From an uncultured Pseudomonadota bacterium (GTDB taxonomy: Bacteria > Myxococcota_A > UBA796 > GCA-2862545): a stretch of 64,000 nt of DNA. The stretch covers positions 186,001 through 250,000 of the forward strand of contig CAJXTB010000004.1 of the NCBI GenBank assembly GCA_913061235.1, read 5' to 3'. Positions 1 to 64,000 of this stretch are shown here, in pieces. Positions within the stretch are counted from its first letter, which is position 1. Each line of letters opens with the position of its first letter. A program made the translations under genes and the position numbers. The notes beneath the pieces are model-generated. The model had not been told where the DNA came from and searched no databases. It saw nothing but the letters and a program-made list of their open reading frames with translations.

Positions 1-642
1 AGTGAGACCCAGCTTGACGCCTTCAAGGGCGGGCAGGTCGCGCGGCACGCCTACCATCTCTAAGACGGCTAGGGCATCTTGCGGACGCTGTGCGCGCTCA
101 TACAGTTGTGCTGCCTCTCCGTAGGCGTGCATGCGTACGTTCAGCGGCGCACCCGAACAGCGCAGAACGTACTGCTCAGCGACCGCAGCCAGCGACGGCC
201 GAATTCGTGAGCGTTGGGCGTAGGCTTGGGTTCCCGCCACGCATGGATGTGACCGGGTGAGGGGGTCTTCGCGCTGTGCTGGAAATGGGAAGAGCATGCG
301 TCCGGGGCGACGGTTGGATGGCTCTTGACTCTGGATGGGTGGCGCCCAGATGTACAGGCTGTCGAACCAGCGATGCCGTCCGCGCAGATGGCCCTGAAGC
401 AGCGGTGCGGTGCGGGCATCGCCGCTGGCGGCTGTACCGAGCCAGCCATCGAGGCTCTCCCCCAGGTTGCTCTCCCAAGCGGCAATACGGGTTGCCACCT
501 CTCGATTGATATCTTCCTGGACCCGTGTCTCTAGCCGAGCTCTCTGGCTCTGGATGGACAGGAAGGCGAACACCGTCAGTGCCAGCAGGGCGAACCCGAG
601 CATCCAGGTGAAGGGCCTTGTTCGTGACTTTTTGACGCGCAT
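1..642 (-). CDS. Membrane-anchored protein, N-terminal part only (runs off the left edge)
   Basis: The reading frame is open from an ATG at 642 down to base 1 (214 codons, no stop), so only the N-terminus is present. Residues about 12-30 form one hydrophobic helix (FTWMLGFALLALTVFAF) after a basic start, followed by a probably extracytoplasmic region with a helical stretch (QEDINREVATRIAAWE) and later a TPR-like segment (AAQLYERAQRPQDALAVLE). This arrangement is common in sensor proteins such as histidine kinases, but no kinase or output domain lies inside the window, so the function is unassigned. The gene is divergent from the FG-GAP lipoprotein gene that starts at 742. Confidence 0.7.
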   Translation of the reverse strand, partial: MRVKKSRTRPFTWMLGFALLALTVFAFLSIQSQRARLETRVQEDINREVATRIAAWESNLGESLDGWLGTAASGDARTAPLLQGHLRGRHRWFDSLYIWAPPIQSQEPSNRRPGRMLFPFPAQREDPLTRSHPCVAGTQAYAQRSRIRPSLAAVAEQYVLRCSGAPLNVRMHAYGEAAQLYERAQRPQDALAVLEMVGVPRDLPALEGVKLGLT

Positions 643-741
643 GTCGGTGCATAGCCACTCTTGAACGTGGTGGTGAGTGTCGCGTTGTCGCGGTGACACG
701 ATATGAAGGTCGCCGCCGGCAGACCCCGGCTCGGAGGCGGC

Positions 742-2001
742 ATGACCCGTTGGTTTGGAGCAGTAGCGAGTTTGGCAGTGGTTGCGGGTTTGGGGGGGAC
801 AGCGTGCTCCGGTGGGGCCGAGGTGGAGCCCACACCTGTCGAGACCACAGGTGCCGTTCCGGCTCCACAGATCGCAGAAGCTCCTGCACTCTTGGTGGCA
901 CAGGCCTGGTTCGCCAACGAAGGCGGAAGGCCCACGCCACAACCAGCCAAGTTGACCATCTTCCGTCAGTTTGGTGAGACCTTCGGGACCGAAGAACTGC
1001 TCGACCCCGAATCCAACGTCTTCCACAAGGCGATTGCGTGGAATGACGGCATTCTGACCATTGGTGCGACAGGCGCCAAGCTCAAGCACTGGACCCGCGT
1101 AGACGGCACTTGGACCGCGGAGACCCTTTGGGCACCGTCCTGGGGCGGGCAATTCGACCGTCTCCGGGACCTCGAGATTGGCGACGTAGACGGTGACGGC
1201 GAGGACGAGTTGATCATTGCCACCCACGACCAAGGTGTTGTGGCTGTTGGTGACAAGGTGGACGGTGTGTGGACCTTCGCCGAGTACAACCAGACGCCAG
1301 ACATCTTCGTGCACGAGATTGAAGTGGGAGACGTAGACGGCGACGGCAAGATGGAGTTCTACGCAACGCCGTCCGCCCGCAACCGTGCCGACATGACCTC
1401 GCAGCCCGGAGGCGTCGTTCGTTACGACATCGTAGAGGGCCGCGCCGTCCGCTCGGATGTGGTGCAGTGGGAAGAGTCCCACGCCAAAGAAATCGTTGTG
1501 GCGAACCTTGGACACGGGGACCAGTTGTTTGCCGTGCGCGAGGGACACTCCGTCGAACGTGGCGGCCGCACAACGCTTGTTGACCCTGTACAAATCTTTC
1601 GCTTGGACCGAGCGGAGGACGGCACATGGACGCCGGTTCAGGTAGCCGAGATCGACGACCATCAGATGCGCTTCCTTGTCCCCGGAGACATTGACGGCGA
1701 CGGCGTCATCGAGTTCGTGGGTGCGGGCTTCAAGTCGGGTCTGTGGAAGCTTGAGCCCAACGAAGACGGAACGTTCTCAACCTCCGTCATTGACCGTGGC
1801 AGCAGCGGCTACGAGCACGCTACCCACATCGCCGACTTGGATGGCAACGGAACGGTTGAGATTTACGTGGCTGCGGACGACCAAAAAGCCCTGCGTCGCT
1901 ATGAATGGGATGGCTCGACCTTTGTTCGTACAACGATTGGAACCATTGGCTCGGAGAGCGAGCGTCACCTAAGCTGGAATATCCAAGACGGTGTTCTGTA
2001 G
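742..2001 (+). CDS. FG-GAP/VCBS-repeat lipoprotein
   Basis: This is a predicted surface or periplasmic lipoprotein of 419 residues. The signal peptide ends in GGTAC, a loose lipobox, giving a lipidated Cys near residue 22. At least four repeat blocks carry the calcium-loop pattern D-x-D-G-D/N-G (GDVDGDGEDE, GDVDGDGKME, GDIDGDGVIE, ADLDGNGTVE), each followed by a hydrophobic strand, as in FG-GAP/VCBS beta-propeller repeats. The open frame extends back to 703, but the ATG at 742 is preferred because GGAGG sits 4-5 bases upstream and the signal peptide begins there. The ligand is unknown. The gene is followed by a dispersed repeat. Confidence 0.8.
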   Translation: MTRWFGAVASLAVVAGLGGTACSGGAEVEPTPVETTGAVPAPQIAEAPALLVAQAWFANEGGRPTPQPAKLTIFRQFGETFGTEELLDPESNVFHKAIAWNDGILTIGATGAKLKHWTRVDGTWTAETLWAPSWGGQFDRLRDLEIGDVDGDGEDELIIATHDQGVVAVGDKVDGVWTFAEYNQTPDIFVHEIEVGDVDGDGKMEFYATPSARNRADMTSQPGGVVRYDIVEGRAVRSDVVQWEESHAKEIVVANLGHGDQLFAVREGHSVERGGRTTLVDPVQIFRLDRAEDGTWTPVQVAEIDDHQMRFLVPGDIDGDGVIEFVGAGFKSGLWKLEPNEDGTFSTSVIDRGSSGYEHATHIADLDGNGTVEIYVAADDQKALRRYEWDGSTFVRTTIGTIGSESERHLSWNIQDGVL

Positions 2002-2003
2002 CT

Positions 2004-2169
2004 AAGACCTCGGTGATTGGAGAGTTCAGAAGTCAGAGGTCAGAGGTCAGAACAGGCGTCTTGCGACGCCTGCGTTGCGCTGATCTGGCGTGATTCGACC
2101 TGCGACGGACAGCGGAATTCAGCATGCACGCTGGCCAGCTTGGCTGGTCCGCTCTGACGTCTGAAATGG
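2004..2169. repeat. Dispersed hairpin repeat, copy A
   Basis: This is one of three related intergenic elements; the others start at 30792 and 30971. It opens with AAGACCTCGGTG, then shows TCAGAGG-type heptamers (from about 2026), a perfect 8-bp hairpin CAGGCGTC-TTGC-GACGCCTG (2053-2072), a second hairpin around GCCAGC/GCTGGT (2134-2148) and ends GCTCTGACGTCTGA, partly complementary to the left heptamers. The tetraloop TTGC matches the other copies while the stem sequence differs. From 2170 to greB at 2433 I see no confident gene; the open frames there have no ribosome-binding site or recognisable family. Confidence 0.75.
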
Positions 2170-2432
2170 CAAGAACCCGGTTCAGTTAGCGGTCCAGCTT
2201 GAATCGCCCGCTGCTCGGCTGCATTGGCCCTTCATCCATTCGGGTAACGGTGAGGTTAGGGCGTCCGGGATTTCGGGTCGGGCCGCCACCGCCAGTCACC
2301 ACAGTCAGCGCTGTGCTGTTGATACCAACACCAATGGACGTGACCAGACCGCCTGAGGCGCTGGTCTTCCGTTTGTTTGAGCCGGTCCACTTGAGCTTCA
2401 CAGTTGGTAGTCTACCTGCCTTCGGAGCGTTC

Positions 2433-2942
2433 ATGTCGCGAAACTACATCACTGCCAACGGATTGCTACGGATTCAGCGCGAGCTGCATTGGCTACAAAC
2501 GGTGGAACGACCGAAGATTACGCGGGAAGTGGGTGAAGCTGCCGCCATGGGCGACCGCAGCGAAAATGCTGAGTACATCTATGGCAAGAAGCGTCTGCGA
2601 CAGATCGATGGGCGGATGCGCTACTTGATGAGCTGCCTGAACAAGATTGAGCCGATTGAAATCGGGCTCATCAGGGCCGATAAGGTGCTGTTTGGTGCAA
2701 CAGTCACCGTTGAAGATGAAGAGGGCGTGGCCAAGACGTGGCGCATCTACGGAGAGCATGAAGTTGACGTCGACAAGGGCATTCTGTCGTGGATTAGTCC
2801 CTTGGGTCGCGCGTTGATGGGCAAGCAAGTTGGCGACGGGGTGCGATTTAAGGCGCCGAGTGGCTGGCGGGAGCTCGAAGTGATGGACCTGCGCTACGAA
2901 GGACAGGTCGAGTTGTTGACGCCCGAGTACGACCGTGACTGA
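2433..2942 (+). CDS. greB: Transcription elongation factor, GreB type
   Basis: Gre factors enter the secondary channel of stalled RNA polymerase and stimulate cleavage of the backtracked transcript. The 169-residue product has the N-terminal coiled coil with the signature MGDRSENAEYIYGKKRLR and IDGRMRYL, which fits GreB better than GreA, followed by the C-terminal FKBP-like domain (VTVEDEEG, WISPLGRALMGK). The acidic tip D-x-x-E-N is present. The open frame continues upstream to 2199, but that extension is unlike the family; the ATG at 2433 has GGAG about 6 bases upstream and gives the usual family length. It stands alone between a repeat-bearing spacer and the carboxypeptidase gene. Confidence 0.93.
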   Translation: MSRNYITANGLLRIQRELHWLQTVERPKITREVGEAAAMGDRSENAEYIYGKKRLRQIDGRMRYLMSCLNKIEPIEIGLIRADKVLFGATVTVEDEEGVAKTWRIYGEHEVDVDKGILSWISPLGRALMGKQVGDGVRFKAPSGWRELEVMDLRYEGQVELLTPEYDRD

Positions 2943-3017
2943 CGGTGGTGTGGTTTCGTGGGGATTTCACCTCACGCTGTGCCGCACTACGCGTTCGGCT
3001 TTGTTAGGTCATGTGGC

Positions 3018-4733
3018 ATGAGCAACCGACCTTCTTTGTCCACGCTGCATCGCGGCTTCCGAAACGACTACCTCGACTACGAGCAGCTGCTGCAGCAGCT
3101 CGAAGGCTGGGTCTGGGCCTATCCAGACCTCGTGCGGCTCAAGGAGCTCGCTCGCACCCCAGAAGGCCGGCGCGTGTGGGTGATGACCATTGGTCCGGAG
3201 CCCGATCGGGTCCGCCCTGCGTTGTGGATTGACGGCAACATGCACGCGAGCGAGCTTGTGGGCTCCAACGTGGCGCTGGCTGTTGCAGAGGCCGTCTTGG
3301 CGCTGCATATCGGTGAGCCTGGCGCGCTGGACACCCTTCCGCCAGCTGCCCGTCAGACCATCACTGAGTGCCTGATTCACGTGTGTCCACGGGTAAGCCC
3401 GGATGGCGCTGAGGCGGTTCACACAACGGGCCGCTGGGTCCGGTCGGTTCCCCGTGATGACCGTCCTGAGACGGGCAAGCCCAAGTGGGTTGCGGGAGAC
3501 ATCAACGATGACGGCCGCAGTCTGTTGATTCGCAAAGAAGACCCAACGGGCGAGTTTGTGGCGAGTGACGCGGTCGACGGCCTGTTCCACCTGCGGCAGC
3601 TCGGAGACGAGGGGCCGTTCTACAAGGTGTGGCCGGAAGGGGTGATTCAGAGCTTTGACGGTCACCACGTTCCGTCGCCCGACTACTTCTCGGACAACTA
3701 CCCAGACCTCAACCGCAACTTCTCCTACGATTGGCGCGGAGAGCGCGACCAAGCCGGAGCAGGGGACTACCCAGGAAGCGAGCCAGAGAGCCGTGCTCTG
3801 CACGAGTTTGCTCGTGACAATCCCAACCTGTTTGCGTGGGTCAACCTGCACACCTTCGGCGGCGTTGGCATTCGGCCCCTTGGCGACCAGCCCGACAGCA
3901 AGATGGACCCGTCAGACCTCGCTATCTACCGCCAGCTAGGCGACTGGCTGGAGACCTTTACCGGCTACCCCATGGTGTCTGGGCATGATGAGTTTACCTA
4001 CTCGCCAGACACACCCATTCGCGGCGACCTGTCCGAGTGGGCCTACCGTGAGCGCGGCTGTGTGTCGTTCGTGGTGGAGCTGTGGGACTTGTTCAAGCGC
4101 ATTGGTATGGAGCGTCCAAAGCGCTTCGTCGACTTCTACACGCACCTGACCCGCGAAGACCAGCTCGCCTTGGCCAAGTGGGACGCTGAGCACAACGGCG
4201 GTCGTGTCTTCGTCGGCTGGACTGCCCATGAGCACGCCCAGCTCGGCTCAGTCGACGTCGGTGGGATTGATCCCATCGTGGGCCTGTGGAACCCACCACA
4301 AGCGCTGATCCCCGAGATGTGCGACGCCATGGTCGAGGTCGTTGGCCGTGTCTGCGCCATGGCACCAAAGCTGGTCCTGACGCTCGGCACCGAGGAACTG
4401 GCAGATGGTCTGACCCGCGTCGTCTGCACCGTCGAGAACTACGGCTACCTGCCCACCAACATCCTCAACAGCGCGAAGGGCTTGTCGGTAGACTCGGAGC
4501 CAATCGCCACCATCTGTGACGTAGACGTCATTGGTCTGCCTACAACAGAGGTGGGACACCTAGATGGCTGGGGCCGCGGCAAGTTTGATGGGTCGGACGC
4601 ACTGTATGCTCTGCGCAGTCGTGGAAGCACCGGCCGTCGCGTTGTGAGCTTCTTGGTTCGTGGCACCGGCACAGCGACCGTCAAGGTCGGCTGCGCGCGT
4701 ACGGGCTGGGTCAACGCGACCGTCGCCGTCTAG
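3018..4733 (+). CDS. M14-family zinc carboxypeptidase
   Basis: This is a predicted metallocarboxypeptidase of 571 residues. The zinc motif HxxE is seen as H76-A-S-E79 (NMHASEL), a third ligand is probably the His of VNLHTFGG, substrate-binding Asn-Arg occurs in DLNRNFSYDW, and the catalytic Glu fits FVVELWD. A C-terminal beta-rich region of about 120 residues follows the catalytic domain. There is no clear signal peptide with the chosen start at 3018, so it may be cytoplasmic. The long insert between the HxxE motif and the third ligand is typical of large bacterial M14 members. Its stop overlaps the convergent murJ stop in the palindrome CTAG. Confidence 0.88.
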   Translation: MSNRPSLSTLHRGFRNDYLDYEQLLQQLEGWVWAYPDLVRLKELARTPEGRRVWVMTIGPEPDRVRPALWIDGNMHASELVGSNVALAVAEAVLALHIGEPGALDTLPPAARQTITECLIHVCPRVSPDGAEAVHTTGRWVRSVPRDDRPETGKPKWVAGDINDDGRSLLIRKEDPTGEFVASDAVDGLFHLRQLGDEGPFYKVWPEGVIQSFDGHHVPSPDYFSDNYPDLNRNFSYDWRGERDQAGAGDYPGSEPESRALHEFARDNPNLFAWVNLHTFGGVGIRPLGDQPDSKMDPSDLAIYRQLGDWLETFTGYPMVSGHDEFTYSPDTPIRGDLSEWAYRERGCVSFVVELWDLFKRIGMERPKRFVDFYTHLTREDQLALAKWDAEHNGGRVFVGWTAHEHAQLGSVDVGGIDPIVGLWNPPQALIPEMCDAMVEVVGRVCAMAPKLVLTLGTEELADGLTRVVCTVENYGYLPTNILNSAKGLSVDSEPIATICDVDVIGLPTTEVGHLDGWGRGKFDGSDALYALRSRGSTGRRVVSFLVRGTGTATVKVGCARTGWVNATVAV

Positions 4734-6310
4734 CGTCGGAAGCGAGCGCTGACACGGCTTGTGACGGATGTCAGCTCTTCGATACGAAGGGTGTAGGCAG
4801 CAACGCTGTAGGTGAACACGCCGATGGCTGTTCCCGCCAAGAAGACTGCCCAGTTCTGCGACGACAGGGGGCCTTTGGTCCAGTCGCCGTAGGCCTGGAC
4901 CCAGATGAGAGCGGGGACCATGGGGCTGCTCGCGAGGAGCATCTTCGACAGCGGAACGGTGAGCTTGCCCAGAGCCATCTTGTCGCCAAGGTAGTGGTAG
5001 AGCACGCCGATGTAGATGAGCAACTGAACCACCGTAGCGGCGGAGAGTGCTGCGGCAATGCCACGAATACCGAACGGTTTTGCGAGCAGCAAGCCAAGGC
5101 CAGCGGTCAGGCCCACGCTGAATACACCAATGACAAGCAGTGCGTTGCGCTTGTCCAGGGAGAAGAACACCTTCTTGAGCACACCGATGCCGGCAACGGC
5201 CAGCATGAACGGCGTGAACCACTGGACAGCAGCGGCGGTTGTCTGTGTGTCCTCCCAGGTGAAGTCTCCATGCCTGAAGATCATGGCGACGGTCGGCGTG
5301 GCGTACGCAGCCATTGCGACGGCCGCCGGGATGAGCACAAAGGCCAAGAGGCGAAGAGCTCCGTTGAGCGAGCTCTGAAACCGGTCCCAGTCTGCGTCAG
5401 CGACAGCCTTGGAGACAACGGGAAGCAGCGCGCTGCCGATGGCCACTGCAACGATGCCTTGGGCGAGGTCAATGACCCGATTGGCGAACATATACTGGGA
5501 CAGCGCCCCGGTCCCTATGCCGGTTGCTATCTGCCGAATGACGAGAATGTTCAGCTGAGCAGCGAGACCGATCAGGATGACCTTGCTCATCTCACGCAGC
5601 AAGCTGCCGAGTCTGGGGCGTCGCCATGCGAAGCTGGGCTTGACCACTCCCCACAGCTTGAGGACCCAGGGCACGTTCACGAGTACGTGCAGGATGCCAC
5701 CAACGATGACTCCCCACGATGCGGCGTAGACCGGCAGCAGCGAGTCTTCAGGTGCGCCCTTCACCATGAGCAGCCCGCCGATGATGCCGGCGGAGATGAG
5801 TCCAGGAGCGACCTTGGGGGCGAAGAAGTGGCCGCGTAGGTTGAGGAGTCCTTCGAAAAAAGACGTTGCGCTGACCAAGATGAGCAGCGGCATCAGAATT
5901 CGTGTGAGGTCTTCTGCGAGGATTCGCTGTGCGTCTACGGCCCGCCATTCCGGATTTGCGAAGGCAAGGACCATCCAGTCGGGGCGGAACATGCCCACAG
6001 CGCACAGCACCAGGCACAACAGCATCAGTACCGTGAAGCTTGCATCTGCCAAGGTGCGGGCGCTGTCAATCCCGTCCTTCCGCTCAGCATCAGCGAGGGT
6101 GGGGATGAGCGCGCCGGTCAGACCTTCGTCCGCGACGAAGCGTCGGAAGGCATTGGGGGCGGTGAAGGCGAGCTGGAAGGCGTCTGTTAGGACGCCCGCG
6201 CCCAAGAAGTTGGACATGGCGATGTCGCGCGCAAGACCGAGGATTCGAGACAGACCTGTCCCGAGTGCCGATGATAGGAATGCGCGGACAAACCCGCCCC
6301 GAGCCGCCAT
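4730..6310 (-). CDS. murJ: Lipid II flippase MurJ (MviN family)
   Basis: MurJ moves the peptidoglycan precursor lipid II across the inner membrane and belongs to the MOP exporter superfamily. The 526-residue protein is almost wholly hydrophobic, with about 14 predicted membrane helices. The N-terminus SRILGLARDIAMSNFLGAG matches the family signature SRxLGxxRD, and FRRFVADEG follows as expected. The frame is open up to 6373, but the ATG at 6310 puts the signature at the usual position and follows directly after the upstream stop (6312-6314), which suggests translational coupling to the DUF2780 gene. Assignment to MurJ rather than another MOP flippase rests on these motifs. Confidence 0.9.
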   Translation of the reverse strand: MAARGGFVRAFLSSALGTGLSRILGLARDIAMSNFLGAGVLTDAFQLAFTAPNAFRRFVADEGLTGALIPTLADAERKDGIDSARTLADASFTVLMLLCLVLCAVGMFRPDWMVLAFANPEWRAVDAQRILAEDLTRILMPLLILVSATSFFEGLLNLRGHFFAPKVAPGLISAGIIGGLLMVKGAPEDSLLPVYAASWGVIVGGILHVLVNVPWVLKLWGVVKPSFAWRRPRLGSLLREMSKVILIGLAAQLNILVIRQIATGIGTGALSQYMFANRVIDLAQGIVAVAIGSALLPVVSKAVADADWDRFQSSLNGALRLLAFVLIPAAVAMAAYATPTVAMIFRHGDFTWEDTQTTAAAVQWFTPFMLAVAGIGVLKKVFFSLDKRNALLVIGVFSVGLTAGLGLLLAKPFGIRGIAAALSAATVVQLLIYIGVLYHYLGDKMALGKLTVPLSKMLLASSPMVPALIWVQAYGDWTKGPLSSQNWAVFLAGTAIGVFTYSVAAYTLRIEELTSVTSRVSARFRR

Positions 6311-6311
6311 A

Positions 6312-6866
6312 TCAGCCGAACAGACCACCGATGGCACCGGCGATTCCACCGGCTGCACCACCGTCATCTCCACCCGTGCCCTTGAGCGCCGACAGCATGG
6401 GTGCTGCCTTGAGAATCATGTCGAAGGTACCGCCACCGAGCTTGTCCTTGAGGAAGCCGACGACGATGGGAGCGACCATTGCGGTCTTGCTGGCGTCTAG
6501 GCCAAGGCCGTTCATCAACACGCCAACCTTGGCGATGTCCTGGGCTTCTTTGCCACCGAGCATTCCGGCTGCGGCACCGAGAAGTCCGCCTCCGCCACCT
6601 CCGCCGAGTGCTGCGCCGAGCATTCCGGCAATTCCACCACCGTTGTCAGGAACTGCTGGGCCTTCGGACGGATCGGCAAGCATGCTCTTGGCCTTCTCCA
6701 TCCAGCCGCCGAGCTGGGGAACAGCGCTGTCGAGCTGAGCTGCTGCTTCCGGGCTTGCGCTGTCCGCGACCTGTCCGCGAATGGCGCCGAGCACGCCACC
6801 TGCGACGGCTTCTGCCTTGTTTGAGTCAATGCCAAGCTGTGATGTCAGTGCGCCAATCAGGTCCAT
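6312..6866 (-). CDS. DUF2780-like small-glycine-rich protein
   Basis: The 184-residue protein begins MDLIGALTSQLGIDSNKAEAVAGG, which resembles the DUF2780 family: paired helices, small residues and a Gly-rich centre, here GGGGGGGLLGAAAGMLGG. The C-terminal half repeats the pattern (GLGLDASKTAMVAPIVVGFLKDKLGGG) and ends in another Gly/Ala-rich tail. The start at 6866 is set by GGAGG five bases upstream; the longer open frame to 7013 reads through a terminator hairpin and is rejected. No biochemical role is known to me. It lies immediately upstream of murJ on the same strand and is probably cotranscribed with it. Confidence 0.7.
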   Translation of the reverse strand: MDLIGALTSQLGIDSNKAEAVAGGVLGAIRGQVADSASPEAAAQLDSAVPQLGGWMEKAKSMLADPSEGPAVPDNGGGIAGMLGAALGGGGGGGLLGAAAGMLGGKEAQDIAKVGVLMNGLGLDASKTAMVAPIVVGFLKDKLGGGTFDMILKAAPMLSALKGTGGDDGGAAGGIAGAIGGLFG

Positions 6867-6920
6867 GAGGGCCTCCAGAGTGTGGGTCTGGCCTGTATCC
6901 CGACTCGGTGCCGACGCACG

Positions 6921-6953
6921 AAGGCCCGAGACAGAGGGACTGTCTCGGGCCTT
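6921..6953 (-). terminator. Intrinsic terminator hairpin
   Basis: A perfect 14-bp inverted repeat (AAGGCCCGAGACAG and its complement) with a 5-base loop, AGGGA, lies just beyond the stop of the beta-propeller lipoprotein gene. The stem ends in CCTT on either strand, so it could act in both directions, but its position fits termination of the minus-strand gene ending at 6976. No long T-tract follows. Confidence 0.75.
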
Positions 6954-6975
6954 ACCCATCATGCCGTGGGGAGAA

Positions 6976-9006
6976 CTACTGCACGGGGTTGTAGACGACC
7001 GATGCGTGCTCAATCTCGGGAGAGTTCAGGTCGTTGACCTTGATTCCGTAGTTGGACAAGGTGAAGACGTTGTCCTCGATGTACACGGTGCGACGCATCC
7101 ATGCGTAGCTGTAGTAGTAGGCGTCTTCGCCTTCGCACTGCCAGTCGTACAGGCAGTCGGACTCGGCAACCAGGTCGCGGTGGTCAATGCGGCCGAGCTC
7201 TTCGATGCCGTCTTCGTCAACGTCCAGGACAATGGCGCCGCTGAAGTAGTCCCAATCGCCGTTGCCCATGTCGGTCCAGGTGTACGCCGGGAAGGTCAGC
7301 ACGCCGCGATGGTAGGTGAAGGCGTGATGGTCCCACAGAGCCTCTGACCAGCTCCAGTCGTCGCTCTCGAGCGTCCACTGGTGTGCCAGACGCGGGTTGG
7401 CGAAGTCGCTGACGTCGAACACGTTGACCGCGAGGCCGTTGATGGTGCCGTCTTCTTCACCGTCCATTCCGACTGCCAGCAGGTGGTCGTCGCCAAGTGG
7501 GTGCAGGTAGCTGCTGAATCCGGGCAGGTGAAGCTCGCCAACCACCGTGGGGTTGGTGGGGTCGGACAGGTCGATGGTAAACAGTGGGTCTACTTGACGG
7601 AAGGTCACAAGGTAGCCCTTTTCACCCATCATGCGGCTTGCGAAGATGCGCTCGCCAGGTGCGATTCCGCGGACTTCGCCCACAACATTGAGGGCCCCAT
7701 CTTGGTTCTCCAACACGAAGATGTTGTTGGCGGCTTCGGGTGCGTCTTCGTCAACTGGGGTTCCCCACCACCAGTCCATGTCCGTGGTCGCAACGCGCAG
7801 GTGGCCGTCGTACTCACTGAAGCTGAACTGGTCGAGTAGCCAGCCTTCGACCTGTCCGGTTCCGGTGTAGCGGGGGCCGGTGTCCGTGAGGCTGAACTGG
7901 TGAATCTGGGAGGTCATGTCGAGGTCGCCCCAGCCCCACCACGACCACCAGCTGGTCTGTGCGACGTACAGATTGTCTTGCGAGGCGTAGACGGTCCAGC
8001 CGTCCGACAACAGACCCGCAGTCTCCAGCTCGCTGTCGCCTTCGATGTCGACTTCAACGATGCTCAGAACGCTGTATTGGGAGACTTCGGCCGGACGGTA
8101 CAGGTCGTTGCAGGCGTGCAGGGCTTCGATGGGGGCGTCAGCTTCGCCAATCTGTTGGTCGCGGGAAAGCGGCAAGATGTCGGTCAGTTCCATGTCTGTG
8201 GACATGTCGGCAATGAGCGGACGAAGGATGTCGCGAATCTGGCCACGCTTTTCTTCGCGGACTTCCTCGGTGTCTTCCCACTCGATTTGTGGAAGGTCCA
8301 AGTCTTCATTCCACAGTAACTCCCAGTACTGTTGTGGGATGGGTAGGTAGCTATTGATGGCGAAGTAGCCTTTCCCATCGATCATACGACCGTCGGTCAA
8401 GTAGCCTTCGATGTCCGTTTCACGGGTGACGGTCGGGGACTCGGGGTCGGAGACGTCGACGAAGGTAAGGCGGGTGGATGACCAGTTACGAGCGATGAAG
8501 TCGTCCTGTTCGATCTCATTGTTCCAGAGCTGGGAGACGACCACAACGGTGTCGTTCTGGAGGAACAGGCCGCGGGCGTAGCCACCGATGTCCAGCGCGG
8601 AGGCCAACCCGGTCTCGGCGATGGGCCAGCTCTTGGTGATGTACAGCTTGCCGTCTTCAACACTGAAGATGTGCGTGCCGTTCGTCTTGACAATGTCGAT
8701 TTCGTCGACGCCTTCTTCCTGGTTGTTGGTGGTGGTGAAGTCGGTGGGCTCGTCGCCGCCGCCGCCGCCGTCAGCTTCGGCGTCGTCGACAGCCATGAAG
8801 TCCCAGTAGCCGCCAGCGTTGCGGACGAGGGTCTCTAGGATGGCTTCTTCGACGTAGTCTTCCAGGTCATCACAGGTCTGGAAGGTGCGCAGTGCCATGT
8901 CGCCGTCAGGTACTGGCTCGATGGTCTTGTCGCAGCCGCTCAGGGCGATGGTCGCCAGGCAGGCAGCAGGGAGAAGGGCGCGGGAGAGGGCGTTTGAGAA
9001 TGTCAT
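6976..9006 (-). CDS. Secreted beta-propeller lipoprotein (Beta_propel/COG4880 type)
   Basis: This is a 676-residue exported lipoprotein with signal peptide and lipobox LSGC (MTFSNALSRALLPAACLATIALSGC broken here as residues 1-25). The phrase TTNNQEEGVDEIDIVKTNG near residue 92 is the hallmark of the COG4880 family, whose members carry a C-terminal beta-propeller of unknown function. Many repeated strands with V-V-V and L-Y-V-A patterns follow, rich in Trp and Asp. The start is supported by GGAGG four bases before the ATG. The gene is monocistronic in appearance: a terminator follows at 6921-6953 and another precedes it at 9168-9196. The protein probably sits on the outer membrane or in the periplasm. 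Confidence 0.85.
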   Translation of the reverse strand: MTFSNALSRALLPAACLATIALSGCDKTIEPVPDGDMALRTFQTCDDLEDYVEEAILETLVRNAGGYWDFMAVDDAEADGGGGGDEPTDFTTTNNQEEGVDEIDIVKTNGTHIFSVEDGKLYITKSWPIAETGLASALDIGGYARGLFLQNDTVVVVSQLWNNEIEQDDFIARNWSSTRLTFVDVSDPESPTVTRETDIEGYLTDGRMIDGKGYFAINSYLPIPQQYWELLWNEDLDLPQIEWEDTEEVREEKRGQIRDILRPLIADMSTDMELTDILPLSRDQQIGEADAPIEALHACNDLYRPAEVSQYSVLSIVEVDIEGDSELETAGLLSDGWTVYASQDNLYVAQTSWWSWWGWGDLDMTSQIHQFSLTDTGPRYTGTGQVEGWLLDQFSFSEYDGHLRVATTDMDWWWGTPVDEDAPEAANNIFVLENQDGALNVVGEVRGIAPGERIFASRMMGEKGYLVTFRQVDPLFTIDLSDPTNPTVVGELHLPGFSSYLHPLGDDHLLAVGMDGEEDGTINGLAVNVFDVSDFANPRLAHQWTLESDDWSWSEALWDHHAFTYHRGVLTFPAYTWTDMGNGDWDYFSGAIVLDVDEDGIEELGRIDHRDLVAESDCLYDWQCEGEDAYYYSYAWMRRTVYIEDNVFTLSNYGIKVNDLNSPEIEHASVVYNPVQ

Positions 9007-9167
9007 GATGCCTCCGGGGAGTGAGTGATTTCAAAGTAATCGTTGCAACAGGCGTGCCAAGTCCTACGATGCCCATGGTGGCGTGGTGTTGGGCTTTGGC
9101 GGATGGCGGGCGTGCCACAGAACCGGGCATGGGTGTCATGGTCGACTGCGGTGAGAGCACCCCCACG

Positions 9168-9196
9168 AAAAAGCCCCCGCACGAGTGTGCGAGGGC
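9168..9196 (-). terminator. Rho-independent terminator of the OmpA-family gene
   Basis: On the minus strand a 10-bp stem (GCCCTCGCAC / GTGCGGGGGC, one G-T wobble) with a 4-base loop is followed directly by TTTTT. It lies 26 bases past the stop of the gene ending at 9222, a textbook layout. Confidence 0.88.
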
Positions 9197-9221
9197 CTTC
9201 TTGCGGTGAGCGAGCGACTAG

Positions 9222-11111
9222 CTAGTCAGCGCGTTCAATGATGGAGACTTCAACGCGTCGGTTGGTCTCCCAAGCGGCGTCGTTGCTAGCAGGGTCCAAT
9301 GGACGCGCTTCACCAACACCGGCACTCTCCATACGGCTGGATGCGACGCCACGGTCGGTCAGGTAACGAAGCACTGCTGCTGCGCGACGCTCGGACAAGT
9401 CCAAGTTGTATGAGGCGCTGCCGCGCTCATCCGTGTGCCCTTCGATGCGAATCTTCAGAAGCTCCGGATGGTCGTTCATGGTCGTTGCGACTTCATCCAA
9501 CAGCGGGAAGCTGCCGGGCTTGATGGTCGCGCGGTTCGTGGCGAACTGGACCTTCTCACGCAGGTTGATGCGCTCGCCAACCATCTCGATACGCGATGGC
9601 TGGAGCATGACCAAGATGCGGGACAGGTCACCGTCGACAATCGCAGCCTCGGCCGTGCTTGGAGCGAACCCTTCGGCACGGATTTGGATGGGGTAATCGC
9701 CGGGAGTCATGCTGATCTCTGCGTCCGTTACCGGTGTGGGCGTCTGGCCTTCCTTGAACCAGAAGGCGTTCTCTATGGGCTCACCGTCAGCGCTGATGAC
9801 GCGGATACGCAGGCGACCCATGGGTACGTCTGGTTGAAGCACTTGGGTGTAGCTGAAGGGCTCGAACTCCGGAACGTTGATGCGTGCATCAGCCGGCGTG
9901 AAGCCTTCCGCCATGGTGTCGACGCTGTAGAGGCCGGGCTCCAAGACGAGCTGGAATTCGCTGTCGTCCGTGTGGTCAATGCCGGTTCCGGTGAGCTGTG
10001 TCGATGCCACCGGGATGAGGCCACCGTTCGGGTCTTCTACGCGGAAGGTGACCTGGGTAGCGGTGTCTGGACAGCCATCTTCGTCTTCCCAGCCGTCGTA
10101 GTCTTCCGGTTCGTTCATGCACGAGTCGTTGATGTCCAGGATGCTGTCGACGTCGTTGTCGGGGTCTGGACAGCCATCGTTGTCCTCCCAAGTGTCGATG
10201 TCTTCAGGCTCGGTGGGACAGCTGTCGTTCTTGTCCGAGATGCCGTCGCCGTCTGTGTCCAGGGGCTTGCCGCTGGGCTCGTATCCAAGGCTAAGCACGC
10301 CGCGGAAGACAGGGGAGCCGACACCACGGGTAAAGCCAGTGCCTGCACCCGCGCGAAGCACGAACGGATCTGCGACGCGGTACCAGCCGCCCAGCATGCC
10401 TTCGATTGGTGACGAGGCTGGGTTGCTGATTTTGGCGGACAGGTTGGTATGACCGACGATGTCGACAGAGATTCCGGCGTCTTCCACGACTTGATAGCCG
10501 GCACCAATCCGAGCGAACAACTGGTCACCCAGGTCCACGTTGGTCAGCTCCACGGTCGGTAGGAACCTAGCGCCGAGGTTGGCGGTGAACAGCCAGTTGT
10601 TGACTTCGGTGTCCGCGATAGCGAAGATTTCACCGCTTGTACCGCTCTCTCCGAGAGCCAGGTCCACGCTTGCGGTGTCTAGCTTTACGCGTCCACCGAG
10701 TGCGAGGCCAAGGCCGCCTGCACGGTCCAGTAGCGAGACCTTTCCGTCAATGGACAGGTCGCCAATGCCAGCGCCGCCGTCTTCTTGCTGGCCTGCAGTG
10801 AACAGGTAGACTGGTAGGTCGACGCCCAATCGGACGGGGCCTAGCGTGTAGCCAACCAGCGCATTTGCCTGAAGCGCATCCGACACCAAAGCGATGGGCT
10901 CGGCACCTGGCGACGGCTCGTAGATGAAGGGGCGGTTGGTGTAGCTGAACACCAGACGTGCGATAGCAGTGCCGCTCTCCGCTTTGGCGCTGTCATCGGT
11001 CCAGATGGTTCGTGAACCATCAATGGTGGGGTGAAAGAGCTGACTGTTCAGCTCGATGTCCGCGTCCTGTGCTTGAGCGATGCTCAGTGCCAAGGTCAAC
11101 AGCAACATCAT
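9222..11111 (-). CDS. OmpA-family outer-membrane protein with thrombospondin type 3 repeats
   Basis: The 629-residue envelope protein contains, in order, a signal peptide (residues 1-15), a beta-barrel-like region (about 20-280), Ca-binding thrombospondin type 3 repeats (285-349: DTDGDGISDKNDSCP, DNDVDSILDINDSC, each with paired Cys), a PEGA/carboxypeptidase-regulatory-like beta region (350-510) and a C-terminal OmpA domain (about 514-629). The OmpA domain has the peptidoglycan-binding pattern GHTDERGSASYNLDLSERRA. The start at 11111 is chosen because GGAGG lies just upstream and the signal peptide begins MMLLLTLALS. It probably links the outer membrane to the cell wall. Confidence 0.9.
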   Translation of the reverse strand: MMLLLTLALSIAQAQDADIELNSQLFHPTIDGSRTIWTDDSAKAESGTAIARLVFSYTNRPFIYEPSPGAEPIALVSDALQANALVGYTLGPVRLGVDLPVYLFTAGQQEDGGAGIGDLSIDGKVSLLDRAGGLGLALGGRVKLDTASVDLALGESGTSGEIFAIADTEVNNWLFTANLGARFLPTVELTNVDLGDQLFARIGAGYQVVEDAGISVDIVGHTNLSAKISNPASSPIEGMLGGWYRVADPFVLRAGAGTGFTRGVGSPVFRGVLSLGYEPSGKPLDTDGDGISDKNDSCPTEPEDIDTWEDNDGCPDPDNDVDSILDINDSCMNEPEDYDGWEDEDGCPDTATQVTFRVEDPNGGLIPVASTQLTGTGIDHTDDSEFQLVLEPGLYSVDTMAEGFTPADARINVPEFEPFSYTQVLQPDVPMGRLRIRVISADGEPIENAFWFKEGQTPTPVTDAEISMTPGDYPIQIRAEGFAPSTAEAAIVDGDLSRILVMLQPSRIEMVGERINLREKVQFATNRATIKPGSFPLLDEVATTMNDHPELLKIRIEGHTDERGSASYNLDLSERRAAAVLRYLTDRGVASSRMESAGVGEARPLDPASNDAAWETNRRVEVSIIERAD

Positions 11112-11296
11112 TTGCCTCCAAAGATTGCATAGCAGCCCCTTCAAGAGGCATCGGACGCGCAGGCTATCCCAGCCAGACCGGTCCGGGCTAGTAGGTTGGG
11201 GAGGAACGGCCGTCGGCAATCGCTGGCGTCCGTTTCTGCTAGAAGTACACAATTCCCTGTGTGGCGGCGTTGACGCTGCCTATCGGATGAAATTTT

Positions 11297-12406
11297 TTGC
11301 GCGTATGTCATGTCGCCCCAATGCCCTTTCCTGCCACTTTCGGCTCCCAAGTGTACGTTGGCCATTTGTGCGCGGCGTTGGTTCGGTCCGGTGTGCGCGT
11401 TCATCTGGCTTGCTATTCGGGCAGTGGAGAGGGGCCTGAAGGGGTAACGCTCGTTCGCGCCCGAAAGGTCCCCGGGGGTGGGTTTACGCGCAGTGGTCCC
11501 CACTGGTCGCGCTTGGCTCAGGACGCCTTACTGGCGCGTGCGGTGTCCAAAGTCCCAGGACTGGACATCGTTCATGGGCACAATGTGGAGGGCCCTCTGG
11601 TCGCGCGCTTGGCACGTGTGTCGTGCCCGGTTGTGTATGGCCAGCACACGGCAATGGCGGAGGAACTGCAGCAGTGGTTTCCGTTCCGGGGGGTGCGTCA
11701 CGTCGGACGGCTTGTGGATGCTGTCGTTCCGGCTGTGTCCGATGCGTCGATTGCCCTGTCGCACGGTGGAGTGGAGACATTGTCGGGAATGACAGCGGTC
11801 AGTCCTCCTGGCGTGCGTCTGGCGGATTTAGAGGGAGCGGAGCCACAGCGCGCGCGACTACGGTACGGCCTCGATTCCCGACCGTGGGTTGTCTACGCCG
11901 GAAACACGGACCCGTATCAAGACCTCGACAGGCTCTTTGAGGCCATGACCCTCGTCCCTTTGGCCGGATTGTTGGTGGTTACCGGTAACGACCCAGAGCC
12001 GTGGTCGGCCCTCGGCCGCCGCCTCGGACTCGGAGCCGAGCGGCTGCGGGTTGTCGGAGGAGCCGGGTTTTCCGATATGAAAGACGCCCTAGCCGCTTCA
12101 ACAGTCGCGGTGTGTCCACGCCGATTGTGTAGAGGATTCCCGATCAAGCTGTTGAATCAGCTTGGGCTTGGGGTGCCCACTGTGTGCGCGCCGGGGTCGG
12201 CTCGGCCGATCGACGGTGTAGTTGTGGCAGCGGATGACACCGTCGAGGGGCTTGCCGCTGCGATTCAGGACCTGGTTCATGACCCGGCCCGTCGAGAGCG
12301 ATTGTCTACGTTGGCCAGGGCAGATATCGTAAATCGCTGGAGCTGGGATTCGAGAGCGCTCGATGTCATTCGGGTCTATGAGCGCGTACTTCGTCGCGGA
12401 CGTTAA
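11297..12406 (+). CDS. Glycosyltransferase family 4 (GT-B fold)
   Basis: This is a predicted GT-B glycosyltransferase of 369 residues. The N-terminal domain has VAPMPFPATFGSQVYVGHL and HGHNVEGPLVARL, typical of the acceptor-side Rossmann domain of GT4 enzymes; the C-terminal domain has YAGNTDPYQDLDRLFEAM and SDMKDALAASTVAVCP, typical of the nucleotide-sugar side. The usual E-x7-E motif is altered: the segment GFPIKLLNQLGLGVPTV has Lys and Gln where Glu residues are expected, so donor binding may differ. The start is a TTG; no nearer start fits the conserved N-terminus. Product and acceptor are unknown. It is transcribed away from the OmpA gene. Confidence 0.85.
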   Translation: MRVCHVAPMPFPATFGSQVYVGHLCAALVRSGVRVHLACYSGSGEGPEGVTLVRARKVPGGGFTRSGPHWSRLAQDALLARAVSKVPGLDIVHGHNVEGPLVARLARVSCPVVYGQHTAMAEELQQWFPFRGVRHVGRLVDAVVPAVSDASIALSHGGVETLSGMTAVSPPGVRLADLEGAEPQRARLRYGLDSRPWVVYAGNTDPYQDLDRLFEAMTLVPLAGLLVVTGNDPEPWSALGRRLGLGAERLRVVGGAGFSDMKDALAASTVAVCPRRLCRGFPIKLLNQLGLGVPTVCAPGSARPIDGVVVAADDTVEGLAAAIQDLVHDPARRERLSTLARADIVNRWSWDSRALDVIRVYERVLRRGR

Positions 12407-12429
12407 AGCGCCCCGAACTCGGAGGACGC

Positions 12430-13968
12430 ATGCACACCCCATCCAGCTTCTTGAACGGCCAGTGGGTCACCGGAACCGGTACGCCACTCACTTTGCTCGA
12501 CCCGACCACCGGCGACAGCATCGGTCAGGTTCACGACGAAGGACTAGACCTTGCTGGGGCGTTGTCCTACGGCCGAACCGTTGGCGGCCCGACCCTGCGC
12601 TCCATGACATTCGCCGAGCGCGGCCTGATTCTAAAGGGGTGGGGGCGTGCCATTCATACAGCCCGCGATGAGCTGCTGGACCTCGCGCGCATTGACAGCG
12701 GAAACACCCGTTCAGACGGCAAGTTCGACATTGATGGCGCTGCTGGAACACTGTCGTACTACGCGTATGTGGGCAAGACGCTCGGTGATGTTCGCGTTCT
12801 CGCAGAAGGGGAGCCCGAGCCACTGACGCGCTCATCGGCTCGCATGGTTGGACACCACTACAACGTGCCGCGTCACGGCATCGCGGTGCATCTCAATGCG
12901 TTCAATTTCCCCGCATGGGGTCTGTGCGAGAAGGCGGCCTGTGCCATCTTGGCGGGCGTTCCTGTTCTGGCCAAACCGGCAGTGGAGACCAGCTTGGTCG
13001 CCGCACGCATTGTTGAACTGTGGCATGAACAAGGACTTATCCCTGACGGTGTCCTTCAGTTGTTGGTGGGCGAACCACGCGACTTGCTTGACCATCTGGA
13101 AGGTCAGGACTGCGTGGCCTTCACGGGTAGTGGCAACACAGGCCGAGTCATTCGGACCCATCCCCGTGTTCTGGCGCTCGGCATTCCGGTGAATGTTGAA
13201 GCTGACAGTCTAAACGCAGCGGTGCTGGGTCCAGATGTCGAACCTGGGTCAGACACCTTCATCATGGCTGTAGCGGACATCTCGCGCGATATGACCCAGA
13301 AGGCTGGGCAGAAATGCACAGCTGTCCGTCGTATTGTGGTTCCCGAAGCTCATGCGGAGGCCATGGTCGAAGCGCTAGGCGAGCGATTGGCTGACCTTAA
13401 GGCTGGAGACCCCGCCGACAGGGCGTTCCGCGTTGGGCCACTCGCTACGGCAAAGCAGCACCAGGACATTCTGGCCGGAATTGCGGCTCTCGAGGACGCC
13501 CACGAGCGTGTCTGGGGAGACCCCAGTGCGCGGCCTGACACTGGCTACTTCGTGGCTCCTCAGCTGTTTTTGGCCAAGGGTGGTGAAAATGCTGCCCTGG
13601 TTCACAAATCCGAGGTCTTTGGCCCTGTTGCCACGGTCATTCCGTATGATGGGACGTCGGAATCAGCCCAGCGCATTGTCGCCGCTGGCGGTGGTGGGCT
13701 TGTGTGCAGCATCTACAGCAACGACCTGAAGTGGGCACGTCCGACCATCACAGGGCTGATGCCGTGGCACGGGCGCATTGTGTGGGGTTCGAAGAAGGTG
13801 CACGACCAGAGCATTGGACCCGGAACCGTTTTGCCCAACTTCGTGCATGGTGGACCGGGAGCTGCCGGCGGCGGAGAGGAGCTTGGAGGGGAGCGGGGTC
13901 TTTCTTTCTACTGGCAACGGGTCGCTCTGCAAGGGGACCGGGGCCTGATTGAACGGCTCATGCGGTAG
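12430..13968 (+). CDS. Aldehyde dehydrogenase of the PaaZ/BoxD type
   Basis: The NAD(P)-dependent aldehyde dehydrogenase has 512 residues. The catalytic Cys is C296 in [10 protein letters not shown], the general-base Glu is probably E257 (NVEADS), and the cofactor-site phrases AKPAVET (181-187) and FTGSGNTG (231-238) are present. The wording [19 protein letters not shown] is characteristic of the branch containing the PaaZ aldehyde dehydrogenase domain and BoxD (3,4-dehydroadipyl-CoA semialdehyde dehydrogenase) of aerobic aromatic-CoA degradation. No hydratase domain is fused and no paa or box genes are nearby, so the substrate is inferred only at family level. GGAGG precedes the ATG by four bases. 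Confidence 0.87.
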
Positions 13969-14042
13969 AGTGGCGTGATGCCACAGGCCAACATTCACCC
14001 ATCGGGTGCGTCATCTCGTGTCCCTAGAGACAGGGTTGCCGC

Positions 14043-15740
14043 TTGACCGACTCTCCCCGAGGCGGAGCGCCAAAGAACTTCGCTGGCGACCGCTATGAGG
14101 TGATTCGGGTCCTGGGTACCGGTGGCACTGCCACGGTGTACCTGGTGCGGGACACGTTGTTGGATGTCCTGCGTGCGTTGAAGGTGCTCCGGGTTGGCAA
14201 TGCTGACCTGGGTCGCCGGCTAGCCGCCGAAGCCCGGATGATGGCCAATCTGGACAATCCGCACATTCTGCGCGTGGTGGATGTTGGGGAGGACGAAGGT
14301 CGTCCGTACATTGTCATGGAGTACCTGTCTGGCGGGACTCTCGCAGACATAGGCGAACACGGACCGCTGGCGGTCAGCGCTGCGCTAGGCTGGATGCTGC
14401 AAGTTCTCGCTGCGCTGTCCGCCTCGCATGCGGTCGGCATTGTTCACCGCGACGTTAAGCCGTCCAATGTCTTGTTGGATGCCAAGGGTGTGGCCAGTCT
14501 GGCTGACTTTGGCATTGCCATGCGCGACGGCACGGACGAAGAGCGAAGTACCCGCACCGGCGTGGCCATGGGAACGCTGGCCTTTATGGCCCCTGAGCAG
14601 CGCTTGGATGCGCGGTCGGTCAGCCGAGCTGCGGATTTGTACGCCGTGGGCAGCAGCCTGTACTCCCTGCTGACCTATCGCAGCGCTATGGACCTCTTCG
14701 TTGTTCAAGCGGGCGACAAGCGCCTGCGAGGCTTGCCTGCGGACCTAGAGGCGATTCTTCTCAAGGCGACTCGCTACCGGGCGGAAGAGCGCTACGACAC
14801 GGCTGCCGAGATGGCCGATGAGCTGTGGGCCGTGCTGCCGAACGCCTCGAAAGTACCGCTGTTTACCGTGCAGGATGACGCTGTCCCTCCGGTCAGCGTT
14901 CGAACAGCGACACCGGGCCCGCTCGCGTCCCGTATCTGGCCTCCGGCGGATGTAACGGCAAGAGCTATGCGGACAATGACGCCGCTAGTACGCCTGCCGA
15001 ACTCAACAACGCTGTCTGCCCAGCCCACGCTGATTCCGCCGGCTGCTGGGACTACGCCGCTACCGGCGCCGCCAATTGTCCAGACAACTCGTCGCTCCGC
15101 TTGGGTGTATTGGGGCGTTGGACTTGGCGTTCTAGCCTTCATCATTGCGGTTGTGGTGTGTGTCAGCGGACAGGGTGTGGTCAACATGGGTGAGCCATCC
15201 GACGCGAGCCTAGCGGACATGGTGGGAACCGATGGGATGGACGCCATCGCAGATGTTGACTTGGGGACCGAGCCAGACTCGGACGTCGACTCAGACATCG
15301 ACACAGCACCGCCCGTGGTGGTGCAACCGGAACCCGTAGCTCAGCCTGCTCCCATTGTGGCGCCGCGGCCGGCTCCAGTGCCCATCCGGACTGAGCCAGC
15401 CCCATCTCCTGCGACAGGACCGTTTCCGATCGGTCGGTATGCGGGCTACCTGGACACCCGTCCGGTAGAGCTGCGTTTGACGGGGACTTCTGAGGCGTTG
15501 AACGCTACGATTAAGACGTGGTTCTCTGAAGCGGATCGGTCGAACGATACGGACAACCATCAATCTCGCACCATGACTGGAACATGGGACGACGCCACGT
15601 CTACCCTCAAGCTCTCTGACCCAACGGAGTTCAATGGGGCGGGCACGATTGAGGCGCAGTGGACTGGACGGTCCTTCTCGGGACGGTTCCGTGACCGTCG
15701 TGGTACCCACATCACGTCGTTTGATGCACGGCCTCGTTAG
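14043..15740 (+). CDS. Transmembrane Ser/Thr protein kinase
   Basis: The 565-residue eukaryote-like kinase has a complete active site: Gly loop GTGGTATV (25-32), Lys47, Glu63, HRD 135-137, DFG 155-157 and APE 183-185. A Pro/Thr-rich linker leads to one membrane helix (about 353-374), then an acidic and Pro-rich stretch and a C-terminal beta-rich domain of about 115 residues (ATGPFPIGRYAGYL onward) outside the cytoplasmic membrane. The start is a TTG with no strong ribosome-binding site. The gene leads a forward cluster with OmpA-like and LysM/FecR genes, so envelope sensing is a reasonable inference. It has no PASTA repeats, and its substrate is unknown. Confidence 0.9.
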   Translation: MTDSPRGGAPKNFAGDRYEVIRVLGTGGTATVYLVRDTLLDVLRALKVLRVGNADLGRRLAAEARMMANLDNPHILRVVDVGEDEGRPYIVMEYLSGGTLADIGEHGPLAVSAALGWMLQVLAALSASHAVGIVHRDVKPSNVLLDAKGVASLADFGIAMRDGTDEERSTRTGVAMGTLAFMAPEQRLDARSVSRAADLYAVGSSLYSLLTYRSAMDLFVVQAGDKRLRGLPADLEAILLKATRYRAEERYDTAAEMADELWAVLPNASKVPLFTVQDDAVPPVSVRTATPGPLASRIWPPADVTARAMRTMTPLVRLPNSTTLSAQPTLIPPAAGTTPLPAPPIVQTTRRSAWVYWGVGLGVLAFIIAVVVCVSGQGVVNMGEPSDASLADMVGTDGMDAIADVDLGTEPDSDVDSDIDTAPPVVVQPEPVAQPAPIVAPRPAPVPIRTEPAPSPATGPFPIGRYAGYLDTRPVELRLTGTSEALNATIKTWFSEADRSNDTDNHQSRTMTGTWDDATSTLKLSDPTEFNGAGTIEAQWTGRSFSGRFRDRRGTHITSFDARPR

Positions 15741-15770
15741 AGGGGCGCACTTGCGAAGGATGCTGCTACT

Positions 15771-17102
15771 GTGATGCTTTGGCTTGCCCTATTCATGACT
15801 GCGCACGCGTCTCCGGAGCTTGGAGCGTCTCCGGAGCTTGGAGCGTCTCCGGAGCTTGGAGCGTCTCCGGAGCTTGGAACGTCTCCGGAGCTTGGAGTGT
15901 CTCCGGAGCTTGGAGCGTCTGCGATTGGTTTGGTGCGCTCAGACGGTCCCGCAGGCGCAGGTGCACGGGTCACCGTCGGCTTTCCGGCGCGTGCTGCTTG
16001 GGCGGTGGAAGGTCAGCTTGAAGGTGGCGCTACGTCGGCCGGTGGTTTCGCTGCTGCCCGAGTTGCCGGTCGTATCTTCGCGAACCGTACTGAGGATGGC
16101 GGCCTAGGTGTTTTGCTCGGCGCCGGCGCCATGCTGGATGAACGCGGTCTCGACCCCCGATTGACGCTTGGCATTGCGGGCGTTCCGGTTGGACGCGGAC
16201 GCGCTCGATTTCGGATCGAGGCGGGGGCTGAGATTGGGCTGGCAGGTCTCGATGCCCTACATTTTGGCGTTGGCGGTGTTCTGTGGAAGCGTGAGGGCGA
16301 GCGAATTCCACGTCCGGAGAAGGAGCCCGAACCGGTACCCATCGAAGAGCCTGAGGCGGAACCGGTCTTAGCCGAAGTGCCTGAGGACCTACCCGAGATC
16401 ACCGTGCAACCGGATGGCGCCATGGTGTGGATTCCACACCCGGTGTGTGCCTGGGCACCTGCGAGCGAGGCGGGGGCGTTGTTGGCTGAGTACGGCGGAG
16501 AGCAGCCCGTTCAGGTTCGTGCGCCTGGCTTTCTACCCGGTACCGTCGATGCCGCCGGTGGTGCTGTGAGTCTCGAGCGTGCCCCTGAACAGGGAGCCAT
16601 TGTGGTCGTGGGCTGGCCGGGTGATGTGGTGAGATTCGATGGTGATGAGGTCTCCACGGACCCAACGGGTGTCGTCGTCACCAACGCGCCGCCTGGACCG
16701 GTGCTTCTGGACGTGGTCGGGTACGGTCGAGTGGCCCAAGTAGATGCCTATGTAGGCGACGGCATGGCGCTGTGGGTGCGCGTGCCACCTCCAGAGCCGG
16801 TCCGCGTGTTGTTCGGTTCCGGCAGCGCCTCGGTTTCCGGCTCAGTACTAGGCCAAATACAAGCCATCGCGGAGGCCATGGGGGACGGCCACCTTCTGCT
16901 TCGTGGTGGGTCGTCTCCGGAGGGCAATGCCGACGCCAATGCAAGATTGGGACGCCGGCGGGCCGAGTCGGTGCGCGCTGCGCTCATCGCTGCCGGAGCC
17001 CCACCAGAACAAGTTCACCTTGGTGAATCGGAAATCGCAGACGGTCCACCGGGGCCACAGCAACGCAGGGTCACCCTGACACCGCTTCGGAGTGCTCCAT
17101 GA
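15771..17102 (+). CDS. OmpA-like envelope protein with N-terminal SPELGA repeats
   Basis: The protein has 443 residues. A short signal peptide (MMLWLALFMTAHA) is followed by six copies of the hexapeptide SPELG(A/T/V), encoded by near-identical 18-bp tandem repeats. A Gly-rich beta region (about 50-180) and an acidic Pro/Glu linker (PEKEPEPVPIEEPEAEPV broken by strands) follow, then PEGA-like repeats and a C-terminal OmpA-like domain with GGSSPEGNADANARLGRRRAE. Start is GTG at 15771 or ATG at 15774. Its stop overlaps the next start as ATGA (17099-17102). It probably binds peptidoglycan from the outer membrane side. The residues that bind diaminopimelate are only partly conserved. Confidence 0.8.
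   Translation: MMLWLALFMTAHASPELGASPELGASPELGASPELGTSPELGVSPELGASAIGLVRSDGPAGAGARVTVGFPARAAWAVEGQLEGGATSAGGFAAARVAGRIFANRTEDGGLGVLLGAGAMLDERGLDPRLTLGIAGVPVGRGRARFRIEAGAEIGLAGLDALHFGVGGVLWKREGERIPRPEKEPEPVPIEEPEAEPVLAEVPEDLPEITVQPDGAMVWIPHPVCAWAPASEAGALLAEYGGEQPVQVRAPGFLPGTVDAAGGAVSLERAPEQGAIVVVGWPGDVVRFDGDEVSTDPTGVVVTNAPPGPVLLDVVGYGRVAQVDAYVGDGMALWVRVPPPEPVRVLFGSGSASVSGSVLGQIQAIAEAMGDGHLLLRGGSSPEGNADANARLGRRRAESVRAALIAAGAPPEQVHLGESEIADGPPGPQQRRVTLTPLRSAP
15810..15917 (+). repeat. 18-bp coding tandem repeat, six copies
   Basis: Six consecutive 18-bp units based on TCTCCGGAGCTTGGAGCG encode SPELGA immediately after the signal peptide. The units are almost identical, differing at only a base or two (GGAACG and GGAGTG variants). 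Because the length is a multiple of three, copy-number change would keep the frame. Confidence 0.95.
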
Positions 17103-18100
17103 TTGCGTTGTTGATGGCGTTCGCTTTGTCTGCAGACGTACACGTGGTGCGCGATGGCGAGACCATCGAAACCATTGCCGCGCAGCTCGGGGATTCAGCG
17201 CTCGCGGCGGTCGTGCGTGGCGAGAATGGCCTTGCGGCAGGAGCCCAAGTACCTCCCGGGACAGTTCTGACGTTGCCGCCCATCGCTGGTCACGTCGACC
17301 AAGAGGCAATCGTGACGGCCGTCTCGGGTTCGGGTGAGGTGACGACTCCGTCGGGCACGTCCCCACTCTTTGTGCAGATGACGTTGCCGCCAGGAAGCCT
17401 CGCGTGCACCAACGCGGATGGGTTCGCCACCTTGCGGCTCGCAACAGATGGGGTCAACGGGCACGATGACCTGATCTTGTTGCCCTCCACCTGCATCCGA
17501 ATTGTGGCCGTCACGAATCGGCCGAGCGGGCGGTCCAGTGCCGTAGAAGTGACCCAGGGCAGCGTTGAAATCCGCGCCATCGACGGCGGGGGCGGAGATG
17601 TCACGGTGCTGTCCGAAGCAGGTGTGACCACCGGCGACAGCGGGGGCTTCCGTGTGGCCTTGGAGGATGCGGGTTCTGCACGCACAGAAGCGATCGGTGG
17701 AGATGTGGCGGTCATGGGCAGCGGTGCAGAGGTCGCAGTGGCGAACGGGCAGGGCAGCCGGACGATTCCTGGACAAGCGCCGTCGCCTCCGGTTGACCTG
17801 CTGCCACCGGGCAACCCAACACTTCCGACGGCCGGGGGCACGTTGCGCACGCCGGACTTTGAGTGGACAGGTGTGGACGGTGCGCTCGGGTACCGATTGC
17901 AGGTGTCTATTGCTCCAGACTTCTCCGACATTGTCTACGCGACAGAGAGCCCTCGCCCGGAGCTTCGACCCGATCGTTTGTTCCTCCCGTACCGCGTCTC
18001 GGGACTCTGGTGGCGGGTTACAAGCTTCGATCTCACTGGATTTGAGGGGCCTGCCTCCACGCCGCGACGGGTTGCGATGCCCGCAGGAATTGGTCAATAG
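17099..18100 (+). CDS. LysM plus FecR-domain exported protein
   Basis: The protein has 333 residues. A short signal peptide (MIALLMAFALSA) is followed by a LysM-like module (VHVVRDGETIETIAAQLGD ... PPGTVLTLPP, about residues 14-60), which binds peptidoglycan glycan strands, then a FecR-like beta domain (about 62-220: AIVTAVSGSGEV, LPPGSLACTNADGFATLRL, VTQGSVEIRA) and a C-terminal fibronectin-like segment (FEWTGVDGALGYRLQV). FecR domains without a FecA/FecI partner are common in large envelope proteins. The ATG overlaps the preceding stop, so it is translationally coupled to the OmpA-like gene and probably works with it at the cell wall. Confidence 0.83.
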   Translation: MIALLMAFALSADVHVVRDGETIETIAAQLGDSALAAVVRGENGLAAGAQVPPGTVLTLPPIAGHVDQEAIVTAVSGSGEVTTPSGTSPLFVQMTLPPGSLACTNADGFATLRLATDGVNGHDDLILLPSTCIRIVAVTNRPSGRSSAVEVTQGSVEIRAIDGGGGDVTVLSEAGVTTGDSGGFRVALEDAGSARTEAIGGDVAVMGSGAEVAVANGQGSRTIPGQAPSPPVDLLPPGNPTLPTAGGTLRTPDFEWTGVDGALGYRLQVSIAPDFSDIVYATESPRPELRPDRLFLPYRVSGLWWRVTSFDLTGFEGPASTPRRVAMPAGIGQ

Positions 18101-18184
18101 AATGCCGCATTTCGTCACCAAACCCCTTTAGGGTGTGGCCATTCGGACCGTCTGCGCGTACCGTAGTCTAGTACGAGGAGACGC

Positions 18185-18331
18185 ATGACTCAGTCGGACA
18201 AACGAAAGACGGTGTGGGACGCAATCGCTGACAAGCTGCGTGAATGGCGTGATGCCGTTGACGAGGCCTTTTCTCCCCAACCGGAACTCGTTCCGGTGCC
18301 CATTCCGAGCAAGGGTCGCCGCCGCCGGTGA
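18185..18331 (+). CDS. 48-residue basic small protein
   Basis: This short gene has a strong ribosome-binding site, GAGGAG, four bases before its ATG. The product is 48 residues: a helical N-terminal half (KTVWDAIADKLREWRDAVDEAF), a Pro-rich segment (PELVPVPIP) and an Arg-rich end (SKGRRRR). There is no signal peptide or membrane helix. Its stop overlaps the GTG start of the next gene as GTGA, so the two are likely cotranslated. I do not recognise a family. The helix-Pro-Arg layout would suit a small adaptor or nucleic-acid or membrane-surface binder, but that is speculation. Confidence 0.7.
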   Translation: MTQSDKRKTVWDAIADKLREWRDAVDEAFSPQPELVPVPIPSKGRRRR

Positions 18332-19407
18332 CGGACCCTTTCAGCCTGACATTGGCCGGAACGGCGGCTGTAGTTGCGTTGGTGGCGGGGTGGTACTCAC
18401 TGCCCGACACCCCAGAGATTTCCGAAGAACGGTGGTTCAAGGCCTGCCTGGCCACGCTGTGGATGGGCGTCGTGGAAGCGCGCGGCGGCGACTTGGATGC
18501 CTGGGAGTCCGAGGTTGTTGCAGGTGTACCGTTTCATCCGTGGGTGGACCGCGCTGAGCGTTGGTTGACCGCAGACACGCACACCCTGCCGTCCACGGAG
18601 GCGGGGAGCGCTGCACTTCTCGCTGCACTGCGCGAAGAGCCCTCCGCACTGGGGCGGTACCAGACCCTGTTCGACCGGGATCACGCCGGCCGGCGGGCTC
18701 GCTTGTCAGACCCGTCTGATCTGGGCGCTGCGTACGACCCCGCGCGACTGTTGGGTAAGGCGACAGGCTGGGATGCGGTCCGGGACTGGGGTGCTGACGA
18801 CGGGACAGCGGTACAGACGGCTCTGTCTCGTGCAGTGCCTGCAACCTGGATTGTGGTCGGACGAGATGGCAAGGCCCCCGGGGTGCTCGATGCCCTTGTT
18901 GGCTTGGGTGCTCACCGAGCTTTTGATGAGGAGAACCTTGGGAACGAGCTGCTGGAACACGCACCTACGGCAGCGGACCGGCTAGTGATTGTGGCCGCCG
19001 GCGACAGCGTGGCTGCGGTGCTGCGTGTGCTCGTAGACCGCCCAGAGCTTCGCGACCGGGTGTTGGCGCTGCTGTCCATTGGTGGAGATTGCCAGGGACC
19101 GCGTCATACCGACTGGATGGGAGCGCACTTCACCGACGAGCAGATGGACTTGGAGGCCCACCGTCCGTTGCTGTTTCTAGCGCTGCAGTGGCTCGACCCA
19201 TCCGCCTCTCCACTTGGCTTTGATGGGCTCGATGTGCGTCATGCGCGCTTTCCACAGCCGCAGCGGTCCGGGCCACAGGCGCGAGTGGTCCATGCCGTGG
19301 ATTTAGGTGTTCTCCCGCCTGTCAGTCCAGTGTCCACCACTGCAATTGCGAAAGCGCTGAAGCTCGTGACGGGGTTGCTGATTCTCTCCGGGCGGACGGC
19401 AGGTTAG
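18328..19407 (+). CDS. Membrane-anchored alpha/beta-hydrolase-like protein, function unknown
   Basis: The protein has 359 residues. An N-terminal helix (FSLTLAGTAAVVALVAGWYSL) would anchor it in the membrane. The central part has alternating hydrophobic strands (TWIVVGRDGK, RLVIVAAGDSVAAVLRVL, RVLALLSIGG) of the kind found in alpha/beta-hydrolases; GDSVAA resembles a nucleophile elbow but lacks the first Gly of G-x-S-x-G in register. The rest is not recognisable. The GTG start overlaps the stop of the 48-residue gene. It is probably lineage-specific; I cannot assign an activity. Confidence 0.65.
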   Translation: MTDPFSLTLAGTAAVVALVAGWYSLPDTPEISEERWFKACLATLWMGVVEARGGDLDAWESEVVAGVPFHPWVDRAERWLTADTHTLPSTEAGSAALLAALREEPSALGRYQTLFDRDHAGRRARLSDPSDLGAAYDPARLLGKATGWDAVRDWGADDGTAVQTALSRAVPATWIVVGRDGKAPGVLDALVGLGAHRAFDEENLGNELLEHAPTAADRLVIVAAGDSVAAVLRVLVDRPELRDRVLALLSIGGDCQGPRHTDWMGAHFTDEQMDLEAHRPLLFLALQWLDPSASPLGFDGLDVRHARFPQPQRSGPQARVVHAVDLGVLPPVSPVSTTAIAKALKLVTGLLILSGRTAG

Positions 19408-19431
19408 GGCGGAGGCTCGTAGGAGGTCGGC

Positions 19432-20283
19432 ATGAAGATGCACCCGTTTCACCGGACAGAGCTGCTCGTCGGAATCGACGGTTTTAAGAGTCTCAAGTCC
19501 GCTCGCGTCGCAGTGATTGGCCTAGGCGGAGTGGGCAGCTACGCGGCTGAGGCACTGGTGCGTTCAGGCGTTGGACATCTCACCCTCATTGACTTCGACC
19601 GGGTGTGCATCACCAACCTCAATCGTCAGCTTCATGCGACGCGGAAGACGGTGGGTCAGCCCAAGGCCAAGCTGATGGAAGAGCGCTGCCTTCAGATCAA
19701 TCCCAAAGCAGACATCATCGCGATTCCGCGCTTCTATTGCGCTGAAGAAGCAGAAGAGATGCTCTCGCCGGGCTTCGACTACGTCTTGGACTGCATCGAC
19801 AACATGACTGCCAAGGTCCATCTGTTGGCCGAGTGCGCGAAGCGAGGCATTCCCGTCGTCTCGGCAATGGGAGCCGGTGGACGCCTCGACCCATCGCGTG
19901 TGCGCATCACACCGCTGGAAGACGTGCGCAATGACCCCTTCGCGCGCCTGCTTCGGCGGCTTCTGCGCGAAAAGAAGGTAGACCTGGACATTCCGGCAGT
20001 GTGGACGGAAGAGGCTCCCAATGATCTGGACCCCGTCGTTGAAGCGGGTTTCCGCTGCATCTGCCCTGACAAGGACAGCAACCAGGTCAACACCTGCGAG
20101 AGCCGGTTCCAGATTCAGGGAAGCGCTAGCTTCGTTCCACCTGTGTTCGGGATGACCATGGGCGCGGTCGTTGTCAACGCTCTGATCGGGCGAGACATCG
20201 TGGTCCGAACCACTAAGACGGTGTCGAAGCGCGAGCTGAAGCGACGTGCTGCACGGGCCCGTGCAGAGGCTGCGTTGCCCTGA
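19432..20283 (+). CDS. tcdA: tRNA threonylcarbamoyladenosine dehydratase
   Basis: TcdA (also CsdL) is an E1-like ATP-dependent enzyme that dehydrates t6A37 to cyclic ct6A37 in tRNAs reading ANN codons. The 283-residue protein has the ThiF/E1 nucleotide loop GLGGVGSYAAEALVRSG (about 26-42), DFDRVCITNLNRQ with the Arg that binds ATP, LDCIDNMTAK and the C-terminal Cys region FRCICPDKDSN. These wordings match TcdA rather than ThiF or MoeB, and no sulfur-carrier gene is adjacent. The ATG at 19432 is preceded by GGAGG. The pathway's TsaE is encoded elsewhere in this window (32044). Confidence 0.92.
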   Translation: MKMHPFHRTELLVGIDGFKSLKSARVAVIGLGGVGSYAAEALVRSGVGHLTLIDFDRVCITNLNRQLHATRKTVGQPKAKLMEERCLQINPKADIIAIPRFYCAEEAEEMLSPGFDYVLDCIDNMTAKVHLLAECAKRGIPVVSAMGAGGRLDPSRVRITPLEDVRNDPFARLLRRLLREKKVDLDIPAVWTEEAPNDLDPVVEAGFRCICPDKDSNQVNTCESRFQIQGSASFVPPVFGMTMGAVVVNALIGRDIVVRTTKTVSKRELKRRAARARAEAALP

Positions 20284-20342
20284 TTTTGGTGGGCGCGTAG
20301 AGCGCTGGCGGTTCGGTGTTACGAGCGCGTGGGGAGCGACCT

Positions 20343-21302
20343 ATGCGCGTCGAACACATGGCGGAGACGTGGTCGGAGAGTGGGCCAGAGGTGGTCCTGC
20401 ATCAGGTGAGGCTTCGGGCCACACAGCCTGGTCCGAAGGTCGTGTTGTGTGCCAACGTCCACGGCGATGAGACGGTGGGTACGGGCGCTGTTCTGTTGCT
20501 GATTGAAATCCTCAAAAGCACGCTTATGCGCGGTACCGTCACGGTGTTTCCGTCCATCAACCCGCGTGGGCTACTCGAACGGACCCGCCCCTTCGGCGCG
20601 AACGGGCAAGACCTCAACCGGGTCTTTCCTGGAGACGACAGTGGGACGCCCGCCAGTCGGTATGTGGCCTGGGTCTGGCAGCGCATCAAGGCGGCATCAC
20701 CCACGGCCGTCTTAGACCTGCATGCGGACAGCTACGATGCCGTGCCGTACGTCATTGTGGACCGTCCAGTGAGCCACTCTGGCCAGGCTAAGACGCGCAT
20801 TTCCGAACAGATGGCGGCTATCGCGGGGGCGACTGGAGCTGTGGTCCTGCATGACTATGCGGAACGCGACTACGTTCGGTTTGGCCTCGACCGTTCGCTG
20901 GCAGGTGCCTGTGTCAACCGGTTGGGGGTGCCAGCGCTGACCCTCGAGTGTGGCCCACGTGGAGCGTTGGCACCGGCCGCAGAACGACAGACCGCACAGA
21001 CCGTTCTGCGAGTGTTGGCGCACTTGGGCTGCGTCGCGGAGCAACCGGCAGCGGCGCCGGTCAGCGCTGGACCCTGGCGTCGGCGTAGTGGTCCGCGGGT
21101 CCGGCATGAGGGCCTATTGCGCCCCTTAGTCCGGCCCGGTGTGGAGTACTCCCGTGGGGTTGTGCTCGCGCGGATTCGGGCGTTGTCGGGCGAGATTCTC
21201 GAAGAGTTGCGTGCTGCCCATCCCGGCCTATTGGTCGCTTGGGCCAATGAGTCATGGATTCGACCGGGTCAGTCGGTCGCTACAGTTGCGAGCAGGGAGT
21301 AG
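20343..21302 (+). CDS. Aspartoacylase/succinylglutamate desuccinylase family zinc enzyme
   Basis: This is a 319-residue member of the M14-related AstE/AspA family, which removes acyl groups from N-acyl amino acids. The zinc motif is NVHGDETVG (H-x-x-E), the substrate-binding pair is GQDLNRVFPGD (N-R), and a third ligand is likely in LDLHADSYD. The C-terminal third (GLLRPLVRPGVEYSRGVVLARI) resembles the beta-hammerhead/biotinyl-like tail of this family. The ATG at 20343 has GGGGAG six bases upstream; the open frame to 20316 is not used. The natural substrate cannot be read from the sequence, and no arginine-degradation genes are adjacent. Confidence 0.83.
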   Translation: MRVEHMAETWSESGPEVVLHQVRLRATQPGPKVVLCANVHGDETVGTGAVLLLIEILKSTLMRGTVTVFPSINPRGLLERTRPFGANGQDLNRVFPGDDSGTPASRYVAWVWQRIKAASPTAVLDLHADSYDAVPYVIVDRPVSHSGQAKTRISEQMAAIAGATGAVVLHDYAERDYVRFGLDRSLAGACVNRLGVPALTLECGPRGALAPAAERQTAQTVLRVLAHLGCVAEQPAAAPVSAGPWRRRSGPRVRHEGLLRPLVRPGVEYSRGVVLARIRALSGEILEELRAAHPGLLVAWANESWIRPGQSVATVASRE

Positions 21303-21304
21303 GC

Positions 21305-22495
21305 ATGAGCGGAGTCGTTCACGTAAATCCGTACAGTGCGGGGTGGTTGCGCAAAGGCTTTCCTTGGGTCTACCCGAAGGAAGTCCACGGGAGACGCCCG
21401 CGCAAGGGGCAGCGTGTTGACCTGCAAGATGCGGACGGAACCTACCTAGGCACCGGCATTGCGGATGATGGCTGGATTGCGGTCCGTGTACTGCGACACG
21501 ATGACGGGCCCGTCGACCGTGACTGGCTGTTTGGTGTGCTGGACCGTGCGCTCGGCCTGCGTCAGCAATTGTTCGGCCCCGATACGACCGGCTACCGCAT
21601 CTGCAACGCTGAAAATGACGGATTACCCGGCATTCGCATTGACTGGTGGAGTCACTATGGCGTGGTCATTCTAGACACGCCATCCCTTGCGGGACTGGTC
21701 GACGGTGTGGCTGCATGGCTGACCGACCGACTCAACGCCCGTGGGGTGTATCTGTGCTACCGCCCCGACTCACGCGATGACCGAAAGGTGGCCGACTTCT
21801 CGCCGCCTCCTGGGCTTGTGTCCGGTGTCGCAGCGTCGTCCGATGTGACCGTGCTGGAGCGCGGACTGCGGCTGCGGGCTCGTCCATCAGATGGCCCCGA
21901 TGTTGGGGTGTACTCCGATATGCGCGACGTTCGTGCATGGCTGGAGCCGCACTGGGGCGGGACTACAGTGCTCAACACCTTCGCCTACACCGGTGCGTTT
22001 AGCGTGGCGGCCGCGGTGAACGGTGCGTCCGACGTCGTCACGGTCGACCTGGCTGGGCCGTACCTTGAGCGCGCTGAAGACAACTTCCGTGCCAACGACC
22101 TCGACCCTGGAATGCATCGCTTCATCGAGTCGGACACCTTCGATGTGTTGGACCGCTTTCGCCGTTCGGGCGAGACCTTTGACCGCATCATCCTGGACCC
22201 GCCCAGTTTCAGCCGCACCAAAGACGGACGCATCTGGAACTCGAAGAAGGACATGCCTCGGTTGGTCGCTTCAGCGGCTCGTGTTGCGTCGGACAACGGC
22301 TGGCTGGTGGTGTGTAGCAACCGTGGCGAGCTGTCACCGCGTGACTTTCGCGGGCTGATTCACAAGGGAATCGCCAAGGCGGGTCGGAAGGGACAGGAGA
22401 TCTACTGGGGTGGTCAGGCCTCGGACTTCCCGTGGCTGACCACGTTCCCAGAGGGCCGCTACCTGAAGGTCGGTGTGTTCCGGGTGTTCAGTTGA
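21305..22495 (+). CDS. Class I rRNA methyltransferase, RlmI/RlmK type
   Basis: The 396-residue protein has an N-terminal PUA domain (NPYSAGWLRKGFPWVYPKEV) followed by an EEHEE linker and a Rossmann methyltransferase domain. SAM motif I is LNTFAYTGAFSVAAAV, the acidic ribose residue is in VVTVDLAGPYL, and motif IV is LDPPSFSR. This architecture is that of RlmI, which methylates C1962 of 23S rRNA at carbon 5, though RlmI relatives with other targets exist. GGGAG precedes the ATG at 21305. Its stop overlaps the TTG start of sfsA as TTGA. Confidence 0.87.
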   Translation: MSGVVHVNPYSAGWLRKGFPWVYPKEVHGRRPRKGQRVDLQDADGTYLGTGIADDGWIAVRVLRHDDGPVDRDWLFGVLDRALGLRQQLFGPDTTGYRICNAENDGLPGIRIDWWSHYGVVILDTPSLAGLVDGVAAWLTDRLNARGVYLCYRPDSRDDRKVADFSPPPGLVSGVAASSDVTVLERGLRLRARPSDGPDVGVYSDMRDVRAWLEPHWGGTTVLNTFAYTGAFSVAAAVNGASDVVTVDLAGPYLERAEDNFRANDLDPGMHRFIESDTFDVLDRFRRSGETFDRIILDPPSFSRTKDGRIWNSKKDMPRLVASAARVASDNGWLVVCSNRGELSPRDFRGLIHKGIAKAGRKGQEIYWGGQASDFPWLTTFPEGRYLKVGVFRVFS

Positions 22496-23187
22496 AGTAC
22501 CCGTCGCCGCTGGTCTTGGGCAGCGTCGTCCGTCGCTATAAGCGCTACCTCATTGATGTTGAGCTGGCTGACGGCACTGTGGTGACCGCTCACTGCCCGA
22601 ATCCGGGCCGTATGACGAGCTGTCTGGCGGATGGCGCGCCGTGCCGCTTGCAGCATGCGCCGTCGCCCAAGCGAAAGCTGGCGTGGACGCTTGAGCAGGT
22701 TCAGATCGATGGCATCTGGATTGGTGTTCACCCACGACTCGCGAACAATGTGGTTGCCGAGGGCCTCGCTGACGGTGTTGTTCCGCAGTTCGTCGATGCA
22801 CAGCTTATCGAGCGTGAGGTCGTTGCCGGGGACAGTCGTGTCGACTTTCGGGTGACGATGGACGACGTGCCGCACTGGGTAGAGGTCAAGCAGGTGACGC
22901 TGCGAGCAGAGGACGGCATGGCTGCCTTTCCCGACGCCGTCACCGCTCGTGGACTCAAGCATATTGGTGAGCTGCTGCGCTTGGTGAAGGACGGTGGAAA
23001 GGCGTCGTTCCTGTTCGCTGTCGCACGCGAAGACGTCACCGAGGTTCGGCCCGCAGATGAGGTCGACCCGGCCTACTGCAACGCACTACGCGCTGCTGCG
23101 AAACAGGGAGTAGGGGTGATTGCCCACCGCATCATTGTTGCGGAAGATGGGCTGACACTCGGCGCTTCAATCCCCGTTATTCTGTGA
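22492..23187 (+). CDS. sfsA: SfsA family protein
   Basis: SfsA (sugar fermentation stimulation protein A) has an OB-fold N-terminus and a PD-(D/E)XK-like nuclease-type core; it was first described as a DNA-binding regulator and its exact role is unsettled. The 231-residue product shows the family phrases RYKRYLIDVELADGT, AHCPNPGRM, HPRLANNVVAEGL, DFRVTMDDVPHWVEVKQVTL and FPDAVTARGLKHIGEL. The start is TTG at 22492, overlapping the stop of the upstream methyltransferase gene; the longer frame to 22432 lies inside that gene. It overlaps the convergent amidotransferase gene by 11 bp. Confidence 0.92.
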   Translation: MKYPSPLVLGSVVRRYKRYLIDVELADGTVVTAHCPNPGRMTSCLADGAPCRLQHAPSPKRKLAWTLEQVQIDGIWIGVHPRLANNVVAEGLADGVVPQFVDAQLIEREVVAGDSRVDFRVTMDDVPHWVEVKQVTLRAEDGMAAFPDAVTARGLKHIGELLRLVKDGGKASFLFAVAREDVTEVRPADEVDPAYCNALRAAAKQGVGVIAHRIIVAEDGLTLGASIPVIL

Positions 23188-24076
23188 GCGACCGGCGGAA
23201 GCGCTCCGGTAGCTCTGGCTCCGTCCAGCCGGGCTCTGGGGCGGTTCGGTAGACGTAGAAGGCTTCGTCTAGGACGAGTGTCGTGCCGTCTTCGAGCTCC
23301 TCCCACACGTTCTCTTCGCCAATGGTCTCGCTCGCGACGAGCAGGTGATTGACGGGCTTGTCTTCGGGTCTGCGCGCAAGCATGCACACCTTGCTGGGCT
23401 CTGGGCATGTGCCGAAGTCTGGGCAGAAGTGCTTCTGTGTGGACAGATGAAGTGGCATTCCGGCGCGGTGTGCAAGGAAGCAGCGGCCATCGGTCAGCAG
23501 CACGTTGACGATGGGGCGCTCGAGATTCAGCTCCACAGCCCGGTGGTCGAGGGCGAGCAGTGCCGCTCGCATGACGCGACCCACGGTTCGGGCGTCGCTG
23601 GGCAGTCGTCCAGAACGGGAGATGCCGTTGTCAGCAAGAGCAGACAGCAGGTAGTAGAACAGGTGTTCGCTGTCGGTATCGCCCATGATGAGCGGACGGA
23701 AGCCTTCGTCGATTTGTTCGAGCATCCAGTCTTTGAAGTGCTCGTCGAAAGAAAAAATCGTACCATTGTGAGCACACAGCCAGCGCCCGTAGCGAAACGG
23801 GTGGGCGTTCATGGTGTCGATGATGCCCACGGTCGCCCGGCGCACATGAACAACCATCGTGTGGCTGGTCAGTCCTCGGCTCGCGCGCTGAAACCGCTCA
23901 CTCTCGTGGGCGGCGGTTGCGGCCTTGACCACGTAGGCGTCATCATCCACGTACCAGCCGATACCCCAGCCATTGGTGTGGCGGATAGACTGTCTAGCAA
24001 CAGCGTTTTCCGCCTCAAGCAGCGACCGGTGCGCGCGACCCGGCACTGAACTGCGGAACCCAAACAATCGACACAC
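23177..24076 (-). CDS. Class II glutamine amidotransferase (YafJ/EgtC type)
   Basis: This is a stand-alone N-terminal-nucleophile amidotransferase of 299 residues. With the GTG start at 24076 the protein begins M-C-R-L-F-G-F, so Cys2 becomes the N-terminal nucleophile after Met removal. The annotatable ATG four codons upstream (24088) would bury the Cys; GAGGTG just upstream of the GTG also supports the shorter form. Other family motifs are HTNGWGIGWY, HVRRATVG, AHNGTIF and GDTDSEHLFYYLL. Such proteins include YafJ and the ergothioneine enzyme EgtC; no egt genes are nearby, so the acceptor is unknown. Confidence 0.9.
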   Translation of the reverse strand: MCRLFGFRSSVPGRAHRSLLEAENAVARQSIRHTNGWGIGWYVDDDAYVVKAATAAHESERFQRASRGLTSHTMVVHVRRATVGIIDTMNAHPFRYGRWLCAHNGTIFSFDEHFKDWMLEQIDEGFRPLIMGDTDSEHLFYYLLSALADNGISRSGRLPSDARTVGRVMRAALLALDHRAVELNLERPIVNVLLTDGRCFLAHRAGMPLHLSTQKHFCPDFGTCPEPSKVCMLARRPEDKPVNHLLVASETIGEENVWEELEDGTTLVLDEAFYVYRTAPEPGWTEPELPERFRRSLTE

Positions 24077-24186
24077 CGGACACCTCATGGTCGGACGCCG
24101 GTAGATAGCGCATCTGAGGCGGCAGCGTCGCGTTGCCGGTGCTCGAACCGCAGGGTACGTCCGACATTCGCAACCTCGGGAGAGAC

Positions 24187-24573
24187 ATGCTTGGGCTCGG
24201 CATAGGCGAGATGCTCGTCATCGGCGGGCTCGTGCTGGTGGTCGTTGGACCAGATCGGCTACCGCAGGCACTTCGATGGGCTGGGCAAAACTACGGAAAG
24301 CTGCGTCGCACTGCAGATGAGTTGCGCCGTGCCTTCGTCTTGGAAGCGGACCGGCAAGATGCCGAAGAGCGTTTGGAGAAGCTGCGCGAGCGCCAGAAGG
24401 CCGCTCGGGAGGTCGCGGATGCCGCTGCTGCCAAGGCCTCTGCGGATGGTACTGCGCCAGCGGAGCCTACGTTGATGACCAACAAACCCGTGGGCCAGAG
24501 CCGAATCTTCCCTGGGCCACCTCCGGAAGACGACACCCCGTCACTGCTTCCGCCGGAAGAACCCAATGAGTGA
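24187..24573 (+). CDS. tatB: Sec-independent translocase subunit TatB
   Basis: TatB forms with TatC the receptor for twin-arginine signal peptides and sits in the inner membrane. The 128-residue protein has one N-terminal membrane helix (GIGEMLVIGGLVLVVVGPDRLP), the hinge Gly-Pro, an amphipathic helix (ALRWAGQNYGKLRRTADELRR), a long charged helix and a Pro-rich tail. The Glu in GIGEMLVI and the length favour TatB over TatA. The ATG at 24187 has GGGAGAG just upstream; the longer frame from 24133 is not used. It overlaps tatC by 8 bp. No tatA is seen in the window. Confidence 0.85.
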   Translation: MLGLGIGEMLVIGGLVLVVVGPDRLPQALRWAGQNYGKLRRTADELRRAFVLEADRQDAEERLEKLRERQKAAREVADAAAAKASADGTAPAEPTLMTNKPVGQSRIFPGPPPEDDTPSLLPPEEPNE

Positions 24574-25399
24574 TGTTCAACCGGAAGACGAACACCGCAT
24601 GCCACTGCTGGAGCACCTTCGGGAGCTCCGAAACCGGCTGATGGTCAGCTTTGGTGTTGTGGTTGTTGCTATGATTGCGTCAGCGTTCATGATCAAGCCC
24701 ATCTACGGCTTTCTCACTGCCCCCATGCGCTTACTGCTGACTGACGCTGAGCCGTATCCGCAGATGGATGCGCTGTATTTGTGGCTCACGGGTCCGATTC
24801 GCAGCATCTTTCCGCCTGAGTTCACCGATGTGACTGTCGATGGAACGCTCGCCGTACACGCCCCGATGGAAGGCGTCTATGTCTGGCTGTACACGACCGT
24901 CATTGCGGGTGTTTTGCTCGCGTCGCCCGTCTTGGCCTTCCAAGTCTGGGGATTTGTGGCGCCTGGGCTGTACAAGCAAGAACGAAAGTACGTCTTCCCG
25001 TTGACCCTAGCATCGACGCTTCTGTTTCTGACGGGTGCCAGCTTCGCCTTCCTCGTGCTCTTGCCGGTGGCCTTTCCGTTCTTTTTGACAGTGCTTCCTG
25101 CTGAAGCGGTCCTGTCTGTCCAGGCTTACCTCAGCACGCTGGTCCGATTGCTCCTGGCTTTTGGAGCCTGCTTTCAGCTGCCGGTTGCAGTGTTCTTCGT
25201 GGCTCGCCTGGGACTGGTGGATGCCCGAGACATGGTGAAGAGCTTCCGCTATGCCATCGTCATCATCTTCGTTCTCGCAGCCATCATCACACCGCCAGAC
25301 ATCCTCACCCAGACTCTGCTGGGCGTGCCCATGATCATTCTGTACATCATCTCGATTGGTGTGGCGTGGCTGTTCACGACCAAGGTGCGCGAAGCGTAG
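24566..25399 (+). CDS. tatC: Sec-independent translocase subunit TatC
   Basis: TatC is the multispanning subunit that recognises the twin-arginine motif of folded export substrates. The 277-residue protein starts with the conserved MPLLEHLRELRNRL and has six membrane helices, with the family phrases FVAPGLYKQERKY and FGACFQLPV and the late Pro-rich IITPPDILTQ. There is a longer-than-usual first periplasmic loop (about residues 50-105), as in many delta-proteobacteria. One clear Tat substrate in the window is ActB, which has an RRDFLK signal. The convergent GST gene ends 11 bp away. Confidence 0.94.
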   Translation: MSDVQPEDEHRMPLLEHLRELRNRLMVSFGVVVVAMIASAFMIKPIYGFLTAPMRLLLTDAEPYPQMDALYLWLTGPIRSIFPPEFTDVTVDGTLAVHAPMEGVYVWLYTTVIAGVLLASPVLAFQVWGFVAPGLYKQERKYVFPLTLASTLLFLTGASFAFLVLLPVAFPFFLTVLPAEAVLSVQAYLSTLVRLLLAFGACFQLPVAVFFVARLGLVDARDMVKSFRYAIVIIFVLAAIITPPDILTQTLLGVPMIILYIISIGVAWLFTTKVREA

Positions 25400-25410
25400 C
25401 CACTGCGGGC

Positions 25411-26076
25411 CTAGCTGGAGAGCAACACCGGGCCGCCCACTTGTAGGGCCTTCTGGTAGGCTGGACGTGCCTGAACACGCTTAAACCAGGCCTGAGTGTG
25501 TGGGTGTGAGTCGGTCTTGATGCCGGCTCGAGTGACCCCTGCTGCGATGGGGAAGCTCATCATGATGTCGGCGCCTGACAGCTCATCGCCGGCGAACCAG
25601 GTGTTGTTGGCCAAATGGGACTCAATAAACGCAAAGTTGTTCTTGAGTTCATTGGTGGTGAACGTCGCGTCGATGGTGGCAGCGACCTTCTTGACGACGG
25701 GACGGATGAGAAAGGGGACGTCGGGACCGCCCATCTTGCTGGTAATGAGGGCGATGAGCAGCGGCGTCATCAGCGTTCCCTCTGCGAAGTGCAGCCAATG
25801 CCGGTACTGATTTAAGGCCTCTGGCTCGGTAGGACGTAGACGACCGCCGACATGGTCCAGCACCGCTTCAACGATGGCGCCTGACTCCGCGAACACCTCT
25901 CCGTCAAACTCCAGAAGTGGTGACTTGCCAAGTGGGTGGACTTTGCGAAGTTCCGGCGACCCACGCATGGTCTTGGGGTGGCGCTTGTAGGTCTTCAGCT
26001 CGTACGGAAGCTCTAGCTCTTCGAGTAGCCAGAGAATGCGGTGGGAGCGTGAGCGTTCGAGGTGGTGCAGAATCAT
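25411..26076 (-). CDS. Glutathione S-transferase family protein
   Basis: The 221-residue cytosolic GST-fold protein has an N-terminal thioredoxin-like domain (MILHHLERSRSHRILWLLEELELPYEL ... HPLGKSPLLEFDGEVFAESGAIVEAVLD) containing the Pro-Leu and Glu-Ser-Gly-Ala glutathione-site residues, and an all-helical C-terminal domain (LSGADIMMSFPI with the N-capping motif Asp). The SRSHRILWLLEEL start is the common bacterial/fungal type. Substrate unknown. The start ATG is followed immediately downstream on the same strand by spacing of 25 bases from the TonB-like gene, with which it may not be cotranscribed because that gene lies upstream of its promoter side. Confidence 0.88.
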   Translation of the reverse strand: MILHHLERSRSHRILWLLEELELPYELKTYKRHPKTMRGSPELRKVHPLGKSPLLEFDGEVFAESGAIVEAVLDHVGGRLRPTEPEALNQYRHWLHFAEGTLMTPLLIALITSKMGGPDVPFLIRPVVKKVAATIDATFTTNELKNNFAFIESHLANNTWFAGDELSGADIMMSFPIAAGVTRAGIKTDSHPHTQAWFKRVQARPAYQKALQVGGPVLLSS

Positions 26077-26101
26077 GGCGCCTCCGACAGGGGCGCACGA
26101 C

Positions 26102-28264
26102 CTAGCGCGGCGCGGCCGAGGGCGCGCTCACCAGCGGGTTGCGGTAGTGGAAGGTGATCTGCTGCAGCAGCTCATTGTTGGGAATCGTTCTTGGGATACG
26201 CGGCAATTTGTTGGGCACAGCCGCGATGGCCATGCCGTCGAGCAGGGCGTTTCCAGAGGGCCGTAGAACGGACAGATCCTCGACCCGGCCGTTGCGTCGA
26301 ACGTGGAAGATGATTGTGACGTCGCCCTGGATGCCGAGCGCCTTCTCGTCGTCGGACAAGTCCACCTCGTACCAAGCGGTCTGAACGATGTCGTACACCT
26401 TCTCGGTGTACTCGCCAATCTCGGTGCCGCGCGCTTGTACGTAGGAGACGGTGTCGACGTCGAACTCAGGGTCGAGTACGCGCTGCTGCGAGGTCGCCTG
26501 CATTCCGGGCACACCCATTTGACCGCTCGGACGTGCTCGCGGCGCTAGCTGGGTGCGGTCGATGCCGCCCCAACCAAGGTCGGCTCGCAGGTCAGCAATC
26601 GGGTCGGTGGCGGGCTGACGTTCTTCGGTCTCGCCGATGGTCTCTGCCGGTGTCTCGGTGTCTGTGGGGGCGGCTGGTGTGTCGTCGGCGTCTTCCGTTC
26701 CGCCAAAGTCGTCCTCCTCCTGCGGGCGCTCGACTTCAGCGACACCATCGGACTGGGTGGGAGAGACGGCAGCTTCGGTCGGGGCAGCGGCAGCAGGGGT
26801 GGAGGGACGTGCTGGAGCGACCATGCGTGCGGCCATAGGGCGCCACCAGCCACTCTCGGAGCCGGTTGCGTTGGCGTCAGCAGCGGGAGCAAAGGCCTCG
26901 GCTGCGCCGTCAGCGCCTGTGGTCGGAGTTCCAGCTGCACCCGCCACCGCCACGTTCCCAGTTCGGCCTGGTGCGGCGACAGCCCCTTGCCCAGCAGCGA
27001 TTCGCGCTTCAGCTCCACCGGTCGCCGCCGCCGCCGCAGCGCCGCCGTCCGCGGAAGGGCCTTGGGTACCTTGTGCCCCTTCACCCGACTCTAAGCCCTG
27101 TTGCCCACCACCTTGGGGGCGGTCCTCAACGACTTCCTGAGCGGCTGTTTGTTCTGGCTCACCCATGGGGTCGGCCGCTTCGCCTTCGTCAGCCTGGACT
27201 TGAGGAGCTGCCGGAGCGGCTTGGTTACCGTTTTGCCAGAGGGTGTGAGCACCTTCGTCTTCTGCGGTCACTTGGCGCCGCCGCATGTCATCGTCGTTGG
27301 CGTCTGCGGCGGAGATGTAGTCGGCGTAGTCAGGCGCGTCTGGAAGGACGGTTTCATCGCTGTGGATGAACTTCTGGAGCACCTGTGGCGGCGACTGCTC
27401 TTCGATGGCCTTGGGGGCTTCTGGTTCGTCGGACTCAACAGCCTCGGGACGCTCTTCGGCTGCGGCGTCGGTGACGGCCACATCTGGGCTTGTCGGGGGG
27501 GCATCCAGTGCAGCGACGGGGCGGTCGTTCGCGGTCTGACTGGCCTGACCCGCTGCCTGTCCTGGGTCGGCCGTCGCTAAGGCTGGGGCCAGGGTAGATA
27601 GCGCCTCTTCGACGAGCTGTGCCAGCGCTTGTTCTGGCCGTGCGAAGCGGCTTGCCGGAACCTGCGCAGCAGTCGATTGGTCGGTGAGTCGAGCGGCACT
27701 TGTGGAGAGCACGTTGGCGGCAAGCGCGATGGCCTGTAGTTCCTCTACCGCTGCTGAGACGTCGGACTCGGCGAGAGTAAGGGCGGCTAGGGTGTCGGTA
27801 GCTAGCGGGGATGTCGCCTCTAGGACCGCCTCAAATGCGTAGGCTTCTGCCATTGCGGCGCTGAGGTTTCCGGGGTCGTCCACCGCGGTGGGCAGCGCTT
27901 GTTCAAGGGCGACCACTTCGCGCAGTGCCTTTTGAGCATCGGCCTGGACCACAGAGGCTCGGTCAGTCAGGGCCTGTAGCGCTGAACCCGCGTCATCGAC
28001 GGCTTGTTGTTGCGGCTGTACCTGCAGCTGCTCAATTGCCATGAGTGTCAGCGCTGTCGACGGGTCGTCTACGTCGGACGGGCTCGGGCTGCACTGAAAC
28101 GCAAGCACGGCAAGCAGGTGAAGCCAGGTGGAGCCGACCAGTGTCCAGCGCAGTCTCTCTCGACTGCGACGTCCTTCCCGTTCACTGACACGCACGCCTC
28201 CAATGGTCCGTGTTGCACGGTCATGCACTGACGGCGATGGGACTTGGGATGGCAGGGGAGTCAC
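26102..28264 (-). CDS. TonB-like C-terminal-domain protein with long disordered middle
   Basis: The 720-residue protein has one N-terminal membrane helix (about 41-58: TLVGSTWLHLLAVLAF), a helical Ala/Gln-rich region, a long low-complexity middle rich in Ala, Gly, Pro, Glu and Thr (about 230-600), and a TonB-type C-terminal domain (GIQGDVTIIFHVRRNGRVEDLSVLRPSGNALLD broken here as residues about 650-682). TonB C-terminal domains contact outer-membrane partners across the periplasm; in Myxococcota similar proteins (for example AgmX-like) function in envelope or motility machines. No ExbB/ExbD genes are adjacent. A GTG at 28195 is an alternative start. Confidence 0.8.
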   Translation of the reverse strand: MTPLPSQVPSPSVHDRATRTIGGVRVSEREGRRSRERLRWTLVGSTWLHLLAVLAFQCSPSPSDVDDPSTALTLMAIEQLQVQPQQQAVDDAGSALQALTDRASVVQADAQKALREVVALEQALPTAVDDPGNLSAAMAEAYAFEAVLEATSPLATDTLAALTLAESDVSAAVEELQAIALAANVLSTSAARLTDQSTAAQVPASRFARPEQALAQLVEEALSTLAPALATADPGQAAGQASQTANDRPVAALDAPPTSPDVAVTDAAAEERPEAVESDEPEAPKAIEEQSPPQVLQKFIHSDETVLPDAPDYADYISAADANDDDMRRRQVTAEDEGAHTLWQNGNQAAPAAPQVQADEGEAADPMGEPEQTAAQEVVEDRPQGGGQQGLESGEGAQGTQGPSADGGAAAAAATGGAEARIAAGQGAVAAPGRTGNVAVAGAAGTPTTGADGAAEAFAPAADANATGSESGWWRPMAARMVAPARPSTPAAAAPTEAAVSPTQSDGVAEVERPQEEDDFGGTEDADDTPAAPTDTETPAETIGETEERQPATDPIADLRADLGWGGIDRTQLAPRARPSGQMGVPGMQATSQQRVLDPEFDVDTVSYVQARGTEIGEYTEKVYDIVQTAWYEVDLSDDEKALGIQGDVTIIFHVRRNGRVEDLSVLRPSGNALLDGMAIAAVPNKLPRIPRTIPNNELLQQITFHYRNPLVSAPSAAPR

Positions 28265-28417
28265 GCCTCTCAGCAGGTGTAGTGGCCCAGCAAATCGCTG
28301 CGGCCCACCTAACGTAATGCATGGTCAGGATGGTCGGACGCAGCAGTCCAGTCTTTAGACAGCTCATGGCTCAACGTCCACTGCCTCTCTTTCGACTAAA
28401 AAACCATCGAACGATGC

Positions 28418-28999
28418 TTATGCCGCGTCGAGGTACTCGCTCAGCGCGCTTCGCAGCTTCAGGCGAGCGCGGTGCAGTCGCGTCTTCACGTTCGGTACGG
28501 TCAAACCGGTCTGACGTGCAATGTCCGCCATGGTGGAGTCCTGCATATCAGCGAGCTCGAATACCTCACGGTAGTGAGGGGGAAGGTCGGCAATCGCTGC
28601 GCGAAGCACTTCACCGAGCTCCTCCATCTCAAGCAACGCATGTGGGTGACGTCGCGACGCCGCAGGAAGCTCGTTGATAGAGGCATCGAGCGGCATCTCG
28701 GGGCGTCGCTTGCGCCTGCGAATAGCCATGAGACAGGCGTTCGCGGTGATGCGATGCAGCCACGAGCCGAACGCAGCGTCCCCTCGAAATCGTCGAACAT
28801 GCGTCCAGGCATTGAGGAAGGCATCTTGCACGGCATCTTGGGCGTCTACGTCGCTCCTCATGTAGCGCCGGGCCAGTCGTCCCATCCGTTCGGTATGACG
28901 GTCCACCAATTCGCTAAAGGCGAGGCTATCTCCAGCAGAAGCAGCTTCGGCGAGTTCTTGATCCGTCTGGGCGGAGTGTGGCGAGTGAGTAGATGACAT
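28418..28999 (-). CDS. ECF-type RNA polymerase sigma factor
   Basis: The 193-residue sigma-70 family factor has region 2 (about 25-95: FSELVDRHTERMGRLARRYM, DVDAQDAVQDAFLNAW, GDAAFGSWLHRITANACL) and region 4 (about 130-188: ALIDLPPHYREVFELADMQ-like ADLPPHYREVF, TMADIARQTGLTVPNVKTRLHRAR). This is the classical ECF layout with no regions 1.1 or 3. No anti-sigma gene is adjacent: upstream is a divergent zinc-ribbon protein gene, downstream the TonB-like gene. The target promoters are unknown. Confidence 0.92.
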   Translation of the reverse strand: MSSTHSPHSAQTDQELAEAASAGDSLAFSELVDRHTERMGRLARRYMRSDVDAQDAVQDAFLNAWTHVRRFRGDAAFGSWLHRITANACLMAIRRRKRRPEMPLDASINELPAASRRHPHALLEMEELGEVLRAAIADLPPHYREVFELADMQDSTMADIARQTGLTVPNVKTRLHRARLKLRSALSEYLDAA

Positions 29000-29080
29000 A
29001 AAGGTACTTGGTGGTGTCTCCCCGACAGCCCGCGTTCACATGGAGTGGTTTTGCCCCGTCCCTCGTCACGCTTAGACCTG

Positions 29081-29554
29081 ATGGTGGTACCGCCCATGGA
29101 GGGTGCGGTTACATCTGCCCGGGCGTTGTTTGCGCATGCCGTTGACGCTGAGGTCTGCTTGCCGACCGGCGCTCCGGGCCCCGCGGCGAGCACTTGGGTC
29201 GCTGGGGGTTTCGTGCGCATTCGCGTGGACGTCCCCTTGGTGCCGACTCTGTACGCCAACCAACAGGGCGGCTTTCGCGTGTCCTGCCCGAGCTGCTCTG
29301 AGAACGTGGTTCCGGTCTTCGCACCTGTGCTCGCCGAACTTCGTTCGACGGGTGCTGCACGTCTGACCTGTCCGCGCTGTGCGGTTTGCACGCCCATTGC
29401 CGAGCTGCACTTTGCGCCCAAGGCCGTGGTTGGACGTGCGGCTCTGGTCATTGCAGATGCCGCAGATGGTCATCTGCACGACAGAGTGCTGCGAGACCTA
29501 CAAGAACGGTTTGGACCTGTCGCTGTCGTCGCCGCGAGGGTGAGCGCGCGATAG
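29081..29554 (+). CDS. Zinc-ribbon hypothetical protein
   Basis: The product is about 157 residues and of unknown function. It carries four or five Cys in two close pairs, SCPSC and TCPRCAVC, separated by about 30 residues, a layout typical of a structural zinc ribbon, followed by a mixed alpha/beta C-terminus (VGRAALVIADAADG ... LQERFGPVAVVAARV). No signal peptide. The start is uncertain: the frame is open to 29045, and ATGs at 29081 and 29096 are both possible. It is encoded just upstream of the M50-type protease gene on the same strand (8 bp gap), so the two may be cotranscribed. Confidence 0.65.
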   Translation: MVVPPMEGAVTSARALFAHAVDAEVCLPTGAPGPAASTWVAGGFVRIRVDVPLVPTLYANQQGGFRVSCPSCSENVVPVFAPVLAELRSTGAARLTCPRCAVCTPIAELHFAPKAVVGRAALVIADAADGHLHDRVLRDLQERFGPVAVVAARVSAR

Positions 29555-29562
29555 CCCCGCGC

Positions 29563-30243
29563 ATGACGTTCAAACTGTTCGGCTTTCCCGTCACCATAGA
29601 GACCGGCGCCTTCTTGCTGCTCTCTGTGCTGTTCTTGTTCGGGCTGTACCTCGACTACACAATGCTCGACACGGTGATTGGCATTGCCATTGTTGTGGGG
29701 AGCCTGATGGCGCATGAGCTTGGACATGCGTTCGCGGCGCGCTCGTTTGGTCTACAGAACGTTGAGATCAGTCTGCATCAGATGGGCGGACACACCCGAC
29801 GGGACCGTTTGACGGACCGTTGGTACAAAGAGCTGTCCATCAATGTTGCTGGTGTTAGCGCTGGTTTCGCCATTGCCCTGTTGTGCTTTGCGGCCATCGT
29901 GGCACTACCGTTGGGCGAGGTCACCGAGAGCTGGCTGTGGTTGGTGTTCCGCCTGAACGTGGCTTGGGGCATCTTCAATATGTTTCCTATCTTCCCGCTG
30001 GATGGGGGACAGGCGCTGCGCAACGTGCTGTCGGCGGTACTCACACCCATCAACGCAGCTACTGGCGCCCATGCGGTGGGCTTGGTGTTGGCCGTGACCC
30101 TTGGAGTCATTGTCATTGGGCTGAACGGCCTGACCATTTCGAGTCTGTACATTGCGATGCTTGCGGGAATGTTTGCACGGCAAAACTGGATGGCTCTGCA
30201 GCACATTCAGACTCTTCGAAAGGCGCCACGCGACGCGGCGTGA
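29563..30243 (+). CDS. Site-2-protease-type (M50) membrane metalloprotease
   Basis: The 226-residue intramembrane zinc protease has about six membrane helices. The zinc motif HELGH is at residues 51-55 and the third-ligand motif is FPIFPLDGGQ with LDGG at 146-149. This corresponds to the small M50B group (SpoIVFB/Rip-like) that cleaves membrane-embedded substrates such as pro-sigma or anti-sigma factors. There is no PDZ or CBS domain. The ATG at 29563 begins MTFKLFGFPVTIETGAF, the usual family N-terminus; the long upstream extension is not coding for this protein. It lies 564 bp from a divergent ECF sigma gene, but a functional link is only a guess. Confidence 0.88.
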   Translation: MTFKLFGFPVTIETGAFLLLSVLFLFGLYLDYTMLDTVIGIAIVVGSLMAHELGHAFAARSFGLQNVEISLHQMGGHTRRDRLTDRWYKELSINVAGVSAGFAIALLCFAAIVALPLGEVTESWLWLVFRLNVAWGIFNMFPIFPLDGGQALRNVLSAVLTPINAATGAHAVGLVLAVTLGVIVIGLNGLTISSLYIAMLAGMFARQNWMALQHIQTLRKAPRDAA

Positions 30244-30317
30244 CCAACAAACGGGGGCGGACCTTGGCGGACCCGTCACAGGCGAGGTACGCCGGACCCT
30301 CCGGAGGACGTCGCCGA

Positions 30318-30734
30318 ATGCCGTCAGTTCGTCAGCAGCTCAACATCGCCGCAGCGCCACGCACCGTGTGGAACGCTATCACTACCGCCGAAGGCCTCAC
30401 CTCCTGGTGGGTCGACGAAGCCCGGGTGGACGCTCGTAAGGGTGGCCGCATTGTGCTGACGAGTGAGGGTGACGACGGTGAGCCGGTTGAAGAGGTTGGA
30501 TTTATCCACACCTGCCGTCCTACGAGCAAGTTCGAGATTTCGTGGGACTCGAACAGCCCGGCGCCTACCAAGGGCACGCGCATCCAGTTTCAGGTAGCCC
30601 GTGACGGTGACGAGACTCGCGTGAGCGTCATCCACAGCGGCGCTGGCATTCTAGATGACGAAGAAGAGTGGCCTGCGCTCGACAAGAGCTGGAAGTCGGC
30701 GCTCAAGGCACTTCGGTCGTTCCTAGAGTCTTAG
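30318..30734 (+). CDS. SRPBCC (AHSA1/START-like) domain protein
   Basis: The 138-residue protein has a single START-like helix-grip domain. Typical phrases are IAAAPRTVWNAITTAEGLTSWWVDEARVD broken as residues 9-37, GGRIVLTSEG, FEISWDS and the C-terminal helix WPALDKSWKSALKALRSFLES. AHSA1-type proteins bind hydrophobic ligands or act as Hsp90 co-chaperone relatives; most bacterial members are uncharacterised. GGAGG occurs about 10 bases before the ATG at 30318. The gene is followed by a 539-bp spacer occupied by two repeat elements. Confidence 0.83.
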   Translation: MPSVRQQLNIAAAPRTVWNAITTAEGLTSWWVDEARVDARKGGRIVLTSEGDDGEPVEEVGFIHTCRPTSKFEISWDSNSPAPTKGTRIQFQVARDGDETRVSVIHSGAGILDDEEEWPALDKSWKSALKALRSFLES

Positions 30735-30791
30735 TCTCTGCGAAAGGCTTGGCAGTGCGGATTGCGTGGCGGCTCTGAGTCTCGTTTCACA

Positions 30792-30970
30792 AAGATCTTG
30801 GTGGTTCGGGAAATCAGAGGTCAGAGGTCAGAGGTCAGAGGTCAGAGCAACCGGCTTGCGCCGGTTGCGAGTGGGGTCTCTCGATGCGCGTATACCGCAA
30901 CGCTGTCGGGACTTCTGTTCGCTGCCCAGCTTGTCTTGCACGCTCTGACAACTGTCGTCTGACTTCAGAT
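30792..30970. repeat. Dispersed hairpin repeat, copy B
   Basis: Starts AAGATCTTGGTGGTTCGGGAA, like copy A, then has four perfect head-to-tail TCAGAGG heptamers plus a fifth variant (30814-30848). A perfect 7-bp hairpin follows: AACCGGC-TTGC-GCCGGTT (30849-30866). The right part (CCGCAACGCTGTCGGGAC, then GCACGCTCTGAC) aligns with copy C, and the end GTCTGACTTCAGA is partly complementary to the left heptamers. Together with copy C it fills the spacer after the SRPBCC gene. Confidence 0.8.
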
Positions 30971-31132
30971 AGTTCCTGGTGTTACGGGAAATCAAAGGTC
31001 TAAGCAACCGGCTTGCGCCAGGTGCGACCGCAGGTCTTTGGTCTACGTGAACCGCTGCGCTGCCGGAAACCTGACTTCGCTGGCCAGCTGGGCTGGCACG
31101 CTCTGACATCTGTCCTCTGACATCTGACATCA
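30971..31132. repeat. Dispersed hairpin repeat, copy C
   Basis: Directly adjoins copy B in the same orientation. It begins AGTTCCTGGTGTTACGGGAA, has a single degraded heptamer (TCAAAGG), the hairpin AACCGGC-TTGC-GCCAGGT (31006-31023, one disrupted pair), a second hairpin GCCAGC-TGG-GCTGGC (31083-31097) and ends TCTGACATCTGTCC-TCTGACATCTGACATC, an inverted relative of the TCAGAGG heptamers at the left end of copies A and B. Confidence 0.78.
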
Positions 31133-31216
31133 GAGCCTCCGCAATCGTTGCAATGCTATCAATCTATCCATGATGCTATAAATTAGCGCATAAACGGTGG
31201 ATTGTATCGAGGAAAG

Positions 31217-31234
31217 TTGGCACGGCATGTGCAA
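31217..31234 (+). promoter_or_regulatory. Sigma-54 (-24/-12) promoter
   Basis: TTGGCACGGCATGTGCAA matches the sigma-54 consensus TGGCAC-N5-TTGC at all but one of the key positions, with the invariant GG (-24) and GC (-12) exactly ten bases apart. It lies 40 bp upstream of the LysM lipoprotein ATG at 31274, in an A/T-rich stretch (31140-31200) that could host an activator site. This is read by eye; no sigma-54 activator gene is in the window. Confidence 0.75.
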
Positions 31235-31273
31235 CCTCCAATGTAGACCCACACAGGGTCACTAGGAGGTCCC

Positions 31274-31975
31274 ATGAAGCGCATCACTCTCCCTCTCTTC
31301 GGAATGCTCGCCGTCGTAATGGCTTGTGCGGACGTTGAGCCGAGCGAAACGGTCGTCGCAAGCAACCCGGTGTACGTCCAGCCTGTTGTCGACCCCTGGG
31401 TCTCCACATCCGAGGGCACGGAGGCGCCCATCAGCGAGGTTGTTGTCGACGTCGAACCGGTTGCCGAGCCGGAAGTAGTCGCCCAGACTGTCGAGGCATT
31501 GCCGCCAGGGCGCTGGTTCGAGCTGCGTCGTGGCGAGACGCTGGCGCACTTCGCCCGCTGGTCTGAGCTGCCGGTCGAAGACGTCGCTCTGTGGTCGGGA
31601 CTTGACCTGGATGGGGCCTATGCGGTCGGAACACAGGTCTTCTTGCCGGTCACCGGTGCTGCGTTGAGCCAGGTCGAGTTGTCTCGGGCTTCTCACCGCG
31701 AGGTTCGGGTCGATGGCTACCTGTCCCTGCGTGGAGGCTCGGTCGGCAACGACTTCTACCAAGTGCGCACAGGCGACACTGCTTGGGGAATCGCAAAGAA
31801 CAACCAGGATATCCCCGTGTGGTTGCTCGAAGCGTACAACCCCAGCGTCGACTTGGAACGCCTGCGCCCGGGTGACGAGCTGATGCTCCCGGTTCTCGCA
31901 GATGTTGTGGCAGATGCCGAGGTGGGTGAGTCCGAGGAAGTGGGCGTCGACGGCGCAGAAGGCGGCGTGGAGTAG
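31274..31975 (+). CDS. LysM-domain lipoprotein
   Basis: The 233-residue product has a lipoprotein signal (LAVVMAC; Cys18) and two LysM-like modules: one around WFELRRGETLAHFARWSELPVEDV broken as residues about 81-104, and a clear one at YQVRTGDTAWGIAKNNQDIPVWLLEAYNP with L-RPGDELMLPV. LysM modules bind N-acetylglucosamine-containing glycans, so the protein probably tethers to peptidoglycan. Tail is acidic (EVGESEEVGVDGAEGG). AGGAGGT lies five bases before the ATG, and a sigma-54 promoter is 40 bp upstream, unlike any other gene here. Confidence 0.87.
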   Translation: MKRITLPLFGMLAVVMACADVEPSETVVASNPVYVQPVVDPWVSTSEGTEAPISEVVVDVEPVAEPEVVAQTVEALPPGRWFELRRGETLAHFARWSELPVEDVALWSGLDLDGAYAVGTQVFLPVTGAALSQVELSRASHREVRVDGYLSLRGGSVGNDFYQVRTGDTAWGIAKNNQDIPVWLLEAYNPSVDLERLRPGDELMLPVLADVVADAEVGESEEVGVDGAEGGVE

Positions 31976-32043
31976 GAGGTCGCCGGGACTACTCCCGGTA
32001 GGTTTCCTTGCAGTGTCGTCTCCCACAGGGCATTGCGGCGGTC

Positions 32044-32505
32044 ATGCACGTCATCTGCCATACAGAAACAGAGATGCTCGCTCTCGGTCAACGACTGGGG
32101 GCGAGCGCTTTTGCAGGCCTCGCGATTGGACTTAGCGGTGATCTGGGGGCGGGCAAGACGGTGCTTGCCCGTGGACTCGCCCGTGGCCTAGGGATCGAAG
32201 GTCGTGTTCCATCACCCACCTACGTGGTCATTCAGACCCTGCAAGGGGGGCGACTGCCGCTGTGGCACGGCGACCTGTACCGCTTGTCTGGTGATGATGA
32301 CCTAGAGCAGCTGGGCATCGACGACCTGTTCGAGGCCGGCGGGGTTGTTGTTCTGGAGTGGGCGGAACTGTTCCCGGATGCTCTGCCCGTGGATGCGCTG
32401 CACATCCACTTGGAGCTGATGGACGACACGACCGAGGCACGGAAAGTCACCGTGACCGCCAGTGGTCCCAAGCATGAGGCGCTGTTGGTGCTCCTTGCCG
32501 GGTGA
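32044..32505 (+). CDS. tsaE: tRNA t6A37 biosynthesis ATPase TsaE
   Basis: TsaE is the ATPase that resets the TsaB-TsaD complex during N6-threonylcarbamoyladenosine synthesis on tRNA. The 153-residue protein has Walker A SGDLGAGKTVLARGLARGLG, the conserved VPSPTYVVIQ, HGDLYRL and the Walker B-like VVVLEWAELFPDAL. Length is normal for the family. The ATG at 32044 is preferred over the frame's earlier start at 32008 because it gives the conserved N-terminus, although no strong ribosome-binding site is visible. The ComEA-like gene follows after 10 bp. Confidence 0.92.
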   Translation: MHVICHTETEMLALGQRLGASAFAGLAIGLSGDLGAGKTVLARGLARGLGIEGRVPSPTYVVIQTLQGGRLPLWHGDLYRLSGDDDLEQLGIDDLFEAGGVVVLEWAELFPDALPVDALHIHLELMDDTTEARKVTVTASGPKHEALLVLLAG

Positions 32506-32515
32506 ACGCCTACCC

Positions 32516-33181
32516 ATGGTGTTGGTCGTGGTCTTGTCGACCCTGGTACTGATTGCATGGCACACGGTCGCTCCCGCCCCCAAGACAGTCACTGTCGAGG
32601 TTGTTGGCCAGGTTCCGTACCCAGGGTGGGTTTCACTCGCGCCCGATGCAACCGTAGGCGAAGCCGTGGGCTTGGCTGGTGGAGTGTCCGACGCAGACGC
32701 GATGATGGATGACGGAGCTCGCGTTCGCGTCTTAGCTGATGGCTCCGTGCGACTGGAGCGCGCGTCTCCGCTGCTGAGTGGCCAGCGTGTCGATCTGAAC
32801 CGCGATGACCGCCAGGCCCTGATGCATCTTCCTAGGGTCGGAGCCTCTCTCGCCAAGCGACTGCATGAGGCGCAAGGCCTGCAGACGCCTCATGATGCGC
32901 GTGAGGTCCGGGGCATTGGGGCAACGGTATTCGCCGAGATGCATCCGCTGGTGTGGACGCCGTCGCCGCCGGCAAGACCGACTCCGCCCCCGGTCAACTT
33001 CAATACCGCAGAGTCGTCGCACCTTGTTGGGCTGCCGGGTGTGGGGCCTGTTCTGGCGGGGCGCATCATTGCTACGCGTACCGAACACGGCCCGTTTGCA
33101 TCGGCGCGTGACTTGCAGCGTGTGCACGGTATTGGTGTCATCCTAGCCACTCGCCTGGCTTCGGTAGGAGTGTTTGAGTGA
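32516..33181 (+). CDS. ComEA-like SLBB/helix-hairpin-helix protein
   Basis: The 221-residue membrane-anchored protein starts with one helix (VLVVVLSTLVLIAWHTV), then an SLBB-type domain (VEVVGQVPYPGWVSLAPDATVGEAVGLAGGV broken as residues about 28-58) and two helix-hairpin-helix units: LMHLPRVGASLAKRLHEA and the canonical ComEA form FNTAESSHLVGLPGVGPVLAGRIIA. ComEA binds incoming DNA on the outer face of the membrane in competent bacteria. No comEC or comF is adjacent. The duplicated helix-hairpin-helix is not usual for ComEA. TTG at 32495 is an alternative start. Its stop overlaps the next start as GTGA. Confidence 0.82.
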   Translation: MVLVVVLSTLVLIAWHTVAPAPKTVTVEVVGQVPYPGWVSLAPDATVGEAVGLAGGVSDADAMMDDGARVRVLADGSVRLERASPLLSGQRVDLNRDDRQALMHLPRVGASLAKRLHEAQGLQTPHDAREVRGIGATVFAEMHPLVWTPSPPARPTPPPVNFNTAESSHLVGLPGVGPVLAGRIIATRTEHGPFASARDLQRVHGIGVILATRLASVGVFE

Positions 33182-34275
33182 TCTACCTGGACCACAACGC
33201 CACCAGTCCCATGCTTGGCGAGGTTCGTGACGCGATGGAGCCGTGGTGGGGCCGTCCAGCGAACCCTGCCTCGGTGCATCGAGCCGGGCAAGCGGCTGCC
33301 GTCGCCGTAGAGCAGGCGCGTGCGCAGGTCGCTGCATTGGTGGGCGGCAATCCTGCGGGGGTTGTGTTTACCGGAGGGGCCACCGAGGCGAACCACCTCA
33401 TCATTCGCGGTGCCGCATCTCGGCTCGGTGCCGAGCAGTCAATTGCGGTGAGTGCGGTTGAACACCCGTGTGTTCGAGGGGCCGCAGAACTCACGGGGCT
33501 GCCCGTCGACGTCATTGGTGTGGACCGAGACGGGGCCATTCGCGTCGCGGACATCCCCCAACGGGTGGGGCTCGTGAGCGTCATGGCCGCGAACCATGAG
33601 ACGGGGGTCATTCACGACATTGCGGCCGTCAGCGCCCGTGCTCGCGAGACCGGGGCCTTTGTTCATGTAGACGCGGTCCAGGCCGCCGCACGCCTGGACA
33701 TGGACTTCAGTGGTGTGCACGCCGTTGTCATGAGCGCGCACAAGATGGGCGGGCCCCCTGGGGTCGGATGTGCAGTCCTGACAGACGGCGACCCGTTTCC
33801 AGCGTTGTTGACCGGCGGTGCGCAGGAACGAGGGCGCCGCGCGGGTACGGTGAACGTGGCAGGAGTCGTCGGCTTCGGCGCTGCGTGTGCAGTAGCCCTT
33901 CGTGACCGAGCGGTGCGGTCAGACCATAGCGAACGCCTCGCTAGCCGCCTTCGTGCCGGACTCAATGCTCTCGGAGCGCGTCAAATAGGTGGGGCTTCGC
34001 GGCTTCACGCCGTCACGTGCGTTGTGTTTCCCGGGGTTGCGGGGGAGGCCGTTGTTCAAGCGCTGGACCTTCGCGGTATCTGTGTGTCCCACGGTGCAGC
34101 CTGCTCTTCGGGCAGCTTGGATCCGTCCCCAGTCTTGCTGGCAATGGCAGACCCAGACCCACGCGGTGGTGTCCGGTTTTCGACAGGACCCAGCACGACC
34201 CAGGCAGACATCGACGCTACGCTGTCTGCGCTTGGGGAGCTCGTTCCATTGCTCGTAGACGCCTGGGACGAGTAA
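33178..34275 (+). CDS. Cysteine desulfurase (NifS/IscS family)
   Basis: This PLP enzyme mobilises sulfur from L-cysteine for Fe-S clusters or tRNA thiolation. The 365-residue protein has the PLP lysine K189 in SAHKMGGPPGVG, His in SAVEHPC and NHETG, and the persulfide Cys C309 in HGAACSSGS, set in a short loop as in group II/IscS-like enzymes with the SSG phrase. No iscU, iscA or sufE is adjacent. The start is GTG, overlapping the stop of the ComEA-like gene. The kinase gene converges on it with a 7-bp gap. Confidence 0.92.
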   Translation: MIYLDHNATSPMLGEVRDAMEPWWGRPANPASVHRAGQAAAVAVEQARAQVAALVGGNPAGVVFTGGATEANHLIIRGAASRLGAEQSIAVSAVEHPCVRGAAELTGLPVDVIGVDRDGAIRVADIPQRVGLVSVMAANHETGVIHDIAAVSARARETGAFVHVDAVQAAARLDMDFSGVHAVVMSAHKMGGPPGVGCAVLTDGDPFPALLTGGAQERGRRAGTVNVAGVVGFGAACAVALRDRAVRSDHSERLASRLRAGLNALGARQIGGASRLHAVTCVVFPGVAGEAVVQALDLRGICVSHGAACSSGSLDPSPVLLAMADPDPRGGVRFSTGPSTTQADIDATLSALGELVPLLVDAWDE

Positions 34276-34282
34276 CGAGCAC

Positions 34283-35431
34283 TCAGCCGAAGAAGAACCA
34301 CAGGGCGAATGCACTGGCACCCATGACAATGATGCCCAGGCCGAAAGCACCGAATAGCGCAGTGATGCTGACGGTTGCCTGCGGGATGCGCTTGTCTGTG
34401 TCGCCTGGCAATGTGGCGGGGTCGGGTAGGCGGCCACTTCCCGGCTGCGTGCGTTCATCTGCCCGTGTTGGGGTGATGGGAGCGAGGCTGCGCGGCGACA
34501 GGATGGGCGGCGTGGGGCCCGGTGGCTTGCGCCCGCGACGAGCGAGACAGTTCTCTAGTGAGACATCAAGCTTGGCCATCCAGCTCATCCCAAGCGGCTC
34601 ATCGGAGACAGCGTCAACGGCGTCCGCAAGGCCTTGGGCCATGGCTCGCCCATCGCGGTAGCGGTCTTCGACTTGCCACTCGGTGGCAGAAATGATGACG
34701 CCGGCGACAGCCGGATGGACCTTGGCCAGTAGCTCGGGACGGCGTGAAAGAGCAGAAAGAACACTTGGATGGCGGCCTGTCACCATGGCAAATAGCGTGG
34801 CCCCCACAGCATAGAGGTCTGCGGGAGGCCCAACATTGGTTGGGTCCACGCTCTGTTCGGGTGCCATGTACCCAACTGTTCCTAAGCGGTCGTCGCTGCG
34901 CGTCTCGTGCAAGGGTTTGCTGTCGACTAAGCGGACAATGCCGAAGTCAGAGAGTCGTGCTGAGCCGTCTGTCGCGAGAAGGATGTTGCCGGGCTTGACG
35001 TCGCGATGGATGGCGCCCATTGCGTGAACGGCGGTGAGGGCGCTGACCACGTCGAAGGCGATTCGGAGGGCCCGGTCCGGTGGAATCCGTTTGCCAGCGA
35101 CCAGCAGGTCTTTGACCGAGCCACCTTCGATGAGCTCCATGACCAAGTAGTAGCGACCCGCCTCGCTTCCGTAGTCGTACACCCGCATGACGGTGGGGTG
35201 CTCGATACGGGCCATGATGCGGGCTTCGGTGTGAAACCGAGAACGGAATGCTGGGTAACGCCCGGCCTGCTCATCGAGCAGCTTTATCGCCCGTTCAACA
35301 CCCAGAGTGCGGTCAACAGCACTCCACACCGAGGCGATGCCACCTTCGCCTATGACTTCGCGAAGTTGGTATCGGCCACGCGCCAAGGTCTCTGGAGCCT
35401 TGGAGGGGCTGGTGTTGGTTTCTGTGCTCAC
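34283..35431 (-). CDS. Tail-anchored Ser/Thr protein kinase
   Basis: The 382-residue eukaryote-like kinase has all catalytic motifs: Gly loop GEGGIASV (28-35), Lys50, Glu69, HRD 142-144, DFG 162-164, APE 190-192. After the kinase domain comes a Pro-rich linker and a single C-terminal membrane helix ending the protein (about 355-382: LFGAFGLGIIVMGASAFALWFFFG), so it has no extracytoplasmic sensor. The GTG start overlaps the stop of the leucyl aminopeptidase gene as GTGA; the longer frame to 35614 lies in that gene. Translational coupling implies joint expression with the peptidase. Confidence 0.92.
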   Translation of the reverse strand: MSTETNTSPSKAPETLARGRYQLREVIGEGGIASVWSAVDRTLGVERAIKLLDEQAGRYPAFRSRFHTEARIMARIEHPTVMRVYDYGSEAGRYYLVMELIEGGSVKDLLVAGKRIPPDRALRIAFDVVSALTAVHAMGAIHRDVKPGNILLATDGSARLSDFGIVRLVDSKPLHETRSDDRLGTVGYMAPEQSVDPTNVGPPADLYAVGATLFAMVTGRHPSVLSALSRRPELLAKVHPAVAGVIISATEWQVEDRYRDGRAMAQGLADAVDAVSDEPLGMSWMAKLDVSLENCLARRGRKPPGPTPPILSPRSLAPITPTRADERTQPGSGRLPDPATLPGDTDKRIPQATVSITALFGAFGLGIIVMGASAFALWFFFG

Positions 35432-36915
35432 GTGGCGAGTGTACCAGCTTCGTTGTTGCCAGGTGGCAGACGTAAGTTCGGGATAAGGTCGAGAAGTAGG
35501 GCGGCTCCATACCCAGTGGCACGGCTGCCGGAGACGGAAGGGCCGGCCATGTCGATGTGAAGCCAAGGGCCGGCGTAGTCGCCCAAATGGTTCGCAATGA
35601 ACTGCCCAGCGCATGAGACCTGAGCGTTACTTCGATCTTTCACCGAGTTCTTCATATCTGCAATGCTACTTGCGAACTCGCGTTTGAACAGCTCTGGTGC
35701 AAAGGGAACCGGATGTGCCAATTGGCCACTGTTGCGCCCGGACACAACGACCTGCTGTTCTAGAGCTTCGTTGTTGCTCATCACTGAGGCGTGTAGTCGG
35801 CCGGTCGCGACCATCTGGGCACCCGTGAGGGTGGCCATGTCGATGAGTACGCCGGGATTTCGGTACTTGACGGCCCATGCGACACCGTCACCCAAGACCA
35901 ATCGCCCCTCTGCATCTGTGTTGTTCACCTCAACCGTGCGGCCGCTGAGCATGTGCAGCACGTCATCTGGACGAATGGCCCGACTGCCGAGGGCGTTCTC
36001 GGCAATGCACAAGATGGCGGTGATGCGCAGAGTGGGGTGTAGGCGCACAAGGGCCTCGAAGCCGCTGAGTACGGCGGCCGCTCCCCCCATGTCGGTCTTC
36101 ATTCCTGGCATGCCCGTCTTGGGCTTGATGGACAATCCGCCGGTGTCATAGGTGATGCCCTTTCCGACGAGAACAATCGGCGCACCAGCGTCGCTTGGGC
36201 CGTGATCGAGCACGACCAAGGCCGGTGGATGTGTAGACGCTTGGCCCACCCCATACAGCCCGCCGAGACCCTGCTCGCGCAGCGCCTCTCCCTGAACAAC
36301 GTGAACGGCGACGTTGTCCAACCGAGCTGCGACAGCCTGTGCTTCGGCCACAAAGCGTTCAGGGTGCAGGACATCGGGGGGCATGTCGACCCACTGTGCG
36401 GCGTCGCGGGTAGCTGCTGCGACGACCTGGGCGGCAGTTGGGTCAACGACGGACCCGTCAGGTCCAAGCAAGAGCACGGTAGTCGCGCGTTTTGCTTGCT
36501 TTGAAGCGGCGCTGTACGTGGGGAGCGCGCTGGCAATGGACGCAGCCACGGCATTGGCAAAGGAAGCGTCCTCAAGAATGGCGATGATTCCTAAGGAGCG
36601 TGGGGCACCAGCTGCTCGGACAATCCCTGGAATTGCCCATGCGCGACTGGGCGAATTGTGTCGTGAGCAGGCTTCTGGAAGCACGCCGAAGACCCACTTT
36701 TGAACGGGGTCCCCGAAGTGGGTGGATGCCGTTCGGCCAGTATCCCCAACGCGCGATGGGCCGACGAGGGCCGTCAACAACGTCTCGCCTAGGTGCTCGG
36801 GCAGCACGCTGGCGCAGACGTCATGGTTGAGCAGGTGGCGGCGCCCAATGATCAATACCGTCTTGAGTTCGTCGAACCCCGCGGTGGACGTGACAAAACT
36901 CAGATCGGAATGCAC
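35428..36915 (-). CDS. pepA: Leucyl aminopeptidase (M17 family)
   Basis: The two-metal aminopeptidase has 495 residues and releases N-terminal amino acids from peptides in the cytoplasm. The C-terminal catalytic domain has all metal and catalytic residues: K252 (GKGITYDTGG), D257, K264, D275 (KTDMGGAAAV) and the signature NNTDAEGRLVLGD with D334, E336 and R338. The N-terminal domain is divergent, as usual. The start is a GTG with GGAG five bases before it. It forms a coupled pair with the downstream kinase gene through a GTGA overlap. Confidence 0.93.
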   Translation of the reverse strand: MHSDLSFVTSTAGFDELKTVLIIGRRHLLNHDVCASVLPEHLGETLLTALVGPSRVGDTGRTASTHFGDPVQKWVFGVLPEACSRHNSPSRAWAIPGIVRAAGAPRSLGIIAILEDASFANAVAASIASALPTYSAASKQAKRATTVLLLGPDGSVVDPTAAQVVAAATRDAAQWVDMPPDVLHPERFVAEAQAVAARLDNVAVHVVQGEALREQGLGGLYGVGQASTHPPALVVLDHGPSDAGAPIVLVGKGITYDTGGLSIKPKTGMPGMKTDMGGAAAVLSGFEALVRLHPTLRITAILCIAENALGSRAIRPDDVLHMLSGRTVEVNNTDAEGRLVLGDGVAWAVKYRNPGVLIDMATLTGAQMVATGRLHASVMSNNEALEQQVVVSGRNSGQLAHPVPFAPELFKREFASSIADMKNSVKDRSNAQVSCAGQFIANHLGDYAGPWLHIDMAGPSVSGSRATGYGAALLLDLIPNLRLPPGNNEAGTLAT

Positions 36916-36981
36916 AAAAACTCCGGTGCCGAGCGGTGCTCGACGTCGTCAAGTGGCGCTAGGGCGCGTGTGTAGCGACGG

Positions 36982-37437
36982 CTATTCTTCGGCGAAGCGC
37001 CGGGCGGTGATGGACGCGGCCTGTAGATTGGTCTGCTGTCCAGAGCAGGTCAGCTCGTCGTCGCCGTCAGCGTCTTCGCCAACTTCACAGTTGAAGGTGA
37101 CCTGAAGGTCGCCGCGGGTGACGAGCTCGTAGGTGCGCTTGTCGACTTCGGTACCCGAAAAGATCGAAGACAAGAACTGCTCGCGTGGGCCGTAGTAGTC
37201 GCTGACGTAGCTGATGAGCGTCAGAGCACCGCGCAGGTCGTCACCGATAACAATGCTTCCGAACTCGTTGTAGTAGTTGTCGCCGCTGTCGGTAAACCGG
37301 GGCAACTCACGGACAACGGCGCCGTCGGTAAAGTTGGTCAGTTCCCACGATCCGGCGAGAGGGTCCGAGCCACAGGCAGTAGCGAGGCAGAGTCCAGCAG
37401 CCCCAGCAACGGGGATGGCGAAGGTGCGCTTGTTCAT
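36982..37437 (-). CDS. Small lipoprotein, function unknown
   Basis: The 151-residue lipoprotein begins MNKRTFAIPVAGAAGLCLATAC, with lipobox ATAC. The mature part starts GSDPLAGSWELTNFTDG, a phrase common in small lipocalin-like lipoproteins, and ends CEVGEDADGDDELTCSGQQ, with two Cys that may pair. GGAG lies five bases before the ATG at 37437; the frame is open to 37479 but without such a site. It is divergent from valS. The spacer holds an inverted repeat GCGCCCC...GGGGCGC (about 37453-37497) of unknown meaning. Confidence 0.75.
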   Translation of the reverse strand: MNKRTFAIPVAGAAGLCLATACGSDPLAGSWELTNFTDGAVVRELPRFTDSGDNYYNEFGSIVIGDDLRGALTLISYVSDYYGPREQFLSSIFSGTEVDKRTYELVTRGDLQVTFNCEVGEDADGDDELTCSGQQTNLQAASITARRFAEE

Positions 37438-37515
37438 GACGTCTCCGAGTAGAGCGCCCCGGTATCCCGTCCCCATCAACTGCGTTAGTGGGGCGCCCCT
37501 TCGTTGGAGAGACCC

Positions 37516-40158
37516 ATGAGCGCGCCCGAGCTACCCGGCACTTACGACCCCCACGCCGCTGCCACCAAGTGGTCCCAAGCCTGGGCCGATGCCGAGGTCT
37601 ACACCGCGGACCCCAACGCGCCCGGCGAGCCCTACTCGATTGTTATTCCGCCGCCGAACATCACCGGCAGCCTGCACATGGGCCACGCCCTCAACAACAC
37701 CCTGCAGGACGTGCTGATTCGCTACAAGCGGATGGATGGCTACAACGCCGTTTGGATTCCAGGCATTGACCACGCCGGCATCGCTACCCAATGGGTTGTG
37801 CGTCGCCAGATTGAAGCGGAGGGGCTCGACTTCCGTGAGTACGGCCGTGAAGCGTTCACCAAGCGCGTCTGGGAGTGGAAGGGTGAGGTCCAAGACAACA
37901 TCACCAACCAGCTCAAGCGCATTGGCGTGTCATGCGACTGGACCCGTCAGCGGTTCACACTGGACCCTGAGCTTCAGAAGGCGGTGACCGAGCACTTCGT
38001 GACCCTGCACGAACGTGGCCTCATCTACCGTGGTGAGCGTCTCATCAACTGGGATCCGGAAGACCAAACAGCACTCTCAGACCTCGAAGTCGAGCAGCAA
38101 GAGAACGTTCAGGGCGAGCTGTTTAGCTTTGCCTACACGCTGGTTGACGGCGGAGACACCGAGATTGTTGTGGCGACCACGCGTCCCGAGACCATGCTCG
38201 GCGACACCGCTGTGGCCGTGCATCCCGAAGACCCACGCTACAAGCACCTCATCGGCAAGTTCGTCAAGCACCCCTTTGTGGAACGACACATCCCGATTGT
38301 GGCAGACGCCATCTTGGTTGACCCCGAGTTCGGCACCGGCTGTGTGAAGATCACACCGGCCCACGACTTCAACGACTTTGAGGTGGGCAAGCGGCACAAC
38401 TTGCCCATGATCAACATCCTCAACAAAGACGGCACGATGAACGACGTGTGCGGCGAGTTCGCCGGCATGGACCGCTTCGACGCACGCAAAGCAGTCAAGG
38501 CCAAGCTCGACGAGCTCGGATTCGTTCGTGGCTGTGACCCCTACATGATGACCCTGCCGCGGTCACAGCGCAGTGGAGCCGTCGTCGAGCCGCTTCTGTC
38601 GACCCAGTGGTTTGTGAAGATGGAGCCGATTGCCGGCCCCGCCCTCGCCGCCGTCGAAAATGGCTTCACCCGCTTTGTGCCCAAGCAGTGGGAGAATACC
38701 TACTACGCCTGGTTGCGCGAGATTCGTGACTGGTGCATCAGCCGTCAGCTGTGGTGGGGACATCGCATTCCCGCTTGGTACGACGCCGACGGCAACATCT
38801 TTGTGGCCCGCACTCTCGAAGAAGCACAGGCCAAGGCCGGTGAGGGGGTTGCACTCACCCAAGAAGAAGACGTGCTCGACACATGGTTCAGCTCTGCGCT
38901 CTGGCCATTCTCGGTGTTCGGCTGGCCAGACGGCGGTGATGATTTTGCCAAGTGGTACCCAACATCGGTGCTCTCCACGGCCTTCGACATCATCTTCTTC
39001 TGGGTTGCTCGCATGATGTTCGCGGGGCTTCAGCTGACCGGAAGCGTGCCATTCAAGGACGTGTACATCCACGCCCTCGTTCGCGACGCCAACGGCGACA
39101 AGATGAGCAAGACGAAGGGCAACGTCATCAATCCGCTGACCACCATCGACGAGTGGGGGGCAGACGCCTTCCGCTTCACCCTGGTGTCCTTCGCCGCTCA
39201 AGGCCGTGACATCCAGTGGGATGACTCGCGCGTGGACAACAGTCGTCGCTTCACCACCAAGATGTGGCAGGCCCTGCGCTTCACGTTCATGAACGGCAGC
39301 GACTGGGACCCGTCCCTAGAGAGTGAAGAAGGACCGTACGAGCGCTGGATTCGCGTGCGAACCGGTGTGGCCGTGGGCAAGATTCGCTCAGCATTGGACG
39401 AATACAAGTTCAACGAAGCCGCAAGCGAGCTGTACCACTTCGTGTGGGGCGAGTTCTGCGACTGGTACTTGGAGCTGACCAAGACGGCATTCTACGACAA
39501 GGCCCAGACCGAGGCCCGTCGTAACGGTGCTCGCAAGGCGTTGTTCCACACCTTCGATGCCATCGCGCGGCTGATGCACCCCATGATGCCGTTCATGTCC
39601 GAGGAAATCTGGGACTTGTTGCCGCACACCACCGGCTTTGTCACCACAGCGCCGTACCCGAAGGCCTCTGACTTTGGCGAAGACCCCCAGGCACTCGACG
39701 AGATTGCGCTCATTCAAGAAATTGTGACGGAGATACGTCGGATTCGCGGTGAGATGGAGCTGTCCTACAAGATTACGCTTCCTGTGCTCATCGCTGATGC
39801 GTCGCTGCGTGAAAAGCTGGCACCGCATGCTCGTGCAATGACCGAGCTCGCAAGTGCCGAAATTGCGGAGTTGACCGAGCGTCCCGCTGGCGTCGCCACC
39901 TTCGTGGTTCGCGGTGTGGAGTGCATCATTCCCCTCGATGGCGTGGTGGACATTGGCGAAGAGGTGGCACGTCTCGACAAGGCGTTGGCCAAGCTTGAAA
40001 AGGATGTCAGCTCCCTTGAAAAGCGTCTGTCCAACAAGGGGTTCACCGACCGCGCTCCAGCGGACGTTGTAGACGGGTTCCGCGAGAAGCTCGCTGCCGC
40101 CAAGCTTCGTTATGACACTCTGGCCGCGAGCCGTGCTCGCCTGGCGGAGGCACTATGA
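37516..40158 (+). CDS. valS: Valyl-tRNA synthetase
   Basis: This class I aminoacyl-tRNA synthetase charges tRNA-Val. The 880-residue protein has the HIGH motif as HMGH in PPNITGSLHMGHAL (about residues 39-52), the editing CP1 domain (VATTRPETMLGDTAVAVHP, GTGCVKITPAHDFND), RDWCISRQLWWGHRIP, the KMSKS loop as KMSKTKGN, the anticodon-binding domain and the C-terminal Val-specific coiled coil (EVARLDKALAKLEKDVSSLEKRLSN broken as residues about 815-840). The ATG at 37516 with GGAGAG upstream is preferred to the TTG at 37504. Its stop overlaps the nadC start as ATGA-type coupling. Confidence 0.97.
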   Translation: MSAPELPGTYDPHAAATKWSQAWADAEVYTADPNAPGEPYSIVIPPPNITGSLHMGHALNNTLQDVLIRYKRMDGYNAVWIPGIDHAGIATQWVVRRQIEAEGLDFREYGREAFTKRVWEWKGEVQDNITNQLKRIGVSCDWTRQRFTLDPELQKAVTEHFVTLHERGLIYRGERLINWDPEDQTALSDLEVEQQENVQGELFSFAYTLVDGGDTEIVVATTRPETMLGDTAVAVHPEDPRYKHLIGKFVKHPFVERHIPIVADAILVDPEFGTGCVKITPAHDFNDFEVGKRHNLPMINILNKDGTMNDVCGEFAGMDRFDARKAVKAKLDELGFVRGCDPYMMTLPRSQRSGAVVEPLLSTQWFVKMEPIAGPALAAVENGFTRFVPKQWENTYYAWLREIRDWCISRQLWWGHRIPAWYDADGNIFVARTLEEAQAKAGEGVALTQEEDVLDTWFSSALWPFSVFGWPDGGDDFAKWYPTSVLSTAFDIIFFWVARMMFAGLQLTGSVPFKDVYIHALVRDANGDKMSKTKGNVINPLTTIDEWGADAFRFTLVSFAAQGRDIQWDDSRVDNSRRFTTKMWQALRFTFMNGSDWDPSLESEEGPYERWIRVRTGVAVGKIRSALDEYKFNEAASELYHFVWGEFCDWYLELTKTAFYDKAQTEARRNGARKALFHTFDAIARLMHPMMPFMSEEIWDLLPHTTGFVTTAPYPKASDFGEDPQALDEIALIQEIVTEIRRIRGEMELSYKITLPVLIADASLREKLAPHARAMTELASAEIAELTERPAGVATFVVRGVECIIPLDGVVDIGEEVARLDKALAKLEKDVSSLEKRLSNKGFTDRAPADVVDGFREKLAAAKLRYDTLAASRARLAEAL

Positions 40159-41006
40159 ACCACGCTGCACTCATTGAGGCCGCCCTCGACGAAGACCTGC
40201 ACAACGGCGACCTCACCACGTTCTCGACCATCCCGAACGACACGGTGAGCGAGGCCTTCATCGTAGCGAAGGAGCCCATGGTGGTCAGTGGCCACGACAT
40301 TGGTCGCGCGGCGTTTGAGGGGACGGCTCGGCGCCTTGGTGGCCATGTCACCTACGAGGTTCTGGCCGCAGACGGCACGCACGTAGAAGACCGCACCAAG
40401 ATTGCCCACGTCAAAGGGCATCTTCGGACCATCCTGATTGGAGAGCGGCTCGCGCTGAACTTCATGATGCGCATGTGTGGCATTGCTACGAACGTCCAGG
40501 CCTACAGCAAGGCTGCCCAGGGCAAGCTTCGCGTTGTGGATACACGCAAGACCACCCCTTTGATGCGCGTTCTCGAGAAGGCAGCGGTTCGGCACGGTGG
40601 CTGTCACAACCACCGCTTTGGTCTGTACGATGGCGTCATGATCAAGGACAACCACATCGCTGGAGTGGGCGGAGACGTCGCGTTGGCCGTGAAGCGAGCG
40701 CGCGAAGCTGTACACCACCTGATCAAGATTGAGGTGGAGGTCACGCACATCGACCAGATCCGCCCTGCCATTGATGCGGGGGCAGATGTTCTGCTTCTCG
40801 ACAACATGGACGACGCCACACTGCAGCTGGCGATTGCCGAGGCCCGAGCGATTGACCCACGCGTCCTCCTGGAAGCGAGCGGCAACATCAATCCGGCTCG
40901 GCTGGAGCGGATCCGCGACTTTGGTCTCGATGTCGCCAGTGCTGGCGGCTTGATTCACCAGGCTCGCTGGGCAGATCTGTCGCTACAGGTCGCTGGAACG
41001 CGATGA
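40155..41006 (+). CDS. nadC: Nicotinate-nucleotide pyrophosphorylase (quinolinate phosphoribosyltransferase)
   Basis: NadC converts quinolinate and PRPP to nicotinate mononucleotide in de novo NAD synthesis. The 283-residue protein has the family's conserved core: DLTTFSTIPND, ERLALNFMMRMCGIAT, DTRKTTPLMRVLEKAAVRHGG broken as residues about 131-151, HNHRFGLYDGVMIKDNHI and the barrel end LLEASGNINPARL, VASAGGLIH. Length is normal. Its ATG overlaps the stop of valS and its stop overlaps the birA start as ATGA, so valS-nadC-birA form one coupled operon. No nadA or nadB in the window. Confidence 0.96.
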   Translation: MNHAALIEAALDEDLHNGDLTTFSTIPNDTVSEAFIVAKEPMVVSGHDIGRAAFEGTARRLGGHVTYEVLAADGTHVEDRTKIAHVKGHLRTILIGERLALNFMMRMCGIATNVQAYSKAAQGKLRVVDTRKTTPLMRVLEKAAVRHGGCHNHRFGLYDGVMIKDNHIAGVGGDVALAVKRAREAVHHLIKIEVEVTHIDQIRPAIDAGADVLLLDNMDDATLQLAIAEARAIDPRVLLEASGNINPARLERIRDFGLDVASAGGLIHQARWADLSLQVAGTR

Positions 41007-41755
41007 CATCGCTGTCGCAGGCATCGCTTGATGCGGCGGCCCAGCGGGTTGGCCATACAGCGACTGTTGTCTACGTCCCCGAGACGACGTCCACCATGCA
41101 TGACGCACGGCAGCTCGCGGCACAGGGGGCCGGTCATGGAACGGTCGTGGTCGCTGGCCAGCAGAGCCAAGGCAGGGGGCGTCTGCAGCGGGTGTGGAGC
41201 TCACCAGGTGGCAGTCTGGCTATGACCATCATCGCGCGCCCAGCAATGAACGTCTCGGACATCGGCATTGTTAGCCTCGCTGCTGCTGTTGCCATCAAAC
41301 GCGCCATTGGCAGCCGCTTTGGCATCAAGTGGCCGAATGATGTGCTGGGACCCGACGGACAGAAGGTCGCTGGAGTGTTGTGCGAGCTTGAGACGGCCGG
41401 CCGTCGTGTAGATGTGGTCTTGGTGGGGATTGGAGTCAACGTCACCGAGGCGCCGAATGATGTGCCTCACGCAGCGTGTCTGGCCGACTATTTGGACCAC
41501 AAGGTGGATGTCGCAAGCGTGGCCATGGCCACCGCATCTGCGTTCTTGACGGTGCTTGAACTGGCTGAGTCGGATCCGGCGGCGGTCATGGCAGAGTGGC
41601 GTGAGGGCGCCGTCACGATCGGCCATCGCGTGCGAGTGGGGGGCACCGAGGGCGTAGCCACTGGGATTACGACAGATGGTGCGTTGATTGTCAGAACGGA
41701 CGATGATGCCGCTTTGGTGGTGCATGCGGGTGACGTTCTTCATGTACTGCCTTAA
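41003..41755 (+). CDS. birA: Biotin--protein ligase without the repressor domain
   Basis: BirA activates biotin with ATP and attaches it to carboxylase carrier domains. The 250-residue protein has the ligase motifs GQQSQGRGRLQRVWSSPGGS, IKWPNDVLGPDG and KVAGVLCE, and the C-terminal SH3-like domain (VTIGHRVRVGGTEGVATGI). The N-terminal winged helix of the bifunctional repressor type is missing, so it should not regulate bio genes itself. Translational overlap with nadC is ATGA. Confidence 0.93.
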   Translation: MTSLSQASLDAAAQRVGHTATVVYVPETTSTMHDARQLAAQGAGHGTVVVAGQQSQGRGRLQRVWSSPGGSLAMTIIARPAMNVSDIGIVSLAAAVAIKRAIGSRFGIKWPNDVLGPDGQKVAGVLCELETAGRRVDVVLVGIGVNVTEAPNDVPHAACLADYLDHKVDVASVAMATASAFLTVLELAESDPAAVMAEWREGAVTIGHRVRVGGTEGVATGITTDGALIVRTDDDAALVVHAGDVLHVLP

Positions 41756-41822
41756 CGTTGGCCTTTTGCACCGTGCAAACTGACTGAGTAAGCGCGGACC
41801 CTGAATCCCAGAGGTCGTCTCT

Positions 41823-42764
41823 TTGCATCATCTGCGCTCCCTACTCACGGTCACCGTGGCCCTTCTGACACCGCTCGCGGCGTCGGCAGATCCGGGGTCC
41901 TTGGACCAGAGCGAGCTCGAGTGTGATCCGGAGATGAAGCTCAGTGGTGGCGAGTGGCTACAGCGTGTCACCAAAGGATTTCGGCCGCTCGTTGACCAAG
42001 AGATTGGCGACCACGGTCCCTTCAACGAGATTGAAAACGCCCGGGTCATCTACTGGACTTTCGTCGAGGCCGGGCTGCCAGAGGCCATCGCCTTCGCAGC
42101 CATCGTCAACTCCAAGTCGGAGAGCGCGCTCGACAATCAAGCACGCATGGATGACGTGTTCACTTACGGCGACCTGCACTACCCGAACGGAACGGGTGCG
42201 ATTGGGTTGTTTCAGCTGTTGCCAAGCGCCAGTGGCGCTGGTGGACCGACCGGTCCCGAGCAAGGCTTCGACATGGTGTTTCAGGGTGGCCGGTACGCCG
42301 GCACGCCGTGGCAAGCGCGCCACCACCACACCGCCCCAGACGGCGCTGGCCGCACCTACTACGACGCCACGGACCCCGTCGTAAACACGCAGCGGATCGT
42401 CATGGAAGTCCAACGGGACGGCGAAAAGCTCATGGAAGCGTATGAACGAGGGGCGTCGATTGCCTACTTGTCGTACATCTTCGGTCGGGACATTGAGCGT
42501 CCCTCGGTGAGCACTTGGTACCGCCAGCACGAGGCCGTCAAGATGATGGGGCCAGAGCTGGCTCTCACGCGTCATCCCTCGCGCATGTTCGCGGCGGAAG
42601 ATGCGGGCGTTCATCTGTGTGAGGCGTACACGCCTGAAAGCAGTGAACAGAATGGTGCGTTGGGTAGCAAGCAGGTGGCAATGGATGCGTCCGTTCTGCC
42701 TCTCGCTCAAGGTTCGATTCATCACGTGGTCGCAGCAGCGATGTTCGGCGCGTTCTCCGGTTAA
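41823..42764 (+). CDS. Exported lysozyme-fold (transglycosylase-like) protein
   Basis: The 313-residue product has a signal peptide (LLTVTVALLTPLAASA). The region around residues 75-145 resembles a lysozyme/SLT fold: SKSESALDNQAR has the E-S pattern of lytic transglycosylase active sites, followed by GTGAIGLFQLLPSASGAGG, like the G-x-x-G-L-x-Q-x motif of SLT domains. If active it would cut peptidoglycan glycan strands. The rest is unrecognised. The start is TTG at 41823; no nearby ATG gives a signal peptide. I could not confirm the catalytic residue by alignment. Confidence 0.65.
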   Translation: MHHLRSLLTVTVALLTPLAASADPGSLDQSELECDPEMKLSGGEWLQRVTKGFRPLVDQEIGDHGPFNEIENARVIYWTFVEAGLPEAIAFAAIVNSKSESALDNQARMDDVFTYGDLHYPNGTGAIGLFQLLPSASGAGGPTGPEQGFDMVFQGGRYAGTPWQARHHHTAPDGAGRTYYDATDPVVNTQRIVMEVQRDGEKLMEAYERGASIAYLSYIFGRDIERPSVSTWYRQHEAVKMMGPELALTRHPSRMFAAEDAGVHLCEAYTPESSEQNGALGSKQVAMDASVLPLAQGSIHHVVAAAMFGAFSG

Positions 42765-42814
42765 GTAGACTGACGGTCGGAATCTGACGGCCTAGGTTCA
42801 ACCGTGGAGGTTGT

Positions 42815-43405
42815 GTGGCGACTTGGATCACTTTGTTGGTGTTGGCGCGTGGATGCGGCGTGAGCGATGTCACGGACCCGGATGGGGACGGCATTGTGAC
42901 GTCTGACGAGCGGGACTTGGGAACGGACCCCAACAACGCGGACACGGACGGTGACGGTCTTCGTGACAACGGGGAGCTGGCAGCTGGTACCAATCCCCTC
43001 GACGAAGACACGGACAACGACGGATTGAGCGACGGCGGTGAGGTTCGCTTTGGTTTGGATCCACTCGTGGCAGATGGCCCCGACGATGCTCTGTCTGTCT
43101 TTCTGAACGGTGACACCGATTGGCGAACCCGTGGCGATGCGCCCTTCACTGGCTTTTCGTTCACCAGCACGTCTCTTGGATTTGCCGACCTACAGCCAGA
43201 CTCCGGCGCCCCCACAATGGAGTGCTACGGCCAGGGCCTCGACATCATGTGCCCAGACACGTTGTTTGGCGTGGATGCGTCTACATGGATGTTGGATGGG
43301 TTCTTGGGTGAGGAGGCCGGCCAGCCGCGACTCGCGTTCTCGTCCACCCGAACTGCCGGCAATGGTGGTGTGACCATCAATGAGTTTGACGCGGTGCAGC
43401 GCTAG
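42815..43405 (+). CDS. Small exported protein with thrombospondin type 3 calcium repeats
   Basis: The 196-residue protein begins with a short hydrophobic start (MATWITLLVLARGCG), possibly a lipoprotein signal though Arg at -2 is unusual. Residues about 20-75 hold three type 3 repeats: DPDGDGIVTSDE, DTDGDGLRDNGE and DTDNDGLSDGGE, each with Asp at calcium-binding positions and a GTDPNNAD-like spacer. The C-terminal 110 residues have three Cys (MECYGQG, DIMCPD) and no known family. GTG start with GGAGG upstream. The function is unknown; the repeats predict a calcium-dependent surface or periplasmic protein. Confidence 0.78.
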   Translation: MATWITLLVLARGCGVSDVTDPDGDGIVTSDERDLGTDPNNADTDGDGLRDNGELAAGTNPLDEDTDNDGLSDGGEVRFGLDPLVADGPDDALSVFLNGDTDWRTRGDAPFTGFSFTSTSLGFADLQPDSGAPTMECYGQGLDIMCPDTLFGVDASTWMLDGFLGEEAGQPRLAFSSTRTAGNGGVTINEFDAVQR

Positions 43406-43459
43406 CCGCCACGCCTTGGCCAGTCTGGGCGGTTAGGAGCCCGGCAATCCGGAGTGCTG

Positions 43460-44494
43460 GTGTTCGCCTCGATTCCCTACTTTGTCCTCCCTGTGTGGAA
43501 TATTCCTATCCCTGGTCTGGGGAATCTGCCCATTGATCCGTGGTTCACGCTGGTCTGCATTGGGTTTGTTATCGGACTGGAGGTGGCGCGCTCGCGGGCC
43601 ATCAAGCTGTCGCTAGACGTGCGTCACCTTGTGGATGGCGCCATCTTCGTCGTCATCAGCGGATTTCTGGTCGGACACATCTTCACGGTCCTCGCCTACA
43701 AGAACGACCGCCTAAGCATGGACGCCCCAGTCGAGTCGCTGCTCGCGTTCTTGCGCTTCTGGGAAGGCTTTTCCTCGATGGGCGGCTTCATTGGAGCGGT
43801 GCTCGCAGCGTTCGTCTACTATCGTTTGCTTCGCTGGTATGAAGGTTGGTTGTCTATCCTGACCTACGCGATGCTCGGTCTAGCAGCGGTACTTGTGGCC
43901 ATCTTCGCACCTGAACAGCGTCAGCTTGCGTTGACTGCAGGCGTGGCTCTTGCTGCCTACATCGGCTGGCTTGGGTACAAGAAGGAACTTCCATCGGTTG
44001 TACGCCGTGAAGCACCGCTCGAAGGGCTTCGATATGCAGACACCATCACCTACGGCTTTCCGTTCGGCTGGTTCTTTGGCCGGGTGGGTTGTGGGGTTGT
44101 GCACGACCATATCGGTCGTCCCACCGAGTTCTTCTTGGGTATGGACTTCCCGGGTCTTGGCGTTCGCCACGAGCTGGGATTGTATGAGGCTGCCTACACC
44201 GTTTTGGTTGCGGCTCTCTTCTACATGTGGGGCCGACGAGACCGTCCTCCCGGCTTCTTCCTGGCGGCATTCGGCATGCTGTATGCACCGGTTCGCTTTG
44301 GCCTCGATTTCCTCCGGGCAACGGACTTGGCCAGCGCCGACAGTCGCTACTTCGGGCTGACCCCAGGGCACTACGGCTCCATTCTCATGTTTATCGGAGC
44401 GTTGGCCTTGTTCGTCTACGTGACACGTCGGTCGCACACGCCACTACGACTAGATGGTTCCGGTGAACCTGTTTCAGCACCGGCGGCCGCGTGA
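43460..44494 (+). CDS. lgt: Phosphatidylglycerol--prolipoprotein diacylglyceryl transferase
   Basis: Lgt adds diacylglycerol to the lipobox Cys of prolipoproteins, the first step in making the many lipoproteins encoded here. The 344-residue membrane protein has about seven helices and the Lgt signatures FPFGWFFGRVGCGVVHDHIG broken as residues about 198-217, RHELGLYEAAY and FGLDFLRATD. The usual HGG motif is less clear in this version, with an unusual segment at about residues 95-110. GTG at 43460 has GGAG five bases upstream; GTG at 43454 is the alternative. Its stop overlaps the next start as GTGA. Confidence 0.8.
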   Translation: MFASIPYFVLPVWNIPIPGLGNLPIDPWFTLVCIGFVIGLEVARSRAIKLSLDVRHLVDGAIFVVISGFLVGHIFTVLAYKNDRLSMDAPVESLLAFLRFWEGFSSMGGFIGAVLAAFVYYRLLRWYEGWLSILTYAMLGLAAVLVAIFAPEQRQLALTAGVALAAYIGWLGYKKELPSVVRREAPLEGLRYADTITYGFPFGWFFGRVGCGVVHDHIGRPTEFFLGMDFPGLGVRHELGLYEAAYTVLVAALFYMWGRRDRPPGFFLAAFGMLYAPVRFGLDFLRATDLASADSRYFGLTPGHYGSILMFIGALALFVYVTRRSHTPLRLDGSGEPVSAPAAA

Positions 44495-44835
44495 GTGAAC
44501 CCATCGAAGACGTGCGCCAGAACAGTGTGTCGTGGTGGCTGATGCAAGGAGGCCTCGTCTTCGCATTCATCATCCCCATGATGGTGCTGCTGTATGGGGC
44601 GCTCTCAGCGCTGAACGTCTTTACGGGCATCCACTTTTCCTGGCGCATGGCGCTCATCTGGGGAGGCGGCTGGGTGTTGATCCTGTCCATCGGCGCCGCC
44701 TTGGTTGTTCCTTGGTTGTGGAACCGGTTTGTGACGCCCTACCAGACAGCGAATGAGCGCCGCCGCTACCGTGCGATGTCGAAAGACGAGGACACTCTTC
44801 CTGCATCGGCATGGTCGGACGAGGTCGAAGAATGA
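44491..44835 (+). CDS. Small two-helix membrane protein
   Basis: The 114-residue product has two membrane helices, about residues 17-41 (LMQGGLVFAFIIPMMVLLYGAL) and 54-76 (ALIWGGGWVLILSIGAALVVPWLW), and a charged cytoplasmic tail (RRRYRAMSKDEDT). Function unknown. It is coupled on both sides: its GTG start overlaps the lgt stop (GTGA) and its stop overlaps the methyltransferase start (ATGA), so lgt, this gene and the methyltransferase form one operon. Confidence 0.75.
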   Translation: MSEPIEDVRQNSVSWWLMQGGLVFAFIIPMMVLLYGALSALNVFTGIHFSWRMALIWGGGWVLILSIGAALVVPWLWNRFVTPYQTANERRRYRAMSKDEDTLPASAWSDEVEE

Positions 44836-45539
44836 GTCGTCGTGCGCGCTTGTGGAGTGCCGCTCTGGGACCGGTTCGTCGAGCGGCAGAGATGCGTGCA
44901 CGTCTTGGACGACGTTCGCGTCAGACCGCTGTGGAGGAGCTGGACGGCGTTGCCATTGTTGTGCTGCCTGACGTCTACAATCCCGTCAGTAACCGCACCG
45001 GTGGCATGCTTGCCCGCGTTCTGCGAGATGCAATCCCCGTGCGTCCACCGGGGCAACCTGCACCCCGCTTGCTGGATGTTGGAACGGGCTGTGGAGTCTC
45101 CGCGGTCTTCGCCGCTCTGCGAGGCGCCGAAGTCGTGGCGGTGGATCTGAACCCCGAAGCCATTCGAAATGCCCGCCTCAACGCTCAGCTCCATCATGTG
45201 GAGCACCGGGTTGATGTGCGCCAAGGTGACCTGTTCGACGCGGTCGTTGGGGAGCGCTTCGACATTGTGGCCTTCGACCCACCGCGGCATGTCGGGCGTC
45301 CGTCTACGTTCATTGACTTGGCGTGGGAGGGGGAAGACGTGCTCGAGCGCTTCGCGGCGACAGTGGGCGACGTTCTGGCTCCCGGCGGCAAGGTCTTGAT
45401 CAGCACACGCACGGATAGTGCCAGCCATACCCTGGCAGATACGCTGGGATTCGCTGGTTTCGACGTGCGTGTTGTGGCTGAAGGGCGCTTCTACGGGGCT
45501 ACGGAGAGCATTGTCGAAGCGGTTCTGCGGAAGTCCTAG
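44832..45539 (+). CDS. Class I SAM-dependent methyltransferase (PrmC/PrmA-like fold)
   Basis: The 235-residue methyltransferase has motif I LLDVGTGCGVSAVFAALRG and the acidic ribose residue in VVAVDLNPEAIRNARLN, as in PrmC/HemK and related small-molecule or protein methyltransferases. Motif IV is FDPPRH instead of NPPY, so it is not a standard PrmC glutamine methyltransferase. The N-terminus is Arg-rich. Target unknown. It ends in CTAG shared with the convergent PRMT-like gene's stop. Confidence 0.82.
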   Translation: MSRRARLWSAALGPVRRAAEMRARLGRRSRQTAVEELDGVAIVVLPDVYNPVSNRTGGMLARVLRDAIPVRPPGQPAPRLLDVGTGCGVSAVFAALRGAEVVAVDLNPEAIRNARLNAQLHHVEHRVDVRQGDLFDAVVGERFDIVAFDPPRHVGRPSTFIDLAWEGEDVLERFAATVGDVLAPGGKVLISTRTDSASHTLADTLGFAGFDVRVVAEGRFYGATESIVEAVLRKS

Positions 45540-46687
45540 CGGACACGGTGCATGGTCGTGCCGTGTTGGTCGCCACAGGACCACTTACACGCCACCTCTA
45601 GGCCTCGCCGGTCACTTGGGTCGGGTGTGACGGTGAACGTGGCCACAAGCGTGCCAGACAGCTCGAGCGGGGTGGCCCAAGGCAGCACCACCTGACGCCA
45701 GTGGGTGTGTGGGTCGCTGGGGCCGGTCGGGAGCACGGCGTCGTCTCCAAAGCCTAAGGAGAACCAGCCGACCATTCCGTAGATAGGGCCGTTTACCTCG
45801 ACCGAGATCTGACCCTCACCCCCCTCATCGCGTGGGAAGGACAACGACATGGCCAGTGCGCCAGGTGCGGCGAGCTCACTGGCGGTCACGGAGAGGGTTG
45901 CGCCGCGAGTTGTCGCGATGCCACGGAGGGGACGCAGGTCCACGCCGTGCTTGATGTCGAAGACCTCGACGGAACGCGCGAACACATCGTGGCTTCCAAT
46001 AGGGGCAAACCACAGGTCTACAGTGCCTGGAAGCACACGGCCCCCAGGTTTGAGCCAGCGCTCGCAACCGGCTTGCAGGTCGCGGGCAGCGCCTTCAGCG
46101 AGGGCCAGGGCGCCAAACGTCTCGGTCACCACAATATCCGCGAGCTGTGGAATCTCTGCGGTGGAGAAGTCACCACGAATCAAGGTGACCTTGTCGGCCA
46201 CTCCCGACGCGGCCACGACCTCTTTGGCGATGTCGAGAACGTCCGTGTTGTCGATGGCGTAGACCGTGGCACCGGCCTTTGCGGCCATGACTGCGAGAAC
46301 ACCACTGCCGGTACCTGCGTCGACAACAACCATTCCTGGCTTGATGGCCGACCGAATGGCTGCTGCGTAGGTGTCGACCCGTACGGCGTCTTGGAGCATG
46401 CGCCGGTGGACGTCTACGCGACCGAATCCACCAAAAAATACGGGGGTGGTTGCGGCATCATCGGGAGCCACAAGCAGCCCGGCGTCTGCCAGGCCGTCGG
46501 CAAGCGGCGCCATGCGTGGACCAAAGGCTGCGAGAACGTCTTCGGGCGTCTTCGGAGTGGAATGGAACGCAAGCAGGGCGACCGCGACGGCCGGCACCTT
46601 GGCGCCAATGCCTCGGGTGACGGCTCGAACGAGCACCGCTTCGCCCTCAAAGGACAAGGTCAGGTCTTCTGCACGCACACGTTGCAT
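45536..46687 (-). CDS. PRMT-like arginine methyltransferase-fold enzyme with N-terminal PqqD-like domain
   Basis: The 383-residue protein resembles protein arginine methyltransferases. It has FGRVDVHRRMLQDAVRVDTYAAAI (cf. HxxMLxDxVRTxxY), motif I VVDAGTGSGVLAVMAAKAGA (121-140), a double-Glu loop E189/E198 with the canonical 9-residue spacing (TETFGALALAEGA), and the THW loop HTHWRQVVLPW. The C-terminal beta-barrel-like part follows. Residues about 8-75 form an extra small domain (LSFEGEAVLVRAVTRG, TPEDVLAAFGPRMAPLADGLADAGLLV) resembling PqqD-like/peptide-recognition winged helices. Substrate unknown. It lies between the act operon terminator and a convergent methyltransferase. Confidence 0.8.
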   Translation of the reverse strand: MQRVRAEDLTLSFEGEAVLVRAVTRGIGAKVPAVAVALLAFHSTPKTPEDVLAAFGPRMAPLADGLADAGLLVAPDDAATTPVFFGGFGRVDVHRRMLQDAVRVDTYAAAIRSAIKPGMVVVDAGTGSGVLAVMAAKAGATVYAIDNTDVLDIAKEVVAASGVADKVTLIRGDFSTAEIPQLADIVVTETFGALALAEGAARDLQAGCERWLKPGGRVLPGTVDLWFAPIGSHDVFARSVEVFDIKHGVDLRPLRGIATTRGATLSVTASELAAPGALAMSLSFPRDEGGEGQISVEVNGPIYGMVGWFSLGFGDDAVLPTGPSDPHTHWRQVVLPWATPLELSGTLVATFTVTPDPSDRRGLEVACKWSCGDQHGTTMHRVR

Positions 46688-46735
46688 GAGGTCTCTCTGG
46701 GGACAGGGGCCGAGGTTTCAGATGCCAAAACGGAA

Positions 46736-46768
46736 GAAGCGGCTCATCCTAGTAGGAAGAGCCGCTTC
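46736..46768 (-). terminator. Terminator of the act operon
   Basis: A perfect 10-bp inverted repeat (GAAGCGGCTC / GAGCCGCTTC) with a 13-base loop lies 34 bp past the actF stop. On the minus strand it is followed by TTCCGTTTT. It separates the act operon from the PRMT-like gene on the same strand. Confidence 0.85.
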
Positions 46769-46801
46769 ATGCCTCCCCGAGGGGAGGAGTGTGCCGAGAG
46801 C

Positions 46802-48190
46802 CTACTTGGAGGCGGGCAGCACATCGCCTTCGTAGGCGTGAACGTGGACGTCCCAAGGGTGCGCACCGAGCTCGGGGTCGCTGACGGGAATCGGCGGGAC
46901 CTTCGCAAGGACGCGGCTGACAAGCAGGACAAACCCGCCGACGAAGCCTGCGAAGATGGGCAGAGACACGCAGAGGAACAGCACGATGGGGAAGGTGTGT
47001 TCAAACCAGATGCTCGGCATGACCAAGAGGGTGCGTTCCATGAACACGCCCATGAGGATGACCGACAGGATGAGCACAAACGGCGCTTCCATCTTCTTGA
47101 TGCCGCGGGACACGAGAACCGTGAATGGCATCACAAAGCACATCACTGCAACCGTCTTGGACATCCAAGACCACTCACCGAGAGTCATGCGGATGAGCAG
47201 GAAGTCGGTTTCTTCTGGCATGTTGGCGTACCAGATGGGCAGGATTTGAGCGAACAAGGTGTAGGCCCAGAACATGCAGAAGGCGAGGATGAGCTTGCCA
47301 AGGTCCAGCGTCACGTTTGGCGTGATGAGGTGGTTGATGCCCAGCCAGCGCTTGGTCAGGACAGCAGTGATGCCGAGGGCGGCCATGCTGATCCAGAAGC
47401 TAGATGCGAAGAACCACGCGCCGAACATGTTCGAGTACCACCAGGGGGCCAAGGACATGACAAGGTCGAACGCGATGAGCGAGAACACGACTGCGTAGAA
47501 CAAGCCGATGAGCGGGAACAAGGCGCCCTGCATCTTCTTGCCGCTTGCGATGGCAGCAGCTTGGTCAGCACCTTCTTTGTAGCCGAGTAGCGACCACCAG
47601 CCTGGAGCCTTCCAGCTCGCGTCTTTCGACTTGAGACGGGCGCCAGCCATGATGAGGTCGGGTCCGAAGGAGCCGCGTAGGTAGAAGAAGTCCAAGATGA
47701 ACAGGAAGCCGACTGCAACAAGCTGACGTAGCATGAAGAAGGTCGGGTCCAGCCACATGGCCTTGGTGTCGATGGCTAGGCCACTGTGTGGAGCCAGGTC
47801 GACTGCACCGTTGGGCGACCACGTCTGTGGATGCCATGGGTACACCTTCAAGCCAACGACGAGCAGCACGATGAGTGCGAGGTAGCCGAAGGGAAGGAAC
47901 AGACCGAAGGTCTCGGCGATTCGCTTGAGCGGACGGCCCCAGCGGGCATGCGTCGCGGTCATGATGACCGAGAAGATGACGCCACCTTGGGCGATGCCAA
48001 GAATGAACACGAGGCCCGCGATGTAGGCACCCCAGGTCCAGCTCGGCTCTTTGAAGACGAGCAAGCCAAGAGCGAAGCCGACGACTCCGAGGACGATGCC
48101 GACAATGCCAATTAGACCAGCGGTCTTGTTGGCGGTACGGCCAGCCATGCCATCAATGATGGCGTTGGTATCGATGGAATGGGCGCTCAT
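46802..48190 (-). CDS. actF: Alternative complex III membrane subunit ActF (NrfD-like)
   Basis: ActF is one of the two large NrfD/PsrC-like quinone-binding membrane subunits of alternative complex III, which oxidises quinol and reduces cytochrome c or oxidase in place of the bc1 complex. The 462-residue protein has about ten hydrophobic helices with the NrfD-like run of conserved Trp/His (ACMFWAYTLFAQILPIWYANMPEE broken here as residues about 310-333). It is the last gene of the operon; GGAGG precedes its ATG, which overlaps the actE stop as ATGA. A terminator follows. Confidence 0.92.
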   Translation of the reverse strand: MSAHSIDTNAIIDGMAGRTANKTAGLIGIVGIVLGVVGFALGLLVFKEPSWTWGAYIAGLVFILGIAQGGVIFSVIMTATHARWGRPLKRIAETFGLFLPFGYLALIVLLVVGLKVYPWHPQTWSPNGAVDLAPHSGLAIDTKAMWLDPTFFMLRQLVAVGFLFILDFFYLRGSFGPDLIMAGARLKSKDASWKAPGWWSLLGYKEGADQAAAIASGKKMQGALFPLIGLFYAVVFSLIAFDLVMSLAPWWYSNMFGAWFFASSFWISMAALGITAVLTKRWLGINHLITPNVTLDLGKLILAFCMFWAYTLFAQILPIWYANMPEETDFLLIRMTLGEWSWMSKTVAVMCFVMPFTVLVSRGIKKMEAPFVLILSVILMGVFMERTLLVMPSIWFEHTFPIVLFLCVSLPIFAGFVGGFVLLVSRVLAKVPPIPVSDPELGAHPWDVHVHAYEGDVLPASK

Positions 48191-48762
48191 TGTGCACCTC
48201 CGTCAACAGGCGGATTGCTCGTCTGCTTGAGGTAGTGGATGATGGACCACATCTCCGGCTCGGTCATTGCCCAGCCGTAGGAAGGCATGGACGAAGTGAC
48301 GCCGTCTGGGCCGAGCTTACCGTAGCGAATCGCCTTGTACGTCAAGCCCATGGGCCAAACGTTCAGGGTTGATTGCGTGGGCATGCGGCCAATGATGCTG
48401 TCTGGGAAGCGGCCGCTCTGCATGGCGGTGCCTTTCTCGTTGCCGTAGCCATGACAGACCGAGCAGTACACGCCGTACAGCTCTTCGCCTTGAGCGACAG
48501 AAGCCATGGTGGACGGTTCTGGGAAGGCGTTGATGGCCGCGGCCGTGTCGATGTTGAAGTAGCCACCGATACGAGGAGTCAGGATGTTCGGCTGCGCGAC
48601 TGAGCCTTCCGGCGTCAGAGCCATGCGCTGCTCAAAGGGCTTCACCATTTCTTGGTCGACCAGGTCGACGTCCCAGGGCAGGGCGGAAGCGGTGGAGGCG
48701 ACTCCGAGAGCGGTGACAGTAGCCACGGCCTGAACGAGTCGGCTTTGGAGGAACTTACGCAT
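48187..48762 (-). CDS. actE: Alternative complex III mono-heme cytochrome c subunit ActE
   Basis: The 191-residue exported cytochrome has a signal peptide (RLVQAVATVTALGVASTASA) and one c-type heme motif CSVCH (in GVYCSVCHGYGNEKG, about residue 99). The distal Met is probably in SSMPSYGWAMTEPEMW. A single heme in this position matches ActE of the known complex, which passes electrons to soluble or oxidase-bound partners. It overlaps actD by 8 bp and actF by 4 bp, so the stoichiometry is likely set by translational coupling. Confidence 0.92.
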   Translation of the reverse strand: MRKFLQSRLVQAVATVTALGVASTASALPWDVDLVDQEMVKPFEQRMALTPEGSVAQPNILTPRIGGYFNIDTAAAINAFPEPSTMASVAQGEELYGVYCSVCHGYGNEKGTAMQSGRFPDSIIGRMPTQSTLNVWPMGLTYKAIRYGKLGPDGVTSSMPSYGWAMTEPEMWSIIHYLKQTSNPPVDGGAQ

Positions 48763-49327
48763 TGGGAACCTCGTAGACGGTGTCGTCTCCGGTCGTGATT
48801 TCGACCGCGCCGGAGGTGGCGAGGATGCTTGTGATGGCGTCCGTCTGGGTCACGTTGGCGTTCAGGAACACGATTCCGAACTGGTCGTCCGAGTAGCGTG
48901 GGTCCTGCAGGCTCTTGTCCAACATGAAAGACGGCAATCCGGCGTGCACAATGAAGCCGGCCAAGGTGGCCAGACATCCGAAGAGGATGGTGCACTCGAA
49001 CATGATGATGGCGAAGGTAGGCAAGGAGACAACCGGCTTTCCGCCTGGGTTGATCATTGGCCACTGCGAATGCGTGAGCGACGGAAGCAAGAAGCCGAAG
49101 GTGAAGCCGGTGATGGCTCCGGTCAACGTCCACCATCGGACGGGAGACGGGGCGCCTCCGTACAAGGCTTCTTCAATCTCGTGTCGGGGAAGGGGAGAGA
49201 CGACCTGAAAGCCTTGGATGCCGGCAGCGCGGAGGCGCTCAATTCCTGCAAGCAAGCAGTCGAGGTGTGCGTACGTTCCCTTGATGCGGTTCGCCGGGGC
49301 GACAGCAGCTGCTGCGTGACTACTCAT
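48755..49327 (-). CDS. actD: Alternative complex III subunit ActD (DUF3341)
   Basis: The 190-residue protein has two membrane helices (about residues 58-80 and 93-118: PVRWWTLTGAITGFTFGFLL and FAIIMFECTILFGCLATLAGF) after a cytoplasmic N-terminal domain (LLAGIERLRAAGIQGFQVVSPLPRHEIEE broken as residues about 25-53), matching DUF3341/ActD. Its exact role is structural, beside ActC. It overlaps actC by 8 bp and actE by 8 bp. Confidence 0.9.
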   Translation of the reverse strand: MSSHAAAAVAPANRIKGTYAHLDCLLAGIERLRAAGIQGFQVVSPLPRHEIEEALYGGAPSPVRWWTLTGAITGFTFGFLLPSLTHSQWPMINPGGKPVVSLPTFAIIMFECTILFGCLATLAGFIVHAGLPSFMLDKSLQDPRYSDDQFGIVFLNANVTQTDAITSILATSGAVEITTGDDTVYEVPNA

Positions 49328-50651
49328 GGTGACCTCCGCGGACTGGCGGTGCGACCATTTCCTTGATTTCCATCATGGCGACGGACGGGAAGGTCTTGCT
49401 GAAGGACAGGAAGAGGAAGAAGAACCAACCGGCGGAGCCGATGAGAATTGCGTACTCATTGAAGCTCGGGTTGTAGGCACGCCACATCGATGGGTCGAAG
49501 CTGTGTGCGGTCGAGCTGACAACGATGTTGAAGCGCTCGAACCACATTCCGACGTTGATCAGAATGGTGACGATGAACAAGAAGATGTGGTTGTGACGAA
49601 GCTTCTTGAAGTACAGCGGCAATGGTGCGATGCAGTTGCAGAAGATCATCAGCCAGAAGGCCCAAGCAAGCTCACCGGTGGCACGCCACTGGAAGATTTC
49701 CCACTCGTAAGGGTTCTGCGAGTACCAGCCGATGAAGTATTCGGTGGCGTAGGAGTAGGTCAGGATAGCGCTGGTCAGGAGGCACATCTTGGCGAGTGCG
49801 TCGTAGTGCCACATGTTGACGTACTTCTTCCAGCCGAAGAAGTAGCTCATGGGCATGAGCAGCGTGATGACCATCGCGCAGCCACTGAAGATGGCGCCAG
49901 CGACGAAGTACGGCGGGAACAAGGTGGAATGCCAACCTGCCGTAGTCGCCATGGCGAAGTCCCAGGAGACGACACTGTGTACCGAGAGCACCAGTGGAGT
50001 CGCGAAGGCCGCGAAGAAGCCGTAAGCAGCCATGAAGTGGCGCCACTGACGGTTCGTTCCGCGCCAACCGAGAGCGAGCACGTTGTACACCTTGGCGATG
50101 AGTCCGGTGTTGTGGTCACGCACGATGGCGAGGTCAGGAATGAGCCCGATGAAGAAGAACACCGCGGAGACGGTGAAGTACGTGCTGATAGCGAACACGT
50201 CCCACATCAGCGGCGACTTGAAGTTCACCCAGAGCTGGCGTTGGTTGGGGTACGGGAAGAACCAGTACACCTGCCAGACGCGGCCGAGGTGAAGCATCGG
50301 GAAGAGAAGAGCCGTCATGACCGCGAAGACCGTCATGGCCTCGGATGCGCGGTAGACGCCGGTACGCCACTTGGAGCGAACCAAGAAGAGAATGGCGCTG
50401 ATGAGAGTACCGGCATGACCGATACCAACCCAAAAGACGAACGTGACGATGAACGTGCCCCAGAACGAGGCCTGGTTCATACCGTCGGTGCCGAGGCCCC
50501 AGAAGATCTGGCGGTACCAGTGGTATGCGCCGAACACCAAACATCCGACGGACACAAGCCACGCCAGGATGAAGAGCGGTGACGGCTTGAACAGCACGCG
50601 CAAGATATCGCGGTTGGTTTCCGCATAAGTCGCTGGACGATTACCAAGCAT
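49320..50651 (-). CDS. actC: Alternative complex III membrane subunit ActC (NrfD/PsrC family)
   Basis: ActC is the NrfD-like quinol-oxidising membrane subunit paired with the Fe-S/Mo-like ActB. The 443-residue protein has about ten helices and the conserved phrases WVGIGHAGTLISAIL, DVFAISTYF, WRHFMAAYGFFAAFATPLVLSVHSVVSWDFA broken as residues about 200-230, and WYSQNPYEWEIF. ATG with AGGAG five or six bases upstream. It follows actB by 9 bp and overlaps actD. Confidence 0.93.
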   Translation of the reverse strand: MLGNRPATYAETNRDILRVLFKPSPLFILAWLVSVGCLVFGAYHWYRQIFWGLGTDGMNQASFWGTFIVTFVFWVGIGHAGTLISAILFLVRSKWRTGVYRASEAMTVFAVMTALLFPMLHLGRVWQVYWFFPYPNQRQLWVNFKSPLMWDVFAISTYFTVSAVFFFIGLIPDLAIVRDHNTGLIAKVYNVLALGWRGTNRQWRHFMAAYGFFAAFATPLVLSVHSVVSWDFAMATTAGWHSTLFPPYFVAGAIFSGCAMVITLLMPMSYFFGWKKYVNMWHYDALAKMCLLTSAILTYSYATEYFIGWYSQNPYEWEIFQWRATGELAWAFWLMIFCNCIAPLPLYFKKLRHNHIFLFIVTILINVGMWFERFNIVVSSTAHSFDPSMWRAYNPSFNEYAILIGSAGWFFFLFLSFSKTFPSVAMMEIKEMVAPPVRGGHHE

Positions 50652-50660
50652 TGCGGTCTC

Positions 50661-53600
50661 CTAGTGGCCGCCGGCGGTGTGGCCGGCGTCGTCGTGATGG
50701 TCACCGGCAGGTTCGCCAGCATCATCGTGTGAGGGATCTGCGTGAACGGGGGCGGCATGGTCATCGCCATGCCCGGCGTCGGCATGGTCATCGCCATGCC
50801 CCTCGCCCTCTGGACCATGGTGACCCAGCTCCACATGGAAGTTTGCGCGACCCAGGTAGTTGACTGCAGAGAACGTTCTCAGCTCATCGAGTGCGATGTA
50901 GCTACGAGCGGACTTGCGGGACATTGCCACCTTCGAACCTTCCTCATTGAGGTTGCCGAAGGTGATTGCCTGTGAAGGACAAGCTTCGGCGCAGGCCGGG
51001 AGCTGTTCGATAGCGGCGGACGGCACCTTGTTGGTGAAGCCCTGGTCGCGGTACGCGCCCTTGACTTCGCGGGTACGCTGGACACAGAACGTGCACTTCT
51101 CCATGACGCCCATCTGGCGCGTGCTGACATCGGGGTTCAGCTGGAGTTGGAAGGGTTCTGGCCAAATGTAGCTGTGGAAGTTGAACCGACGTGCCTGGTA
51201 TGGGCAGTTGTTCGCACAGTAGCGAGTGCCGACGCAGCGGTTGTAGACCATTGCGTTGAGGCCTTCGAGGTTGTGGTAGGTCGCTAGGACCGGACACACA
51301 CTCTCACAGGGGGCGTGACCACAGTGCTGACACATCATGGGTAGGAAGCGCGCATCTGGCGAACCGTCTGGGTTGGTTTCCCAGTAGCGGTTGATGCGAA
51401 TCCAGTTCATCTCGCGACCTTGGGCAACCAACTGACGACCCACAACCGGGAGGTTGTTTTCGGCCGAGCAGGCGACGGCGCAGATACCGCAGCCATTGCA
51501 GGCATTGGTGTCGACGGTCATGGCCCAGCGGTAGTTTGGATGCTCGGGAACCGGGTAGAAGTCCAGGTTTCCAGTCTCGACCAGACGCGGGTCACGCGGA
51601 AGGTGATGAATACCGGTCAGCTCACCAGCGTGAGCGGCCTCGGAGTCACCGACTGCTGCAAGTTCTGCGGCAGGAACGGCGGGAGCGAGGTCGCGCCCCC
51701 CTTGTTTGTCACCGCCGAGGGTGGAGGGCACGTTGGCCTTTTCACCGGTGTTGGAGACGCTGACGTGCGTGGCTTGCCAAGCGAGGCCAGAGCCGTTGGT
51801 TGCCGTAGCAGCCATCAAGTCAACAACGTTCGCACCGAACTTGGCGTAGTTGCCCTGTGCAGTGTGTCCCTGACCGAAGGCAATGGCGATGGTCCCAGCA
51901 GCAATGCCAGGAGTCAGCTCTGCGGCGACCTGAATCGACGCGTCACCTTGGCTCACCGTGATGAGGTCGCCGTCGGCGATGCCCATCGAGGCTGCGGTCT
52001 CGGGATGAACTTCACCCCAGGAACCCCACGTGCGTCCGCTCATTGGGTCAGGAACTTCCTGCGCCCATGGCTCATTTGCGTAGCGGCCGTCCTGACGGAA
52101 CGGGTGCGGGTAGGCATGAAGGACGACGTCGCCGGAGCCGGTGTAGGCGCCAGCACTGCCGAAGCTGTGCGAACCGGTGAGTGCCGGCGGGGTCAGCGAA
52201 CGACCAGGAGCTGCCAGGAAGCCCTTCGCGAGTGCCTCGTAGTGACCCTGTTCGAAGTTCGAGCCTGTGACCAATCCCGAGCGTTGCCAGGTCTGGGTGA
52301 GGTAGTCGCGCCAGTTCTCTGCGGCGAAGCCGAGAGCGGGGAGTGCGACTTCGACGGCTTCTTCACCGTCAATTCCGATGGCAGCAGCAGCGGCTGCAAC
52401 AGCGGCGTCGATGACGGTTCCGTCTTCGTTGGCGGCAGTTTCTGCAACGGCGGGGGCTGTTGCCTTACCAATGCTCAACAAGATGTCGCCGAGCGAACGG
52501 GTGTTGTACAGCGGAGACGTTGTCGGTTGACGAGCCAAGACCAATCCGGCCTCGGGAACCTCGTCGCCCCAGTCTTCAAAGGCGTCATGCGTCGGCAGGG
52601 TCAGACCAGCGAGCGCTTGGGTCTCGTCTGGGTGACTGTTGACGCTGACGAGCATGCCAGCTTTCTGCAGTGACGCAGCCATGCCGGAGCTTGAAGGCAA
52701 GCTGTAGACAGGGTTGGTGTCATCAACAAACAGCACGGCGACGTTGCCGGCATCCAGGTCCGACTGCAGGGCCTTGACGTCCGAGTAGCCGTGAATGGGG
52801 CCTTCGTAGTGACGACCCATACCGAAGGTCACGCCAGCGGCACCGCTTGCGAGGTTCAGCAAGTAGGTCGCAGCAGCGAGGTCCACAGCGCCGGTGGTAG
52901 CGCCAGAAGCGCCGCCCGGGAGTGCAACAGACGGCATGGAGGCCATCTGAGTTGCAATGCTCTCAAGCTGCTCGGCGGTCAGGCCAGCGGCGGATGCCAT
53001 GGCAGCGACGTCAACAGCGGGGAGAGCGGAACCGAGTGAGGCGCGCGTTCCCTTCTTGTCAGCAACAAGGCTGGCGAGAGCGAGTGCAACGCCGGCTTGT
53101 GCGCTTGCCGAACAGCTGTACCAATCGTCCGAGTTCGCTGCGGTCTGGTCCAAGTGAGGACCGACGTAGGCGAAGCGTGCGATGAAGTTGCCGATGTTCG
53201 GATTGCGAGCATCTGCGTACTGGGACGCGAGCTTGGTTCCGCCCCAACCGGAGAGGAAGTTCGCACCAAAGGACAGCACGTAGTGTGCCTTCGTGAGGTC
53301 GTAGCCGGGAAGAATACGCTGACCGAAGAGGGCTTCGGCGGCGTCAGCTTCGGCGTCGTACCCGAGCGGTTCCCAAAATACAGCGTTGCCGTCGGTCAGC
53401 TCATTGATGAGCGTGACGATAGCGCCGCTGCGGTAGGGGCCTAGGTAGGCAACTTTCTTGCCACCAGCGGCCTGGACGGCACTGGTGACGCGAGTCATTG
53501 CGTCGTCCCAGGTGACGGCCGTAGCGGCCTCACCGGCACCACTCATCGGCTCGTGGATACGGTCCGGTGAGTAGTGTCGCTGCAGTCCCAGAAGGGCTGC

Positions 53601-53888
53601 CGCGGGAACACCGTTTTGCCAAGGCGCCTCGGGGTTTACACCCACGTTGACGACACGACCTTCACGGTTGCGACCATTGACCGGATGCGCGTGCGGTCCC
53701 GTGGTCACCGTCGTTGCATAGAACGTTGGTGTACCGGGAACTTGGTCCTCTTGTTTGAGAACGTACGGCAACAGGTTTTCGATAGGGGTGATGTAGAGAT
53801 TGTCGTCCCAGCGACACGCGGCAGCGGCGGAAACCGTGCCGGTGAGCCCGACTGTCTTCAAAAAATCACGGCGATTGAGGCGGCTCAT
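50661..53888 (-). CDS. actB: Alternative complex III iron-sulfur/molybdopterin-like subunit ActB
   Basis: The 1075-residue exported protein carries electrons between quinol and the hemes. It starts with a twin-arginine signal (RRDFLKTVG). The N-terminal two thirds resemble the molybdopterin oxidoreductase fold but lack the Cys set for a cluster, as in known ActB. The C-terminal third has four ferredoxin-like Cys clusters: CNGCGICAVAC, CQHCGHAPCESVCP, CVGTRYCANNCP and CTFCVQRTREV...CAEACPSQ. The last 60 residues are very rich in His, Asp and Gly (HADAGHGDDHAAPVHAD). Start 53888 is supported by GGAG five bases upstream; the longer frame to 53972 is not. Confidence 0.95.
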   Translation of the reverse strand: MSRLNRRDFLKTVGLTGTVSAAAACRWDDNLYITPIENLLPYVLKQEDQVPGTPTFYATTVTTGPHAHPVNGRNREGRVVNVGVNPEAPWQNGVPAAALLGLQRHYSPDRIHEPMSGAGEAATAVTWDDAMTRVTSAVQAAGGKKVAYLGPYRSGAIVTLINELTDGNAVFWEPLGYDAEADAAEALFGQRILPGYDLTKAHYVLSFGANFLSGWGGTKLASQYADARNPNIGNFIARFAYVGPHLDQTAANSDDWYSCSASAQAGVALALASLVADKKGTRASLGSALPAVDVAAMASAAGLTAEQLESIATQMASMPSVALPGGASGATTGAVDLAAATYLLNLASGAAGVTFGMGRHYEGPIHGYSDVKALQSDLDAGNVAVLFVDDTNPVYSLPSSSGMAASLQKAGMLVSVNSHPDETQALAGLTLPTHDAFEDWGDEVPEAGLVLARQPTTSPLYNTRSLGDILLSIGKATAPAVAETAANEDGTVIDAAVAAAAAAIGIDGEEAVEVALPALGFAAENWRDYLTQTWQRSGLVTGSNFEQGHYEALAKGFLAAPGRSLTPPALTGSHSFGSAGAYTGSGDVVLHAYPHPFRQDGRYANEPWAQEVPDPMSGRTWGSWGEVHPETAASMGIADGDLITVSQGDASIQVAAELTPGIAAGTIAIAFGQGHTAQGNYAKFGANVVDLMAATATNGSGLAWQATHVSVSNTGEKANVPSTLGGDKQGGRDLAPAVPAAELAAVGDSEAAHAGELTGIHHLPRDPRLVETGNLDFYPVPEHPNYRWAMTVDTNACNGCGICAVACSAENNLPVVGRQLVAQGREMNWIRINRYWETNPDGSPDARFLPMMCQHCGHAPCESVCPVLATYHNLEGLNAMVYNRCVGTRYCANNCPYQARRFNFHSYIWPEPFQLQLNPDVSTRQMGVMEKCTFCVQRTREVKGAYRDQGFTNKVPSAAIEQLPACAEACPSQAITFGNLNEEGSKVAMSRKSARSYIALDELRTFSAVNYLGRANFHVELGHHGPEGEGHGDDHADAGHGDDHAAPVHADPSHDDAGEPAGDHHDDAGHTAGGH

Positions 53889-53901
53889 TGCTGCTCCAGG
53901 A

Positions 53902-54726
53902 TCACTTGTGGCAGGTCCAGCAGTCCTTGAGCTCGGCGCGACGCACGGATGCGTCCTCGCCGTAGTTCTCATCTACGGACGGATGTTCAGCGTGGCAGTC
54001 CAGACACCACCCCATTTGCAGGGGGGCCTCACGGACCATGACTTCGGCTTGTGACGGGTCACCGTCTGGCCAGCGTCCCATCAGGGGCACTTGACCATGA
54101 CATTCGGTGCATTGAACACCGGCCCGCACATGCCGCTTGTGGGCGAAGTGTACGAAATCAGGAAGGTCATGCACCTTTTGCCAGGGAACAGGTTCGTCGT
54201 TCTCCCAGTATTCGGTGAGCTTCATGATCTCTGGGGATTCGGTCCGTACGTGGGTATGGCAACCCATGCACATCTCGACAGGGGGCACCCCGGCGTAGTT
54301 GCTCTCGCGAGCGTACGTGTGGCAGTACTGGCAATCCATGCCGAGAACCGTCACATGCCGGTAGTGGGTAAAGGCGATGGGTTGGTCAATGACGTCACCG
54401 GTGACAGCACCGGCTCCAATCTGACCAATCTGGCGCCAATGGCCGGATTCAGCGTGTTCGCCACCGTGCTCGCCTTCGGCGGCATGGTCACCTTCTGCGG
54501 CGTGGTCGCCTTCTGCAGCGTGGTCGCCTTCATCAGCTGGGGTTGCTGAATCAGCGGGGGCGTCTACCCACTCCCATTTCTGTTGCGGGCCTTCGATCGG
54601 GCGCGCAGCAATGGGGTGGAGCTCCATTTGCTCTGGTGTCTTAGGCGCGTAGGGTTCACACGCGGCCAATATCAAGGCAAAGCCGGTTCCTAGGGTCGCA
54701 AGAGCGACAACAGGGAGGTTTCTCAT
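53902..54726 (-). CDS. actA: Alternative complex III penta-heme cytochrome c subunit ActA
   Basis: The 274-residue lipoprotein has a signal ending LILAAC and five c-type heme motifs: CQYCH, CMGCH, CTECH, CLDCH and CWTCH. Five hemes match ActA, which docks on ActB. Residues about 60-85 hold three tandem EGDHAA hexapeptides and more His (EHGGEHAESGHW), in a linker. GGAGG lies four bases before the ATG at 54726; the longer frame to 54795 is not used. It is the first gene of the operon actABCDEF, so the promoter lies in 54727-54930. Confidence 0.95.
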   Translation of the reverse strand: MRNLPVVALATLGTGFALILAACEPYAPKTPEQMELHPIAARPIEGPQQKWEWVDAPADSATPADEGDHAAEGDHAAEGDHAAEGEHGGEHAESGHWRQIGQIGAGAVTGDVIDQPIAFTHYRHVTVLGMDCQYCHTYARESNYAGVPPVEMCMGCHTHVRTESPEIMKLTEYWENDEPVPWQKVHDLPDFVHFAHKRHVRAGVQCTECHGQVPLMGRWPDGDPSQAEVMVREAPLQMGWCLDCHAEHPSVDENYGEDASVRRAELKDCWTCHK

Positions 54727-54934
54727 CAGTCCTCCGTACGTCGGGCACAATAATTGACGTGAGGGCGGCGCTTGTAAGCGGCCAGAGACGCCCATTCAAC
54801 TCTCACGCAATCTTTCGCGGCACCGACCCCGGTGGGAGCTTGAAATCCGCCTGCATTGCTGTTCGATCACACCGGAGGGGTACATCCCCTTTACGGTGAA
54901 TTAGAGCACCTGCAAAACAAGCGTCGGAGGCGTG

Positions 54935-55453
54935 GTGTCGCGATTGCGAATTACAGGTGGTTCAGCCGGCGGGCGTTGGCTGATTGCTCCCATTCAAAAA
55001 GGGGTACGGCCAACCTCTACTCGCATGCGCGAGGCGATTTTTTCGATCATTGGTCAAGACCTCGCGAACCTTCGGTTCTTAGATGCGTGTTCCGGCTCGG
55101 GCATCATCGCGGTCGAGGCGTGGTCGCGTGGAGCGGTGGTCACGGCCTTTGAAAAAGACCGCCGAACGGCGTCACGCATTCGCGAAGGACTAGACGCGCT
55201 TGACACGTCAATTGATCTTCGGATTCAGGACGCCACACGCATCCGGTCTGGTGAGTGGGACGTGGCATTTGTGGACCCGCCGTACAAGCTGGAGCCAGAG
55301 CCGTTCCTGGCCGCGCTGTCGGGGCGGGTCGGAACGGTTCATATGGAGGTCGACGCAAAACGCAGCGCACCCGAGAGTGTGGGCGTGCTGCGCTTGGTTC
55401 GCGCGCGGTCGTTTGGTGACTCGGCGCTATGGACCTTTGAGGCTGGTGATTAG
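54935..55453 (+). CDS. rsmD: 16S rRNA (guanine966-N2)-methyltransferase RsmD
   Basis: RsmD methylates G966 of 16S rRNA during 30S assembly. The 172-residue protein has the family start RLRITGGSAGGRWL, VRPTSTRMREAIFSII, motif I FLDACSGSGIIAVEAWSRGA and motif IV FVDPPYKLEP. GGAGG lies four bases before the GTG at 54935; an adjacent GTG at 54932 would be too close. Its stop overlaps the convergent lipoprotein gene by 4 bp. Confidence 0.92.
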   Translation: MSRLRITGGSAGGRWLIAPIQKGVRPTSTRMREAIFSIIGQDLANLRFLDACSGSGIIAVEAWSRGAVVTAFEKDRRTASRIREGLDALDTSIDLRIQDATRIRSGEWDVAFVDPPYKLEPEPFLAALSGRVGTVHMEVDAKRSAPESVGVLRLVRARSFGDSALWTFEAGD

Positions 55454-55914
55454 CGGATGTTGACGCAGGACTTCGCGTCAAAATCGCCGGCCACACCGCC
55501 GACTCCGAAGGCCATTGAGAAGCTACCGGTGATGCTGCTTGGGCTGATGCTGTCGATCATGATCTCGCCCTCGCGGGCATGATGAACTTCGACGCTGTCG
55601 GACAGATTCACCAGACCGTCAGCGCTGACACCCTGAACTCGGTCGGTCAGAAAGGGCCCTTCGGTGATGTCGCCACGGAACGCAATCTGCACAGCGGCAA
55701 ACTCACGCCGACCATCTGCAGGCGTGTCCTCTGTGTATAAGCGTTGCACCCAACCCATCTGGTCGCAGGGGATATCTTCGTCCACGATGACGATGACGCC
55801 GCCGCCGAACCATGCGGATTTTGCCTTTTCAAAGGACGTTCCGCCGATGTCACCAGCAACGGTGGCAGGACCACCACAGGCGGTCAAGAGTAGGGCTAGC
55901 AGGGCGGTACGCAT
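55450..55914 (-). CDS. Small lipoprotein, function unknown
   Basis: The 154-residue product starts MRTALLALLLTACGG with lipobox LTAC. The mature part has conserved-looking strands (VIVIVDEDIPCD, VQIAFRGD, SITGSFSMAFG) and Cys in DIPCDQMGW and KSCVNIR that may form a disulfide. GGAG lies six bases before the ATG; the frame is open far upstream (to 56193) but without coding support there, because meaB occupies the other strand. It ends 4 bp inside rsmD's stop. Confidence 0.75.
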   Translation of the reverse strand: MRTALLALLLTACGGPATVAGDIGGTSFEKAKSAWFGGGVIVIVDEDIPCDQMGWVQRLYTEDTPADGRREFAAVQIAFRGDITEGPFLTDRVQGVSADGLVNLSDSVEVHHAREGEIMIDSISPSSITGSFSMAFGVGGVAGDFDAKSCVNIR

Positions 55915-55993
55915 AGGGTTCTCCGGACGTGCAGGCGCGCCGAGGCGCTGCGGACCGGCTAGATAGCCCGCCACTTGCCCGGGAGGCCACTCG

Positions 55994-56932
55994 ATGCCGT
56001 TGGATGCCGCTGCTCTGGTCGCTCGAGCCGCTGGTGGAGAGCGCCTTGCACTGTCGCGGTCGATCAGCGCGATTGAAGCTCGTTTGCCAGGAATAGGCGA
56101 GGCGCTCACGTCCCATGACGTGCGCCGGCGCGCAGGTCCTGGTGTGCCCCACGTGATTGGTTTGACCGGTCCACCGGGGGCAGGAAAGTCCACGTTTGCG
56201 GACCGTATTGTCGCAATGGCCCGAAAAGAAGGAAAGCGGGTGGCTGTTGTTGCAGTCGACCCCAGCTCACCGTTTTCAGGAGGAGCGATTCTGGGTGACC
56301 GGGTGCGAATGGAAGCTCACACAGGAGACGACGGGGTCTACGTGCGCTCATTGTCGGCACGAGGCCACTTGGGTGGCTTGTCGGGTGCTACGCAAGAGGT
56401 CGTGGATATTCTGGACGTCGCAGGCTTCGATCTCATTGTGGTGGAGACGGTCGGGGTGGGGCAGTCGGAGCTAGGAGTCATGGAGGTTGCGGACTCCGTA
56501 GTGGTTGTGTTGACTCCCGAATCCGGAGACACGGTTCAAACACTAAAAGCCGGCCTGCTTGAGATTGCCGACGTTTTCGTGGTCAACAAGGCCGACCGTC
56601 CGGGGGCCCAGCGGCTCGCTCGCGAGATGGAGCGGTCCATCGCTCTGGATGACTCGCCTGGCTACAAGCCTCCGGTATTTACTGCCTCAGCAACACAGCG
56701 CACGGGGATTGACGCTGTCGTTCACGCCGCCGCCGACCACCTACGCTGGTGCATGGACGAGGGGCGGGAGACCTGGGAACGGCGTCGAGGAGACGCGCGG
56801 GTTCGTCTGTATTTAGACCTCATCGGTGAGCGTGCACGTGCCGCGGCGGATGCTGCGCTTGGTCCCGCCGACCGGGAACGGCTGCGGAGCGGACAGGTTC
56901 CTGCCCAGTCGATCCTACAGGAGCCGAAGTGA
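55994..56932 (+). CDS. meaB: Methylmalonyl-CoA mutase-associated GTPase MeaB
   Basis: MeaB is a G3E-family GTPase that protects and reloads the B12-dependent methylmalonyl-CoA mutase. The 312-residue protein has Walker A GPPGAGKST (59-67), VDPSSPFSGGAILGDRVRM broken as residues about 87-105, switch wording VVETVGVGQSELGVMEVAD and NKADRPGA. Family members also act on ethylmalonyl- or isobutyryl-CoA mutases. No mutase gene is in the window. The next gene starts with GTG overlapping its stop (GTGA). Confidence 0.95.
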   Translation: MPLDAAALVARAAGGERLALSRSISAIEARLPGIGEALTSHDVRRRAGPGVPHVIGLTGPPGAGKSTFADRIVAMARKEGKRVAVVAVDPSSPFSGGAILGDRVRMEAHTGDDGVYVRSLSARGHLGGLSGATQEVVDILDVAGFDLIVVETVGVGQSELGVMEVADSVVVVLTPESGDTVQTLKAGLLEIADVFVVNKADRPGAQRLAREMERSIALDDSPGYKPPVFTASATQRTGIDAVVHAAADHLRWCMDEGRETWERRRGDARVRLYLDLIGERARAAADAALGPADRERLRSGQVPAQSILQEPK

Positions 56933-57696
56933 GCCCTCGGGCCTGGCTTCAGTCGCTCGAGACGACGTCTCCCGAAGGACAGATCACTGCGACTCGGAAC
57001 GGCGCTCACGCGGAGATTACTCTCGACCATGATCGGGCTCGCAATGCGCTGACCACGAAGATGATGGGCGAGCTCGTTGAAATAGTGGACGACTGGGTGG
57101 CCCATCCGCCCGTCGTGTGGACGCTGCGAGCACGAGGTGCTGCATTCTGCGCCGGCGGACATCTGGGGGATGTCCGTGCGCACCTAGGTACGCCTGAGGC
57201 CGGTCATCACATGGCAACGCTGATGGGACAGGCCATTCAACGACTGGCCAATCTGCCAGCGCTCGGCATTGTGGTTGTCCACGGAGCGGCTGTCGGTGGA
57301 GGAGCGGAGCTCGCCCTTTGTGGTGATGTGTGCCTGATGGCTCCAGAGGCACGCTTGGCGTTCGTCCAGGCTCAGCGTGGCGTTGCACCCGGCTGGGGTG
57401 GTGCGCAGCGGCTCATCGACCGTGTAGGCAAGACGCAGGCCCTTCGAACACTTCTCACGTCGCCCGTTCTCTCCGCAATCCAGGCACAACAGATGGGAAT
57501 CGCGGTGTGTTCGGATGATGTAGATGCAGAGGCCACAGCGATGGTCAATGCTGTCTTGGCGTTGGAACCGGATGTTGTTCGCGCCGTTGTGGCCCAAGTA
57601 CGGGGAACAGCGACTGAACCTGACGCGTTCGCCACAGTGTGGGGCAGTACCGGACATCTTGCGCGCTTAGCGGGTCTTCCATGGGGCCGCCCGTGA
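56929..57696 (+). CDS. Crotonase-family enzyme resembling ECHDC1 (ethylmalonyl-CoA decarboxylase)
   Basis: The 255-residue crotonase-fold enzyme has the oxyanion-hole segments RARGAAFCAGGHLGDV and HGAAVGGGAELALCGD (E127), then LMAPEARLAFVQAQRGVAPGWGGAQRL and, near the end, FATVWGSTGHLARLAG. As I recall the human ECHDC1 sequence, the W-G-G at 156-158 and the T-V-W-G at 236-239 match that ethylmalonyl-CoA decarboxylase better than ordinary enoyl-CoA hydratases. The translational overlap with meaB supports a role in (m)ethylmalonyl-CoA metabolism, perhaps repairing misformed acyl-CoA. An ordinary hydratase is the alternative. Confidence 0.8.
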   Translation: MSPRAWLQSLETTSPEGQITATRNGAHAEITLDHDRARNALTTKMMGELVEIVDDWVAHPPVVWTLRARGAAFCAGGHLGDVRAHLGTPEAGHHMATLMGQAIQRLANLPALGIVVVHGAAVGGGAELALCGDVCLMAPEARLAFVQAQRGVAPGWGGAQRLIDRVGKTQALRTLLTSPVLSAIQAQQMGIAVCSDDVDAEATAMVNAVLALEPDVVRAVVAQVRGTATEPDAFATVWGSTGHLARLAGLPWGRP

Positions 57697-58223
57697 GGGT
57701 GTGGTGGCTGTTGTTGGGCTTTGCCTGTGCCCCGCGTGTCGCTCAAACCCCACCGAATGGCGCTTCGCTTACGTTGCCGCAGACTGCGATTGTGACGACT
57801 GCGACTGGCGAGCCCGTTGCCTCGGGTCCGTGGTCCAACGGGCAGGTAGGGCTGACGCTTCCCGATGGGTGGTCGGGCATGACCGGCCCCCCGGGGGCCT
57901 CCCTGTTGTTGCGCGTGACGGAGCCGGTGTCGCTGTCGCAGGTTGAGCTGTGGTCGTTTGCTCCAACCGGACGTCCTGCGGCGCGACCCCGACCAGGATG
58001 TGAGCCGATTCTGGATGACCGTGGCCGGTACCGGGCAGTGCCAGCACTGGATCCTGCGGCGAGCCACAGCTGTGTGGAGGCCGACGGCACTCTGGTTCAG
58101 GGCTGGTACAGCATCCAGGGCGGACAAGAGGTCCACCTGGAGGCCATCTACCCACCTGGCGAGGGGTTTCGCGGTCGCCTGCTTGTTGAGCCGGTCCTGC
58201 GGTCGCTCACCATCACCCGCTAG
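57693..58223 (+). CDS. Small lipoprotein, function unknown
   Basis: The 176-residue product starts MRVWWLLLGFACAP, with a short signal and Cys after GFA, a possible lipobox. The mature part has beta-type strands (ASLLLRVTEPVSLSQVELWSF, VEADGTLVQGWYSIQGGQEVHLEAIYPP broken into shorter strands) and two Cys (GCEPILDD, HSCVEAD). GTG start overlaps the preceding stop (GTGA), so it is in the meaB operon. Its stop shares CTAG with the convergent MYXO-CTERM gene. No family recognised. Confidence 0.72.
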   Translation: MRVWWLLLGFACAPRVAQTPPNGASLTLPQTAIVTTATGEPVASGPWSNGQVGLTLPDGWSGMTGPPGASLLLRVTEPVSLSQVELWSFAPTGRPAARPRPGCEPILDDRGRYRAVPALDPAASHSCVEADGTLVQGWYSIQGGQEVHLEAIYPPGEGFRGRLLVEPVLRSLTITR

Positions 58224-59998
58224 CTACGACGGCGACGGGCCATGAACAGCAGGAAGAGGGCGCCGTAGACGGCTCGGGCCGGGGCGGTCGCTCCGCCGAC
58301 TGCACAGCCCCCACCACAACTGCTGCCGGTGTCCGCACACCCTGCGCCGTCGCACCCACCGTTGTTGTATTGAACGAGTCCCAACTCGCTGTACACGCCG
58401 ATGTGGTCTCCACCATTGCCGCTCGCGGCGTACTCGAGCGTGGTGAGGCCCAAGCCCTCGAGCGATGGCATGCCGAAACGAATGTCGGTCAGCAAGTCGC
58501 CGACCAGTGGTTCGACGATGGTGCCCATCAGGCCGGAGAGCTGATCTTCAACCTGGGCTTCGTTTCCAGGAGCCAGCTCCAGGTAGGTGACGGTTGGCTC
58601 AATGTCTGCGGCGTCGAACGTGATGTCGAGGGAGAGTTCGCCGGTTGTTGTGACCCAGCCCAGGTCCACACCTGCGTCGGTCTCGATCTGAGCACCGATC
58701 ATCCGGGCCATACGGCCGTCGAGGTTGGCGTACATGTCCAGGCCCAACCCTTCGATGCGTGCCGTGATGTCGTGCTCACCGTCGAGTACAGCGTAGGGCT
58801 GGATGGTGGGACGAGTGATGATCTCCATGGACTCGGTCTCGGGGAAGTATGCCTCAAAGGCATCTCCAGCGACGATTCCGAGAAGGGAGGTGTTGATGGC
58901 CACGGGCAAGCTGTCATCGCCATCTTGCAGTGTGTAGCAGAGCAGTCCACCGGCCCAGACCGAATAGAGCGCTTGGTTGACCAGGTCATCGTCGACAAGA
59001 ATGCCGACGTGGTGGCCCTCGCGAACATCCAGCGGAGCGGAGCCGAGTGCTGGCAGATCTCCGGCAGTGGAGAGCGAACCGTTCGGCATGTAGGGGTCCA
59101 TGCACGGATGGATGTCGGAGCTGATGGAGCTTCCGAGCTGAATACGCATGCCTTCAGGCTGGATGTCGATGTCTTCGGGCCAGACGTCGAGGTACAGGAT
59201 CGACTCACCCAGCGCGATCTCTTCGCTGATCTGAACCGCGGCGAAGGCGTCTTCGAGGGCCGGTTCAATGGCGACGGCAAGCTCCTGAATGGGACCGTCT
59301 ACCGAGTCCTCAACCGTGTCGAGAATGGCACCAATCGCCAGTTCCCAAGGATTGAAGTTGATAAGGTCAAACAGCGCGCCGTCGAAGAAATCCTGAATGT
59401 CCGCAAGGCCGCACTCGGACAGCTGAAGGTCCTCCGCCTCCAGGTTCCATTCCCACAAGATGGGGGAGACGGTGGCGTCCACTACACCTTGGCCGTCGAT
59501 GTCGTCGACGATGTCGATCTCTACGGTGGTGAAGATGTCGACATCTACTGGGTTGAGCCAGAAACCACAGTTGGTGTTGATGTCGATGAGCTCAACAATC
59601 TCGACACCCGCCGCGATGGTCGCTGGCGCTTGCTGGGTGTTGATCTTGATGCGCGCTGTGGCGTCCAGCTCGATGACCTGGTCGGCAGGTGTCATGGTGA
59701 GGTTGGTCAGCTGTACGTTGACGTCGACATTGTCGATTCGCACAAAGTAGTCGTACGTCACAACATCGACCCAGCATCCACCGAAGGGGTTTGGGATGAT
59801 GCAGTCCACGCGACGGTCACCGAGTTCCACGGCCGGAACAGGGATGTTCGACGGAATCAGATTGCCAACCACGCGAGGCAACTCGACGAATCCGGCGGCT
59901 GTCAGGTCTACAGCAATGGCGTCATCGAGGTCCGCACCGTGCGGGACCTGTGCCATAGCAGAGGAAGAAGTTAGCAACGCGAGGAGAAGGGCGGACAT
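58220..59998 (-). CDS. BPI/TULIP-like exported protein with MYXO-CTERM-like tail
   Basis: The 592-residue protein has a signal peptide (MSALLLALLTSSSAMAQ). The body is beta-rich; the segment GHHVGILVDDDLVNQALYSVWAGGLLCY, given here as residues about 348-375, and TSLLGIVAGDAFEAYFP resemble the C-terminal barrel of BPI/LBP lipid-binding (TULIP) proteins. The end has a Cys-rich stretch (GGCDGAGCADTGSSCGGGCA), a short hydrophobic run (AVYGALFLLF) and Arg cluster (MARRRRS), the MYXO-CTERM layout used for surface sorting in Myxococcota. GGAG six bases before the ATG. Its ligand, if any, is unknown. Confidence 0.8.
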   Translation of the reverse strand: MSALLLALLTSSSAMAQVPHGADLDDAIAVDLTAAGFVELPRVVGNLIPSNIPVPAVELGDRRVDCIIPNPFGGCWVDVVTYDYFVRIDNVDVNVQLTNLTMTPADQVIELDATARIKINTQQAPATIAAGVEIVELIDINTNCGFWLNPVDVDIFTTVEIDIVDDIDGQGVVDATVSPILWEWNLEAEDLQLSECGLADIQDFFDGALFDLINFNPWELAIGAILDTVEDSVDGPIQELAVAIEPALEDAFAAVQISEEIALGESILYLDVWPEDIDIQPEGMRIQLGSSISSDIHPCMDPYMPNGSLSTAGDLPALGSAPLDVREGHHVGILVDDDLVNQALYSVWAGGLLCYTLQDGDDSLPVAINTSLLGIVAGDAFEAYFPETESMEIITRPTIQPYAVLDGEHDITARIEGLGLDMYANLDGRMARMIGAQIETDAGVDLGWVTTTGELSLDITFDAADIEPTVTYLELAPGNEAQVEDQLSGLMGTIVEPLVGDLLTDIRFGMPSLEGLGLTTLEYAASGNGGDHIGVYSELGLVQYNNGGCDGAGCADTGSSCGGGCAVGGATAPARAVYGALFLLFMARRRRS

Positions 59999-60035
59999 TA
60001 GCGACTCCGGTGGAACCAGTGGCGCACGATAGCCG

Positions 60036-60665
60036 TCAACTGTCCTGGGTATCAACTCCCATGTCGGTCAACTTCTTCTGTAGGAAAGCGAGGCGGGCCA
60101 TTGCCAATGAATGGGCGTCGGTGGCGCTGCCTTTGGTTTGCTTTGCGATGCGGCCGTAGTGACCACAGAGTTGCTGCAAGTGGTCGTGCAGTAAAGGGTG
60201 TCCATCCGCGAGCAGCCGTGGACCAAATTCGAGGGTGAAGCCGCTGCTCGGCTCGTCTCCGGGGACGACTCGAAGGACTTCCGCGTACCTGCGTGCTTCG
60301 GGTGCGAGGGCCTCTGCATCGATGCGCCAGCCGCGTGTGGCCAACATGCGTCGGAGCTTGGGTGGGTCATCTTGCGCATGGAGAATGGCGACAGAAGGCC
60401 GTGGTCCGTTGTCGAGAATGCGGACGATGGTCTCGGCGCCCATGCCGGCGATGACGGCGCATGGCACGTCTCGGAAGGGCAGCAGGCCGTCGGCAATGAC
60501 CCAGTCGACATCTGTGCGACCCGACCGCTGCGGCATGCGTTCTGTGGCAATCCCGCCAAGTGCGTGGGCCACATGGCCGTGGTCCGCACCGACATCGATG
60601 ATCAGTGTGTCGGGAGGACAAAGGTCGCGAATAGCGAACCGGCGTGCGCGTCCTGCTCGCTTCAT
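60036..60665 (-). CDS. trmK: tRNA (adenine22-N1)-methyltransferase family, TrmK-like
   Basis: TrmK methylates N1 of A22 in bacterial tRNAs. The 209-residue protein has motif I IIDVGADHGHVAHALG (22-37) in place of the family's DIGSDHAYLP, IADGLLPF, the signature VIAGMGAETIVRIL (71-84), and a helical C-terminus (ARLAFLQKKLTDMGV). The match is to the family as a whole; some members act on other tRNA sites. Its ATG overlaps the upstream pseudokinase stop (ATGA), making it the third gene of a three-gene operon. Confidence 0.85.
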   Translation of the reverse strand: MKRAGRARRFAIRDLCPPDTLIIDVGADHGHVAHALGGIATERMPQRSGRTDVDWVIADGLLPFRDVPCAVIAGMGAETIVRILDNGPRPSVAILHAQDDPPKLRRMLATRGWRIDAEALAPEARRYAEVLRVVPGDEPSSGFTLEFGPRLLADGHPLLHDHLQQLCGHYGRIAKQTKGSATDAHSLAMARLAFLQKKLTDMGVDTQDS

Positions 60666-62233
60666 AGGGAGGCGTCCTTGACTGCGTCTCGCGCCGCGAT
60701 TGTGGCTTCGTGGACCGCTTGTAGGACGGGTTCCATGGGCAGCCCGCTACGCACAGGTAGACTCGATTGTAGACGGTCGATGGCTTGATTGAGGCCCGCG
60801 ACTTCGTCGTCTAAGGCGCTGTGTGCGGGTCCCGAGCCTGTGTCCACTGCAGCGAGGTCCATGAGGCGACGCTCCAGCTCCGTGAGGGCATCTCGGACGT
60901 CGGAATCGGCTGCGACGGGTAGGTCGATGGCCGCCAGATGGCTTCGGATGGCGGAGATGCGGGTCTGGGCGTCCTGCAAGCGGGCAGACAGCTTCGGGCC
61001 GCCCGTAAGAGCGGCTGCGGTGGACCGGAAGGCAAGCGCGCGTGCCCCCCAAACCGCCAGACCCAAGACCGTGGTGGCGAAGAACAAGACGGACAGCAGT
61101 GCTGCCCAGTACGCGCCGGTGATGAGTGCTAGACCGATCACCAAGAACCCCAATCCACTGGCACCCAAGGAGGCCAAGATTCGCAGTGCCGAAGGGGGAG
61201 TGAGCACGGTCAAGGGAACGGCAGCGCTGCTTTGTAGTTCTTGAATGCGCGCTGAAGCAGTCTGCGCTGTGGCGAATCCCGAGACAATGAGGGGATTGCC
61301 GGACTGTACAACGTCTCGGACATACGAAACGGAGCGGTTGGACCAGCCAGCGAGCACACTGAGGTCCGCGGGCGAGAGTCGCTGCAGGTCGTCATTCTCA
61401 ACGGCGATGAGAGCGCGAGCGCTGTCGCGAACGACGTCCAATCGTGCGTTGTCGCTCGTTTGAACCGGGTCGCTGTCGCGGTTGGTGCGTGTGGTCAGCT
61501 TCACAGTCCCCACCACGGCGGTGGCCTTGGGGGCTGCTGTGTCTAGGCGTGCTGTGACCTGCCGGCGCTCGCTCGGGGCGTTGGCAAGAAGTGCTGCCAG
61601 TCCCTGGGTGAGGTTGAACGGAAGGTCCGTTCGCCATGTCGTTGCGAGTTCTGGGGTACCTTCGTCTGTCCGCAGCCCGGGATCGAGCGGAGTTCTTCCC
61701 GTGAGGGCGGTGTAGAATACCGCGCCTAGTCCGTACAAGGCTGCTTCTGCTGAGTGCGGCTGACCGACGTGGCGTTCTGGGGCGACTGTGGTGAGGTCTG
61801 TGACGGCATCCGCGCCGATTGGCGCTACGACGAGGCTTCCGTCAGCGCGCCGACGCAGGTCGCGTGAGTTCGTCGACGACTGGAGTGCAGGGCCCGCTGC
61901 GAGGACTGCGGGGACCAAGATCCGAAGCTGCTGTTCTGCCAGAGCAGCGTCCCGCCCAATGGGCAAGGGCTCGGTCCACGGGCGAATGGCTGCGAACGCT
62001 CCAGACTGGGTGTTGCCAGTCCAGGTGGTGGTCAACACCCCTGGATGAGAGGCCTGTTGAAGGCTTGCGTGGGTGGCCTTGAAGCCGTCTAGGTCCGGCT
62101 GGGATGCGGACGGGGCAACAATGAGGACTTCCACAGCATCATTGCCGGAGGTGCCGCGGAATCGGTGTACATCTCCGATTGCACTGATGTGCTCGGTGAG
62201 GACGGCGGGGCCGATAGCGTCCCCGACGTTCAC
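60662..62233 (-). CDS. Membrane-anchored pseudokinase with coiled-coil tail
   Basis: The 523-residue protein has a degenerate protein-kinase domain (about 1-230): the region with APE (APERHVGQ, 151-158) and AEAALYGLGAVFYTALTGRTPLD is kinase-like, but there is no Gly loop, no VAIK Lys, HRD is replaced by SRDLRRR and DFG is missing. A helical linker leads to two membrane helices (about 353-373 and 376-396) and a C-terminal coiled coil (LSARLQDAQTRISAIRSHL, LTELERRLMDLAA). It should bind rather than phosphorylate. It overlaps the Trypco1-like gene and trmK on both sides as ATGA. Confidence 0.8.
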   Translation of the reverse strand: MNVGDAIGPAVLTEHISAIGDVHRFRGTSGNDAVEVLIVAPSASQPDLDGFKATHASLQQASHPGVLTTTWTGNTQSGAFAAIRPWTEPLPIGRDAALAEQQLRILVPAVLAAGPALQSSTNSRDLRRRADGSLVVAPIGADAVTDLTTVAPERHVGQPHSAEAALYGLGAVFYTALTGRTPLDPGLRTDEGTPELATTWRTDLPFNLTQGLAALLANAPSERRQVTARLDTAAPKATAVVGTVKLTTRTNRDSDPVQTSDNARLDVVRDSARALIAVENDDLQRLSPADLSVLAGWSNRSVSYVRDVVQSGNPLIVSGFATAQTASARIQELQSSAAVPLTVLTPPSALRILASLGASGLGFLVIGLALITGAYWAALLSVLFFATTVLGLAVWGARALAFRSTAAALTGGPKLSARLQDAQTRISAIRSHLAAIDLPVAADSDVRDALTELERRLMDLAAVDTGSGPAHSALDDEVAGLNQAIDRLQSSLPVRSGLPMEPVLQAVHEATIAARDAVKDASL

Positions 62234-62628
62234 TGGGCTGTCGCGTCCTGTGAGTCGTCAAAGCTGGGCTCCGCCTCTAGCAGCGGGAACGGTTCATCTG
62301 CCGGTTGGGCCGCTCTTACGGCGCCGGGATTCTTGAATGACATGGTGACCTTGAATTGCCCTTCCCCGGGGTTCATGGCGATCATGACCAAGCCAGTGTG
62401 GTCGCACTTCATGGAGAAGGAGACCTCGGCATCTGCTCCGGTCGCTACCATTGTAGGACGCAGCTCAGTGGCGAATTTTTGAGCGATTTGACCGGTAGTC
62501 GTGATCGCATTCTGCAGCGCAAGGCTTGGATTGGGGCGAACCTCTAGGTCAGATTTCGCGAACGCACCCGATGTTGCGGCCTCGATGACGATTTGAGTGT
62601 CGTCGTCCAAGTCTGTGATGTAAAACAT
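62230..62628 (-). CDS. Trypco1-like (CU044_2847-type) small protein
   Basis: The 132-residue protein resembles the Trypsin-co-occurring domain family: a short strand start (FYITDLDDDTQIVIEA), a central helix (SLALQNAITTTGQIAQKFATELRP) and the late beta-pair VSFSMKCDHTGLVMIAM ... GQFKVTMSFKN. Such domains are linked by others to bacterial conflict and immune-like systems with peptidase or ATPase partners. GGAGG five bases before the ATG. It is the first gene of an operon with the pseudokinase, and a divergent cyclic-nucleotide-binding gene lies 96 bp away. Confidence 0.7.
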   Translation of the reverse strand: MFYITDLDDDTQIVIEAATSGAFAKSDLEVRPNPSLALQNAITTTGQIAQKFATELRPTMVATGADAEVSFSMKCDHTGLVMIAMNPGEGQFKVTMSFKNPGAVRAAQPADEPFPLLEAEPSFDDSQDATAQ

Positions 62629-62724
62629 GCATTCCTCCGCGGCGGGGGATTAGCCTATTCGCGGTGTTGCTGTCGTCTTTGGTGGACAGGTTGCCAGTCG
62701 GGTAGACTCTTGATGAGGAATCGT

Positions 62725-63234
62725 ATGCGCGCCGAAATTCCACTGGATGAAGTCATCCACTTTCTGCTTGACACGCCCATGTTTGAGCACCTGAACGAGG
62801 ACGAACTGTCGACACTCGTTCACGTTCTGGAACTGCAGCAGTTCCAGGAAGGGGATGCTCTCTTTCGTGCGGGGGATCCTGGAGATGCGTGGTTTGTGAT
62901 CTACCAAGGCGTAGTCGAAATCTCGCATTTTGGCGTTGAAGGGACGCGTGTTCTGACACGGCTAGGGCCGCGTGGATGTTTTGGTGAGATGGCCGTATTG
63001 GACGGCGATACGCGCTCGGCAAAGGCGAAAGCGACCTCCGAGGGCACTCTGTTTCGTGTACCGAAGGCTAGCTTCAATCGTCTTTTGCGCGAGGGAGACC
63101 TGGCGGCCTACAAGCTCGTGCATAGAATGGCGCTGCTGTTGGCAGCCCGCATCCGCTCTATGAACGCGGACGGAGCCTTCGCCGGAGCAGAGTCACTGCC
63201 GATACTGCTAGACGACGGACCAACGGACCACTGA
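62725..63234 (+). CDS. Cyclic-nucleotide-binding domain protein
   Basis: The 169-residue protein has one cNMP-binding domain: FLLDTPMFEHLNEDELSTLV, LQQFQEGDALFRAGDPGDAWFVIYQG and the phosphate-binding cassette CFGEMAVLDGDTRSAKAKA with Glu and Arg at the ligand positions. There is no DNA-binding helix-turn-helix, unlike CRP, so it should act by protein contact. The ATG at 62725 has GAGG upstream; a TTG/ATG at 62710-62713 is an alternative. It is divergent from the Trypco1-like gene. Confidence 0.87.
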   Translation: MRAEIPLDEVIHFLLDTPMFEHLNEDELSTLVHVLELQQFQEGDALFRAGDPGDAWFVIYQGVVEISHFGVEGTRVLTRLGPRGCFGEMAVLDGDTRSAKAKATSEGTLFRVPKASFNRLLREGDLAAYKLVHRMALLLAARIRSMNADGAFAGAESLPILLDDGPTDH

Positions 63235-63285
63235 CAGCGTCAGCGGTGTTGTGCTCCCTGTACTTTGATGTGTGGAGACTGCCTG

Positions 63286-63888
63286 ATGATGGGTTTGCTA
63301 CTTGTGGCGTTTGCGTCTGCCCAACCGCCGGGCGATCTGCGTCCGCGTCTTGCGCCAATCGATGCCCCCCAACAGTTTGCTGAGTATGCGCGCAGCCAGG
63401 GGCGAAGCGAGGTTCTTGCCTGTGAACCGTTCTGGGCAAGTGCCGCTCTTCTGTGTTGGCAGCGCGCGACTGGGGAGTGGGTGACCGCCAGCGAGCTGCG
63501 CGAATGGGACACGACCCACGCAGCATTGGTCGAACAAGCGACCGTGACGGCACGCGAGCACTTTTCGGCCGGTTGGACGGAAGTCCCTGTGGACGGCATG
63601 ACAGGCAGCTACTTCATGGCTCCGGACCCCGATGGCTGGGCTCATGGCGCGGTACTCGTGCCAGAGGTGATTGCGACGGTCACCGGCACACCGACCTTCT
63701 ACGTCACCGTCCCTGTTCAAGGGGTGGTACTGGCGTGGTCGCCTGGAGATGCCGAGCTGGACCACGTGATTGCCGTAGGCGCTCACAAGATGTTCGACAG
63801 CGAGCATGGGCCCGTGTCGCCGGTGGTGTTCCGCTACGCCGGTCGCTGGCGGCAGTTCGCTGAGGCCAAGCCAACGACGGGTCCGTAG
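63286..63888 (+). CDS. Exported protein with DUF1444-like C-terminal half
   Basis: The 200-residue protein has a signal peptide (MMGLLLVAFASA). The C-terminal half (AVLVPEVIATVTGTPTFYVTVPVQGVVLAW then HKMFDSEHGPVSPVVFRYAGRW broken as residues about 130-190) follows the DUF1444 pattern of a P-x-x-V-P core and an F-x-x-x-x-x-P-(L/V)-S turn. The N-terminal half has two Cys close together (EVLACEPF, LLCWQR). Function unknown. GGAG lies seven bases before the ATG at 63286. A tRNA gene on the other strand follows after about 75 bp. Confidence 0.72.
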   Translation: MMGLLLVAFASAQPPGDLRPRLAPIDAPQQFAEYARSQGRSEVLACEPFWASAALLCWQRATGEWVTASELREWDTTHAALVEQATVTAREHFSAGWTEVPVDGMTGSYFMAPDPDGWAHGAVLVPEVIATVTGTPTFYVTVPVQGVVLAWSPGDAELDHVIAVGAHKMFDSEHGPVSPVVFRYAGRWRQFAEAKPTTGP

Positions 63889-63928
63889 GGCGCGCGTCCG
63901 TTGGGTTGATGGAGAGCGGACAAAGAAA

Positions 63929-63957
63929 AACCGCCGAGAGTCAGACTCTCGGCGGTT
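63929..63957 (-). terminator. Terminator downstream of the tRNA
   Basis: Perfect 13-bp inverted repeat (AACCGCCGAGAGT and its complement) with a 3-base loop. On the minus strand it is followed by TTTTTCTTTG, and it lies 5 bp past the tRNA 3' end, so it terminates the tRNA transcript. Confidence 0.9.
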
Positions 63958-63962
63958 CTAGA

Positions 63963-64000
63963 TGGTGGAGCTGGTGGGGATCGAACCCACTACCTCAAGA
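63963..64000 (-). tRNA. tRNA, 3' half (probably tRNA-Ala)
   Basis: On the minus strand the 3' end is ...GTGGG-TTCGATC-CCCAC-CAGCTCC-A-CCA: a perfect T-arm, the 3' acceptor strand, discriminator A73 and an encoded CCA. Counting from the T-arm, position 70 is U, the base that forms the G3-U70 identity pair of tRNA-Ala. The anticodon and 5' half lie beyond the right edge, so the isotype is inferred from U70 only. Confidence 0.85.

Follow-up and report, generated by a model that had tools for sequence, protein, structure and literature searches.

A putative membrane pseudokinase linked to a short-type TrmK in a lineage-specific myxobacterial operon

Three genes on the minus strand of the window, by which we mean the whole 64,000-nucleotide stretch of DNA analysed here, probably constitute a vertically inherited, lineage-specific operon in which a membrane pseudokinase would serve as a scaffold coupled to a methyltransferase of the TrmK family, and to which a Trypco1-domain gene would have been joined by deletion. 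The first gene (62628-62230) encodes a Trypco1-domain protein of 132 aa that matches PF19493, the second (62233-60662) a membrane pseudokinase of 523 aa with a predicted kinase fold and no catalytic residues, and the third (60665-60036) a short-type TrmK of 209 aa that matches PF04816. The first-pass annotation had the three genes overlapping as ATGA twice; there are indeed two overlaps of 4 nt, but only the second (60665-60662) reads ATGA, the first (62233-62230) being GTGA, with GTG as the start codon of the pseudokinase gene. A strong Shine-Dalgarno motif (GGAGG) precedes the Trypco1 gene, and the ribosome sites of the pseudokinase and TrmK genes are weak, which fits the expectation for translational coupling. 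The TrmK would be translated in coupling with the pseudokinase, and the earlier suggestion that the genes are likely made together is supported. A pattern search for sigma-70 promoters and terminators performed at chance level. The comparison set comprised 71 genomes of the class and 379 of the phylum, with families numbered from f1 (the window's own) to f9. The same three-gene order was found again in most genera of f1, and hence the arrangement is not due to chance.

The second protein is composed of a kinase fold (residues 1-235), a disordered linker (236-270), a small alpha/beta domain (272-346), a transmembrane hairpin and a coiled coil formed by a helical tail (417-522). Two membrane helices had been proposed for it, and hydropathy reveals a single hydrophobic stretch of about 50 residues (approximately 348-401) that is long enough for such a hairpin. 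The kinase assignment is weak by sequence, since the match to PF00069 (12.1 bits) is confined to the C-lobe and falls below the gathering cut-off of 31.7, but it is strong by predicted structure. In an AlphaFold2 model built on 13 aligned homologues (mean pLDDT 79), the kinase lobe lies mostly near or above 90, and VIA-align, in a fold search that covered the kinase part only, superimposes it on PknB with a Z of 20.9 and an rmsd of 3.3 over 230 aligned residues. The top Foldseek match was the pseudokinase of Mycobacterium tuberculosis Rv3910.

The catalytic residues are absent, as had been claimed. When 16 members of the family were aligned with two active-looking kinases from the same window, the beta-3 Lys was present in none of the 16 and the HRD Asp was kept in one, while the catalytic Asn was replaced by Asp and the DFG Asp by Pro in all of them; the two active-looking kinases align with every motif intact. 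That the DFG Asp is invariably Pro, across families, points to a pseudokinase clade that is dead as a whole and not just in the window copy, and on the sequence an active kinase would be ruled out by the missing catalytic residues. The entire kinase fold aligns with that of PknB-type bacterial Ser/Thr kinases (Z about 20), whereas the catalytic Lys, Asp, Asn and DFG Asp of the latter are missing from protein 2. A further parallel is the intracellular pseudokinase of Rv3910 (MviN/MurJ; PDB 3otv, 3uqc and 3oun), which likewise presents a kinase fold within a membrane protein, and which has been solved in complex with FhaA, evidence that domains of this kind can work through binding. Rv3910 is, however, a MurJ flippase, whereas protein 2 carries a hairpin and a coiled coil and no flippase, and in the kinase fold the two sequences are about 19% identical. 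We postulate that protein 2 is a catalytically dead scaffold with its helical hairpin in the membrane, that its kinase lobe, alpha/beta domain and coiled coil would be cytoplasmic, and that it may act by binding partners instead of phosphorylating them.

The order of strands and helices in the alpha/beta domain (272-346) had suggested ribosomal L7/L12 or SPOR, and neither was supported by Pfam or solved-structure profiles, the best SPOR match having an E of 0.08. Separate profiles were used for the kinase part and for the core alone. Two ordinary Hanks-type kinases of the window (14043-15740, plus strand, and 34283-35614, minus strand) have intact HRD and DFG motifs, and each contains a hydrophobic stretch resembling a membrane helix. 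Strong matches to the dead-kinase core were obtained in 37 genomes, all belonging to the same order, and elsewhere in the genomes compared nothing exceeded 25 bits. Protein 2 therefore appears to represent a membrane pseudokinase family confined to one myxobacterial order and apparently undescribed so far.

The third protein was correctly recognized as a TrmK-like tRNA methyltransferase, with 63.7 bits against PF04816 for a gathering cut-off of 27, and its family profile matches the solved TrmK structures 6q56 and 7o4m over the Rossmann domain and the C-terminal region. The residues of Staphylococcus aureus TrmK that contact SAM (Arg7, Asp22, Gly24, Glu47, Asp75, Gly76 and Met94; PMC9190014) are kept in protein 3 as R8, D24, G26, E42, D59, G60 and M75. 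In comparison with canonical TrmK, the tRNA (adenine22-N1)-methyltransferase that it resembles in profile and SAM contacts, protein 3 is nonetheless shorter, lies in a separate clade and is coupled to the gene of a membrane protein. About 11 residues are missing between the motif II Glu (E42) and the Asp-Gly pair (D59-G60), including the counterpart of SaTrmK Asn59, and it follows that the substrate of the short TrmK may have changed. In the tree, the short TrmKs form a clade of their own, separate from canonical TrmKs, and they were detected in 22 genomes at 213-326 bits, all within f1-f3, the next best match scoring 80 bits. As the sole TrmK in the window's genome, protein 3 has most likely kept its SAM-dependent methylation of tRNA.

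The best-supported and most tightly kept unit of the locus is the transmembrane/coiled-coil core together with TrmK. The dead-kinase core lies directly upstream of the short TrmK in all 18 genomes in which the contig allows the view, with an exact in-frame overlap of 4 nt in 15 of these. Six genera that have lost the kinase fold keep the alpha/beta-TM-coil core and TrmK together (L094, L099, L101/L103, L107, L132/L135 and L137), and core and TrmK are both missing from G022 and G023. The initial proposal of trmK as a rider is plausible; mere riding, however, would not require so close a link with the membrane protein. This regularity, along with the shortened, separate clade of the methyltransferase, could be explained by a functional complex in which the transmembrane/coiled-coil core anchors or regulates a membrane-tethered RNA methyltransferase of altered substrate, a possible though rather unlikely reading. 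Overlap and linkage can arise without contact; moreover, G009, a genome 77% complete, keeps the core with no detected TrmK, and no TrmK is found near the core in f4-f6, where the canonical TrmK is located on another contig. An extended form, in which pseudokinase scaffold and remodelled TrmK are one machine, with RNA methylation tethered and switched at the membrane and the kinase lobe as an optional sensor discarded by several genera, seems to us unlikely. The myxobacterial dead-kinase/TrmK pair is also borne by a contig titled Klebsiella pneumoniae (L149, CAMCWU010000359.1; TrmK identity 51%), in all probability a MAG that has been mislabelled.

Protein 1 is indeed a member of the conflict-system-type Trypco1 family, as first proposed: it matches PF19493 over profile positions 2-97 of 98 with 27.8 bits against a gathering cut-off of 24.6, and the match stays above the cut-off in a whole-genome search. 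The Trypco1 domain (approximately residues 6-99) is followed by an acidic tail. The domain is present in a single copy in the genome, and orthologues of the protein were found in 45 of the 379 phylum genomes, every one of them within its own order. Its predicted structure has a pLDDT of 66 and a structural search with that model gave no match, and a literature search for CU044_2847 found no paper.

The association of Trypco1 with the other two genes is looser than that between the core and TrmK. The first-pass annotation asked for conservation of gene order, and linkage is not confined to close relatives, although only f1 has the complete three-gene operon. In f1 the Trypco1 and dead-kinase genes abut, with no more than about 50 nt between them in most genomes. 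In f4, f5 and f6, the cNMP gene and the gene next to it usually share a strand and diverge from Trypco1, which is followed by a DUF374 gene on the opposite strand and then by the dead-kinase gene. Outside f1, the order is broken either by this opposite-strand gene or by location on different contigs, as in the f4 genomes G031, G033 and G035, which retain both Trypco1 and the kinase gene; their joint retention at separate places in several f4 genomes could reflect shared function without linkage. Of the 42 genomes in f2-f6, 38 carry DUF374, an acyltransferase-like family, which all 21 genomes of f1 lack. Deletion of DUF374 in the f1 ancestor is the simplest account of this pattern, with a direction that rests on the distribution (absence in f1 only), given that the cNMP and neighbour proteins yielded a poorly rooted tree. 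Loss of the opposite-strand DUF374 gene would have made Trypco1 the leading gene of the operon, and its product may serve as an adaptor, whether or not in contact with the kinase lobe.

A stronger role for Trypco1, in which the dead kinase lobe would bind it as an adaptor within a membrane signalling pair and TrmK would be a passenger, is quite unlikely. Both proteins occur in this order only, they share the same neighbourhood in f1, f4, f5 and f6, and their genes abut in f1; yet DUF374 separates them in f4-f6, and there is INDEPENDENCE of parts, with Trypco1 retained despite loss of the kinase fold (G006, G007, G015 and G017) and the kinase fold found without Trypco1 (G018 and G027). By a simple count that is not corrected for phylogeny, neither association, including that of Trypco1 with the dead-kinase gene, is significant (Fisher p 0.15 each), so that the count does not demonstrate a partnership.

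The original idea of a membrane signalling or defence module finds no support as regards defence. Trypco1 was described beside trypsin-like peptidases in vWA-MoxR-associated (VMAP) conflict systems (PMC7159879), and the domain of protein 1 resembles those of such systems to the extent of exceeding the Pfam cut-off; it lies, however, at a locus of fixed, housekeeping context (MeaB, enoyl-CoA hydratase) that looks vertically inherited, and a Pfam scan of eight window proteins (55994-63888) found no trypsin-like peptidase. Searches of 72,556 plasmids and 50,697 phages found nothing that matched protein 1, and a genome search for VMAP-C (PF20028) gave no match, although the controls were equally silent. 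PD-T4-6 and MADS kinase profiles match protein 2 weakly and in the C-lobe only (E 8e-7 and 7e-5; for MADS6, 21.5 against 460 bits), and membership in PD-T4-6 or MADS6 was discarded because these are generic C-lobe matches and the catalytic residues are gone. A mobile defence system was rejected on the restriction to a single order, the fixed locus, the single Trypco1 copy and the absence of protein 1 from the plasmid and phage collections, and an anti-phage or biological-conflict module with TrmK as its effector is, in spite of the Trypco1 domain and the weak kinase-profile matches, very improbable.

The genes flanking the operon are conserved to differing extents. Downstream, an open reading frame on the same strand (58220-59998) encodes an orphan protein, secreted and about 600 aa long, the likely start of which is the ATG at 59998 rather than the TTG at 60055. 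It gave no match in the Pfam scan, and it ends in a Cys/Gly-rich C-tail, a transmembrane segment and a run of Arg that resemble Myxo-CTERM. The gene comes after TrmK in several relatives and is a probable fourth gene of the operon. On the other side, a divergent cyclic-nucleotide-binding gene adjoins the operon, as had been noted (62725-63234, plus strand; PF00027, 77.6 bits), and its synteny extends over f1-f6. It is followed on the same strand by an orphan gene without Pfam match (63265-63888) that is conserved with it, in synteny in 36 loci. As a pair (62725-63888), the two are conserved at this locus in most of the order, a wider distribution than that of the three operon genes.

The lineage-specific operon that we favour thus brings together a pseudokinase family and a short TrmK whose linkage to that family is apparently obligate. 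The history of its first gene, in turn, suggests how loss of an intervening gene, rather than ancestral partnership, can bring a conflict-type domain into an operon. Should the link between TrmK and the membrane protein prove to be physical, the operon would provide a testable case of tRNA modification controlled at the membrane.
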